DNA from: Sipunculus nudus
Lineage: Eukaryota; Annelida; Sipuncula; Golfingiida; Sipunculidae
DNA length: 64,000 bases
Reading direction: 5' to 3'
NCBI GenBank assembly: GCA_026874595.1
Contig: CM049319.1
Location: 2,177,501-2,241,500, forward strand
A program made the translations under genes and the position numbers. Positions 1 through 64,000 of the stretch are shown piece by piece. The first letter of the stretch is position 1, and every line of letters begins with the position of its first letter. The notes below the pieces were generated by a model that was given only the letters and a program-made list of their open reading frames with translations, was not told where the DNA came from and searched no databases.

Positions 1-2289
1 TCAAAGTTAACAGAAAATATAGAATTTCAGTGGGAAACTGTCTCCACAAGATATTTTTTAACCATTTTGGCATGGCTGCAGAATAACTCGCGCAACTCTC
101 TGAGGCACAACACTTCTGTGAACAGAAAACGTTTCTATGTCCAGCTGCTTGTATCTTAATTTTGCCACTAATTTTTATCTGCCTCTTACTTTTAAATTAC
201 ATGAATCCTAAACATCATACCGTCCGTCCGTATAAACTCATAACCTTGCAGAGACAGTGCGTGAGTCGCTCCAATATTTTTAACATTTATTTTGTGGGGC
301 TGTCCTCGTGGCAAGAAATTTATACTCCAGTATGTTTACCTTGAAGACCTTGAAGGTCAGTGATGGTGTTTACATTGCGAACTGGAATGAGACGCGGGGG
401 CATTCAGGTTTTCGATGATATTTGACTGGATTCTATCGTTGGTCTATATTGGAGATGAGGTTGATGTGAGAACACATGAAAGATTTATTAAATGTACGTT
501 GCAAGGAAACTGTTCCTGAAGAAAGACACAGAAACATGCATACCTCGTAAGTAGCAGAAGCGGACCCAACGGGACTCCATGCAAAGGGGCCGTATTCATT
601 TCCGACCGCCGCAACCTTTTTTCATCGTATCAGACAAATTTTGAGGCCTGAAACCCCAGACACCACTCCACCCTACCCCATCCCACGCCTGTTCGTGAAA
701 TAGGGACCTTGAATTAGGTTTTGTCATTATTCCTCCTGGGTTGAATTCTCCAGTTCATAAAGCGAGAAACATTTTTTTCTCTTTTATTGACCACGCACGT
801 GGGTGAGAGCCTCGTTCAAATGAAAGGCCCCACAGGCTCAAATCCCTCACTGAAAGCAAGCGTTATTCATATGAACAATAGAAGTATTTGAGGTTGAGAG
901 ACCACGATGCATGCGTTCCGGTCATTGCCGAAGGCGGTTCGGCTGTGCTCGTTCTAACCTCTGTGCTAGTCAGTAAAAACGGAAAAATCACTCAAAATTA
1001 TATGTACATTAAAAATTATTTATTCTCATATCGCCTATGTCACTGCGGGCATAATAACCTTTAAAATGATGTAAGGCACACTATTGTACACAACGCGGTT
1101 TTTGAGAACATTGCGAACAGACGTGAACCGAATTCATTTTATAAGTATTAGATAAAATATATATCCTATTTTAATCAGAGTTCAGCCGAGAGTATATACA
1201 TGTAACTGAAACGCATGGCAACGCGAAATACTTCAAAGAAATGAATTTACGAAGTATTAGCTGAAACTGTGAAGTTCATGAGAGTAGCACGTTTAATTTT
1301 CAGCTTATTAATTAATTGAAACTTTTTTTTTATTCTAGCTAAAGGGTAATTTTACCAAAGGCTTGCTGTAATGACAGTCTCCAATCTTAATTAGCTCTCA
1401 GATGTTAATGAGAGCGAGAAATAATCAGTAATAAATTGCCACACGAGACCAGGACATCATTCTTACTTCTTACCCCTTGTAAACTGTCAGTCTCATAATT
1501 AATGTCAATATTATGTAACTATGTATGACATGCACGCACGCGTATACATACACCACTCACACACACTAACGCCAGATCGGCCCTCTGACATTACGACCAG
1601 ATTTCTGGCGGTCTGAGTACACTTACACCTAGGTCTGAGGAACGCATTATAAGGCCCCAAGAGGATGCAAATATTTTTGCCATTTTTTTACAACGCCTCA
1701 TAACCTACTGGTACTCTGTCAATTGACCTAACCAGACTTATCGTTAGCATATTTGTGTATTTCTAACAACACCAAACGTAAGCGAGAAAAGTTCCGTTTT
1801 AACTCAGCATATTGGTAAACCCCTGCGCTTGTTTGTTGAATATCTGACCGCATGAATACAGGCACGGCTCGTGCGGGTTACTGGACGCAGCCAACTTGTA
1901 CGCTATACAGGTAATGACTCGTTACCATAGAGACGGGGTTTCAGTTTGGGTTGTGAGTTCACTTGTGTTAATTCATCAATTGTAGCATAACGTTAACTTG
2001 AAGATTATGGGCTGTTTACCACAATATGAATGCAACATGATGTTAGACCACTGCGATGCATTCCTCGATATTGCTTGTATCACGACTCAAGTAGGCTTAC
2101 CAGCCATATTATCATTGCCTACGAAGTCGGGTTGTCACGGCTAACTCGCACAACCGCACTAACACACGGAATATGACACACAATTACGCATGCATCCATC
2201 ACTCACATACACACACGCACGTACACAGGGAGAATGACACACACGCATTCAACTCACGCAACATAACTAACGCCATCATTAACAAAATC
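1..2289. other. AT-rich non-coding DNA, no gene seen
   Basis: I find no convincing exon, RNA gene or mobile element here. Open frames are short and AT-driven. Short CA/CACACA-rich patches lie near 1530-1570 and 2160-2250. The stretch is best read as intergenic or intronic DNA. Confidence 0.6.
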
Positions 2290-2445
2290 TCATGAAATAT
2301 TCATGTTATTTTGGGAATGGGCCGATGAAGAATCGGTTAGATTTTGGTGTGGATCCAGAACATGATGCGGATCCAGGAATGTTATCAAGGAATATTTACA
2401 AATATAAAGTGACTTATACACAAATGAACCTGTGAATATGGACCT
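2290..2445 (-). repeat. Diverged dispersed repeat, copy A (pair with 11596-11755)
   Basis: Read on the minus strand, this segment aligns with 11596-11755 on the plus strand. Shared landmarks in the same order are a 'CCATATTCA' block, a 'tattccttga' block, two GGATC-containing motifs about 20 bp apart (around 2352-2379 here), and an 'atttcat' end. Similarity is clear but imperfect, so both are old copies of an interspersed family. I see no terminal repeats or coding capacity and cannot name the family. A 15-bp poly(G) tract (2473-2487) lies just outside. Confidence 0.55.
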
Positions 2446-2472
2446 AATAAGTATTTGCAGCACGGCTTGTTT

Positions 2473-2487
2473 GGGGGGGGGGGGGGG
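2473..2487 (+). repeat. Poly(G) tract, 15 bp
   Basis: An uninterrupted run of 15 G in AT-rich surroundings. It is one of seven G or C homopolymer-type tracts in the window. Confidence 0.95.
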
Positions 2488-2499
2488 TATCAACCACAT

Positions 2500-4827
2500 G
2501 GCGGAGCCTTGTTCATTCGAATGCAGGTTCTAGTTTGATATAAGATATAATTTTTTTAGCGAGCCAAATGATGCCGGTGACCAAAGAACCGTACCACCCG
2601 TGTAAAACAATGAAGGTCTGACCTGTCCTTACGTGACAACTTTCTGGATACTTCTTACACTGCCGCGTAGACCACGGCTATCATGAGGCCACAGAAGTAC
2701 AGTATATTATCGTTTATATGCATCAATAACGCAAGTGCTGATTTCTTGGAACAAGATGTTTTATATAATGCTATACCTTATCTCAAATGATATACAACTC
2801 AGGCATTATCATTTACGTACTTTTTATTGGTTCAAGAATACACACACAAGCCTCGTGCATTTAGAGTCAACACAATATATTATAAAATAGATTAAGATTT
2901 TGAATTTTCAAATCAAGTGTGTATATTGTTCGAATGAGAATTTTACCCATGATTTATTTTTCGGGAGAGCTAAACCACATTAACATTTATAATTTATTAA
3001 GTGATATTTTCCGATTAATTTACGTATTGAAGCATATGTATATATAGCTGTGCCGGCGGCACTGCTTTGAACCACGTGGTCACTAAAAATTACTACTCCA
3101 GTGGAGGCGGGATATACGGCTAAGTCGATGAGGTTATATTATTCATGTTAAGCTTCAATAAAGCACAAAGCACAAATAAACACAAATATGGCTGTTGCTA
3201 TGACAAAGCGCATGCGCAATGTGATTAGCCGCACAGCTGCCTTTGCATGTTATTTTTCTCAGTGTTTAAATTCACCTACAATGACCGGCAAAACAGATTC
3301 TTAATTGACGTTTTGTATAACTCACCACTTCATCAAGACTGCTGTCTTTTTAGAGCTTAATCAATCAAAGTTTGATAGACAGATACGCATTATGTAATTT
3401 TATAAGTTCAGTATTTTCGTAGTTATTTAAAAATTCTTGAAATATTACCAACAAGAATTCAGACTTTGTTTTACATAGTCTGCGGTCTGATAAAAATGCG
3501 TAACACATCACACGTATATGCGACCTCAAAATAAACTGTATCTGATCCTATATGATCCGCTTTGCAATTTTCATTAGGGGTCCCTGTTGATAATGTCGAC
3601 TTTCCATTGAGAGCAGATCCATTAAGCCCCGACAAATCACGGGACAACTTCTTTCAAAATGGCGCTCAAAGATGCCTTGTCGGCAGTTTATGATACCGTA
3701 AAAACCCGAAAGGATCAACAAAACCTTATTGACGTAAGCGGCATGCGCACAAAGCCTCAGGAAGCTTATTATTTTAGAGCGGCCGATGCGTATGTAACCG
3801 TGGATCATCCGGTGTGATGGCTATTCAGGGAGGGCTGTCTGGCGGGCTGATGAAGTGGCTAGATGACCATTGTTTCGGCGACACCTTGGTTTGGCGCTTT
3901 GCTTTATGATCCGTCGTCGTATTTATCAAAGTTACCGCCCAGTCTGCCTGCAGATACACGGTCGATGGTCATCATACTGGTCGTCATAACGATGGCGGGA
4001 TAACAATACATATTATTATCATCAGCTTAATCTTCTCTTAACGGACGGAGTTCTAATTGGTCCATGCATCTTTTCCTTCTTCCGTTTCTTTATTATCCCG
4101 AACGTTCCTCTTTCCCTTCCTTGATCACCTATCTTTTGATTCATATTAACATAATAAGCATAAAATTTACAATAGTTTATATAATTTAAAGCGGTCTTGT
4201 AACTCAACAGCGTCAAGAACAACACTCCATATATGGATTATATATTATTTATGTTTATTCATGTATTTATTGAATAAAGATTATACATGTATATATTTAC
4301 AATAAAAAAATCTCAGCTGCAATTTTATTATTATCAACAACCAATCACACAGCATGTATTAACCACTGGAAAAATAATGACGTCAAAATTCCCCTGTGAA
4401 ATTACGCACCTGAGTCGCCGCATATACCATGCACAGCTTAATGATTCGTCATGTCGGAATCTAGAGATTCTAGATCCAAGATGAGGATGCATTTTGAAAC
4501 AAAATCGTTCTATTATAAATAACAATGAATAATGTATTAATTACAATTAAAATTCTTTTAAAAAAATACCTCTTTATCGATACAAAGATACAAACATGAC
4601 CGCGATCCTAAATATAGTATCGTTGATGTATTAGAACCGTACCATTAAGATTAATAGCCATTCAAGGAAATGACTTAAGCTTTAATAACCGTGTATATGT
4701 AATCGTTATTTTCACTTCTTTGGCTTTGACAATTTCTAAAAAACTTGCCCGTGCCTTGTACTGGCCAACTGTTAGCTTTTAAGCTTCTGTCCTTTTGCTG
4801 CCTTTATTAACTCTCTTTACTTGTGAA
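2500..4827. other. AT-rich non-coding DNA, no gene seen
   Basis: No supported gene. The part at 3550-4000 is less AT-rich, with an open minus-strand frame of 86 codons that I do not recognise and that lacks convincing splice context. An NRF-1-like palindrome GCGCATGCGC is at 3208-3217 and a perfect TGACGTCA at 4378-4385. Confidence 0.55.
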
Positions 4828-4840
4828 CCCCACGTGGGGT
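4827..4840. promoter_or_regulatory. 14-bp perfect palindrome with central E-box
   Basis: ACCCCACGTGGGGT is perfectly self-complementary and centred on the E-box CACGTG bound by bHLH-zip factors. It lies about 80 bp before the hairpin-ended element at 4921. Function is unproven, since a single such site can occur by chance. Confidence 0.3.
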
Positions 4841-4920
4841 GTATACAAAGCCATATGTAATTAAAGGGAGTATCACCACATTCTTTAACTAGAATACGGG
4901 TAGTCGACAAGCGACTACGT

Positions 4921-6074
4921 GTATCCGCCAAAATCAGAGAAGGACGGGTCAGGTGAGGCATGGATTGAGTGGCAAGGGGATATAGAGTTACATGTGTTAC
5001 ATAATAGAAAGGATCTCTGCCACATAAACATGATTGTAGGTGGCCCCACCTGTTATTTGAACGAGAAACTATCCAAGATGTATACACATGCAAAATTTCA
5101 TGTGGAAAAGTCAAACCACTGCAGAGATATGAGTGATTTTATCCCACAGCAAACAAACAGATGGACGCTGTGCAAAAATGGCTGCTTGTGGCGCCACCAT
5201 TTTTGTGTATGTTATAAAGCTATCCAAGGGCTACATTTGTGTATTTTTTTTTCCTGATTGGTCAAACGGTTCCGGAGATATAAGCATTAATGTCTGCAGC
5301 GTGAACGTGAATGTACGTGGCGCCACCTGTCATAAAAATCAAGAAAGCTATCCAGGATGTATATGCATGCCGAATTACAGGTAATTTGGTCAAACCACTG
5401 CAGAGATAAAAGTGATTTTAACCCAAGGCAGACAAATAGATGGACACTGTGCGAAAATGGCTGCAGTTGGCGCCACCATTTTTGTGTATGTTATATAGCT
5501 ATCCAAGGGCTACATTTGTGTACAAAATTTTTCCTGATTGGTTGAACGAATCCGGAGATATAAGCATGGATGTCTACAGCGTGAACGTGAATGTAGGTGG
5601 CGCCACCTGTCATAAAATCAAGAAAGCTATGCGGGATGTATACGCATGCCGCATTTCAGGTAATTTGGTCAGACCACTGCAGAGATGAGTGATTTTAACC
5701 TAAGGCAGACAAACAGATAGCTGCTGTGCAAAAATGGCTGCAGGTGGCGCCACCTTTTGTTGTGTATGTTATAAAGCTATCCCAGGGCTACATTTGTGTA
5801 AATTTTTTTCCTGATCGGTCAAACGGTTCCCGAGATATATGGGTTTATGTGTGGAAACAGACGCACAAACGGACGCTGGGCTGAGAGGAAAGGTCAGAGG
5901 TCAAGGTCACTTGGTTAGGCACCAGTTAACATGTGACCCGATAATTTGTGTAAGTTTCCGAAAAATCCGTCCAGTAGTCTCAGAGGAGTTCTCCGGAAAC
6001 GAACGCGGCGGCGGCGGCGGCGGCGGAACCCGGTCAAAAACATAGAATCCGCAAAACTTCGTTTTGGCGGATAC
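4921..6074 (+). mobile_element. HINE/pearl-like non-autonomous element with 3 core repeats
   Basis: The left end begins GTATCCGCCAAAA (4921-4933). The right end is the reverse complement of the same 13 bases (6062-6074), and there that arm folds back on a nearby copy (ATCCGC AAAAC ... GTTTT GGCGGAT) to give a terminal hairpin. Between the ends are at least three tandem core units. The landmark ACCACTGCAGAGAT recurs at about 5115, 5394 and 5673, a 279-bp period. Each unit also carries GGTGGCGCCACC-type palindromes. A short 5' inverted repeat, a 3' hairpin and a tandem core match what is known of Helentron-associated elements (HINEs) and bivalve pearl elements; the family assignment is inference. 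I see no transposase or Rep/Hel coding and no obvious target-site duplication. Open frames of 60-112 codons inside follow the repeat unit and are not genes. Confidence 0.6.
6005..6026 (+). repeat. (GGC)7 microsatellite
   Basis: A GCG/GGC trinucleotide run of about 22 bp near the right end of the hairpin-ended element. It is very GC-rich against the AT-rich background and is probably length-variable. Confidence 0.85.
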
Positions 6075-9011
6075 AATTACTAATTGGTCATTAGATAGAG
6101 TTGAAACTTGATTGTGACCTTGAGTGAAAGGTCATCAGAGCTGGAGTACTTCTTCCTTTGATAAGCGTGGCCATGGTTATATATTCAGCCTTAATTAGTG
6201 CAAACCAGGGTAGCCAGGTTACTTATTGACCACTAATTAGTGCTGGGATCATATATGCTCCACCCCACCAAGCTTTTAAACTTATACAGTTTGACTTGAC
6301 AGTGTGTACTATAAAATCACATTTTATACATGATATATAGTTATGAGAAAATCAAGAGGGAGCAAACTAAAGGAGATAATGATATAATATGGATAATAAT
6401 ATCGATTCATGTTATAAAACTGTCTCTTCCGTTCACATGTCAGTTAGGCAACTAGGAACAATTGCAATTTCCAAACAGTTTTTTGCATTTTTCTCGAAAA
6501 CAATATTCGCCTCAATTACACCATATTTAGAGATATACCACACAAACCATTAGGAATAAAAGCTTTCCAATTTATGTTTGAAAACATGTTATATTTGTAC
6601 TCATAAAAGCTCTTTTTTATATCTAGTTTATGAAATAGTTTCCTGCCATCTTTAACAAAGAAAAAAGACGTGTTTTAAATTTATAATTTGAGAAGAAGAA
6701 AAGAAGATAATTGTATGCATTTTAATATAATGTTATTGGCAATGCATAGATTTTGTTTTGAAAAAAAATGAAAATTTTGGTTTAATTGTTCAAATGTCCA
6801 GACCCAAAAAAAACTATATTAATATAATTATGGCTGAACCAATATATAGTCCACCTGGTACAATACTTCAGTTGGTGAAACAAGCACCACAATTTGTTGT
6901 TTGTACTTGTAAGACTCAATAAAAAATGTTAGACAGTCAAAAATCCAGCCTGGCTACCATTTTTTTAAGATGCCCGCCATTAGCCTCCTTTTCATAAGGA
7001 CTTGGATGAAACTTTATTAGAGTGGTCAGATTTAAATGATCTTTTACATCAGTCAGTAGGTTTGGAGGTATGGAGATTCCAATGATGTCATATTCGAAGG
7101 TGTATGAGGCATATTATAGTGATTACGCTGTATTTCAAAGGCATTACTTGTTAATGTATCAGAAACAGAGGTTCTCAAATGGCTTCATTTTCGTTCCTTT
7201 TGTGTTCATGATCCTTGTAAAGGTGACCACTATAACTCAGTCATTTTTTGTCTCTTCATATTACAATATGTTATGAGTCATTGTTAAATCTCCTTGTATA
7301 TTTATGATAAAGCTTTGTTTAAAGTTTTTTACTCATTATGTAAAATGCGGAAGTCAGACATAGCAACATACTTGTTAACTCTGCATAAAATTTTGACAGT
7401 TGCAGCCTTTACATTACCGAGATATATAATGGTGAAGTCTTTGTAAGTCATATAGTACAGAATATATATACAGTGCTAGATATTCTACAGAAGTAAACTT
7501 GCTTACTCTGAATCTAACAAATTTATATAATGCGGTTTTAAAGTCAGCCCTTAGTATTTTACGTTGGCTGTGTTACACAGATGGGTCGCTGCATCTGTTA
7601 ACCAGGGTTACACTGGTCATACGATCTAGTTTCTTTTATAGAGCCCCTTCTTGAAAGAACATACAATCTTACCGGACTTGTACAATAAGACTTTCGTCCA
7701 TCCATTAACTGTTTGCTGCATCAGGGTTAAAAACGATATATTAAATGTTACAGGCCAGCAGTGTCTGTAGTTTGCGGGTTTCACAGGCTTGCCAGGACGA
7801 TTTGTTAGGCATCAAGTTTTTCATGTTAAAAGAATATTTTACATTTATCCTTGTAAGCTGGGAGTAAATGAAAACTCTTGGACAAGTGTCCAAATATTTC
7901 TACATACTGAGACAACAGGAACCTTTATTTGGCCAAATCCACCATGTCATCATCTGGATCACTTTTATCATAACTCATGTATTAAAGTTGTGCCAAAATC
8001 TGATGACTAAATAAAATTGAACTTCAACTATTCAAGAAAACACTAATATTTTCAATCCTGGGTCTGTGTCAAAAGTCATCCATTATATTCTGAGACAGAG
8101 GAATCAAGTTCAAATCTGCTTGAAGTTTTACCTCAGGAGTAAGGCACCGTGTGTCAAACAACTCATGAACACACAATCTGTTGTCGTATTTATTTTCATA
8201 AGTAAAACATACATGTATGTTTCAATTAATGAATGTGATCAGTCCACATCAAGGCTAGATTTTTACTTTCAATACAGGCCTGTTTTTTTTGCAAATGAAA
8301 GGCCCAAGCCAAAATATAACCATAGGCCTTGGTATATTGGTATATTTTAAACATTTTAACCCTGTGTTTATGTAAGCCATTACAGTTTGCTGTAATGCTC
8401 CACAGATCTGCTTTTGCCTATTTATTGCATTTTAAATAAGATCAAACTTTAGTAATGTAATGTGATGTAAGGTTTTAACAATCTTATATCTAGTACACAA
8501 TATCTAAGTAGTTGCTCATTATTTTTCAATAGCTATTTTGATTTTCTATTCATGTTGTTAATGTGTTCTGAATATGTATTTTACTACTGAACCTGAATGT
8601 TCCAATATCAGTATCTGTTCTACCATTTTCAATTAAAACTCAGTATATATGGTTTCTGCTAGATGAAGGGTCAGTGGTAGATTTATAAAAAATATTAAAA
8701 TTTTGAAATGTCACCGAAGCTGTTGTACAGAGTACACCAGGCAGTTGCTTTTTCTACAATAATATAAGACCTACATCCAGGAAAACATGAGACCAAATTA
8801 ATGACCAAAACTTGAAATATAATGTATATCAATAGTTTAACATATATGCAAATAAGTCCAAGTCCACAATATTCTTATACTATTCATCATACGTTCTGCT
8901 GAGCCATACAGACCATGGGCCACTGTTTGATTCAGGCAATACGATGAGCTGAGTACAAGTAAAAGAGCTGAAATATTAAACGTGATGAGCGAAGATAATT
9001 GAATAAAAATA
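6075..9011. other. AT-rich non-coding DNA, no gene seen
   Basis: No supported gene. Frames of 60-94 codons are AT-driven and none has recognisable domains or convincing splice sites. Composition is uniform with many A/T homopolymers. Confidence 0.6.
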
Positions 9012-9490
9012 AAATTTCTGTGAAAAAGTTTCTCCAAATTAGTATTCAAAATAGTACATATAAAATCATTAGTCCTTTCTTTTCAACAAGGAAAAAATAA
9101 TTATTGCCTTAATTATCTCACTTCATAAATGAGACATTAACAACAACATGAACAGATAGTGTGATTAAAGCGTGATACTTGGGTTTGCCTATTTTGTTCT
9201 CAATTTATCTAGAGATCGAAAAATATGCAGACTAGAACTTGATAGATTATATATGAGCTGGACGCAAATTTCTGTGAAAAAGTTTCTCCAAATTAGTATT
9301 TAAAATAGTACATATAAAATCATTAGTCCTTTCTTTTCAACAAGGAAAAAATAATTATTGCCTTAATTATCTCACTTCATAAATGTGACATTAACAACAA
9401 CATGAACAGATAGTGTGATTTAAGCGTGATACTTGGGTTTGCCTATTTTGTTCTCAATTTATCTAGAGATCGAAAAATATGAGCTGGAGG
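9012..9490. repeat. Tandem duplication, 254-bp period, two copies
   Basis: Copy 1 (9012-9265) and copy 2 (9266-9490) both start AAATTTCTGTGAAAAAG and match almost base for base, with only a handful of substitutions. Copy 2 lacks a block of about 25 bp present in copy 1 between two ATATG words, which fits deletion between short direct repeats. The low divergence points to a recent duplication. No gene is contained. Confidence 0.9.
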
Positions 9491-11595
9491 CAAGTTCAGT
9501 TTTATTCCCGAAATCCAGTAACAGTTACAAAATGAATATAAAATGTATACCATTGTGCATGTTAAAAGTGTCCTCTCAAGTATACAAATGTCGGTAAAAT
9601 CTGCAACATAAAACTGCGATATGTATGGTTTTCAAGATTTCTTTAACTCGTTAAAACTAATACCTCTTCATCCTATTTTTGTTACGTATAAGCATGAACA
9701 CAGTCAGAACAGAGAGTACAATCATATTTCTGTTTGTCAGTATTTAAAAATTTTGACAAACGATTCAAATTTGAACAAAACAAGTATTAACGCAGCTTTA
9801 TTTTCAGGCTTGGGTCGTGATTAAATGCAACAGATATATAAAGAGTACATGTAAGACCAATGAACCATAAAGTACAATATGAAGAGATTTGAAGAGAAGA
9901 AAAAAGAACAAACATCTAAAGGCTAAATTATTAAATTGCTCGCAGCTTTATTAGATAACAAAAACAAAATGGTTTCCCTTAGCTTAGTTGCATATTGCAA
10001 AAAAAGTTAATGTGCTCTGTTACACCTAATTTTTGTCTCCCTATAGTGGTACTATCTACAAATCCAAAGGCAGATTGTTAAAATACTGGTCTTGTGGTTT
10101 CAGGGATATGGTGTAGGAACAGCTTTCCCTCAAGACAAGACCACCTGGCATTGAAATCCCTCTGTATATGCTAAATCTTATCAAATGTTAATGAATCCCT
10201 GATGTTCTTGCATAAACTTCTGTCGGAAAGGTCTGTTGTGACCTTGTAATTGATAAATGAATCAATCCAAAGACTTTCATTTAAACATATTTGTGGACCA
10301 TATTTATTTATGGAAATTCTTACCTTACAATAACTTACTAATTTTCAAGATTTGTATTGAAAAAAAATTATATGAAAACTTAGTGTAATTCCTTCCTGAA
10401 ATACCCATAGATGAAACTACTTGCCGTTCTTTAATGAGTTAAACTTTTTAAAAAAAACTACAAGAGATATTTTCTTATTTTTATCCAGGTGTGTGTACAT
10501 TTTTTAAAATCCATAACTGAAATATGTTTACACTTTTTATTCATAAATGGCGAGGAGCTTGATAATATAAACATATATGTTCTATGTAAAAGATAACAGG
10601 ATTGTTATTAATCTACTCAATGATATTGTAATTCAAAAGCTTTCAAATGATAGGCCTGCATGTAAGGGTCCAATTATATCTTGAGCTCGATTACCAATGG
10701 AAGAAATAATAAACTTTGCTTAAAAGGCGAATCGAAATTGTGAGCAAGTTCCATGATGGCAGCACTGAACACAGTAGACAGTAGACAATGTATCAATAAC
10801 AACATTTTGAATGTTATGAGGAGTCAAGGGTCGCTTATGTGCTGGATAAAAAGCTGAAGTTCTTTGAGCAGAGTGGGGCTTTCATAGGCGGGGGTGACAC
10901 TTTTCCCTTGTTTCCTATGCCTTGCCCTTTGCTGGTTTGCGTTTTTCAACATATTGCGGCGGTTTGGTTCAGTTCGGTGTACCTTGTGGACCTGTAATGG
11001 TGCATTTCCCCGTAATAAATGTCAACCGGTCGTTCTCTCAATGCTGAAACAGCGCAATTTCCCCACAGTTACAAAAGTAGAAGCAAAGAAATGTCAGCTG
11101 TGGACTCCACGACCGTCTCTTGGATGTTTTAATTTGAAAATCGCTCCCCTCCCGACCTGTTCTCTGAGAGCCACGATTCTCACTAACTTTTACAAAATAA
11201 ATTAACCATAATTGGCGCAAGCATTATGAAAAAAATTCTTCGAAATAGTGATTACATAACACGTTTAAAAAATGTAATTTTCTGGATTTTTGTTGTCTTA
11301 ATATTTTTCAGGTTAAGCTTATGATCCATCATAAAGTAGATTTAAAAAATAAAATACTTTTTTTTATTATATATTTTATAATTTAGTAATCCTTTGCTTC
11401 CGTATGGTTTTTAAAATCTAATTTATTGAATTTAATTGCACTGATCAAAGTCTAATGTGCAGTTCTATGCAAATAAAAATAATGCCAATGTCAAAAGAAA
11501 ATTAGGGCCCGACTTTAAGGATACCACCGCTGAACAAAAAAAAACTTGAGATCTGCATTCTAATGAATACAAGCCTCCGCCATTCGCTAATTCGG
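9491..11595. other. AT-rich non-coding DNA, no gene seen
   Basis: No supported gene. The part at 10870-11210 is less AT-rich and has a 103-codon plus-strand frame starting with a hydrophobic stretch. I see no recognisable domain and an opposite-strand frame overlaps it, so I do not call it. Confidence 0.5.
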
Positions 11596-11755
11596 CCCAT
11601 ATTCAAAGGTGTATTGCATAAGGTGTATAAAGACGGTTGGATTGTGACTATTCCTTGACGACGTTCCTTGGTCCGGATCATGTGCCGGATCCATACCACA
11701 TTTCGGTCGCTTCTTTAAAGACCCAATCCCGAAATACCCTGGACATTTCATACGA
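11596..11755 (+). repeat. Diverged dispersed repeat, copy B (pair with 2290-2445)
   Basis: This aligns with the reverse complement of 2290-2445. It has the same order of 'cccatattca', 'tattccttga', paired GGATC motifs (near 11676-11690) and a terminal 'atttcat'. The two copies are in opposite orientation about 9 kb apart, which rules out a simple tandem duplication and supports an interspersed family. A 79-codon open frame spans it, with similar residues in the minus frame of copy A, but this is explained by shared ancestry of the DNA. Confidence 0.55.
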
Positions 11756-12500
11756 TTCTGTTCCACACTGCGTCAGTTATGTTTTGAACAAACACATCAA
11801 GACACCCAAAAACACGGAGGTATTAATATCCAAAGCAATTAGGAGGCATTGTTTAGTACGCATGAATATGAACTGATACTTTCAATATTATTTGAATTGT
11901 TTTGGAAATTAATTTCAGTCACAATTTAACTGTTACTTGTGAAGTCCTTGTGATTGATTATACTTTCTTGATTCCATGCTTTTTCACTGCGAAACCATTT
12001 TATTTGTTTTCCATTTTCAACTATCTAACATTAACAGCTTTCAAGAGCACTGTTACATAATTTTGTCTTTAATTAAATATCAGCCAGAAATAATTATCAC
12101 TGGGAATAAATGCCTGCTTAAATCACCCAAATGATGATCATTGACAAGGAATTTAAAAGAATAAAGTCCAAATAAGATCCATATAAAGTTAAGCAGACGC
12201 TGACGGAAAATCCTGTGAACACTACTGTTGTGTGACATAATACAAAAATTATACAGTCAGTATAGGGGTATGTTTGGTGACGAACAAGTCATGATGCAAT
12301 AATTTGCATTTGTCGCAAATATATGAAAACAAGTCCCTTGTATTTCAGATTTCTAAAATAAAGATCTTTCGGTTTCTAAAATGTGGAATTTGAACAATTT
12401 CGAAATCCAGGAAAAAATAAGCTTTACAATACTAAGTTTTATCCCCGGTAATGTCTCAGTAACGTTAGGTTAATTTATACATTTTAATGTTTTCCCGTTT
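11756..12500. other. AT-rich non-coding DNA, nothing recognised
   Basis: No gene, RNA or repeat structure that I can support. It ends at the left boundary of the hairpin-ended element. Confidence 0.6.
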
Positions 12501-13926
12501 TTAGCTCAGCTGACTGTAAGTCATCTGAGTAATAGCGATCACCCTTTGTCCGTCGTCTGTCCTTCCGGCCGTCTGTCCGTTAACAGGGCACAAATCGTAA
12601 CCGCTGGACCTGGAATCTTCTAACATTACATCCAGGGAGGTCCATGAAAAATCTCTGTGGAAACCTGAAATTAGGTCTCTGTTACTCATAAACTCTGAGC
12701 TGTGGGGCTCCGAAGTACCCCTCCCCCAGAATAATGGAAAATTTAATACAAACCTGAAGTATCTGAACAACTTATGCATTGATCACCATGATTCTTTGCA
12801 TAGATATTGATCATGGAGTGTTTCATCAGTTTCTGCAGACTCATGGGGCTACCTATATTTTTTCGATTTTTTTTTCTCCATAATTTAGACCTTAAAAGAT
12901 GAGGTCATCAGTTAACAGGGCACAAATCATAACGACTGGACCTAGAATCTTCTCTCTTGACATGCAGAGAGGCCCTTGAAAAGTCTCCTTGGAAACCTGA
13001 AGTTAGGTCTCTGTTACCCATAAACTATTTAACTATTTAACTACTCCCCAGAACAATGGAAAATTTAATACAGAACTCAAGTAACTGAACAACTATTGCA
13101 TTGATCAGCATGGTTCTTTGCATGGATATTGATCATGGAATGTTTCATCAGTTTCTGCAGTCTGGTGGCGCCACCTGTATTTTTTCGATTTTTATGAATT
13201 GTTTTCTCTACTTTTGAGACCTCAGACCATCTGTTAACAGGGCACAAATTGAAACCATTGGTCCTAGAATCTTCTAACTTGATATCCAGGGAGGTCTGTG
13301 AAAAAATATCCTTGGAAACTTGAAATTAGGTCTCTGTTATCCATATTCTCTGAGCTATGGGGCTTATAAGCACCCCCCAGCATAATTTAAAATTTGAAAC
13401 CAAGCAGGGCACAAATCATAACCATTGGATCTGAAATCTTCTAACTTAAAATAAAGGGAGGTCCATGAAAAGTATCCTAGAAAACGTGAAATTAGGTCTC
13501 TGTTACCCATATTTTCTGAGCCATGGGGCTTATTAGCACCCCTCAGAATAACTGAAAATTTGAAACCAAAGTAGGGCACAAATCATAACCATTGGGCCCA
13601 GAATCTTCTAACTTGATATCCTGAGAGTTCCTCAAAAGTTCTCCCCAGAAACCTGAAATTCGGTCATTGTGACCTATATTCTCAGGGTTTTAGGGTATGT
13701 TTTAGCACCCCAGAAATAATGCAAAATACACACGAATTGCCAGAATCCTCAGGAAGGGCTGGTTGGATTGTCATCAAATTTGTTGTGCTTATGGGTCTTG
13801 AACTATGAACTTAAGCTAATATACATGAACAAAGATGCCACCTACAGTATCGTAATTAGTTCCCGTGCAAGGACATATTGTCACATGTCAGTCTGCTGAG
13901 CGTCATGACCCATGGGTCACTTGTTT
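12501..13926 (-). mobile_element. Hairpin-ended tandem-core repeat element (HINE/Helitron-like)
   Basis: The left end has a strong hairpin at 12505-12529: arms CTCAGCTGACT and AGTCATCTGAG pair at 10 of 11 positions around a GTA loop. On the minus strand this becomes a 3' hairpin followed by CTAA, which fits the Helitron-type CTRR end; hence the orientation given. The core contains five related units, with the phrase 'AGGGCACAAAT' at about 12584, 12916, 13237, 13406 and 13574, so two long units (about 330 and 320 bp) are followed by shorter ones (about 170 bp). The right end holds a perfect 14-bp palindrome TGACCCATGGGTCA (13906-13919). Elements beginning 'TTTTAGCTCA' with tandem cores are familiar from bivalve genomes; that is recalled, not searched. 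No protein is encoded. Confidence 0.55.
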
Positions 13927-16900
13927 ATTTAATTAAGCCAGAGCCTACTCCGGAATCTCATGTCTTGCATATTGATCTTCACCAACAAAATTCCCCCGAG
14001 TCTGTTTGTCAGTTATGCTGTCCCTTTGTCTCTCGATCGTACACGTATGCGTCAGGGATATCTCATACGCTACCATCCAGAAAAAAAGTGACATTTAATA
14101 AAAAATTACTCTGGTGATAAAACAATCTGCCCTCCTTTCCAAATAAGATGATTTTCATGACGTTTTGAGATTTTCATCCTCTCTATTTGTTGCATCACCT
14201 TCCGAAGGCACCGACAATATATTGAAACCCATACACGTGAGGGTGGCCGGAAGTCACGCCCGGCATCCCAACATCTCTTCCCGTCTATCAAGATCACCCA
14301 AGGTCAGTCAAGGAAAATGAACGAACGCCGACAAAGATATTTCTTGCAGAGCTCTAAGCTGATGGGAATGGTACAAAGTCGATTTATAATTATCAAGGTA
14401 ATGAAAAGGAAAGTTTTATTAAACGGAAATCACTTCCATGTGACCAAAATGACTTAAATATTTGCAAAGAAGAGGCAACATGTTCAATTTTTATCACAAA
14501 GCGTAGTTGTTAAGTTTGAAAAATGGCTTTCTATTGAAAGGCAGATCTCTTGGTTAAAAAATGAGTTTTACAAAGGCAGTATATTACTATAGCACCAACT
14601 GACCAACAGTTTCCATGTATGTTGCGAAATAGAGCTGATATATATTCTTTACTCCTTGAAAGGCTTTTTTTGGTGAACATAACTATTATTTATAATTATA
14701 ATAATAATAATTATTATTATTATAATTAGAATATTTATCATTCAAATAATATTTAAGTAAGTTTATATAGTTTAACAAAGAATGCACTATGATGCAGTAA
14801 GAATATGGTCTGTCTGAATATCTGCCTGAGAAGGCAACGTCAGTGACTAGATATCATCGCTTTAAACATACTTTCTTCACTTGAAATTATGCAAATTATG
14901 CAAGACGAGTCTTTTACTGAATTGCACATGGAAGAATGGTAACAACATATTAATAAAATGTATTATAAAATAAGTTCATTTAGTTGCTTTTAGTCATATT
15001 ATAATGAAAATGAGGCCCCAAGTGCAACAGTGTATTATTCAATGCTACCTTAATGTTAATCAAGGATTTAAGACTGAATTGATTGACATCTGAAATTGTA
15101 TTCAAAATTAAAAGTTGGTAATATATTGTATCTGGAGTAAATTTTCCTTATTACGTCCATATGGGGAGATTATGAATGAAAACAAAAGTTCCTGACTTTT
15201 CTTTTATTTTAAACGCTGGCCGAGTGACATTGCACAATGCGGACACTGGTTATTTTCTCGGTTATCCCTCGACAGTGTCAATAATCTTGAGATTGCAATA
15301 ACAGATGTGTTCTTGTGTGATGTAACCATGTCGTCCCGAAGTCACCCGATGTTAACCCATATCTATCGAATGTTATCATGATGTCATACCGATCCTTCCA
15401 AAATTGGTTAATTCATCAACATGTATATGGTGTCCCCGATATTGTTGCCCCGAATATATCTCGATGACACATTGCGTTAAACATATGACAACTGTGAGCC
15501 CGCCTTTAATATCTTAACGTACGTGTTCGTCATCGATATCAAACGTCTTTCAGGATTATGAAGAGGAAGTTTCGCAGGACCTCACTTCCGGTCCAGAATT
15601 CCTGATCAGATGTTGCCGGTCTTTTACATTCGGCATAAGGTCATTTGTATGACAGGTGAAAAGTATTCGTAGGAATGTCACCTGGGGAAAGGGTTCTCTT
15701 CACGATAATGGCCGTCCTTATCCATATCTTCAAGGATTCCATCTGCTTTTTACTGCCCTGCAGCCCACCGGTATGGCTTTGTGTTTTACTATATTTATGG
15801 TACTGCCGGACATGTTCCATTAACATTGCATTTGGAAGGTATGGACCAAGCTATAGCTGATGTATTGTATTTTATAATCGGGACTTATTACATACTTCTC
15901 CTTCAGTGTTGTATTGTATTTTGTAAAAGAATAATTGATGTTAAAACGGTCCACTGGTGAGGCAGGTAATGAGTTTGTTAAGTATTTGTATCAGGATATT
16001 TTTATAAGGGCTAAGGCACTCAGCAAATTACTACAGCCTAATAATAGCCACATTTAGTGATCTTTATACACAACTTATTCACATGTCCATGTAATTAAAA
16101 AAAACCGGCAAGCTTTGTATTAATTGACATACGTCCTGTATATTAAACAGACAGTAAATAAAGCCAAAGTAATATATGTAGCTTTGTCTTTGAAATATTG
16201 ACCTTTTTATACAACAATTTAACATTAAATGTTAAAATGTTGAATGTTCGTCTTCTTTCAGTATTTTTGATTGAAATATCTGTTTTCCAATGAGCTGTCA
16301 GTTGAGTTCGTTAGAATAAAACAAATGAACCAGAACACAGAATGATTCTTCTGGGGAATATTTCATCTTATTGTTAGTTTGGGAACCAGAATGTAAACAT
16401 AACCAGATGCCCATGACAATTCCTCGTAAACCACACAATAAGACGCTGGCGCCAGACACAATTTTTTGTTTAATTGTCTGTCTAATTTGCGGCAACGTGT
16501 TCCCATACACCGCAAGGTGCTTAATCAGCCGAGACAATGTAACATTTACTTTAAACTGAGCCTGCGTTTCTTTAGACCCGATATGAGGACACCCAACTGC
16601 CCGCGCTGTCAATACCAGCGGCCTGCCAGAAATCAACTTATCTAGGGAAATCAATAAATAAGACGCCATTCTGCGCATCCTATTAAGAAAGGGCAAAAAA
16701 TAACACCTGTTGAACTTCCGGACACCTAGCACGTGCTGCAGCCGGGTCAGGTCTGTGACGTAGGTCGGTTATGATAAAGTCATGTCAATCTGTGAAATGT
16801 CAAATTTTATTTCTATGGAAAAGTAATTTCAAGAAACATGTTTATGTAATTCCAGATTTGTTTTGGATAAACAGATAAAAATGACGTATTTTGAAACAGA

Positions 16901-19900
16901 TGGGGGATCTCCTGACATTTACTAAGTAATTATCGTGATGATCAACCCATTTCCAATGATTCCTTACTTTAAATAATTTGATTTATCAATTAATCAATAC
17001 CAATACGTGGCCGGAATTTACTTACGAATTGTATTCTAACAGCATACATTGAAAATAAAACACAAATTTATCTCTACAGAAAATTAATTCTTCTGATATT
17101 ATGGACACTTTATTAATTATATATTCATAACGTGATGCGTCTGTCCCGCCTTTCAAGACGGACATTACTAAAGACACATAAAAATAGCCTCAGTATCGGT
17201 TTTCCGGGCATTTGTAAAAATACAAATGAAATATTATATTTAAGAGTAAGAAAACACGGTAGATATTTTCTTAAATTTACTTATAAATTATAATATCACA
17301 TAATTCTTTGAAAATCGACCTGAATCTTTTCTGATTTATATTTTACAGTTGAAATTTGAATGTTTAAACTGAACTAAATACGAAAGCAATGCTAGGTCGC
17401 AGACAAGATTCAATGGGACATACACAAACACAACTACTCTGTCGTTCTCCAATCAAAACCATAAAACATTCCTGACGGTCCATCACAGATATAAGCCAAA
17501 CTTCATGGGTTTGCTATTTGCAGGAATGACAAATGAACAAAGCTGAGCAGATTGGTAATGTTTAATTGGTCCCCGTGGGTGGGCATTCCGCTGTGGTGGG
17601 GAACCGAGATGTCAGACTGCTGGACAAACGCGATCTGTCTATCTGGGAGGGGAGGGGACCAGTGGCGTTCAAGATGATGAAACTAGACCTCCCAGGACAA
17701 GGAGGACACTTTTGATGGATGTAAATAATCACATTCTGATAGAATTACGTCAAAAACGAAAAAAGCAAACCAAACTTGTATTATAAAATTAGTAAGTGTT
17801 AATTTATAGAAGGATATTTAAATAATACAATAAAACATGTTCAAACACACAGTTTTGTAAGACATTGCTTAAAGCGGGTCTAAGGATGGGATGGGGATGA
17901 AGATATTCATATTTTTTCACTGATATATGCTTCACATGTCAAACGCATTATGACCATTAAAATGGGAGAAGTCAAATTCCTTGTCAACTCCGGGCCTACT
18001 TGAGTTATCAATTTGAGGTGTCAAGTGTATCAGTTTGCCTATTATATATCTGAACCAAACCATCATAAATCACCTCAGAAACGACCATTTGTTACGCTAC
18101 ACGCTGCATTGAAAAACTGATCGGTGAGCCGCGAAAATGTGATGGTAAACACTGAGTTATGAGACGGAGTGTAGGAGTTTTTATTACGCCTGACTTTAAC
18201 AATATCAAATCACTCTCCTCCACCCTGGACAATAAACACACACCCGGTGATCGGCCATGGATCATACATAACCACGTATGTCAACACGCATTTAACAAGA
18301 CATTTGGCTGGATTTACCAGTTGCCAAGACGACATTACACTTAGGACACAAAGTGCATCAGGGTTTTCATGTTTGTTCGGCCTTTACTGATGCCAGAAAA
18401 GGAAATTAGTTTTTATTAATATTCCTCTGAAACAGACAGTATCGCAATAATAAAAGTGTCAATATCATATTTTTTATGTAAGAATTCGTTTCTGGAATCA
18501 ACAGTATCGAGGGCTGTAGTCTTCTTAAATATTCAGGTGTTCCTAAAATGAGGCATAATTGAGACTGAGCCCCGGTCTGCATGGTACCGTGTATCCTAGT
18601 CTATTCGCCATCCGTTCATTCGCCAAACTCTTCTATCGCCAGAAACTAAGAAGGTCCTAGCATTCTCCACCTGTTCACCCCCTTCACTCAAGCAAGTGCT
18701 CGAAGATCACTTTTACTTGAAGAAATTCCTTAATATATGTATTCGGATATTTTTTTCATTTTTTTCAGATTCGTCCGATGCACGTCAACTCCTTCAACAA
18801 GTACATTTTACATGACGTTCCGAAAATATAGGTTGTATTGCACGTTTTTATATTTATACATGTAGTTCCATATTTCTTCCGTTGTTTAGTATTACATGTT
18901 CAATGGCAGACAAAATACCTTTACATGTGTAGAGAAAAATTCAGAATCCATCGGTATGTAGAACAACTAGACAGATTTCTTTGTCATAGGCGAAATGTGA
19001 ACGTTTTACTAGGACATGTCTCAATTCCATCAAGCAGTGGCAAAATTTCTCAAAATTGTATATATTCCTAAAGTAACAATTAACTTTATGAAAGCTAGAA
19101 TAATAAATAAAATACGATTAGATTATGGGGACAATAGCCACAGTCTATATTTTTTTATATTTATTTCAAGCTACTGAACGGTAAATAATGCGTAACTTAA
19201 TTTAGTTGGTAACTTGGGTTTAAGACTTATGAGAAAAGCATACAGTCACAGTTCAGAAGAGCTAACCATGAACTAACGCAACAAATTTAGTTGGCAGGTT
19301 GACCCTGACCCAAGCAACCTGTGAAAATATAATTCGTCACATATTGGATAAGGCATTTCTGATAATTGTTCCAATTTATATTGTGTTTTCATACTAATCT
19401 AGTACTCATCCTACTAATCTAAGTACTCCAGTTAAATTGACAATAATATATTCTGTTGTTCCATGACGTAACCACCTGACCGAGAAATCATAACGTCATT
19501 CCTCAAGGTGTCAGGCAGCCGGAGGTTTGAAGGAGATGTGCGCAGACAGTTCAAATATAGATCCAAACTCGTACCTGGCAAGTGATTAAAGTCTCTCACA
19601 GAAAAGCTGCCCATTTATTACAAAAGAGCAACCTTGAAATAGGTAACGGTAACTGCATGATACTGACACAGTCCTTTAAATAACCAGATAAATCCAACAC
19701 AGCGAGACAAGCCGTAAGCAGTCTACCGGGACATATATACATGTACATACGCAAAGGCGGTCAGTCGTAACAATAACGAGCTTACGACGACCATCTCATC
19801 AAACATTCATTCAATATAGACCAGGTACATGAAAAATGCTGTAAAGTACTTTGGTTGTGTTTTTATCATCTGATGACAGACTTAACTTGATTTATATTTA

Positions 19901-20034
19901 ACAGTGGCTTTTTATGCCTTTAGTATAATTGCTCTGCAATCATAGTTTACCGTGATGAATTCTACTGCGGAGCTAAACCGAACCAGAACGATAGTGGATT
20001 CATCGTGATCAGAATGATTCTGTCAATACAAGGA
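13927..20034. other. Mostly unique AT-rich DNA; no supported gene
   Basis: No exon is convincing. A 145-codon minus-strand frame (16298-16732) lies in a less AT-rich, complex-sequence patch (16380-16760), but it has no recognisable domain. The patch could equally be conserved non-coding DNA. A second GC-richer patch is at 17560-17710. The remainder is AT-rich intronic or intergenic sequence. Confidence 0.5.
14693..14728. repeat. Perfect 36-bp AT palindrome
   Basis: The sequence around 14710/14711 is perfectly self-complementary for 18 bp on each side, built only of A and T (TAAT/ATTA words). It could extrude a cruciform and is a plausible instability site. Slippage of AAT/ATT runs is the simplest origin. 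Confidence 0.9.
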
Positions 20035-20737
20035 TAACTTTGTCCTGCACATTAAACCGGGTTAGGTTTATTTTGTCCTACACTTTAAACCGAATTAGGG
20101 TTATATTGTCCTACACTTTAAACCGGTTTAGAGTTTTTTTTTTGTCTCGCATATTAAACCGGATCAGAGTTTTTTTGTCTCACACATTAAATTGGATTAG
20201 AGTTATTTCGCCTCATACATTAAACCGGATTAGAGTTATTTAACCTCACACATTAAACCGGATTAGTTATTTTGTCTCACACATTAAATCGGATTAGAGT
20301 TATTTTGTCTCATACATTAAACCGGATTAGGGTTATGTGAACCAGATGTGGGTTAATTTTTTCTACAAGTTGATCCGGATACGATTTTTCCCCCTACAAG
20401 GTAATCCTGATAAGGATTACTTACCAAACAAGTTGATCCAGATTAGGGTGATATTGCCTGTCAATTGATCTGGATTGGAGTTATTTTTCTCACACATTAA
20501 ACCGGATTAGAGTTATTTTGTCTTACACATCAAATCGGATTAGAGTTATTATGTCTCACACATTAAACCAGATTAGAATTACTTTGTCTCACACATTAAA
20601 CCGGATTAGAATTACTTTGTCTCACACATTAAATCGGATTAGGGTTATTTGAACCGGGTTATTTTGTTTTACAAGCTGATCCGGATAAGATTTTTTCCCT
20701 ACAAGGTAATCCGGATAAGGTGAACTTACCAAACAAT
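20035..20737 (+). repeat. Degenerate ~31-bp minisatellite (left flank of satellite)
   Basis: Roughly twenty diverged units of the form 'cacattaaaccggattagagttattttgtct' occur in tandem, with unit length mostly 28-33 bp. Towards the right, units change to forms containing 'gatccggat' that lead into the homogeneous array. Units differ from each other much more than those of the core, so this part is older. Open frames here are by-products of the repeat. Confidence 0.85.
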
Positions 20738-21412
20738 TTGATTCGGATTAGGGTAATATTACCCTGTCAGTTTATCCGGATTAGGGTAATATTACCCTGT
20801 CAGTTGATCCGGATTAGGGTAATATTACCCTGTCAGTTGATCCGGATTAGGGTAATATTACCCTGTCAGTTGATCCGGATTAGGGTAATATTACCCTGTC
20901 AGTTGATCCGGATTAGGGTAATATTACCCTGTCAGTTGATCCGGATTAGGGTAATATTACCCTGTCAGTTGATCCGGATTAGGGTAATATTACCCTGTCA
21001 GTTGATCCGGATTAGGGTAATATTACCCTGTCAGTTGATCCGGATTAGGGTAATATTACCCTGTCAGTTGATCCGGATTAGGGTAATATTACCCTGTCAG
21101 TTGATCCGGATTAGGGTAATATTACCCTGTCAGTTGATCCGGAATAGGGTAATATTACCCTGTCAGTTGATCCGGATTAGGGTAATATTACCCTGTCAGT
21201 TGATCCGGATTAGGGTAATATTACCCTGTCAGTTGATCCGGATAAGGGTAATATTACCCTGTCAGTTGATCCGGATTAGGGTAATATTACCCTGTCAGTT
21301 GATCCGGATTAGGGTAATATTACCCTGTCAGTTGATCCGGATTAGGGTAATATTACCCTGTCAGTTGATCCGGATTAGGGTAATATTACCCTGTCAGTTG
21401 ATCCGGATTAGA
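20738..21412 (+). repeat. Homogeneous 33-bp minisatellite, ~20 units, two palindromes per unit
   Basis: About 20 head-to-tail copies of a 33-bp unit: GTTGATCCGGATTAGGG then TAATATTACCCTGTCA. Each unit holds a perfect 16-bp palindrome AGGGTAATATTACCCT and a perfect 8-bp palindrome ATCCGGAT. Copies are almost identical; I see about three single-base variants (the first unit, one GGAATAGGG near 21142 and one GGATAAGGG near 21240). Because 33 is a multiple of three, one plus frame stays open and reads LIRIRVILPCQ repeatedly (20720-21439). It has no upstream gene context, and I treat it as a consequence of the unit length. The unit contains the hexamer TTAGGG once, so it is not a telomeric array. 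Confidence 0.97.
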
Positions 21413-21600
21413 GATTTTTTTACCTACAAGTTGATCTAGGATTAGTAGTTTTGTCGGAATAAGCTGATTCTGCCCAACAGGTTATGCCGGGTAGGGGTGA
21501 TTTTGCCATACAAGTTTTACCATATCACGACGGTTTTACCCAACAAGTTGATCTGGATAAAGGTGATTTTGCCCTGCAAGATGATCCAGGTTAGGGTTAT
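21413..21600 (+). repeat. Degenerate satellite units (right flank)
   Basis: Several diverged units with 'caagttgatctggat', 'ggtgattttgcc' and 'gatccaggttagggtta' continue the array to the right at low identity. Together with the left flank they bracket the young core. Confidence 0.7.
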
Positions 21601-21954
21601 CGATTGTAAAATCGATGAATTAGGTCAGCACACTGTACTTTAGAAACTCCTTCGTCGTTGGTCCATCATAATCACACAAGGTCACGGGATCCACTACCTG
21701 AAGGAGCTTGTGGATTAACAAAAGAAGAATCCTGAGGAGTATGAGATCAAAAGATCAAAGTCCTATTTCAGATACACTAGGTTTGCAGTTCAATACAACC
21801 AGTCTAATTATGTTTGTCTATAATATTATCGTATGTTAAAGGCACATATACATTTGAAATAATCTATGTATTATCTCACATAATTAGTTTATACTGAATG
21901 CATCAGTTTCCTCAGCAAAATTCTTAAGTCCCAAACAATGAGAATAAAAATGAA
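21601..21954. other. Non-coding spacer, nothing recognised
   Basis: Unique-looking sequence between the satellite and the dispersed repeat. No gene or structured element is supported. Confidence 0.6.
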
Positions 21955-22195
21955 AGAAGAAACACAGAAGAAACACCGGTTTGAGATGAGTTGCGTAGTG
22001 CGACCACTAGGTGGCGTGCGCGCTACGTCAATGTTTTGCGTCATTGTTCGCACCCGATGCAAGCTTATTTACACTTGTTGAGAAAGCAAACGGTTTTAAA
22101 ACTTAATATTTTCAGATTACATAAAAATTTATGGTGGAATACTATAGTATATATATATCTAATATACCTGGTATGTGATTATGTACCTTAATGTT
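21955..22195 (+). repeat. Dispersed repeat with CTCF-like motif, copy 1
   Basis: This aligns in the same order with 40205-40450: 'gaagaaacaccggt', 'gtgcgaccactaggtggcg', 'cgatgcaag.ttattt.cacttgt', 'aagcaaacggttt', and 'cctggtatgtgat'. The second block contains CCACTAGGTGGCG (22004-22016), which fits the core CTCF consensus CCASYAGRKGGCR at every position. No terminal repeats or pol III boxes are evident. An open frame across it has no recognisable product. Confidence 0.7.
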
Positions 22196-23137
22196 TCCGT
22201 AGTAAAAGTGTCTTTATTTATTTGGTAGTAAGGTCCATGTCAGGTGCATGGATTAATTGACTATGAAGATAGCCGTATGATAAGAATAATTTGCATTCTT
22301 AAACCAAGAATATGATATAAAGAGCTGGGAATTAAGAAGAAAAACCTATCGTTAAAACATAAAGAGTATTGAATCAATAAACTGCATCGAATCCCATTTT
22401 CAGCGATAGCACCTAGAGACCTCAGCCCTTACATCCAACATATAACCACTCGGCTACGTCAAATCACACCACTTTGTCCTCGATCACTTACAATGGACTA
22501 GTTGCTAAAAATATCTCTCTTTCTGTTGATATGGCTGTTGACGTTATCATATCTTCTTCGTAATTTAAAACATAAAACGCCTCTTTACTCATAAGAATAA
22601 TAATCAGCAAAATAAGATATGGTAATATACCAATTTGAAAATTGACGTCGGCATTAACCTCAGAGTCCGACCCAAGGCTTCTATTTCTCTGATCATTATG
22701 GTATGATTCTTACAGCGTTCCCAGTGGGACTAAACTGTTTAAAGATCCATAAATTTCAATTATTTTCCATTTTCCTTCACGTATGTATAAAATCACCGAT
22801 ATTTACATCGCAAGGTTTTAGCTATTTTTTTTCGAAACCAGCCGATGGCAGGTTTATTTTTCCTTTAACAAGTATGCTTTGAATAAGAACGAAATATAAT
22901 TGTTCTCAGTGCCAACACATCCTGAAACGTCAGATGGTTTTATATAATGACTGTTTGTCCATCACAAAAGATTTTAAATTCAACCCAATAATGACAAGGA
23001 AATTGTATTTATTCCGAATGGGCTGAAAATAAATCACAAGTTTAACACCATTATTATGTTATCGATCCGATTTTCTTGGACATATGTAGATACATTGTTA
23101 ATGAAGCGCAGTTGTAGACAGCTTTATCTGATTTACT

Positions 23138-23152
23138 CCCCCCCCCCCCCCC
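23138..23152 (-). repeat. Poly(C) tract, 15 bp
   Basis: Fifteen uninterrupted C (poly(G) on the minus strand). Confidence 0.95.
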
Positions 23153-23587
23153 AACATAACTGCATTGCATGTTTTATTTTCTTCAAAGATATTATTTGTG
23201 ACTCGTGATTCAGCGGAAAATTTTGTAGGTCATCTCGTGAGTATTCTGAGGGAACAGTTTATATGAAAACACATCCGGGTATTACGTTTTAGAGAGTTAA
23301 AAAAAGACAGAATAGTTTCGAAAAAAATATGAAGAACTAGGTGGAGTTGCATGCGCATCCGCATACACATGAGGCGCTGCACTGAGAGCAATGTAAAGTG
23401 AATCTGCACATGCAATTACAATTGAGAGCGAGAAATGGCTAACGTTCACTGTATTGTTCACTGTCACGTAAATGAAGACGTAATCACAACAGCAACGTAA
23501 ATGTTATGTCACACTACGCTACACTTTCCTACCAGACGCTCGCCCGTCCAAAAAATAACCCCTACCTTCCCCGTCCCGCGGTGGGGT

Positions 23588-23600
23588 GGGGGGGGGGGGG
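23588..23600 (+). repeat. Poly(G) tract, 13 bp
   Basis: Thirteen uninterrupted G, extended upstream by GTGGGGT, with G-quadruplex potential. Confidence 0.95.
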
Positions 23601-24154
23601 TGGATGAAATACATGATGTATTTGTTGAATTATGTGAATCAGCAATGGAGAAGATATACACTGCCAATTCATCATCCTTGTATTGACGTAATCACTATGT
23701 CGTGATAAACAGTGCATCCCTGCTTTATTAATCCCCCTATACATTGTACTGTGTAAACAATTGTGCTTTTGTACAAAGGATATGTGTTTTTCACGCTCCC
23801 TCTTTCGCTCTAGTTGTTGTTTCCTCTCTGATAACTGATGTCCAGTGGTGGTATGAAATATGCATTGCCAATGGTACAGTTAGTTGATTGTCACGCGTTT
23901 ATAAAGTCACGCAAATATTCAACTCAGTGCACTCAACATCCAGTGTTTATACCAGTGTAAATGATCGCAAACAAAAGTTCCGGGGATGAATATAGTAAAA
24001 CCGCTAATAACGGCTACCATAGTGAAACGTCCTCCCCATTTAAGCCACACCATGCCACGATCATCCTACAGCATAGCCAGCGCTAAAACAGTATTCCTGT
24101 ATTTGTGGTTTTCCAATCTCTGATGTGAAGGGTTTTCTTGCCAGGCGTGTTACT

Positions 24155-24299
24155 TTAGTCATTGTTATAATAACGCCAACCCTGATATTCCCAATTCCGG
24201 AATATTATACATTCTTCACTGTAGCATACCCCTCCTGCATCTCCCGAGTCACTCTGAAGTTCTAAGTACATCAGTTGTAAGCCTTCGTCCTGTCTAGTT
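24155..24299 (-). CDS. Candidate terminal exon, unknown product
   Basis: On the minus strand a run of T ends in TTTACAAG, a usable 3' splice acceptor, followed by 47 open codons and a TAA stop. The translation begins TRQDEGLQLMYLELQSDSGD, continues AGGVCYSEECIIF and ends YQGWRYYNND. It is acidic and of balanced composition, unlike the AT-driven frames nearby. I do not recognise the protein. The length is well within chance for this window and no partner exon is visible. A GGG/GTATGC donor inside would give a shorter internal exon. Confidence 0.2.
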
Positions 24300-24339
24300 C
24301 TTGTAAAAAAAAAAAAGATTGTTGTCAATCTAAAATACA

Positions 24340-26062
24340 ATGCATCATGTCTCTAACCGTTTCTATAGTGATTACTGTATGAAGGGACGTCTTTGAACTT
24401 GGGAACTACTTCGAACATTTTTAGAAACATTATATTTCATAACATAACAATTAAAGCAAATTGGTGTTTTTCCTGATAAGCTGTCAATATAAATAAAACA
24501 ATTGAGGATGATTTTGTAACTATAGGTTTTCCCATAGACTTAAGGTCAATGCTGTACTCGCTTTCAAAATGGCGCCTTGTTATATTTATTTGAAATATGG
24601 TTCAACATTGTTAGTACATCTGAATTGATTGATATAGCGGAAGCCTGCCGGCATGCACATTGTCCTACTACTGTTATGTTTTCATGCTCAATATGTTCAA
24701 ACTCCTTCCAGCTCTCTCATATGCTTGCCGATTTATGGTGCGGAAATTTGTGCTCAAAGTAAACTCGTATGTGGGGGCTACTTTGAACAAGCGTAAAATA
24801 AATAAGAATATAGTTTAATGATTCCAATAAAAATGGTTGAGTTATAAAGTGTAGTTTTACCGCCATATATCTTAAATGATGAATAAGGACAACTTAAACA
24901 CATCAAGCAGTTGGACAATACGATATTTATTTTTGGTAGTCGTTTTGATTTGGTCGGAACGCTTCAGCAGCTTGCTCCTGTTTAACACATGGTGACGTCA
25001 GGTTTTACCTGATGGAAATTCGATAACGGACAGGTAAGTGCAGGTATGTAACGGACCATTCACTCGTGGCAAGTACACGCGCATCAAACGGAGGTTTACA
25101 AAGTGGCCGTACATTGGGTTACTCGTCTCTTTCATCAATACCAGCTTATATCGGCCTACAGGTCAGTGGCTGTGGCTGGCAAAGTTATAAATAAATGATA
25201 AATTTAGGAAAAGGTTTGTTTTGCTAAAACCAACAAAAACGCGCGATCTTTCAACTGTATTTACTTTACCCTAATAGATCCCAAATTTCTTTTTATAAAT
25301 ACAGATGGTCGATATGCTGTATCAGTCTATGATAATTCTTTTAAATTTGATCTCGATCTTAATTATAAAAGCCATCGATAATCCTACTGACAATTATATT
25401 GCATTGGTACCAACATTGATTCCCTTTTTTCCACGCTTTGATTCTTGTTAAAGTATCTTGTGTGATTTTAATGATTCCTGTCAATTTATTACGGCAACCC
25501 TGTCAAGGCGGAGTGAGAGAAAAAAAAACGCAAAAAAATGGATTCATATTATATGACAGTCATTAGCGTTCATAATTCAGTGAGCCAACCATAATGAAAT
25601 TAGCCTTCCCAAACTGTTTCATAAACTCTCCAATATTTTACACATACATTTATGGAATTTATTAATCTGAAATGTGTTTTTTTATATCGATTTTCTATAA
25701 TCAGGTACTGGCCATTTTAAGCAAACTTATTTAAAAATTTCCACCCTAAAATTTAAGAAGAAAGTTAGATGATGAATCCACAATAAAAGATTCGTGCAGA
25801 TATTTGTAAGTATTGTAAGATAATGCTATTGTTAAATGCACACGTGTTGCCAGATGTGAGGAATATTTTTTATTAGATGTAAATGTTGCATTAAATAAAA
25901 AAATAAGAAATATCTTGTGAAGGAATCTGAAAATAATATATATAAACCTTGGGAGTTAAATTGATTATAATACATATAAATTTACGCTACGCTGAAGCAG
26001 GTTAGTTGGAGGGAGTCAGGTATTCATATACTCTAATATACATATATATATATATATATTTG

Positions 26063-26093
<31 letters not shown>

Positions 26094-26934
26094 ATATTCT
26101 ACCAAAGCAACGGTCGTACGGTTCAGAGAGCTGAAGGCATTGATGAAAAACGTTAAAATTATAAAGAAATAACGTGTTGAGGTTGATCAGGTGAATTTGC
26201 TTACAATATGCCTGGCGTATTCAATCGTTCTAAAAATAGTCCGAGATGGAATTAAACTGAAATTGTACAACAGGTGCCCTGATGTAATGAGCAGCTGTAT
26301 CTGAACCTGCTCTGATCCCCTGTATCTTTGTCATGAGGATTTGCAGGTTTGTTCAACCAGACGTCAAATTAATATTTATACCAAGGTCAATGTTTTGCAC
26401 GCAAGGCATGACGGGAAACAGGAAATAACAGAGCACGCCCATGCTCACACTTCGCAGAATCAGACTCACGAGTGTACGACTCTGCTGGTTGGGGTTTGTG
26501 GGCGTCAATATCAGTCACCCACAATGCATCGGGGCTTTTAAACACATCAGTTGCGTAGGTGTTAATGTAATTAGAAAGGTAACGTTCAAATATGTTGAAA
26601 AAGAATTATTTAAAGGCAAATAACATAAACATGGGTGGTTTGCACACGAAATAAGCCATATTTTTAAGCATGCATGCGCATGTGAAATGTAAACAGCAGG
26701 TGGTTTCCTTGAAATGTAACAAATTTTTATTTTAAATTTGACAGTTGAGACAAGAAGTCCAGGTGGTCCCACAATGCACAGCAGGACGAAGATCGTTTTG
26801 AGTAGAGATGAACCTTGACGGGAGGAATATTCTTCTTTTTTTTATATCTGATCAAAACGACTTTGTCCTCGGGGAAACGATAACACATTAAGACCCAGGA
26901 CCCCACCTTAATTTTTGACACATCTTCTGTATAT
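24340..26934. other. AT-rich non-coding DNA, no gene seen
   Basis: Nothing beyond the AT microsatellite at 26040-26098 and a perfect TGACGTCA near 24992. The small GC-richer patch at 24950-25180 has no coding frame I can support. Confidence 0.55.
26040..26098. repeat. Interrupted (AT)n microsatellite
   Basis: Three (AT/TA)n blocks separated by 'ttgt' and 'ttt' interruptions, about 59 bp in total. Confidence 0.95.
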
Positions 26935-27085
26935 TGTAACGGAGTGACATAAAAGCGGACCGAACTGTCTCGCTAGCGAATAGCGAAGCGTTTGGAACAC
27001 CGGACATGTGCGCAACCGACATAGGTTCGAATCCCGGATCGGCCCAAAATTTTCCCGTAAGCAAAATATTTCTCAAATATGGGCT
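26935..27085 (+). mobile_element. tRNA-derived SINE-like element, copy 1
   Basis: A perfect pol III B-box-type sequence GGTTCGAATCC (27024-27034) lies about 40 bp after an A-box-like TAGCGAAGCG (26981-26990). The spacing suits a tRNA-related SINE head. The flanking words 'accgaactgtctcgct' and 'ggcccaa..ttt.ccc..aagcaaaa.at' are repeated in the next copy at 27241-27350, showing that this is a dispersed unit rather than a functional tRNA gene. The cloverleaf is poor, especially the acceptor stem. Confidence 0.6.
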
Positions 27086-27228
27086 CGTCCAAAATGACAA
27101 TCAATTGTGGGGCCTGGTGAATGGTGGTTCGAAGTAATTGAGTAATTACCGCAACCTAGTTTACCATAAGTGTGACTCCTTGGAAATTGTACTTGTTCTG
27201 ATACCAGAAGGCTCTTAAGTCAAGGGGT

Positions 27229-27243
27229 GGGGGGGGGGGGGGG
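27229..27243 (+). repeat. Poly(G) tract, 15 bp
   Basis: Fifteen uninterrupted G (preceded by GGGGT), lying between the two SINE-like copies. Confidence 0.95.
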
Positions 27244-27350
27244 TGGTTACAGAGTGCAAATAACAGCAAACCGAACTGTCTCGCTGATTCTGGCGAAGCG
27301 GGTGAAAATTCGAGAGCGGCCCAATATTTACCCTTCAGCAAAAATGTTTC
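27244..27350 (+). mobile_element. tRNA-derived SINE-like element, copy 2 (internally deleted)
   Basis: This shares 'accgaactgtctcgct' and the trailing 'gcggcccaa.attt.ccc' block with copy 1. It keeps an A-box-like TGGCGAAGCGGG (27291-27302) but has lost about 35 bp leading to the B box, where only 'aaattcgag' remains. Same orientation as copy 1, about 310 bp downstream. It should be transcriptionally dead. Confidence 0.5.
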
Positions 27351-30302
27351 CGTAACAATATGTAAAGTGTAAATTCTATTATTCTGTCAATGTTACAATG
27401 GAGTAACCCCAGTGACGTCGTCAGTGTTGAATTTGAGTGCATGATACCCGCTTGTAAATTTGATTGGCCTTAATTAAAAATTATAAGACTTCGCAAATGT
27501 ATGTTAAAGTTTGAGACTTTTCATATAATAAAGACCAGTTCAGCAGCCGAAATGGCTAAATTGATGCATGTTGTTGTTTGTAAAATCCACGGGTTACAAA
27601 AAGACATCGCAATTTTTTTTTTGGAAAAGAAAAAGGCCATTTGAAAACATACACACACCTAAACACACACCCACATACACACACATGAATATCTCTGTAA
27701 TTCTTAACACAACAGGAGTCAAAATTCAGAGCAAGCCCTTGATTATTATTAAATATGTAATTAAGATAAATGTTCCTATAAAAGCCATAAATATACAAGG
27801 TCTTGCTTGTATATATCGTCTAAAAGTCGTATTTGATTTCGTGATACCAACGTGCGTGAGGCGTTGAAAAACTGTCATCTGTTCCTCATGAATATTCAGA
27901 TATCGGAGCAGCAGTTAACATCACGTGACATAATAAAAGGTTTGCGGCAAGTTATGCTGGCTCCTTTGCATGTCAAAGTAAATACCTACAGTCAGTTGGG
28001 AACGTGTTTGAATTATTTAGTCATATTTACTGAAGTTGATTGACAAGTATTTTTAAAATTCTCAGCAATCTGAGTGATCTAGAACAAGTTAGTCCTGCTC
28101 AAAATCAGCCACAGAGGTGAGCGTAGATGGTTGTCTTGAAGACCTAGTAGATGGTTATAGAGTAAACCACTGTGTGAGTCGGCTGCGTGGACGAATACTG
28201 ATTGTAATTGTAGTGTGAGCTGTGGTTTCTGATTCCCTTGGCTTTAATCAGGGCTCAGTCTGTTGCATTTGAGCTCGTTTAAACCTGTTTTGGCTGGCCC
28301 AGGTTACCTTCTTGGATAACAGGGACTCATTGGTACAACACAAGAGTCGTGGGTATAAAGTATAACACTGAATGGTTAAGGTGTCTGAAGTGATAATTTA
28401 TGGCCAGCTTATGATGAATTAAAGCTACCCTGGAACTGCCGCTCCCCACCTTCTGCCCTTTGTAGTTAGTATAACGGGGACATGACTGTTAATCCAGTGG
28501 TGTTACACCAACACTTTGGACTATCATGATCTCTATATTAAAACGTTAAAAATGCAGACCTGTATAATTCATATGATTTTACAATTGTCTACTTGGACTG
28601 AGGTTTTGGGCAAAAATCCTAATATTAGTGAGCCAGATCTGTTTTATATGCAATTTCTAATGTTACTATGCAAGATTTAATATTTATATGCCATGAACCA
28701 AATGTCTTTTCCGTTTTGAATATGTCATGAGAAAAATTGCCTTTATGATACATTTTTCATGAATCATGCTTAAATATATTCTGCTGCGTGTACTGCAATA
28801 TATCTTATCTTTCATAAAAATGTTTTCCAGTGTGCAACAGGGGATGTGTATATGTATGTGTGTGTGTGTGTGTTATATTAAATTTTCTGACCAGCAGGGC
28901 ACCATACAGATATAAGATATAACCTTACATTGTTGTCGGAAATGACCGGAGAAACAATCAGAGGCAAATTTTTATTAAATCATTAAATATTTTATTTAAA
29001 TCAGAGGCAAACGTTTATTACAAGGTATAGGAATTCTAGCCGTTAAAGACAGTCTATCTTATAAATATCTAGGACAGTGCGGGTTTCTGTGTGGAGACAT
29101 AACCGAGGTATTTAATCTCAGGTAAAGAACATTTGTCTCTGTATTTTTTATTGACCGGAACGTTTCACATTGGCGGAGGCTGTTGACATCCAAATAGTGC
29201 TTTCTTGTTGACATTTTGTCATGCTTCTTTCATGTTTATAAAGAATTACAAGAAAAGAACAACCGGACAGCGATTCTATAGGTTCTGAATGTATTTACTA
29301 AATATATGCATTGTATAAGTTAAAAAAAAGAAAGAAAACAGTCGGATCCGAAAGAATTAATTTTAGCACGTCAAGATGCAGCTTTCATTTTTTTCTTGTT
29401 AAATCATTTCCGGTACATTGGTAATTCAGTTTTGATTCATTTACTTTATTGCATGGTTAAATATTTATGAAAACACTCTAGACCTTCCTAAAGATTGATT
29501 TAACATGTGGATTTCTGGTAAAATATTTATGTTAAAAATACCATTGTCCTTCATGAAAGAAATATCAACAATTTCTGAAGAAGCATTTTTGTTATTCCCA
29601 ACCCTCACAACAATACTTTTATTTTATCGTTTCCTTCATAGGGATCCATCAGATTTTTTTATCGGTATATTGAAATCCTAATTATCCTTTAGAAAAATTC
29701 GTAAAACTTTAGAAGGGAAATTGTATTGTACCTGAAGTTATCTGGCGAAGTGTCGGGATTACCGTATAACGTAGATTTACAAGTTCATATAAAAAAACAT
29801 ATGCTGTGGAAAACAGATAATGGTAACGCAATGGAGTGACTGGACAATGTTTAACACATACATTTCAGGGTATATAGCCCTGTTACGCGCGTGCGCTGAA
29901 GAAACAGACAACAGTGACGGTGCATTTAAAAACAGGCACGTTTTATTTACAGAAACAGTCTGCGACAACGAGGCTGAAAGTGCATATGAACTCAAAATTG
30001 GTGATTCGTGGAGAACATATATACTAATATTCAATATTCAACACAATAGAGGATAGTTATTTAAAATGACTTGCTGCATAATCTTTCCCACGGGCAGCTA
30101 ATACCACAAGGATAAAATATATTTTTTATATGATTGGACTTATTATCGCTTTCATAAGCAGAAAATATCGATGTTGTTCAGTCAAGCTTAATAATAAGAA
30201 TCTTTAACTAAAGTGAGAATGAGGATTGCCGTAAAATAATTGAGACCACCACAAAGGTTTTAGGGACACATTCTGGCATGAGCCTGCCCAAGTAAAATAT
30301 AC
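27351..30302. other. AT-rich non-coding DNA, no supported gene
   Basis: Includes a CA-rich patch at 27645-27690, a short (GT)n at 28853-28872 and AT-rich filler. A 78-codon plus frame at 29820-30056 and an 85-codon minus frame overlap each other. Neither is recognisable. Confidence 0.5.
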
Positions 30303-30414
30303 CGCCAGTTAAAAATCTCGGGTACCCGTCTTCTACACAACCCCAGCGTTAGGGTTCTGACAGATAATTTGTCACGTCGCTTCCAAGGTCCGTCTTCAAC
30401 ATCTACTGGAACAG
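30303..30414 (-). CDS. Candidate internal exon, unknown product
   Basis: On the minus strand a pyrimidine-rich stretch ends TTCTTTGTAG (acceptor; a second acceptor TTCCAG lies 9 bp further in), and an in-frame donor GCG/GTATAT follows. The frame reads VPVDVEDGPWKRRDKLSVRT and continues LTLGLCRRRVPEIFNW. It has two basic clusters (KRR, RRR) of the kind prohormone convertases cut, but no amidation signal beside them. Acceptor phase (1) does not match the donor phase (0) of the neuropeptide exon at 35817, so it is not its direct downstream neighbour. The length is compatible with chance. Confidence 0.2.
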
Positions 30415-33400
30415 CTACAAAGAAGAAGAAAATGTCGTTATTAACGTTTGTGATATACATACAATTCGCTGTGCACTATGAACGTTTCGTGATTGCAACA
30501 GACGTTGTTGTTTTTACTTGAATCATCATTATGATAAAAAAACCTTGTAAACATTCATTTTTGGAGGTAACCGCCCCAATGTTTAATGCTGACGTAACTT
30601 ATATTAACCCGAGTATGCACATATACAGATTTCCATTATGGTTTGTGAATACATAAAGGGATGATAGCACACGCTTCCTCTCATGTTTTATCCCTGTGTT
30701 ACATCATGTTAAGTAAGGCAGGGGGGGGGGGGGGTTGGTAACTACAGCACCTGCATGTCAGGGATCAGAAATCATCAAAATAGCTGGGACATATCAGACG
30801 TACTCTTTGTGTGATACCCGGCTGTGGGGCCTGGTTTTCCCATTAAACTGTCGGAGCGCTAATCCAAGGTCAAGGCCGACTGTGGAATATCTTATTGTCT
30901 GAGGTTTGAACTCTAACATTCCCGGATTTGATTCCAGCCCTACCACGTGTCCACAGAAGCTGGCATGGAGGAAACCTGTCTGCATGGACAGTCGTGTGTT
31001 TATTTGGGTAAGACAAATGTCTACATAGAATAATAAACCATATGGGATACGTTGTTGCAATGTTTATTTAAACATATTTTTATTTTCAAAATGACTGGAG
31101 CTGACAAAGTATTTTGCGTCAAAGATGTCTCAAATAAATATGTGACCAAAGGACTGATGATTGGCATGCCGTTCATCCAGGACCCTGACAGATACAGATG
31201 AGAACTGACAGGAGGCGCTGAGTAAGTCTTGACTCGGTGATTGGATGGTTACGTTCAGGAGATGAGAGGCTGTCTGATAACCGTGGTCGCTTTCCGTCAG
31301 GAACTCGTGGAGTGTCAATGTTTTAAACCAGTTTCTGGCCAATGTAACATCTCAAATGGAGAGGGCTCCAGAGCCACAGATGGGCGGAAAATGAAGTTGT
31401 AACATTGTTTAGGATTGTTTTACTTTCGTAAGAGTTTACAAGTTTCATATTGTAGAACACTTATAAAGATCAATTAATCATTGAATAAATAGAAACAAAA
31501 CTTTATAACATCTATTGCAAATTACTTTGAATTTTGCTATTTTGGGTTGCAACAGTTTCTTCAAGCCGAATGCCCTAATAAAGTCGTCATTCAAACAACT
31601 TGAATGGAATTTAATAGAATTATAGCTTTGAAACTGTGACATTACAAAATTAAGAATCAAATGCAATATTCAGTCCACTGAAATACATTGTGACTGATGG
31701 GTGTACGTCTTTGTTTATTTTACATCTGCATTATTTAATAGGATTCTACATGGAATACATGGTCTTCTGAAGTTGATGCTAATCGTAACCAGTTCTGACA
31801 TCCTGTGTCAATGGTAAAATTAAGTAATTTTAGTGGCGTGTTCAGTTGATTACACAACCGGTGGAAAACCGTCATTATTCTTGTGTTAATTAAAAAAATA
31901 TCTCCCGGGCATAATTTAAAACGTGTTTAGTCAGCGGATTGTGACAATCTACAAGAACAGTTTGATGTCCTTATTCTATCAAATTCTTTGAGCTCCCCCA
32001 CGTGACCACATTATTTCTTCTAAGATATATGCTGTCGTCTTAATGTTTTATCAGCTGTTTTACCGGCTTGCCATATAGCTTTCAGTAGCTCCATATTCAA
32101 GACACTGACTAATCAATTAAGTGACCTAAAACACTTAGTGAATTTATCATTATTTTGGATAAGGCTGTCTGCTTGTGTAATGTATATTTAATGTGAGACA
32201 TATATGAAGCAATTTTGGTCCGCCGCCTTTTACGTTTATCATGGTAATGTTTGATACTTTCTTCGCAGTATCCTGGATATTTTAGATGGATTCATTTTAG
32301 AACATTCTGATAATGCATTTATAATTGGTGTACCCCAAAGTTTTCTTTCATCTGAAATTTTTATTTCAGACAAAGCATTTAGATATTGGGTAAAGGAATC
32401 GATTTTCTGAGTTCCGTGTCCGCTTATTTCATGTGATAAATACATTTAAATATTAGTGTAATGTGTCTTCCTTTTCATGTGGTAAAACTTTATATAATCA
32501 CTAAGTGTAACAAAGCTCGTGCACAATAAAGATTTATATGACATATAAAATAAAACTTTATATACCAGTGTGATGATGCAATAATTGGAGAAGGAAGCAT
32601 CAACCTTTCATTTTTCCGTTTATGGGATCATTGTATACTAAATAAACTTAATATTCCATATTTTATCCATTCCATTCCTATCATTTTTATTCATTTTATC
32701 TAAAACGTTTCAAGGTATGTCAGAACCAGTTCCAGTTCATATACAAAGGAACAATAAGCTAGACAGCCTTGAGTTTTATGTAGAGGTCATATGTCTGCTC
32801 TACTCTCCACATTACCTTTAACAGCTGCTGCATCGCAGTTGACCTAGTATTATTACAAAGTTACATTTGATTTCATGGACTGAATGAGAAACTTTCGGAA
32901 AACTCGATTCGTAAGTCCTGTGGATGAAACTCTCACCTAAAAGTTATGTTACATGGGTGGACCTGTTAGGGTCTCAGATCTCCCTAAGCTACTATGTTAA
33001 TTTAATAATAAAGTCTTTGTGGCCGCTTTCTTCTTGCCAACAGGCTACTTTGGACCTAACCTTTATGTGAATAGCCTGGTCTGTATTTTTAAAACAATGT
33101 GTAACATAAGTTTAGACATAAATTATTGAAGAGGACGGGGCGATTAAAACCAAATAATCTTAGCTTAAATATGAATATAAATATAGCTTGATCTACCTTG
33201 ATATTACCTGCTTTATTAAGCATTTGACATTTTACGTCCGCCCCAGCTTTGCTTACCTACTTTTATCAAAAGATCGACCATAGTAAATCTGAACAGACAG
33301 GAAACGGGGTGCACCACAACATGGTGAGAGGAACAAAGGCTGCCAACACGGAGTGGACATACATCTTAAGGTCGCCGCCTAGCTTGTTCTCCTGGTACTA

Positions 33401-35083
33401 AAACGCTTATATTAACCGGAAATGATGACAGGGGGGCAGAACCTCTCCCGCCACTTCAAACGTTAAATGAGATTTTCGGGCGCCCGGGCGGCTGCGTTAG
33501 TTTGCAGGAAAGGCATTAATTAAGGCAATATGGCCCCCACGACCAAACTCTATGCACTTAGGTGCTGAAATATTAAAGGGTAAGCTTTTTGTAATATGGT
33601 TTTTACTACATTTCTGTCCCCAGGCCCCATCTCAAACACGCACGGAGGTTGACAGAAAGTGCCACTTGAACGCCATATGCCATGTAACAGATAAGATAAT
33701 TGCAAAAAAAAATTGCTACCTTAATATTTAAAAAGTTGAACTTATATACTAATTTTTATAAAAATTAAAAACTTGGGAGATAAAAACATGATAGGCGGCA
33801 AATGATATGATATGTATATTGCTGGTTCATTGCTGTTTAAATTGTTACTCCTTTCGAAACATGTTTCCTGCTTAGCTTCCTAATTGTTTTTAATTGAAGT
33901 ACATAATTAAACTCAAACATCTGTATTCTTAAAGTTACGGTTTTAATAATTTGAATTAACGTTTAAAAGTCGCCATCTTGTTTGTCATCGTCATATTGTT
34001 CCGTTGTGATCGCGTTTTGTCATTACTTGCCGGAGTTGAAGTTTAAACAGAGATATAAATGCTTATAATTTGTTTTTATTAATATGTCGGCCCGTTATTT
34101 GGAAGTATAATCACTTTCAAGCCGTCACTGCTGTATTTACAATATATTTAAAAATAACAATACTCAAAACAACATGTTGCATTTTAGTACACGATTAATA
34201 TACATTTTCTGTATAACATATATTGAGAGAATTATTTGGATGATGAAATGTATTATTATTTTACCTCTACGGTATGAACTGACAAGTTTACAATAACAGT
34301 TTTATTTATTGATACGGAAGTAGGTCGTCCGACAAGGTTCTGCCAATACAATGACAGGTAACCTTATATAAGACCGGACACAGAAAACGTTTCCTGCCTG
34401 ACTTTTAGTTGTTTCTTAATTGAAGACCCATTTAAAGATAATGGAAACACCACTTAGTTAATGATCAATTTTAATTATCTATATACTTTGCACAAGTTAA
34501 ACTGTCGGACATAAGATCCCCGATTAATTAGCTTCCTGTTGATGCTATTATTTCGTTAATTTCTTCTTAGTTTTATTGGTTTGTTTCCTTTTTATTTTTA
34601 TGAGTCTCGACCACCATTTCCATTACAGCGACCCTGTCATTTCTGCGGCCTAGTTATTCTGCAGTCTAGACGTGAGGAAATATAAAGTAAAGAATACTCC
34701 GTCATTTCTTATTTATACTTAATGTTAAGGCTCGACGTATGTCCAAGTTAATAGTTTAAACGTTTTGTTCCTTGTTTCGTCCTGAAGAGAATTAGTTAGT
34801 TAATTTAGTTGAGAGATACCCCATTGAAAGATTTACCCGAAAACAGAGGTCGCGCCTCATACAGTATAAGACAGATATCCTTTAATTTGTAAAAAAAAAT
34901 TCAATTTTAATCATATTTCAACCATTATTATATGATTCCTATATTTAAAAAAGGATTTAATTCCATACCTTAGTCACCAATGATGTTATCTTATTTTAGG
35001 AATATCACAATATATCATGCAGATATTGTAAAGAGTAGCCTACTTCCGTGTAATATGCTACAATGGGGATACATGAGGGTGCC
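30415..35083. other. AT-rich non-coding DNA, no supported gene
   Basis: Includes a 14-bp poly(G) run (30721-30734). GC-richer, complex patches are at 30795-31010, 31130-31350 and 33300-33560; the last holds GGGCGCCCGGGCGGC followed by homeodomain-like TTAATTAA. No splice-bounded frame there is convincing. They may be regulatory or old repeats. Confidence 0.5.
30721..30734 (+). repeat. Poly(G) tract, 14 bp
   Basis: Fourteen uninterrupted G. Confidence 0.95.
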
Positions 35084-35107
35084 GGGGGGGGGGGGGGGGG
35101 GGGGGGG
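35084..35107 (+). repeat. Poly(G) tract, 24 bp
   Basis: The longest homopolymer in the window. It lies about 710 bp on the 3' side of the minus-strand neuropeptide exon, so if the gene continues it would be C-rich in the intronic RNA (poly(C) on the sense strand). Confidence 0.95.
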
Positions 35108-35348
35108 CTCAACATCAGGGCACAGGTGAACAAGTGAGTCATGTAGACTTCATACTTTACTCTCGCAGGTAGAAATATAGGGAACAACACTGTGCGAGAC
35201 TGTCTTGTATTAAGCAAACCGAATTCTAATTCCCGGAATTTTTGGTAAAAAAAGAGGGTGGAATAAAATGGTGTATGATAGTTCACCAACTCCATTGTTG
35301 GCGGCCTCTGCTGGCTAGAACAGCGGCGGCCCTTAAAACCAGTTAATG

Positions 35349-35757
35349 ACCCTGCAGGGATAAACAGACTACACTATCTCACAGTGTTAAATAATCTTTA
35401 AATAAAAAAAGAATATTATGATGATCCAGAGTACCCCTAACTTTTGAAATTGTTCCTAAGGTATTGCCTTAACGCTTAGCAAAATTTCACGAAAATGCGT
35501 TCTATTTTTTGGAGAGACGCTAACAGCCAAATCAACCAATCACGAATGAATCCTGCAGGGATACACAAACTATCCTGTCTCACAGTGGTTAATTATCTTT
35601 AACTAAAAAAAAAAAAAAGGAAAATTATGTTGACCCAGAGTACCCCTAACTTTACCGAATTTTTCCTAAGTTGTTGCCCTAGCAAAATTTCACTAAAAAA
35701 CGTTCTTTTTTAGTAGAGTCACTAACAGACAAACCAACCAATTCACGAATCTTGCGT
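35349..35757. repeat. Tandem duplication, 201-bp period, two copies
   Basis: Copies at 35349-35549 and 35550-35757 share CCTGCAGGGATA at the start, 'ccagagtacccctaactt' in the middle, and 'ctaacagacaaa.caacca.tcacgaat' at the end. Divergence is visible, including expansion of an A-run in the second copy, so this is older than the 9-kb duplication. It ends only about 60 bp from the donor of the neuropeptide exon. Confidence 0.85.
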
Positions 35758-35816
35758 TGGTATAATAAAGGGGATTGCCCGGAGTGGGTACGATATATCT
35801 AGTATTAACCACACAC

Positions 35817-35967
35817 CTGTCCTTTGACGAGTTTCTGATACAGTCTGGTGTCTCTCCTCTTTCTGCCGGGACTCAGGGGGGAGTTCAGGTAATGCCATTG
35901 GTCTGCTACGGAGGCCGCGCTCTCAGTGGCACAGTGACCGCCAAGGTTGAACTGACAGGCACGTTTC
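35817..35967 (-). CDS. Exon of calcitonin/DH31-type neuropeptide precursor
   Basis: A 151-bp minus-strand exon. The acceptor is CTCTTTTACAG after a long pyrimidine tract, and the donor is GGACAG/GTGTGTGG. The first base completes a codon (phase 2 in) and the exon ends in phase 0. Its 50 codons read KR, then ACQFNLGGHCATESAA, SVADQWHYLNSPLSP, then GRKRR and DTRLYQKLVKGQ. The KR and RKRR pairs are prohormone-convertase sites. The Gly after SP is an amide donor, giving a predicted 31-residue peptide with two N-terminal Cys for a disulfide ring and a C-terminal Pro-amide. That architecture and length are the hallmarks of calcitonin and DH31 peptides, which act through class B (secretin-type) GPCRs. 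The seven-residue spacing between Cys is wider than in vertebrate calcitonin. GC is clearly above the flanks. If the donor is not used, the frame stops three codons later (TAA at 35805-35807). Signal-peptide and other exons are not found in the window. Confidence 0.78.
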
Positions 35968-37789
35968 CTGTAAAAGAGGAAGAAATATTTCATTTCCGCT
36001 CCAAAAGCTGAAACATTAGGGATCATATTAATAATGTATTTCTATAAAAATTATTTTTGTAAATATTTGTTTAAGGGGTGACCAATCTGCAAGGTGTTTT
36101 ATATATTATCGGACATATTGAATTAAAATGAAGAGAGAGGATTTGGATTGCATTATAAATGATAACGGCTATGTCCCAATCGTATTTACTTCATCTCCTT
36201 GCCCGTTTGAAGTTATGAAAAGGGGCAATGTTTGATATATTATCAAGACTCAGTGCTAGTTATGTCGAAAGATGTCAAATTTTATCATTTTATAGATTTT
36301 AAGTAGATTAAAAAGATTTCGAAATTTTTTGTTAACAGGATATTTCAAAGAGACGCTTTTCACGTAAAAAAATCGATTTGACCTCTGTCTAATCGGGACT
36401 TGGAATTTTAGACCCTAGCACCCGGCAATGGAAAAAAATAAAAAAACATTTCAATAGCTTGTCGTAATTTCAGTGAATGAAGTGTAATAAGAGAGCATGA
36501 TGTAGAGGTTAAATGTACAGCTTACTTGTACGGTATAAATATTATTTTAAGGAAACGGGTTTTACCACATGGTACATACAAGTGATATGGGGCAGCTGAT
36601 ATCACGTGTTTACTGAAATAGATAAATAACACTGAAGGTTTCCAGTAAAGGAACAATATGTGAGGTTATAACTTGAATTAATCACTTGAGTACGGACTCA
36701 ATATCCTTATCGAATTAACCCGTGCATGTTTTCATTACCATTTAACTGCTGTCATCAATATAATTGACTAATTGTATTTCCATTAATAAGTCCGCCCAAA
36801 TTGAAAACACAATTGACAGAAGAAGATGAGACATAACAAAGCAAGTTAGAAATAATTTGAAAATTGTTTTTACATTTTCACCACACACTGCACATCATCA
36901 ATAACCAACATGTGTTTACCTCAAAACATAAAGAAAGATGGTTCAATAAACGGCTTAATCATTTAACCTCCATATAACTGTCACAAATAATTTACCCAGA
37001 TAACAATATCATACTTTGGCCCATTCTTGAGCAATTTATTTTCGTAAACGTCCGGCATTATCCCGATCAAATATTTGAAACACGCTAATTTTAGCTGAAG
37101 AAAGGGCGTGATTTATTTACAGATTATGCCATTAGAGGAAGACGCGGGTTGCATACAGAAAGCCAGGCTCAAGATCAGACATGTTACTCCGTTAGAAAAA
37201 TTAAAAAAAGTTTTCTTCATAATCTGATCTCGGTAACTGTGGAACTGTTTAAAAAGAGAAAATCAGGAACGCACAGCTGAAATGTCTATGTTCCTTAGTG
37301 TGATCTCCCTGAATGTTACACTGTTTTATACTACTCATTTTCCTCCTGTAAGAAGGAATTGTTCAATTGGTATCCCATATTATAAAGCATACATAAAAAA
37401 GATAAAATAAGGTACACGCTGAGACATTTTATACGTCATGGAAGTAATGATGTAGATATCCACATAATAAAGCGTTCATAAATAAGATTTAACCGGCTAC
37501 CAAATAAATATACGAGAAGAGGGTATATTAAATGATGTAATGAGGGTTTCTCTTCTGGGGTTTAGAAAAAAGTGGGGAATTATTAAACTGACGATTGGCA
37601 AAGATGGCTTAAGAATAAATACATAAAAGTCACGTGGTGGTTTTTAGTATTTTGCTAATTTGTTGGCGGTAATACTGCATTTGCTTTTCAGTACCATTTT
37701 GTGTCGGATCATTGAAACAAAGCAGCCCAAGTAAAGTGCCAACGCCTGCTCACAACTTTGTGTATAAGCATTAAAAAAATTAAAGGCAG
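35968..37789. other. Intronic or upstream non-coding DNA
   Basis: AT-rich sequence on the 5' side of the neuropeptide exon (minus strand), presumably intron because the exon starts at a phase-2 acceptor. No further exon is recognised here. Confidence 0.5.
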
Positions 37790-38008
37790 TTGCCAAGATT
37801 CGCTATAATACGAATAGAAATAGGATTCAAGCTCCAGTTTTATATTGTTATTAAAAAAGTAGAGTTTCCAGTTAGAATACTTATAGGTTCAGGTTCTACT
37901 GTTGTTATAATAAATTATAAGAAATTTGGGATTCCGCATTTAGTAAAATATTCAAGGGTTGGCACTTTTAAAACATGTGGCGTGAGACTGACAGCTGATG
38001 CTGAATAA
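37790..38008 (+). pseudogene. Degenerate retroelement aspartic-protease fragment
   Basis: A 72-codon open frame includes FPVRILIGSGSTVVIINYKK. Gypsy-like retroelement proteases have hydrophobic residues, then D-(T/S)-G-(A/S)-x, then more hydrophobics; here the order is kept as ILI-G-SGST-VVII. The catalytic Asp is Gly (GGT where GAT would be expected), so the domain would be inactive. The frame stops soon after, and I see no reverse transcriptase, RNase H or integrase around it. This is an old fragment. The match rests on a short motif, so chance is possible. Confidence 0.33.
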
Positions 38009-38541
38009 GAGAGAACTAAAATACATTGCCTTGAAGCATGGGATGCTGCAATAATGGTATGTAGGATTAAAGACGCCTAAACATGTGAATTCCTCATGAA
38101 ATTAGTAAAACATGACAGGAACTGGGGCACTAGACTAAGCAAAGGTTACCTGACGCAAATTCAGACTAACAGGTTTGTACTTTTCAAGAATTGCGCATGT
38201 GCAAACCGTAAGGAAAGACACAAAGGAAAGGTTGGACCACACACCGACATGATCATCAAACGGTGCACCATGCAGTGCGTTGAATCATTTTGTTTTACAA
38301 GTCGCACCAGAGAACCGTGACCGTGGTCAACAAACAAAGGAGTATCAGTCAAAAACAGATACATAAGTTTACATTATGACTGATGTGACTCAGCATTAAT
38401 GATGAGATTTCATCGAATTCGCCACTTTATTAAGATCGTTCTTGCTATTTTACTGTTCCTTGTTCTACAGTGCTAATGGTAGTTTTGATAACCTACATGT
38501 CCTATGAAATATCTATTTTCACAAAAATCCCAGTCACATTG

Positions 38542-38545
<4 letters not shown>

Positions 38546-38574
<29 letters not shown>
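38546..38574 (+). repeat. (GA)14 microsatellite
   Basis: Uninterrupted GA dinucleotide repeat of about 29 bp. Confidence 0.95.
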
Positions 38575-39852
38575 CAGAAACAGAAACATGGTAGCCACAC
38601 GTTGAATAATCCAGGATATCACTATTTTTGATTAGACATATATAAGCACGTCATCTGTTACAAATATTTACACCTTGTCTAAGGTTGCAAGTGACAGCTT
38701 TTTTATTCCTTTATTTTATTCTGGCTAAAATTACATTTTAATAGGTTAATCACTGATCTGCTTTTAACTGAGATGGTTTTCACATCAACGTTCCAATTTG
38801 CAGGCCACAAGGCTATGTTAAATGTTGTAAGAGACAAAATGGTTGTCATAATTAAAAATAAATAATAATCTCCCAACGACATCTGTAAACAGATATCAGT
38901 AACATGGATCACTGGAACTCAGTGCAACTCTGTCATGGCTGCACGGAAACCTCACTTAGTCAACCGGAAGTAACATATGGGAAACCGGAAGCACACGACT
39001 TTCCCTCCGGCCAGATTATCAATATCATCTATTTACGCTCGGGTGGCATTTATTTACAATACACTCTACTTAATTATTGCCACTCCCCATTTGCATAAAT
39101 GAATGACGCCTCAGTGGACTTCATTCAGACTACAATAACTATTACCGCAGAATTTGTGGGCAGATTTTCCATGGGCGTATTTTCAATGTGAGCACAGTAC
39201 TTCTGAAGTTTGCACTACAAACGATCGGATCAGGAAGAGTGATACAATCCTCTGATTACTTTCCCCCTCCGTGATTAGAGAGTATACCGACCACTCCGAG
39301 CGAGGTCTTAGGCCTCAGTCGTGTATTCACGGCTTGTGATTGACTGGAAGCAAGTTAAAACAACTTAATTCTTGTAATACTGAGCTCAGTGTAGAGAACT
39401 GGAGGATTACCACTAATTCTCTTATAAATCCCTGGTAGTCGGATCGATAAATTGATCATCTGGTCTTTATACGGAAATAAGTATCATCAACCTGCTTTTC
39501 ATGATAATTAAAGTATGATACAAAGAGTTGATCAAGGCGGGAAACATGATAAAATGCACTTTATAATCTTTATAATAGGTGTAAGCCTTCCGTCAATAAC
39601 CGTACCAGAGGTATAAGAAAACTCTGACCTTATTTTTGGAATTAATGTTTAAAATACTTCGAGCGGAGGATTTAAAGTTCAATGTACCAGTGTAACCTCT
39701 ACTCATACTTCTACTACTACTACACGTATACTGAACGATGAGAATGACATGTTGTTACTTCTGGATATTGAACAGGGATAAATTAAAATTGTATACAATA
39801 ATGAATTATCATTAAGCATTTGAAATTTTAACTTGTTCTATGATTCTATGAC

Positions 39853-39870
39853 GGGGGGGAGGGGGGGGGG
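39853..39870 (+). repeat. Interrupted poly(G) tract, 18 bp
   Basis: Seven G, one A, then ten G. It has G-quadruplex potential like the other G tracts. Confidence 0.9.
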
Positions 39871-40204
39871 CTTTATAATCTTTAGGTGTTGACCTGTCGT
39901 TAAGACTTAAGATTCTCCATCTGGGAATTAACCATAATGCCCTTTCATCTGAATGTCTTATCACTTTGTAATGTATTTATGTTATTTTAATAGGCACAGA
40001 CATTTACATCACTATAAGTTCATTTTGACTAAATAAAAAATTAAACCATCCCGGCACACGGAATTTCACCAATTCACCCGTTTTATACGTTGTTATGGTT
40101 GTTTGTAATAACTCAGACTAGCTATGTCTGTTCCATAACAAGACTCCGTGACCAGAGGTTCGAACAGGCGCATGAGAGACAACCTCCAAGGAAGGAGAAG
40201 AAAC

Positions 40205-40450
40205 ATGAAAGAAGAAACACCGGTCAAAAGCTTGGAAAATCTAGATTTGTGAAATTGAGCAGTACGACCACCAGGTGGCGTACGGGCTGTAGTTTTTGAT
40301 CGCGCTTGGTGCAAGTTTATTTTTCACTTGTGTCCAGGAGTAAGCAACCGGTTTCAGAGCGTACTATTGGCAGAAACTTTAACATTTTCAAGAGAAAACA
40401 CCATACATCATGTATATTCAGCATGCCTGATATGTGATAAGGTTACTGAT
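40205..40450 (+). repeat. Dispersed repeat with CTCF-like motif, copy 2
   Basis: Collinear with 21955-22195 in the same orientation ('gaagaaacaccggt', CTCF-like block, 'ggtgcaagtttattttTCACTTGT', 'gtaagcaaccggttt', 'cctgatatgtgat'). The motif CCACCAGGTGGCG (40268-40280) again fits CCASYAGRKGGCR. The region is about 18 kb from copy 1 and about 4.5 kb from the partial copy at 44850. Confidence 0.7.
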
Positions 40451-42619
40451 AGTGTGTCGGTTTACTTACTGTTCGTGAACCACGTCGGCGTCCATCTCGT
40501 TAAGAATTCTCTTCATGAGCTGTAGACCGCTCCTTTTCCTGGCCATGTCGCTCAAGCGTCTACAAAAGCAAGAAAATGATAAAACGCCCGAACAAGATGA
40601 CTCGTACCGCAACTACCGTGCGGTTTTCTATTAGATTATGCCAATAACAGGCTCTATATCAATAGCACTGCAGTGTAGTGTTAATTTGTCTATTTTGTGT
40701 TTGAACTATTGTATTGATTGAAGACGACTGTTGCTGTCTGGGCGGAATTAACTGCCAAACATGAGTATAGTCTTGTCCAAATTTGGCATGTATCGACATT
40801 TGACATATCTCAGCAGAGAGGATACATGCATGCTTAAAGTGATGTATGTATGAAATAACCATTAAGATTCACCGCAACACGTAGTCGCATACTGTATTAT
40901 ACAGAATATAGGCCAATGTTTAAATTATGATTTGCTGTTAGCTTAACTTTGACATAATCCAGTTAAGTTTATTCTGCGTGGACGTTTATTTCTTAAAATT
41001 TACTCAGCCCTAGATTCAAACTTCAAAGGATAAAATTAAGTTTACAAGTCCCTAAATCGTTTGTTTCTTTTATATTTTAGGTACCAAGCATATTCCGGAT
41101 ATTTCCGAGTTGAAAAAATCAGACATCTTTCTGTGACTTTTTTATGACAAGAACTTGGTAAAAAATACGTGAATTAACGTGCTTTTTCAATTATGAAGGA
41201 ACAAGGTGGTCACGTGATATAACTTTCAATATAATATTCTTCGATCGATCCGAGACACTATAAGCTTATACAAAAAGCATATAACACAAGCGCTTAAATT
41301 ATTACTCGTTATTTATTGGGAATTTCAGTCTTTCTCAATATAGACATCGTTGCTTCCTAATTCACTCTCTCGGGTCACAAATGAACATATTATGTTTTCG
41401 TGGCTGCTGGACGCTTTTGTCACAGTGTTGAACTGACCATTCAAAAATCCCTAGCGTGTAGCTAATCATATTACAGACATTCCGATAATAGCTTAACCAA
41501 ATGCAACAAATCCAAAAGCTCATCCATATTTGCGGGCACCTCTCGGCAAGTGATCATAGTTCGATAAGCAATATTTAAAAATTATGTTTTCACACCAGTG
41601 GTTTATATAGGGGAGAGGTTCACGGCAGGAAATAATGAATAACCACGGATTGGTTCAAAGAAAACTTTTTCTTCTCAGCGACAGTACTAAAGAGACTGTT
41701 GGTCCGGGAACTAGAATAAACCGAGACCCGACGATATATAAAAATAACATATATAAGCAGCATGCATGTGTGCTAGACTGTCACATGTATGAACATTAAT
41801 GCAACAAGCATAAGCATGCCAAACGTGCAAAAATCTCTGGTAGACAGGTGCTTGAATAAAAGAAAGGTCCAGAAAAACGGTCTTTTAACCTGTGAAGCCC
41901 TGTCATGTCTTAAAGTATCGTATCTCAAAGTCCGAAGATCTAATCTTCGGCTAATGCAATAAAAATACACATAGAGCTCCATAAGGTTATTTGAAAGGCA
42001 ATCTTGAAATCGGGAATTTTGCTTCATGCCGGGAAGTTTATAAAATACTGAATTTCTCTGGTTTTATCTTCACTAACGTCGTACCAAAATTTATAAAGAA
42101 TTTAGAGTTACGATTTCAAAAGGGCCTGACAAAAACAGTATCGGAGTATATGTAACAGTACATTACTCATGGTACAGAAAAGTTACTGCTGACCGAAGAT
42201 AAAAAAGTGGAGAGAATACATTAAAATATAAGTATACACTTTACGATACTGAAAGTCGTAGTGACACAACGTACTTGATAATTTTGGTAATTCTTTACTC
42301 GTGCTTTCACAACAACAAAAACACATACAAAAAGTGCGATTTCAATAAGAAAAATCCAACTAAAAGTATTGTATTTATAAAACTGATACTTAAATAATAC
42401 AATGAAAACTAATTGAACGTAAATATACAAAACAACATGCATACCGTAAAGGCAAAGACCTTTTCCCTGGAGAAAACGGACTTGAGTTGACAAATCGGTG
42501 AGCATTATCTTTACCCGCAAGTTTCGCTAGATGACACCCATATCCTGAATTTCCCGCCCCGATAGCGCACGAGGGGGACCATCTTTTCCTTCATGTAGAA
42601 ATAACATTAATTATATGAA
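40451..42619. other. AT-rich non-coding DNA, no gene seen
   Basis: No supported exon or repeat. A 99-codon minus frame at 42221-42520 is hydrophobic (FLIEIALFVCVFVVV) but AT-driven and without clear splice context, so it is not called as a signal peptide or membrane protein. Confidence 0.5.
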
Positions 42620-42830
42620 AGGCTTGCGTTCTATCGCGCATAGGGCGTTCTTGCGTGCGGGCTCGGCATGTAATCACGTGTCTGTCTCTTTTGCGGGCAC
42701 TGCGTTTGCGTGCGTTCTGCTTGGCACATGCGTACTTAATTTGCGTACACGCGTGCGAATCTACCATATCAGAATGCGCATCGCTCTTTCGTATGCTTTG
42801 CGTCAGGGCACAAAACAAGGCTTAATTGAC
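42620..42830. promoter_or_regulatory. CpG- and GCGTG-dense patch
   Basis: A roughly 200-bp stretch rich in CpG, with about ten TGCGT/ACGCA words. It includes TTGCGTG at 42651-42657 and 42706-42712, which fit the AhR/ARNT core TNGCGTG, and a CACGCGTG palindrome at 42748-42755. Open frames on both strands are shadows of the low stop density. It could be a promoter or enhancer; no transcript start can be fixed from sequence. Confidence 0.3.
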
Positions 42831-44214
42831 AGGTTGAATACAAACTTTTCCGCGTACATGCGTGTTATGTCAGTATATTAAAGTCTCGTGATGTCTTAAC
42901 GTTTTCTTTATTGCGGGCGTAAATGCATGTTGGTTCGCGAACGGATTACATCATAGTTTTCTTTGTTATGTAACGTAAATATCGCTTTTTTAAGTCTCTG
43001 CTTTTTAAAATTTATTACAAAGGGTCTATACAGACATTTTGTGCAAGTAAAAAATAAGAATAACGTATTTAAAAAGACTGCGCATGCGTCCTAAGTATGC
43101 GTTTGTTGCCAACGAGAATTTATTTTTTACAAATATCTTGAATTTGTGATATAGGAGATTTTTTTAATCAAACACAATTTCTGTCATAATCGCTCCATTT
43201 ACGATTTACATTGAGGAAATTATCTCAGCTTCCCTTTCCGTTTGGAAGACATTCTTTTTTAAACTCGGACCAGTACACGATGATGGTTGCGAACGGGCCA
43301 GTGTTGAATCTTATATTTCCGCGGGTTCTTATTGCTTCTAACAACTCATTCCAATTATTCAGTGAGGCCTTTTACATAATGTACCATGGGAATCGAGAGA
43401 ATGCCATTTTGCCTACAACGCCAGGACGTGATATCCATCATGCCTGCCTTCTTGAATTGCCTACGAAACTAAATCTGTGCTACGAACATCTTATAATTGA
43501 TCAACTTTCCCCACCGGTTATGCACTTTTTCACCTGTGCAATTACTGGAAGAAATCCATGACCAAAAGCAACATAAATCCTCACCAGCACCCACTGATAA
43601 ATTAATTATATTATTTTAATCAGATATATTGCCCGCAAATGATTAGAGCTATAGCTATTTTAATGTGTCCCATGATTGCTTAACAAAGAGAAACGAAAAG
43701 GTCTCATTACAATGCCTTTAAAGGGACATAATCAGGAGCAATACTATGCCTATTCTTTCACATTATCAGTTCAGTTTTGCTTTATACAAACGTTTCTCAG
43801 CAAAACCATCCCAGCACACAGTCTCAGTACCTCGCACACATCTGTTTATCACTTTGTTATGGCTCTGCGTGTAGGTAAACACAGTACATGTGTGTCTGTT
43901 CACCATAACATGGCCACGTGACTGGAGGTCCCAATATGAACCTTGACACAAATGTGCTACCCGCCCAGTGTATGTCAAATGGAATTTCATAAATTAATGA
44001 AATAATTTAAGGTAAACGTAAATTATGCGGTGCATTAACAGGTCAGTTTATATTAAATTGGAATATCAGATCGTAAAGTGTAGTTGGAGATACGGAGTAA
44101 ATAATATTTGGTAAAGTTGTCAGCTGTTGTTCTCATCCTGTTTGTTTACATCCGTGCCGATGACGCTAGTGGATTATTCAATAGTATTTTGTTTATTATG
44201 TAAGTAAATGGACT
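42831..44214. other. Non-coding DNA, no supported gene
   Basis: Includes an NRF-1-like TGCGCATGCG (43079-43088) and a 116-codon plus frame (43211-43561) of ordinary composition with no recognisable domain. I leave that frame uncalled. Confidence 0.45.
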
Positions 44215-44765
44215 TACTGTACCATGATTTATTATAATTAGATGACAGAAAGTTCTAGAGAATTCAGGCAATGTGTAATTTCCAATAGGTAAATTCTAGA
44301 AATCCCGTAGGTGCTAGTCTAGACAAGAAACGACTTGATTATTCTAGAGACTTCTAGAAGTTTCGGTTACCCAGGTTTAAATAAGGCGATGTCAAGGCCG
44401 GTCAGGGAAGAGACGTGAATGTTTGGAAGTTAGCGTCAACTGGTGACGGGTCGTTTTATATCAACGACGAATTAGTTGAACGCTGAGCGGGGTGTGTTAT
44501 AAATTCCACGAGGACATTATTAGTCCTGGAGAGCATATAGATAGTTGCGGCCGATCAGGGCGTTAGGAGATATACGTGATTAGTATTTGTTTAAGACGTT
44601 GTTATTGTGAGATTGGAGCCAGTCAACGGCGACGGTGGCCAATTGTTGGATGTTACCGGAATAAACCGTGTTCTTCAGTTCAGACAACGAATGGTATTTT
44701 TTTGGACTTTTCAGTGTGAAAGAACTCGGGAATATAAGTCCGCTGCGTGTGTGGTGTGACAAACC
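44215..44765 (+). mobile_element. LTR-like segment (possible solo LTR) with HSE-like motifs
   Basis: The order resembles an LTR. Clustered GAA/TTC pentamer motifs come first (cagaaagttctagagaattc near 44245-44264, TTCTAGAA at 44294-44301, TTCTAGAGAC TTCTAGAAG at 44343-44360). A TATA-like TTTAAATAAGG follows near 44377, then about 280 bp of less AT-rich sequence, a polyadenylation signal AATAAA (44660-44665), and an end near TGTGACA (44755-44761). No primer-binding site, internal domain, second LTR or target-site duplication could be fixed, so boundaries are approximate. A host promoter is the alternative. Confidence 0.35.
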
Positions 44766-44849
44766 TCATCACGCGATGTTTTAGCCAGCGGGAACATGTA
44801 TTACATTTGTTTGCCAAGTCAGTCGAGACATCTCCTGATTGACACGTGT

Positions 44850-45010
44850 TATGGCTCCGCGATGCACACGGCCCCATGCGCTGTGTTTATGTTGACGCCT
44901 GTGATCGTGCCCGATACACTGTTTTTAACACTCGTTTACAGGAGTAAGCGAACGGTTTCAAGGCAATATTTTGGCAGGTACAAATTTATTTTAAAGGGAA
45001 GAAGCTATCT
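44850..45010 (+). repeat. Dispersed repeat, partial copy 3 (no CTCF-like motif)
   Basis: It shares 'tgatcgtgccc.ata', 'ttt..cactcgtttacaggagtaagcgaacggtttca' and 'attttggcag' with 40300-40380 and the matching part of 21955-22195. The portion carrying the CTCF-like motif is absent or diverged beyond recognition. It lies directly after the LTR-like segment. Confidence 0.5.
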
Positions 45011-46037
45011 TTTGTGTTAATTCAACATGTTTTTTGGGAGATTGGGCCCCTTTAAACCGGTGAATCGTTCAACTGGTTCTGGTAAAATTACCCGAGAATG
45101 CGAGCTTCATTTTGACATATTTTATGCTATTTTTATCAACTCAATGAACAATTATAGAGATTTTCTTGACTTTGATGCGGAGAAATGAAAACATGGCATT
45201 TGTTGGACATGTTGTCTGCAGCAAAAACGTGTATATCGTTGTCCCATGTGGCTCTGTGTCCTTCAGCGCAATGAAAGGCTTTTTTTACCCATGTTTTTCT
45301 GTGAAATCTGAAAACGTCATTTGACTTTCCAAGCTGTTGCTGATAAAGGTTTGTTATTTGATAAAAGATTTCTTTCAACACTACTCGTACATGCAACGCA
45401 AAGGTTTAAAACCGCTGCTATCTTTTCTCCACTGGCAATTTGGCGGAAGGATTTCGTACAGTAACGATGATGCAGCGGTTTGATGATTACCCATAATGAA
45501 GCTAATGACACAGATTGATGCACCCGAATAATCCTAAACCACCCAAGTCATTAACAATAATGAACAATTATTGAAAGAATTTAAATAGAAAATGACATAT
45601 TATGGACATGCCAGTATTGTGTTATATGTAACCCTAGATACGGTTACAATTAAAAATCGTGTATTTCTAAACGCATGACCGCTTTTTCCTTTGAGAATAA
45701 GGGTGTGGATGCACTTTTGACGGTCACCACTACCTGACGACCTCTCATTACTGAGTACGCTGTAACAGCCTGACGAGGCCTCTGGGCAGCGTATCGATAC
45801 CCAGAGTGAACAAAGAAAACAATTAAACCCGCCAGTGATCCCCATGCGTCGGTTTTTCTTTACCTGAGAAGATTATACCCTAAAGCGATCATCTTCATTT
45901 GTATGATAAACTCATATATATACTGTGCCAATCACATATATACCATTAAAGTGCATCTACATATATATTAAAGTACTTGGTTTAATGTGCTAAAAGCGTG
46001 CAAGTGCAGTGCAAAACGCGCTATTTATAAATAACTA
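45011..46037. other. Non-coding DNA, no gene seen
   Basis: No supported feature. Frames of 60-90 codons on the minus strand lack domains and splice context. Confidence 0.55.
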
Positions 46038-46169
46038 AAAAGAAAGCGGAAGTGACGTGGCAACCAGAAAAAGTCTCTTCCGCAGGCCATGACGTTATAT
46101 GCGCGACAGCGACGCCTTGGTCTACAGAAGAGACTTTTCATGTGCACATTGTCAACTTCCGCTCTCTTT
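46038..46169. mobile_element. Palindromic MITE-like element, 132 bp
   Basis: Imperfect inverted repeats of about 43 bp bracket a central segment of about 45 bp. The left arm runs 'aaagaaagcggaagt' to 'aaaagtctcttc'; the reverse complement of the right arm runs 'aaagagagcggaagtt' to 'aaaagtctcttc'. Arms match well at both ends and poorly in the middle. Size and structure fit a miniature inverted-repeat element or fold-back repeat. No clear target-site duplication is seen. Confidence 0.55.
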
Positions 46170-46184
46170 AAAAAAGGAAAGGTG

Positions 46185-46211
46185 TGACGTCATCAATGGT
46201 TGGTGACGTCA
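46185..46211. promoter_or_regulatory. Pair of perfect cAMP-response elements
   Basis: Two perfect TGACGTCA palindromes at 46185-46192 and 46204-46211, 19 bp start to start, with half-sites TGACG nearby (46053, 46090). This octamer is the known CREB/ATF binding site. Only two other perfect copies were noticed in the window (4378, about 24992), so a close pair is notable. Confidence 0.4.
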
Positions 46212-48192
46212 TGAGGTGGTGCATCCGTGGGTGACGAGGCAGGGTGATGTAACTCTGTAACCATACCTAGAGAGCTCTGAATTGTTAGCTGCGACCGCGC
46301 TGCGCTTTTTACCAGGCCCATGGCCGCCTATGAGCCAATCTCTCCACATCATTTTATTATTTACTAGTTGCGCCGTGCAATGTTGACTCAGCCCTCCACC
46401 CACCATACAGCTACGCTTCCTGAGCGGGAAGAACCATAGTGCAACAAGGCAAAGAGGACATTCATATGTACAGGCAAGGTAGTGTCAGTAAAACTCCAAT
46501 GATATACATTCGTACATACTTCAAACATATACAAGTATAGTAGAGAGATGAAGTACAAATACTCATTACATAGATATGTATATATCACTGCAATAAGATA
46601 CCAAGGTTCACTGAAAGAAACAAACACAAGAACAAGATGCATTATGGGCATTTACAGGACGTCACAATGAGTAAAGTTCTATGGTACCGTAACACATGCG
46701 GTACTTAAAATCCTGATATTTATTATTGACGATAATACATCCGGTACCCATCAGCGCCACCTTGTGCTCGTGAAGTGTATGAACGATTAACCATCATTTT
46801 TTCCTTCTTATCAGTTACGCTTTTGCTTATTTACCCTAACTCTTCATGACAATTCTCAGCATGAATCTTTTCGTTTTCTTTGCAGAAATTTTTAGTTACG
46901 AAACTTGTTTGGGTCTTAACATGTTCACAAAACCCACACTTGAAGGCGCTGATGCATATTTGAGGTAATACCGTAAATATAAAAAAATATAGTACATCTG
47001 AACAAAAGGGGATCTGTTCATGCTTGAATGGCTTATTTCTAGACATATACTCTGCTTCAAAACATGATGTGTAAGACAACGTGTATAAAAGTGAATGAAC
47101 ATAACAAGGAAATAATAACAAAATATAACAACTCAGGATAATTTATATATATTTATATTTATTGTATTTGAAATCATTATTTTAAGAGACTTGTTGAGAT
47201 CAGACTGGTATTCATGATAATTATCACTGGATTCAGGATTATAATGGGCAATGTGTTACGTAACTGAGAGTTTAGCCAGAAACGTGTTTTAACTACTGAA
47301 TTATAAATGTATAACTGTAATGTAAAAACTCTTTTTGGTTACCTAACAGAACCAAAGCTTTTTCGTGTGGTATCAGTGAAACCTTGCCGATTTTATTCAG
47401 CCTTTAGTTATTGATTTGATAAATATATAAACGATGAGAAACTGGATCTGGTGACATTTTTCTTTTTTGATATCTAAAGTTAAAAAAAAAAAACTGTGAA
47501 TGTCATACAAGTTTAATCAGTTGTAGCATAAAGGGAGTACATCTACCCTGGCGCTACTATAATATGCTTTATTTATTTTATTTCTGATGGATGACGGTTA
47601 AGAAATTTTTCAGGGACGGCGATAATACGAAACAAACTCTGTCATTTGCTATTTAACTGTATGATTGAGGAGGGAGAATTAAGTAGGTTTCCATATATAT
47701 TGCATGACAGACCAACGGTTAAAGTATGCTACTAGTATCTCTGTTTTAACACACTTTCAGTGTGAAAATATATGGAATATCTTTTTTGTTTTAATATGAA
47801 ATGTCATGGACCGTACTAGGTGTGGTAATTATGTGGAACTCATTTTGTGCAAACGAATTCAGTTTGAATTAAAAAGTACTTTTTATTTAAACTATTTTAA
47901 GACATAAGTACAAAATTAAAGTACATATCCGTATGATAAATCAATACCACTACCAGAAATAAACTGTATATTTTTATTTATTCATTACATAAAAAAAATG
48001 TTGATTGTCATTTAGAACAGAGCCTTTCGGAAGATAGATTTGAACTATTCGTTTGTCTTTCTTTAACGATAACCCTTGTATGTGTAATGTCACTGAATTA
48101 AATATGAGCACTAAAGATTAAAAAAGATAATCTTGAAAAACTCAGTGATGATTGATACTGAAGGTTAGATAATCATACCCTACCCGTTTTAG
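46212..48192. other. AT-rich non-coding DNA, no gene seen
   Basis: No supported exon. A partial CTCF-like word on the minus strand (CACAAGGTGGCGC, about 46755-46768) is the only motif noted. Minus-strand frames of 87-96 codons are AT-driven. Confidence 0.5.
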
Positions 48193-48497
48193 GTATACTT
48201 GACGATTATACAAAATATATGAAAATCGAGCCCTTTAGAGAAAACGGAAATGAATGGATTACATTTATGAATATTCAAACTCATGCAGAACGGTATCTAC
48301 AAGACAAGGACTCCGTGTTAACATTTCAAACAGTCATTCCGTCCAACTCGCGATCTGAAGAGGAAATTACTAAGATGAAACAACAGAACAACCACACGGT
48401 AGACATTTACTTACATTTGGCTGTGAAGGTCACCGTCAACGTCATCGATGACGCGTTTCAGTGCTGTCAGTCCTCTTCTAGTTTCCGACAGTTGCTG
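48193..48497 (+). CDS. Candidate exon, unknown product
   Basis: A plus frame stays open for well over 130 codons. It could be bounded by an acceptor CCGTTTTAG (phase 1 in) and a donor TTGCTG/GTAAAG at 48497, or it could run on to its stop at 48614. Residues include ILDDYTKYMKIEPF, WITFMNIQTHAERYLQDKDS, SRSEEEITKMKQQ and VTVNVIDDAFQCCQ. Charge balance is protein-like but I recognise no family. In 64 kb of this composition about one frame of this length is expected by chance. The open frame runs to within 40 bp of the (GT)n(GA)n microsatellite. Confidence 0.2.
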
Positions 48498-48643
48498 GTA
48501 AAGTCTACAAGAAAAAGAAAAGCAATCTATTTATCACACGCCATTTTAAGTAATATTGCAGTGTCAGCACATTTATACGTGTACAGGTTTGCCTTTGTCA
48601 TTGCATCCTTATAGGCACAAAGTGATGAATATGTGTGTCTGTG

Positions 48644-48648
<5 letters not shown>

Positions 48649-48726
<78 letters not shown>
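48649..48726 (+). repeat. Compound (GT)n(GA)n microsatellite
   Basis: About 33 bp of (GT)n directly joined to about 46 bp of (GA)n. Frames through it on either strand are repeat artefacts. Confidence 0.97.
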
Positions 48727-48727
<1 letters not shown>

Positions 48728-50944
48728 GCACGTGCGATTATGGTTTGTGCAATGGCGTTTAATTTTGCGAACAAGACGAACCATAGCTCCTGGTTGACAT
48801 ATCAATTACTCTCGGCTTGGCATTACAGTCAGCATAAGAGACAAATGAAATTAGCATATACTTATTTGAATATTAAGTAATAATGTAAGTGGTACATTCC
48901 TCAGTTCTTTAGAATAATATCTGGTTGGCAGCTCTGGTGGACTGACTTGGCAACCTTGTGTAATTATCCAAGACGCGACCTACGGGGTGAGCAGCTTAAG
49001 TGAACATTTTACCGTGTTGACACGTTTTGAAGAGGTTAGCTCATTTAGATCCATCAATTTTAATGGAAACAGTCCTCGCCGCGTCCTGTTATTGGGTGGT
49101 ATTTAGGTCACAGTATGAAATGGAGACGAGAGTTTTCATTTCGTGCCTGGAGACAACAGCAGCGCCATTATTTGGTCACGCAAATCCAACACACGCACTC
49201 GCGTTCATTTCAGGCTCCGTAATCACGCGAGATATAGCGAGATGTTCGCGAGGCCAACAAATTACCAAGGTTGCGTGACCACAGAAACGAAATATCGCTC
49301 TTTCTGAGGAAGCGAATGCTTTACTCTCATGCAAAAATTGGATTTAGCGAAATGTATTTTCAGCTGCGTTCCTAAGACTGTTATGAAGTCAGCGCGTTAA
49401 GGTTAAATGTGAGTAGAGAGGGATTAGTTTTAATTCCTTTGGGCATAAGTGTGTGATTACCACGGCCAAAATTGAATTAATAATGCCCAACGGCGAAAAA
49501 TCCACTGAAATAATAAAAATGTAATATATTCTTGCCTCAGCCGCTCTGGACTCACTGCTTCACATTAACGCCACGGACAGGACAGGATGTGAACGAAGAC
49601 TGAACTGTATTCAGAGCAACAGATAGAGGTCCTCATTACCGGCAGTCTTGTCAAATCAGGTTTAAATACTTTAAGTGGCTATTCACACAACATATGCCGA
49701 ACTACAATCCGTTCATTAACTGATTAGTCTTATCTATTCGCGTTATATCTAGTACTTTAAAAATCGTTCATTCATTTAAACATGTTATGAAGTACCTCTG
49801 ACACACGCGAACAGAATGTATGCATTTCTATTGTAAGTCAAGGTGTAGGAAGCCGAGTTTATACCAAAATAAGACGTGTCAAGGGTGTTTTTATGTAATA
49901 TCATCGGTACAACCAGACTGGGGACACCAGGGGGACATACCATTTATGTCTTACCACTTTTTGGACATGAGTATAACAGTGTAATTAAATAGGCTCTAGC
50001 TGCAATTATTGAAAAATACAAAATGTTCACAAAAATGTGCCAACTATTCCCTGTTATTAAATTCTCAGATTGCTTCAAAATTCCTTAAGTTTTGATTCAA
50101 ACATTAGTATTGTTTTTATTATTAAACTGTATTTAAAAAATCGGGGTGGGGTGGTTAAATGTGGTATATGCCGTTACAAGATGTATGTTTGTGGCAGCGG
50201 GTGGGGGTGTCCCCTTCCCTCACATTACGAGTCGAGGAGTAATATTTACCTCTTTAACTGACCTTCCTCTGTGCACTTAATTTTAACCTTTTCGAAACCT
50301 CTTCATAACAAAGCAAACCATTGACCATTACCATTCCAATAGCAATCATCTATTACAGAGGTAAAGCTGTTTAGGCTTGTTAAATGGGGACCGCCATAGC
50401 GATTAAGACCTCGAAGAACTTGACCTCGCGCACATGGGAACGACTTCAACGAGGCCCTTCAGTCAAAAGCACAATAACTACTGAGCTTTACTACTTCCAT
50501 TAACCTCAAGTTTGAACAGTTCAATTGTATCTCTAAACTAATTGTTATCAGAATAATACGAATGTCGCTTTTGCTACCAGTTAATGTGGTCCAGGGTGCA
50601 GTATTTGACGAATTGATTAAACCGCTAATACGACCAAACCACGAACACAACTAAACTGCTAACACACCAGCATTGATATGTTTTTACTGTGTTCAGGTAT
50701 CTTGATGACAACAGTTGTTTACGTAGCTTTCACTTTGTTGACAAACCAAACAAAAATGCCGACTTAATTGAATGTAAAATACATAAGTTAGCTTTCATAG
50801 GAGGTTATTAATTTCTGAAAGGAGACTTACAAATACAAATCCAGACCCAGAATGGCTTTTTGAGTTCAAATGAAAGATTGCCTTGAGTAACCATTCCGGT
50901 TTCGGACTACGTGACAGGGCAGTATCACACGCTTACGCTCTTTT
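48727..50944. other. Non-coding DNA, no supported gene
   Basis: A CpG-richer patch at 49030-49290 contains a 10-bp inverted repeat, GGTCACGCAA (49174-49183) and TTGCGTGACC (49271-49280), with CGCGAG words between. The 83-codon frame across it is unrecognised. The rest is AT-rich. Confidence 0.5.
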
Positions 50945-51214
50945 TATATCCTGGTGTTGGCCAGGCCCGGTGACCACTGCACCTGCAGGCCCTGGAAATG
51001 TTACCGTTCCCATTGATTGGTCATACCCCTGAGGAGCCCCCGAAAGGCGCACTCGTTTGTGAGTGAAACTCACTCGTTGAGTACCACCTTCCAATTAAGC
51101 CCGCAGAGCGCTCCTCCTGGGTGGGGCCGACATTGAAAAACCTCACGGCTGAGATTCACACTCAGGATCTCAGCTTTGAGTCCTGTGATCTACCCCTGAG
51201 CCACAGAAGCCGGT
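50945..51214 (-). mobile_element. tRNA-derived SINE, minus strand
   Basis: On the minus strand the sequence starts CCGGCTTCTG then TGGCTCAGGGGTA (A box, 51191-51203, fitting TRGCNNAGNGG). About 40 bp on is a weak B box GTGTGAATCTC (51151-51161). That arrangement is a tRNA-related SINE head. A less AT-rich body of about 190 bp follows, down to about 50945, with short internal inverted words such as CTCACTC/GAGTGAG. I see no tail repeat or target-site duplication that fixes the 3' end. Confidence 0.5.
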
Positions 51215-51690
51215 TATAATATGATTAACTTAGTTATTTCGAAATTTCCGCTAATTATATGAACTCAGATTCATGTTAAGTAATTGCGGAACTGCTGAAA
51301 TGCAGATCACAAAAACACCAAGGGGCTCTCTCATTGGATCTGATCTATTGCTACAGTAGTTGTCCTGGCGTTAATTAAGAACCTAAATTTGAGCTAGGAC
51401 AGGAGAAGAATTCATGGAAATGAATATGAATGAAGCCATGGGCGTGGTAAGAAATTTTGCATTTTTCGATTAAGTGCTTATCAGTCGGCCCGACAGAGAA
51501 GGGTGGGTCTAATGTAGCAGAACAAAAATTAAAATTTTAACATATCATCATGCTATTGCTTAACTGCTTAACGGTAAAGTAAGAACTGGCAGGGTAAAGT
51601 TAACGGCTTTAATAGGTGGGATAAAGTGATCTATTTGTGGAACTGGTAAGGGAGCCAATGATGAACTATTGTAAAGAAACATATACAGCT

Positions 51691-51693
<3 letters not shown>
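51215..51693. other. Non-coding spacer, nothing recognised
   Basis: No gene or repeat supported between the SINE and the AT microsatellite. Confidence 0.6.

Positions 51694-51740
<47 letters not shown>
51694..51740. repeat. (AT)23 microsatellite
   Basis: Uninterrupted AT repeat of about 47 bp. Confidence 0.97.
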
Positions 51741-51744
<4 letters not shown>

Positions 51745-53875
51745 ATATGTATATACATCAGGCGTGGCTGTCTCCATATAGTCATTACTTTAATATCACA
51801 GTTATGTCATGTAGCCTTGCTTTCCAATTAAATAAACGAGAGCGTATGAGGTATATGGGCCGGGCGGCCTCATGAATATTCATCACTTTCATTCAACATT
51901 CTTATTTTCGTCTTATACTGGAAGGAACAGATAATCCTCGTTACGTCATCGCCTGAGCAATTAATTTCGTTTGACCGTATTTCAAAGCAAAACTGCTGTA
52001 TATTATTACCTTGATATTATCCGTTATCTGCATACCTAATGTTTGAATTATTCATTGAATAATGTTTTAGAATCAAATTGGTTTTTTTTTCTACCATCCT
52101 TCTTCCTTTCTATTTACCTTGTTATTACATATATGGATTCATAGTGAACCACAAACATATCCCAATTCTTAGGGATTCTGGGGGAATGTCACCAATTAAG
52201 TTTTGGAAATACACAGATACATATACAGTGTATATGTTAGTTAAGGTGAAAAATAAAATGATTTGAAATAAATAATACGAGTCCATGTTTTCCGTTTTTG
52301 TGTGTGTTAAAACAGACAATGGAACCCGAAGAAGGGAAGCTTACAGGAAACACGGATTTCGACCGAATGAAGATCTTAATTCACTTAGTTCATAAAACAG
52401 ACACTTGATGTCGCTGGTTATTTATGAAGGGAGATTATACCATAAACACGTTCCGGTTTCAAAATATCCCATCGCCAATACCAAATGAATGACATAAATA
52501 AGGACTAGAGTGTGTGACTAGGAGAGGTCCCTTCAATCCAGTCGTTTGTGATTTTGTTACTATTTCTGGCTGTGACTATCGAGCAATGAATGGTTTACCG
52601 TGTAAATGTTAAAGGTCCCACGTCAGATTTACAAAGACCCTAAATCAACCCCGGTCGTGTTTAATTAGCCATCGCTCATTGGGACGTTTCACATATACCA
52701 GCCTGAGTGGTGACACACTGGTTAAACCAACAAAGATGGTCTGAATCCCAACAAAAAGTAGACATTAGCTTCTTTATGTAAGGAATAAAATAGAAAAACG
52801 TCATCACCGAAATGTGATAATTTCAGTAAAAAACTTTTTTAACTGTTGTAATGTCTCTGGTAGTACTTCACCCTTTATGAAACGGTATGTAATCCGTATT
52901 ATTGAGGCGGCGTGGCTATATATAAATGATCCTTTAATAGTTTTGATCTTTCCGGCATATTGTAACATGAAGTACGGCGGCGCGCCTCGTTCTGAAACTA
53001 ATCGACTAAGCACGTCAATATGTCACCAGATAGATCAGACAACAGGCAGATTCTGCGGTCTACATAATGTAAAATAAAGCACAGCGTATTCATCAGCAAT
53101 ATGTGTAACAAAAAGCGTTGACATCGATTTAATATTCAGTAAAAGGCTCCCGGAGGACGGTGGGAGCGGATGAAAAGGACCGCTCCATTATAAGGCGTAA
53201 GCACTCTATGTAATGCGCCCTGTATGGATAAGTCTACATCGCATTACTGATTGACGGCGGCCATAATTTCTGTTCCTCCAATCAGCTGAATGGAGATTGA
53301 CGGGTGCGGAGCAGCCGTGGTCACGTGACTATTCACAGAGTACAATAAAAGTGCCAAAATTGCATAGACATTAATAAATGTGTTTTTATTTTATAAAATA
53401 CCCTAAAAATATATCCAATTATATATTTATCAATTATTATTAAAATAATGATGATTTTGAAATGAACATGAGCGGTGACTGACAAACCTTACTAACTCGT
53501 CAATGAAAGATTTTGTTGGTATATCGCTCTACAGGGCTTAACAGTTAAACACCCATCCCCAGTGTATTGTCATCCCAATACTTTTTTAAATGACAGTACT
53601 TTCTTCCGACCATGTTCATCAACCTGTACAAAATTATAAGCCTTTCATATATTATTTTTATATATTTTAAAAACATAAAGTCATTCATATTTTATTTCTC
53701 GCACTGGTACTATAACAAATTCTTTCTTTAAAGGATGAGGAGTTTTCTACTGAATCTTTAACGTCAATATAATTGAATTAATTGCCACGTAAATGCAGAC
53801 TGAACACGTAACCATGTTTACAAATGGTCGTTTATTTACTCTGTACCATCAGTAAGCAGCTGTGTACGTGACACT
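51741..53875. other. Non-coding DNA, no supported gene
   Basis: Two overlapping frames on opposite strands at 52804-53077 have no recognisable domain. A GC-richer patch at 53140-53345 has no exon-like frame. Otherwise AT-rich. Confidence 0.5.
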
Positions 53876-53937
53876 AAATGATCATAAACGCTACATGATC
53901 TTAAACGCTACGTGATCATAAACGCTACGTGATGATA
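53876..53937 (+). repeat. 17-bp tandem repeat, about 3.5 units
   Basis: Units of the form 'gatcataaacgctacgt' repeat head to tail with single-base changes (acatgatcttaaa, acgtgatcataaa, acgtgatgata). Confidence 0.85.
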
Positions 53938-54019
53938 TACATATGACTAAAAATGAAAGTGCATTAACATACATAGATAAAGCTACAACAGTGTCTCTGA
54001 TGATGTGAGACTCTTTTAT

Positions 54020-54330
54020 GACTATACATCCACGTGTTTATAACATGTGGGGAACCCCACCAAAATAAAGTCGCCAGGGACCTCTGGCGGCAAGTCAGAC
54101 CAGAGTTTTGGAAAGGAGTTTAGCAGCTAGATTTTTTTCACCGTATGTGAAAATCCAACCAACCAACTTAGGTTGGTGGTTTTACTTTGGCTTGTTAACT
54201 GTGTTTACCTACAGCTTGCAGATAAAAAAGCTCATATTCCGTAACAAATGCGTTATAAAAAAGTTTCTGAACAGCATTTACCTACAATATATTAATATGT
54301 TCTATTTTATAATGCACATTTAGGTCCCAC
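54020..54330 (+). repeat. Dispersed repeat with conserved dyad, copy 1
   Basis: This pairs with 61690-61985 in the same orientation. Both start with a 21-bp near-perfect dyad (54030-54050: CCACGTGTT, then TATA, then ACATGTGG) followed by GGGA. Later blocks match: 'gtgtttacctaca', 'aagctcat', 'aatgcgttataa', 'gaacagcatttacctaca..at.attaatatg'. Similarity is patchy, so the copies are old. Neither encodes a protein. Confidence 0.6.
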
Positions 54331-55295
54331 AGCCGGATATAGCTGGTTTTAATCATAGCAACGCATGTGGTTCTATTTGTAGATAGGTAAAAACAGGGGA
54401 TTTTTAATTTAAATGAATTAAAATTCTTTTTTTTTCAGATTTAAAAATATGCACATGAGTCTTATGTCAACCCTGCCATGCCACTCTGTTGTGTATAAGG
54501 TCTCCCCCTTATCAATCTAGACCGTAAGTTAAATGGAAGTTCACAATACTTTACTGAATTATTTGTTTAACCTTTGTTGAGTACCAACAAGGTCAAATAA
54601 ATACCTGTCCATCGTGACAGCATCCAGAGAGCTGTAATCTTATAGCAATATATAGGCGTAAATCTGACAGTATATCTGTTAAAAAGTAGGTTCAGTAACT
54701 ACAGATTAGAGTTAATCATGCCCTATGAGGACACTGATAAGACCTTATGTCTGGAGTTCCTCCGGTTCTCATTTAGACGACAGTACAATGCATAGTGCCA
54801 ACTCTCAAATGTAGGTTATATTTGATATGTGCTGAGGTGCGGGTCACTATCCAAGGATTTCAGCATAGATTCCGATCCACATGTAATGTATTAAAATTGT
54901 ATTATATACATGTAATGCTGTAAAGCTCGAAGTTTTATTCGGTATCAATCGTAAAATTAAACATTTGGAATGAAAAGTCAAGGTTACATAAAGGTTGTTT
55001 ATCGAAACTAATTTTATTTACGAATAACTAAAATTTAGGAATGTTGAGTACTGTACACGGTGGAACTTTCAACGGCTCGGGACATAAACAGTTTTACATA
55101 AAAATACCGGACAATAAGAAAGCCTACCTGTCATCCTTTAACTTTTGCACATATGAAAACTATTGTGTTATCTTTCTTTGTGCATTAAACAATGTAAACA
55201 ATATAGATTCGACTATGAAATTCAAGCATTACATCTTATATACTTCCTATGTACCAATTAAGTGAACCAAATTCGAAAAAAAATCAGGCCTTAAG

Positions 55296-55297
<2 letters not shown>
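54331..55297. other. AT-rich non-coding DNA, no gene seen
   Basis: No supported exon or repeat element. Confidence 0.55.

Positions 55298-55358
<61 letters not shown>
55298..55358. repeat. (AT)30 microsatellite
   Basis: Uninterrupted AT repeat of about 60 bp, the longest dinucleotide run in the window. Confidence 0.97.
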
Positions 55359-55360
<2 letters not shown>

Positions 55361-55373
55361 TTAATCTTTAGGA

Positions 55374-55489
55374 GAAATTCCAGTACTCTGCCTTGTACAC
55401 ATTGGAGGGATCTGTCCGACGACCTTCATGAGCAAAGTCGCACCAAGAGAAACGGAAAGAAAAAATCGTTCTTGTACTTCTTTGGGAAG
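55374..55489 (+). CDS. Candidate internal exon, unknown product
   Basis: The acceptor CTTTAG (about 55372) and donor TTTGGGAAG/GTAGCA (55489) bracket an open frame reading RNSSTLPCTHWRDLSDDLHE, then QSRTKRNGKKKSFLYFFGK. The basic cluster and aromatic run are unlike the AT-driven frames nearby. I recognise no family, the acceptor pyrimidine tract is poor because an (AT)n array lies just upstream, and the frame also continues 9 codons past the donor to a stop. Confidence 0.15.
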
Positions 55490-55516
55490 GTAGCAATGTC
55501 TAAAAAAGCTGCTTAA

Positions 55517-58089
55517 TTCTTCCATAGTAAAGGGAATGCTGTTAACGCATATAGCTGGATTAACTGTGAGAAGTAGATACGATGAATCGCCCCGAGACCC
55601 TTTTACCAGACCGAGTGATCATTGTACGACACAGCGTGGTTAGGAGACACTCTAGTTGTAGCGCTATTGGTTTTTCTGCGGAGAGTCCTTCTTCGATTTT
55701 CTGACAAGTCTACCTGATTTGGCGGTTTTAGCCACTTCTTTGTCACAAGCCATCTGTTTTTTTCTCCCGATAAATCAAACATAAGAGCAGACGACAGCAA
55801 GTCTTAAGAAATATCTCAGTCATCAATGGTTGTACATGACATAATTATGTAACTCAACGCATCGGAAAATTAACCAATCAAATATATAGAAAGAGTTAAA
55901 TGTGCAGAGAGTATTCCTCATATAATATGTTTTTCTTTTCTTTTCAAAAGATGTCTGGGACATTTTGCATATGAATGGCTTTTTTCATCAGTTTAATCTT
56001 CCCCATCTCTGTTATTTAATGTTCATAGTACAAGTAGAAACTACAGTACATAAGTGATTTTATGGGTATCTCTTAAATCATATTCTACAAACATGTTATA
56101 ATTATGTAAATATGTAAAATTATGAATAGTAATGAAAATAAACAAATAATATATATGTCTTTTTAATGACAATGATCAATAGGGATTGGAATTCGGAAGA
56201 GTTTGATCTACTCGCGATTGTGGAATACAACTATCAGGAAACATGGAATTAGTTTTCGGAGAGATTAAGCATTTATTTGACAACAAATTCCTGGTGAGTC
56301 TGTTGATTAACACATTTCAGGGATATAGCATTGCGCATTACGTAGCATCGCATTATATAGCTGAATAGACCCGATGATGCGCATGCGCAGATAGATTGCA
56401 GAATGATGCGTATCAATTATTGTTGGAAGTATACATATATTGTTATTTAACTACGGTACGTGAGTAATAAATGAAAAGTTTTTGATTGGAGTTCTCTTTG
56501 TTGGATTGCATTTAAAATGTGCACCTTATAAAACACACTGTTAGGTGCGCCTTTGGCTTTATGTAATTTTAATTAACTGTCGTCTGCCATAAGTTAAAGT
56601 ATCATGATTCATGTAATAGATTATTTTGAAATTTTATTCCAGACACGATTTTCCTGCCACCGGAGGCGGATTCTTCATGCCCGTGCATTTTAACGTTGAC
56701 GGATTAATAACATCACTGAGGTATTAATATTCTGCCCGCGATCCCATGTCAGTGGGCACTTGGCTGTCTTATCTATTTGTTTCTTTCGTCCATTTGTTTC
56801 ATAAACATAAAGTGATGTTCCCCCTCAATATCTGTTTCATAAAAAAAGTTTTACGCATTATCCTGTATGCAATGTGTGCGGAGAAAACACCTTTTTCACC
56901 TTCGAATTATATTTAAAGGAGAAAGGTTGTGGAAATTATTTCTCATCATGTGTTAAGGGTTCTCATTGTTTCACAGCACTATTCAATAAAAAATTAATTA
57001 ATATTTGGCACTCAAAGAACATTATTTACATTGATTTGTAAACATAATTTCTTAATATTGTTTTATAATTAGTTGAAGGAAACCCTCATTTTGACCAGAC
57101 GGATGTATGATCTTCATGGTATGTCGTGCAAGTCATTATTTCGTAGCCAGTATATATATGGGTGAAAAGTCCAGTGTGGTGGGAAAAATTGGGACGAACT
57201 TCTCGGCAAATTACCCCTGCACGATTTAATTTATATCCCTCGGCAAAAGATTACATGAGTTTAGGGGCGATGAATTAAAACGAAAATGCCTCAAGGGATA
57301 ATTCCTGTTGACTATTTGAAAATAACGGAGACATAAACACCTGCAAGCAGCCATCATACAACAGGGGGAAGGGCCTTCAGGCGGGGAATAATGCTTTCTA
57401 TCTGTAACTCCGGAAAACCCAATCTAGACAGATATGGTCTGCCTGACAAACACTTTTCAGTCTGATATTGTATGTGGTGTTGTATACTTTGGCAAGTTAT
57501 TAGTGTTCAGATTAAGATTTAATATCGTATACCTTCGAAACATCTCTTTATAGTTGATAACTTAATGAGAAAAAAGTGTGTTTTGTGGATAATGAACATG
57601 TTTTATAAAAAAAAGAAAACTTTTGTCCTTTGTTATTAATTTTACCTTTTCTTCAGTCAAGAAAACTGGAAGTAAATATTAAAATGAAAAAAGTCATACA
57701 TGGAATTTCTTGAACCACAGAGGAAATATAAAGACGATATACTAATATGTCATTAATATAAAGAAAAACAGATATTTTTCATAACTCTCTCAATATCCCA
57801 ATATTAACCATATATATTAAGCAGATTTCTCTTAATTTCTTTATAAAACGGTTTTAATGATTTTTTCCTTACACTCTTATAACTTTATAAAATTGCGTAC
57901 ATGTCGTTCATTTGTCAAAATACTAACTGAAGTTGTTACATAACCGTAATTTTCTGTATAACACTGACATTCCACCTGTTAGTCTTGTTCAATGATCTTG
58001 CTCACAATGAGACAAACAGGCCAATCCATTATAGAATTAACTCCACCCATCCAAAGTAATAACAGCTATGCTTATTTTTAATAAATGTA
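55517..58089. other. Non-coding DNA, no supported gene
   Basis: Holds a perfect 12-bp NRF-1-like palindrome TGCGCATGCGCA (56378-56389). The complex stretch at 57140-57480 may be regulatory. No exon is convincing. Confidence 0.5.
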
Positions 58090-58900
58090 AATAAAGATGT
58101 ATTTTAATTCCCGGGCGTGAGCCACATTTCACTCAACAAAGGTCTATTGGATATAAATCTTCTACAGTTGATGACTGTCGGGGAACGCATTGAGGGACAA
58201 CACGGTGGGTCGGAGTGTCGGGTTCGATATGTACTTAATACAAGCATGGCATCCCGATGCTTGGAATTATGAAGCAAGAACCATGCCCATGACTAAGTTC
58301 ATTTCCATGGGGCTAATTCACTGAAAGCAACGCTAATTGCATCAGGAATGCTCCTCAGATCTTGGTAGAGAGGTTTATGAATTTCATCAACGACCTTCAG
58401 GTCCAATTGACCACTCTATGGCTCATACAATCTTCCGGGTGATTCTGGCCGCCGAATGAGGCCTTCATCTTTTTATTAAAAAGAATCATGATAGATATGA
58501 CGAGAAACGTTGTTATATAAGCCCATAATAAGCGATACATAGAGGCTAAGACAGTGCCGTCGGAGTTAGATAAGCAGCAAAATCAAATACACTAAAAACA
58601 GCACAGCAATGGGAAAACCTGGAGATTTTTCCGCTCTTTTCCCAGTGAACATAATCCTGACTCCCTATTTGACTCCCCCGATAATCAGCTTAAAACACAG
58701 CAGCTTTGTAAGGAATTCTTTTTAAAGAGCCCAGAGTGCTGGTGAAGCTCGTCTCTGTCAGTCAATAAAGCTCCCGTTTGTTCCAGGCTCATAGCGATTT
58801 TCACAGAGGTACGGCGCACTTTAACAAGCTATCATTATCCGTCTCCCTCTGGACGTACACTGTTTTCCATATCTAGAGTCTGACGATGAATGATGAATAG
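58090..58900. other. Complex repeat-free block, possible conserved non-coding DNA
   Basis: For about 800 bp the sequence has balanced composition, few homopolymers, no long open frame on either strand and no match to the repeat families seen elsewhere in the window. It contains many short TAAT/ATTA and GATAAG words of the kind bound by homeodomain and GATA factors. This profile is typical of deeply conserved enhancers, but conservation cannot be seen from one genome. Confidence 0.25.
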
Positions 58901-61689
58901 ACAGCTATCAGTACTCTTACTTACTGAATGCACTCTAAAAACCTGCACTCTAAAAACTTGCATATCGACTTACTTTAATCGGTCGCCTCTTAACAGACCA
59001 TGCTTCAATTCAGAGCAATAAAATGATGGCAAATTGGTTGGACCATGAGCTGGACGGAACACCGAGAAATAAGGGAGCATTATAGAAAGAAAACTGGACT
59101 TCAGTAAGGGGAATTAATACAGTGTACATCATTGTTAGAGTTCTCAATTTACTTTGTTTAAATTTAAGGTTATTGGATGGTCCCCTGTTTTATGTTCACC
59201 TAGAATTCTTATTAAATTATTCAGAATTAAAAAAAAAGACATTATAAACATTATTCCTTCTACCCCCAAGCCTGAAATAAACAAGCTGGACAGATGTGAA
59301 ACAAACTTGGTCTGACATCTCAACATTCTAACCGAGCAAGAAGTGAAGATTTTTATCTTTTGCAAAAAAAAAAACATGAACACGTGACATTATCTACCGG
59401 AAGTTGCTGCGGACTTGTTCCCCTCACCAATAATAGAAGAGTTATTGTACCCGGCGGCAGCTGCCATAGCTGTTGTTGATCTTGCTTGGAGTGTCAACAT
59501 CCACAATGACACCTGCCCACTTATATTTGATGACACAACCATCCGTGTCCACATGATGTATAAAGATATAGCTGTCCGTCTTTGGACGTATTTTCGCAGG
59601 AATTTTATTCGTTGTAAAATAATGTGATATATGCCATAAAAACAAATCTTAAAATTATATGTATGTCAGAATACCTTCCGTTTCCAAATAAACACTTTCT
59701 GAATAATTAAATATTTTACAGGTAATAATTAATTTGCTTGCGATATTTTCTGCTGCCATTTACATTTATTTTACACCGACTCTCAACGCGATGCGATGAG
59801 ATAATAAACAATATTCTGACACAGCACAATTCTAATTGTTCCAACATAAAACAACAAATGATGTGACCACTATACCTGTTACTAATAGAACTAATGTTAT
59901 CACAACGCCTAACTGGCCTATTGTCTCTTCTTTTTACGGTTGTAGCCGCTACCGAAATCTCTGTTATAACAGGCATTGACGTATGCTTGCCGGTAATCAT
60001 CGACCGCGTTCGGCTTTGACAGTAAAAATGTACATTGATCAGAAACCATGGCCGAAGTTGCTTTGTTGCATCTATCTGTTTAGTGTTTACGCCTTCCGGC
60101 AAGGTCTGGACTTGATTGTAGTGTCCTGGCTGAGCATGTCCTGTAAGCCGCTGGCAAGGTCCCGGCTCCCGTACATCAGAATAATTTACGGTTATGAATG
60201 GGGAATACACCCCAGTGATAGATGGCTGCTACTAGGGCTGACACCGCGGTTTTAGTCACATGCAAATCTATGTCCTAATATTTATGAACAACAGGGGCGG
60301 ATACAGGATTATAGAATGGAGCAGGGTACAAAAGGGTTGGGAAAAGGTTGAGGTTATTGGAAGTGCACCTACACCTCCAATAGAATATAAAAAATATAAA
60401 CTTTTTTTTTAAATGTTGGCCGTGATGGCGCATCTTGGAGTTGTTTTAAAAGCATAATGATGCGAAATCCTGCTCTGTTTTTTTTTATATTAAGCGCTTT
60501 TTTTCTATTTTCAAGAGAATATGTGTCCATTTTTTAATATAATACACCAAGTACTTTTCTACCTACTATCATTTATTTTACGTATTATGGCGCCATTAAA
60601 CTCTGAAGGTGTTGTATTGCTACACGGTGGTATATGCACGTACACTCCACCTGATACATATCTAAGTGCTTTAAAGATAGACAGTAAGGATCGTCTACTT
60701 CATAGTATATGGGTGTTCATAATTCTTATCTGAGTGTCTCCACTACACAGCCATGATGGTGACTATCTATTGTTTTAACACCAGCACATAATGAAGTTAT
60801 TGGCCTGTGCCACATGATGGAGGACGTTAAACCAAGATTTCCTTAATGTGTTTCTTATAGTTTCCTGCAGTGTGGGGCCGGTATCGTGTTTTTAAATAAT
60901 CTCTGGAAGCCTGCGACAATATCGTGGGAACACGACACCCGTGAGAGTTCTGTTTCTTATTTCGTTGATTAGCGTGTCAGCCATTTTGATTTGCACGGTC
61001 GCTCCTCTGTAGAGATAACATTTCCCCCTTCGCGCACTGGTGTAAATACTCGCAGGTCGTGTGTTTTATCCTCTTTTTTTCAAACGCGAAAATTAAAATT
61101 CAAATTTAAGATTGCCGTCAAGAGGTCTCTTGTTAGTTGATATATATTCAAAGTTGTTCTTTATTAAGATGTTCTTCTGTGGTTTGATGTATAGTCGAAG
61201 AGAGGTCCTGCGACGAATATACGACTGGGCTGAGATGTAAAAACTGACTCACTGTATAGCGCGGGTCAGTCTAATCACAGTTTCTTCTAAAACATGGTAT
61301 TTGCTTCCAGGCCCTCAAAATTCTATGGATTCGTTATTTGAATTAAATTAAGGTTTTCAGCATTTGGCGCCGAACTATACCGAGACGTGATAAACCTTGA
61401 GCTGACCATGACTGTGAAAGACTTTATTCATCCGTTAGTGCCAACATGAGTGCATATTTGGATTTTTAAAATTTTTATTTCAATTTATTCTTCATATGTA
61501 TTTAGAATAACCCGATTATTACAGATGTCTTATTTTCCTTTCATGTTTCAGTTTTGTTGGCGGACGTGGAGTGACCTTGTCAATGAATAGCGCAAACACA
61601 GACAGCAACATGATTGAGTTTATGCTGTTAGGTAGAACCTTTCATACATATAGGCCAGAAAACACACAGTCGCACACAGGCTTTTTTTA
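58901..61689. other. Non-coding DNA, no supported gene
   Basis: A small 17-bp tandem ('gcactctaaaaacctgcactctaaaaacttgc') is at about 58928-58962. A 164-codon minus frame at 59716-60210 is the longest non-repeat frame in the window, but it shows no domain, overlaps an open plus frame, and has AT-rich ends, so I do not call it. The part at 60850-61060 is GC-richer without an exon. Confidence 0.45.
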
Positions 61690-61985
61690 TATCCACGTGT
61701 ATATAACATGTGGGGATGCCACCCAAATTATATAAGCACATGACATTTGCCGTTAAGGCACACGAACCAGTGGTTTGCAAAGGGCTGTTTCTGCAATTAG
61801 TGACTTTTAACCCTCCGCTCATTAGCAGCCTACCACCTCAGGCTATATGTTTTTTTTGTTTGTCAGCATTGCCGTATGTACCGTGTTTACTTACATATTA
61901 TATATACACAAGCTCATGCGTTAATCACAGGGGCATTATAAGAACTATTCTTAACAGTAATTACCTACATTTCATTAATGTATGC
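61690..61985 (+). repeat. Dispersed repeat with conserved dyad, copy 2
   Basis: The second copy of the family at 54020-54330. Its dyad is at 61693-61713 (CCACGTGTA, TAT, AACATGTGG) followed by GGGA, and the distal blocks 'gtgtttacttaca', 'aagctcatgcgttaa' and 'taattacctacatttcattaatgtatg' match copy 1. The internal 'accagtggtttgcaaag' part is not visibly shared. Confidence 0.6.
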
Positions 61986-64000
61986 GCAGAGGAAGACACA
62001 AAATTCTACAGAAGAAATAAGTGAAAAGCTGGCATTAAAAGAGAAAATTTGAACTTAACAAGTCACATGGGGCGTAAAGGCCGAAACAATTCAATTGGTT
62101 CTTGTTAAAGTAAAATTTTGTATGCAAAAACATGTAAACTAGCAAATAGCCTTACCCGTTCCTCTGATGTTATTTGTTAACACTTTTTTTCCAAAGCTTA
62201 ATCATTTTTTTTTCTAAATGTTTCAAGTCCTGATGTTTATCTCTATAATTCATTAGTATTTGTGTCATAAAGCCATCAGTATTTCTCATAAGGCTTTTAA
62301 CAACAAACAAATCAATCACATCGCTGTTGCCTTTAAATATGGAGTTCACCAGCATAGAGAAAAGTTTGTCAGAAAGCTGTAAAAAAGCTGTTCAAAGCTG
62401 TAAAATCCTCTAGACATAATACAATTTTGATCATTAATGTGTATACGGGAGGACCCTGTATAAGATTACAATTAACCAGTCTCTGCTTTGTTGAATATCA
62501 TCGATCAGGCAAGAACTGCTACTATAATTATAATTATAATATGTGTATGAATTTCACAAATCAGAAATTACCCTAGGGCAAATAAGTTTAATTATAAAAC
62601 GTGACCATTAAAAAACGTCTACTTAGGATGACTTTTGCTGCATTCTGTGGATATATACCATGACTTTGTAATAAAATGTAACAGAGATTTGAAGAAAATG
62701 TAACAATTACAACCTTAAAGAGGAACGATTTTTGCAAAAAAATTTTACAATCATAGGCGTTTGGTTATAACAACTGTGACTGTTACATGAGCTATTACCA
62801 TAAAATATGTATAATATTTATTTTCCCGAATTTTTTTTTTGGCAATATTCCGGCAATATGTTGAAGGATTAAGATAATAATTATTATTAAAGATGTCTTT
62901 TTATCGCGCTAAATTTGCACAAAGAGCATGAGGGAGCATGCTCTAATGCACCTTACGTAAAAAAGAGGCAAGTATGCAAAAAAAATCACAAATTTAAAAA
63001 TATATATGAATTTATAAATGAATAAATATTCCCCCCTTAATTTAATTTCATCACGCACACAACTATCCGATACAATTTAACATACAACTATTGTCTTTAT
63101 GTTTACATGTGCAACTTTAACAATTAAATATTTAAAAAATATATTTATTTGAGAATTTTATAGTATTCTTTGACCAAAGGCCGAATCTGATATCTTGAAA
63201 ATTGGTCTTTTTTAATGTGTTATTCGATTTTATCACAGGATTAAAATACACTGATATCTTTTAATGTCTCAAGTCTCTCCAAATACAATGATCACGGAAC
63301 AGTGACTATATTGGCGGATCCAGAACAGGAGGACAAATTTACGACTGGGTTGTCCAGGACAGAGCGGTGCTCGACACCACTACTAAAAGTGTATTTTTTT
63401 ATTCTACGATATTTATCAAGATGCATACACAACAGAATACTTATCAAGGCCTACATAAGGGCTGTAACATCCTAGTCCAGATTATCAATTAGTCATAACA
63501 AGAGGAAGCGTGTCGAATCACAGCTTTACTGACACATGAGCGACCTCTCATCCTCACGTATATTCCTCACATTTTTCTTCCCTATTTTATTTAGCTGGAG
63601 ACTTTATCATCTAAAAAGAAACTCGAGCAAGCGAGTCAAGGAAAAACTGAAAATCTTGCTGCATGCTTAGTTGAACGCATCTGTCCAAATAAATTTTCGA
63701 GATGAAAATAATGATTAAAAAACGTTACCTAAGTTGGCACATTTATGAGATGAATATAAATGTAACTGAATAAAAATAAATGCTACAATAATTAATATCC
63801 TGATGCTTGTGGCTTTCTATTTTCCAATGAACGATTAGTGACCTTGGACCAATCCGGACTCTTAACCTTTCTATAATGCGGCACCTAAACTTATATACGG
63901 TCTGAACGGTCTATACATTGAGAGGCAGCATTGCTACTCCTATATACATGTAATTATCAAATGCACTATATAACATAGGAAACCCTGATATTTAGGACCT
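61986..64000. other. AT-rich non-coding DNA, no gene seen
   Basis: No supported exon, RNA or mobile element to the end of the window. Homopolymer A/T runs and TAATTATAATTATAAT-type words are frequent. Confidence 0.55.

Follow-up and report, generated by a model that had tools for sequence, protein, structure and literature searches.

A probable calcitonin-type prohormone gene with three peptide cassettes in Sipunculus nudus

According to Schwartz 2019, cited in PMC12638048 and PMC8557429, the oyster calcitonins CT1 and CT2 carry a cysteine pair and a C-terminal Pro-amide and act on family-B receptors; PMC12638048 cites the same work for two oyster receptors whose response to the calcitonins of this animal involves both Ca2+ and cAMP. 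In mussel, CALCI and CALCII also combine a cysteine pair with a Pro-amide, and more calcium built up in mantle tissue and cells after treatment with a calcitonin (PMC7200681). Section 7 of the same source describes molluscan precursors with one or two calcitonins. For the Yesso scallop (Patinopecten yessoensis), four calcitonin/DH31 peptides are printed in PMC5996578, which we read as two precursors of two peptides each. A calcitonin A/B gene of termites and decapods yields different calcitonins through alternative transcripts, according to the passages on this gene in PMC4237046, PMC4888303, and PMC7212414, and alternative exons are likewise mentioned for the calcitonin genes of mammals and sea cucumber. 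As to the peptides themselves, Cai et al. 2018 (PMC6002491) state that 7–9 residues separate the two cysteines of protostome calcitonin-type peptides, as against usually 4–5 in deuterostomes, and that DH31 has no N-terminal cysteine pair.

Here we describe a locus of Sipunculus nudus that, in our view, very likely represents one protostome calcitonin-type prohormone gene with three peptide cassettes on the minus strand, in the order signal exon, B, C, and A. The gene model consists of a probable signal exon and three peptide exons of 144–153 nt spread over about 38 kb; short and widely spaced exons of this kind belong to a type of gene that automatic annotation may miss. The stretch of DNA analyzed, referred to as the window, spans 64 kb (C14:2177501-2241500) of a 1.43-Gb genome in 153 contigs, and positions given without a contig name are those of the window. 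A preliminary description had placed a neuropeptide exon at 35817..35967, with no strand given. The exon is indeed found there, on the minus strand, with the following features (a slash marks a splice border).

35817..35967, minus strand: exon A, 151 nt with the donor CAG/GTGTGT, acceptor in phase 2 and donor in phase 0
35868..35960, minus strand: peptide A, ACQFNLGGHCATESAASVADQWHYLNSPLSP, 31 residues, cysteines at positions 2 and 10, 21 residues after the second cysteine
35853..35867, minus strand: amidation donor Gly and RKRR convertase site, directly after peptide A

The acceptor of exon A, ..ttcctcttttacag/G at 35967, interrupts a codon between its second and third bases (phase 2). The exon starts ttcctcttttacag/G AAA CGT GCC TGT .. 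and ends .. GGA CAG/gtgtgt after 35817, and its translation reads KR-ACQFNLGGHCATESAASVADQWHYLNSPLSP-G-RKRR-DTRLYQKLVKGQ. The 31-residue peptide with cysteines 2 and 10, the preceding KR, and the following G-RKRR, as originally reported, can all be read in this translation, and the elevated GC content was likewise confirmed (0.56 in exon A versus 0.367 in the window). The 3′ end at 35817 is uncertain because the frame runs on past the proposed donor for V-C-G before it meets TAA; exon A may be the last coding exon, with its 3′ end elsewhere than 35817. All splice sites in the gene model are predictions. Directly 3′ of exon A, at 35400-35760, there are two similar repeat-like stretches, in which a piece like ccagagtacccctaactttt was seen twice by eye; they may be what is left of a transposon close to where the gene ends at its 3′ side.

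A comparison with molluscan peptides, proposed in the preliminary description, was carried out with the four scallop peptides by tblastn. Two of them matched exon A in the window (E 5e-9 and 3e-9), and in the 1.43-Gb genome the same two queries (E 1.5e-4 and 1.1e-4) returned exon A as their only convincing match. The alignments of peptide A with two scallop calcitonins are gapless, with 53% and 47% identity over 32 columns and the same Cys2 and Cys10; the scallop peptides concerned, printed as TCAVEVGG.. and SCKLNLGF.. in PMC5996578, share with peptide A the seven residues between the cysteines and the 21 residues after them. We then scored these alignments against permutations, in which the cysteines and the last Pro were kept fixed and the other residues were shuffled 2000 times. 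Peptide A reached z values of 8.8 and 9.9, and none of the 2000 shuffles attained the observed score; judged by its sequence, the similarity to scallop calcitonins is not due to chance. The gapless alignment and these z values, together with the dibasic and amidation signals, bear out the assignment to a calcitonin-type neuropeptide, and we regard exon A as very probably a genuine coding exon of a gene for a calcitonin-type hormone of invertebrates.

Other searches with peptide A gave little. The exon A product matched no Pfam family at E up to 10, and the joined precursor matched only T4SS_TraI (E 0.13, below its cut-off). Among the sequences of solved structures, peptide A matched one antibody chain, one lyase, and four autolysins; the E values of these six matches lie between 1.1 and 4.4, and we take them as chance. 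An exact-string search of open-licence papers found, for pieces of peptide A, only texts unrelated by title that contain the fragment "hcates", and nothing for pieces of peptides B and C. A single-sequence structure model of peptide A predicts strands at residues 2–4 and 10–12 around the ring and a central helix at residues 15–26; the confidence of this model is moderate (pTM 0.28; mean pLDDT 69.6, the highest among five models, the others having 57.0 to 65.2), and the helical moments were computed without a control.

Exon A had been regarded as the only solid coding sequence in the 64 kb. This is not the case, as two further calcitonin-type exons are located upstream of exon A on the same strand.

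46267..46419, minus strand: exon B, 153 nt, phase 2-2, acceptor cttcccgctcag/G, donor TAG/GTATGG
46314..46412, minus strand: peptide B, SCMVGGGLSQHCTAQLVNNKMMWRDWLIGGHGP, 33 residues followed by GKKR, 9 residues between the cysteines and 21 after them
42445..42588, minus strand: exon C, 144 nt, phase 2-2, weak acceptor (atgaag/G) and weak donor (ACG/GTATGC)
42468..42581, minus strand: peptide C, (WSP)SCAIGAGNSGYGCHLAKLAGKDNAHRFVNSSPFSP, followed by GKR, 10 residues between the cysteines and 22 after them

The statement that the peptide occurs in exactly one copy therefore holds for exon A and fails for the gene as modeled, which has three peptides. A loose motif (dibasic..C..C..G-dibasic), written beforehand and scanned over 264 kb, gave 46305-46421 (exon B) as a second place, with a chance expectation of 0.295 per 264 kb. 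When the scallop peptide TCNIGVNSHFC.. (PMC5996578), the best match of both B and C, was run against the window by tblastn, B ranked first (E 0.042) and a place at 42572-42465, within C, second (E 0.058); in the 264 kb the E values are 0.17 and 0.24, which by themselves amount to weak similarity. In the permutation analysis against this peptide, B reached z 4.4 (1 of 2000 shuffles as good) and C reached z 5.2 (0 of 2000). A tight scan of both strands of the 264 kb (phase-2 acceptor, two basic residues, C..C, PG, two basic residues) found three places, which are the exons A, B, and C, where 200 Markov sequences yielded 0.005 places on average, although this pattern was written after exon C had been seen and is partly post hoc. 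A scan of the minus strand that made no use of cysteines (pyrimidine tract and any phase-2 GT) returned the same three exons only, exon A passing through GTs other than its proposed donor.

The three exons are built alike. Each starts AG/G-[Lys]-[Arg], and B ends in phase 2 on AG/ and C in phase 2 on CG/. Each is opened by KR, which in exon C stands three residues before SC, and each carries a Pro-amide signal (PGRKRR in A, PGKKR in B, and PGKR in C). An in-frame stop just before the exon C acceptor rules out an acceptor farther upstream in the same frame. It is unlikely that A alone is a calcitonin exon while B, C, or both are relics or chance look-alikes, in which case the gene would make one or two peptides. 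Such an origin would fit B and C in that their similarity is weak and their splice sites are weaker, and it would also fit the AAG acceptor of exon C and the low donor scores (3.0 for B and 2.7 for C). However, both exons have open frames, flanking basic sites, a Pro-Gly amidation signal, and matching phase and geometry, and the three places of the tight scan, partly post hoc as its pattern is, and the permutation z values of 4.4 and 5.2 speak further against relics.

The mutual likeness of A, B, and C is small (permutation z 1.1 to 2.4). A blastn comparison of the exons, each with 600-base flanks, found just one 11-base match, between B and C, and a recent tandem duplication of the three exons was rejected on this basis. 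Because the exons show little mutual likeness and their flanks are unlike, any duplication among them would be old. In the genome, the best-scored candidates included no second copy of B or C; a match of the exon C query on C13 (E 0.37) contains two stops. Nor was a second calcitonin gene found in the genome with five peptide queries, the scallop peptides TCNIG.. and FLNDE.. having been run on the 264 kb rather than on the genome. A match of the scallop SCKL peptide at C2:50143608 (E 5.8) lies in a frame that has no Pro-Gly-basic signal. On the plus strand, a 110-codon open frame at 42549-42881 overlaps exon C in antisense and has no Pfam match at E up to 1.

We searched for the start of the precursor by scanning 117.6 kb upstream of exon B on the same strand for an ATG, a hydrophobic core, a signal cleavage rule, and a phase-2 donor, the donors being scored with a generic matrix entered by hand. 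One candidate was found at the stricter hydropathy setting and two at the looser one, the second being less convincing. The first is as follows.

C14:2251157-2251011, minus strand: probable signal-peptide exon, 9.6 kb beyond the window and 27 kb from exon B

Its ATG is at C14:2251111, with a strong acceptor 46 nt before it, and the exon reads MHPCQVFLLLASLAVCVTRSFQAQSPADRENAL and then reaches a CG/GTAAGT donor in phase 2. Joined to B, C, or A, it yields ..NALR-KR... The same scan produced means of 0.625, 0.225, and 0.125 candidates in 40 Markov sequences at donor scores above 2.5, 4, and 6, none on the opposite strand at donor scores 2.5 and 4, and none between B and A. The exon is phase-compatible and is a probable part of the calcitonin gene. 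Between the signal exon and B, no spacer exon was found by a strict scan, whose donor threshold B and C would also fail, so that a spacer may have been missed. In the 135 kb downstream of A, a pyrimidine filter left 308 acceptors, and a calcitonin-like phase-0 exon follows none of them.

These data also bear on whether A, B, and C could belong to two or three separate neighboring genes, which we consider quite improbable. There is a precedent in the oyster, for which two calcitonin genes on different scaffolds are mentioned in PMC7200681. Here, by contrast, A, B, and C share one strand within 10.6 kb, their phase 2 is interchangeable, R-KR is rebuilt at each junction, and there are no signal-exon candidates between B and A, whereas the 117.6 kb scanned upstream of B hold two. 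Moreover, two-peptide molluscan precursors and the three-peptide gene of Capitella teleta are on record in PMC7200681. We infer that the signal exon, B, C, and A form one gene.

Within this single gene, the exons fit together in several ways. Of seven exon combinations tried, all remain in frame to their end or to the stop after A. At the three donors (signal exon, B, and C) the split codon becomes Arg, and R-KR is restored at each junction; Arg is expected by bare base chance in 1 of 8 cases per junction, and the donor consensus raises this chance. We propose that the signal peptide would be removed and that prohormone convertases would cut the precursor at the R-KR sites rebuilt across the junctions (donor end CG or AG followed by G-AAR-CGN/AGA). 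The C-terminal basic residues would then be trimmed, PAM would turn the exposed Gly into a C-terminal Pro-amide, and one disulfide would join the two N-terminal cysteines in a ring. The mature peptides would act on family-B (secretin-type) calcitonin receptors via cAMP and Ca2+, as reported for the oyster calcitonins.

Because B and C are both phase 2-2 and A shares the phase-2 acceptor, B and C are optional without a change of frame. Each could thus be included or skipped, and alternative splicing may choose which peptides are made; such optional inclusion would be in keeping with the symmetric phases of both exons and with the weakness of the exon C splice sites. Alternative splicing has been described for the termite and decapod genes, whereas in the present gene it is a possibility raised by the exon phases. 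The locus points to symmetric peptide cassettes as a feature of protostome calcitonin genes and to splicing as a possible means of diversifying the hormone. A more far-reaching interpretation, which we regard as tentative and somewhat doubtful, is that at least three interchangeable cassettes, with R-KR split at every junction, would let splicing alone pick rings of 7, 9, or 10 residues and would descend from a protostome ancestor whose gene already had alternative calcitonin exons. It is prompted by the scallop list, which pairs an A-like with a B/C-like peptide, and by the arthropod calcitonin A/B gene. If true, ancestral alternative calcitonin exons would constitute a parallel to the splicing of mammalian calcitonin/CGRP.

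It is very unlikely that the gene died recently, keeping an intact sequence and losing its expression: repeat-like stretches do lie close to exon A, but the signal exon and the three peptide exons alike keep open frames together with their splice and processing sites. The reading of exon A as a DH31-type exon, from the cysteine-free branch of the family, deserves almost no credence, since peptide A resembles DH31 in its 31 residues and C-terminal Pro-amide signal but has the cysteine pair that DH31 lacks (PMC6002491) and aligns to decapod DH31 at chance level (z 0.3). The cysteine pair is likewise present in peptides B and C, whose z values against decapod DH31 are −0.4 and 0.9, and the DH31-type label given earlier is accordingly withdrawn.

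The spacing of the cysteines was counted in five protostome and two echinoderm printed peptides that have a cysteine pair. Between the cysteines there are 8, 7, 7, and 6 residues in the four scallop peptides and 9 in the decapod calcitonin. Peptides A (7) and B (9) fall inside the range of 7–9 stated for protostomes in PMC6002491, and C (10) falls outside it. The ring of peptide A had been presented as widened, but a novel widening is excluded by this protostome norm, and a spacing of exactly 7 occurs in two of the four printed scallop peptides; in molluscs and arthropods, a ring of this supposedly widened kind is the usual one. After the second cysteine, all five protostome peptides have 21 residues, as do A and B, with 22 in C, 26 in the starfish peptide, and 24 in the sea cucumber peptide. 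Of the preliminary description as a whole, the calcitonin family stands, the novelty of the ring does not, and the account of the window was incomplete in that B and C were missed.

Set against the known systems, the locus shows both likenesses and differences. Among the few printed peptides compared, the best matches are those of the scallop, and the Pro-amide is common to the scallop peptides printed in PMC5996578 and to A, B, and C. The genome gave no match to the haemocyanin family PF14830, which is not known outside molluscs, but neither did any of 14 control genomes, and this absence carries little weight. The ring of 10 in peptide C sets the Sipunculus locus apart from these scallop peptides, and there are three cassettes at one locus here instead of what we read as two precursors of two. 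Oyster and mussel precursors, as described, hold one or two peptides, compared with at least three peptide exons here. In Capitella teleta, one gene encodes three different calcitonin-like peptides according to section 7 of PMC7200681, as in our model; the comparison covers the number of peptides encoded by the gene. The decapod calcitonin has the same spacing as exon B (9 residues between the cysteines and 21 after them), and its sequence resembles the three Sipunculus peptides only modestly (z 3.2 for A, 2.3 for B, and 3.1 for C). Mammalian calcitonin/CGRP and the echinoderm calcitonins have a ring and a C-terminal amide in common with the peptides predicted here, together with a helix like the one modeled with moderate confidence for peptide A, but usually 4–5 residues between the cysteines (PMC6002491) rather than 7, 9, and 10. 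Neither three separate cassettes with split R-KR sites nor a 10-residue ring was met in the literature used for comparison. Taken together, the locus very likely holds an ordinary calcitonin gene of the protostome type. Protostome genes that encode several calcitonins, or that are alternatively spliced, have been described before, and the three-cassette layout is the only mildly unusual feature here.

Elsewhere in the window, eight open reading frames of at least 110 codons were compared with Pfam along with the joined precursor, and only two sub-threshold rows were returned; this set did not include a ninth frame, at 20633-21439, which consists of the 33-bp repeat array. A 150-codon open frame on the plus strand at 48162-48614, just before TG/GA dinucleotide runs, matched RnlA_toxin_N with E 0.027, below the cut-off of that family and most likely by chance. 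The tandem array at 20738-21411 comprises 20.4 copies of a 33-bp unit with 98% matches; it is located within a 268-codon stop-to-stop frame and looks like a repeat rather than a gene. Further arrays with a 33-bp period are present at 20039-20336 and 20472-20650. At 9012-9481, a 254-bp unit occurs in 1.9 copies that are 98% alike, probably a recent local duplication, and at 5027-5839 a 279-bp unit occurs in 2.9 copies that are 84% alike.
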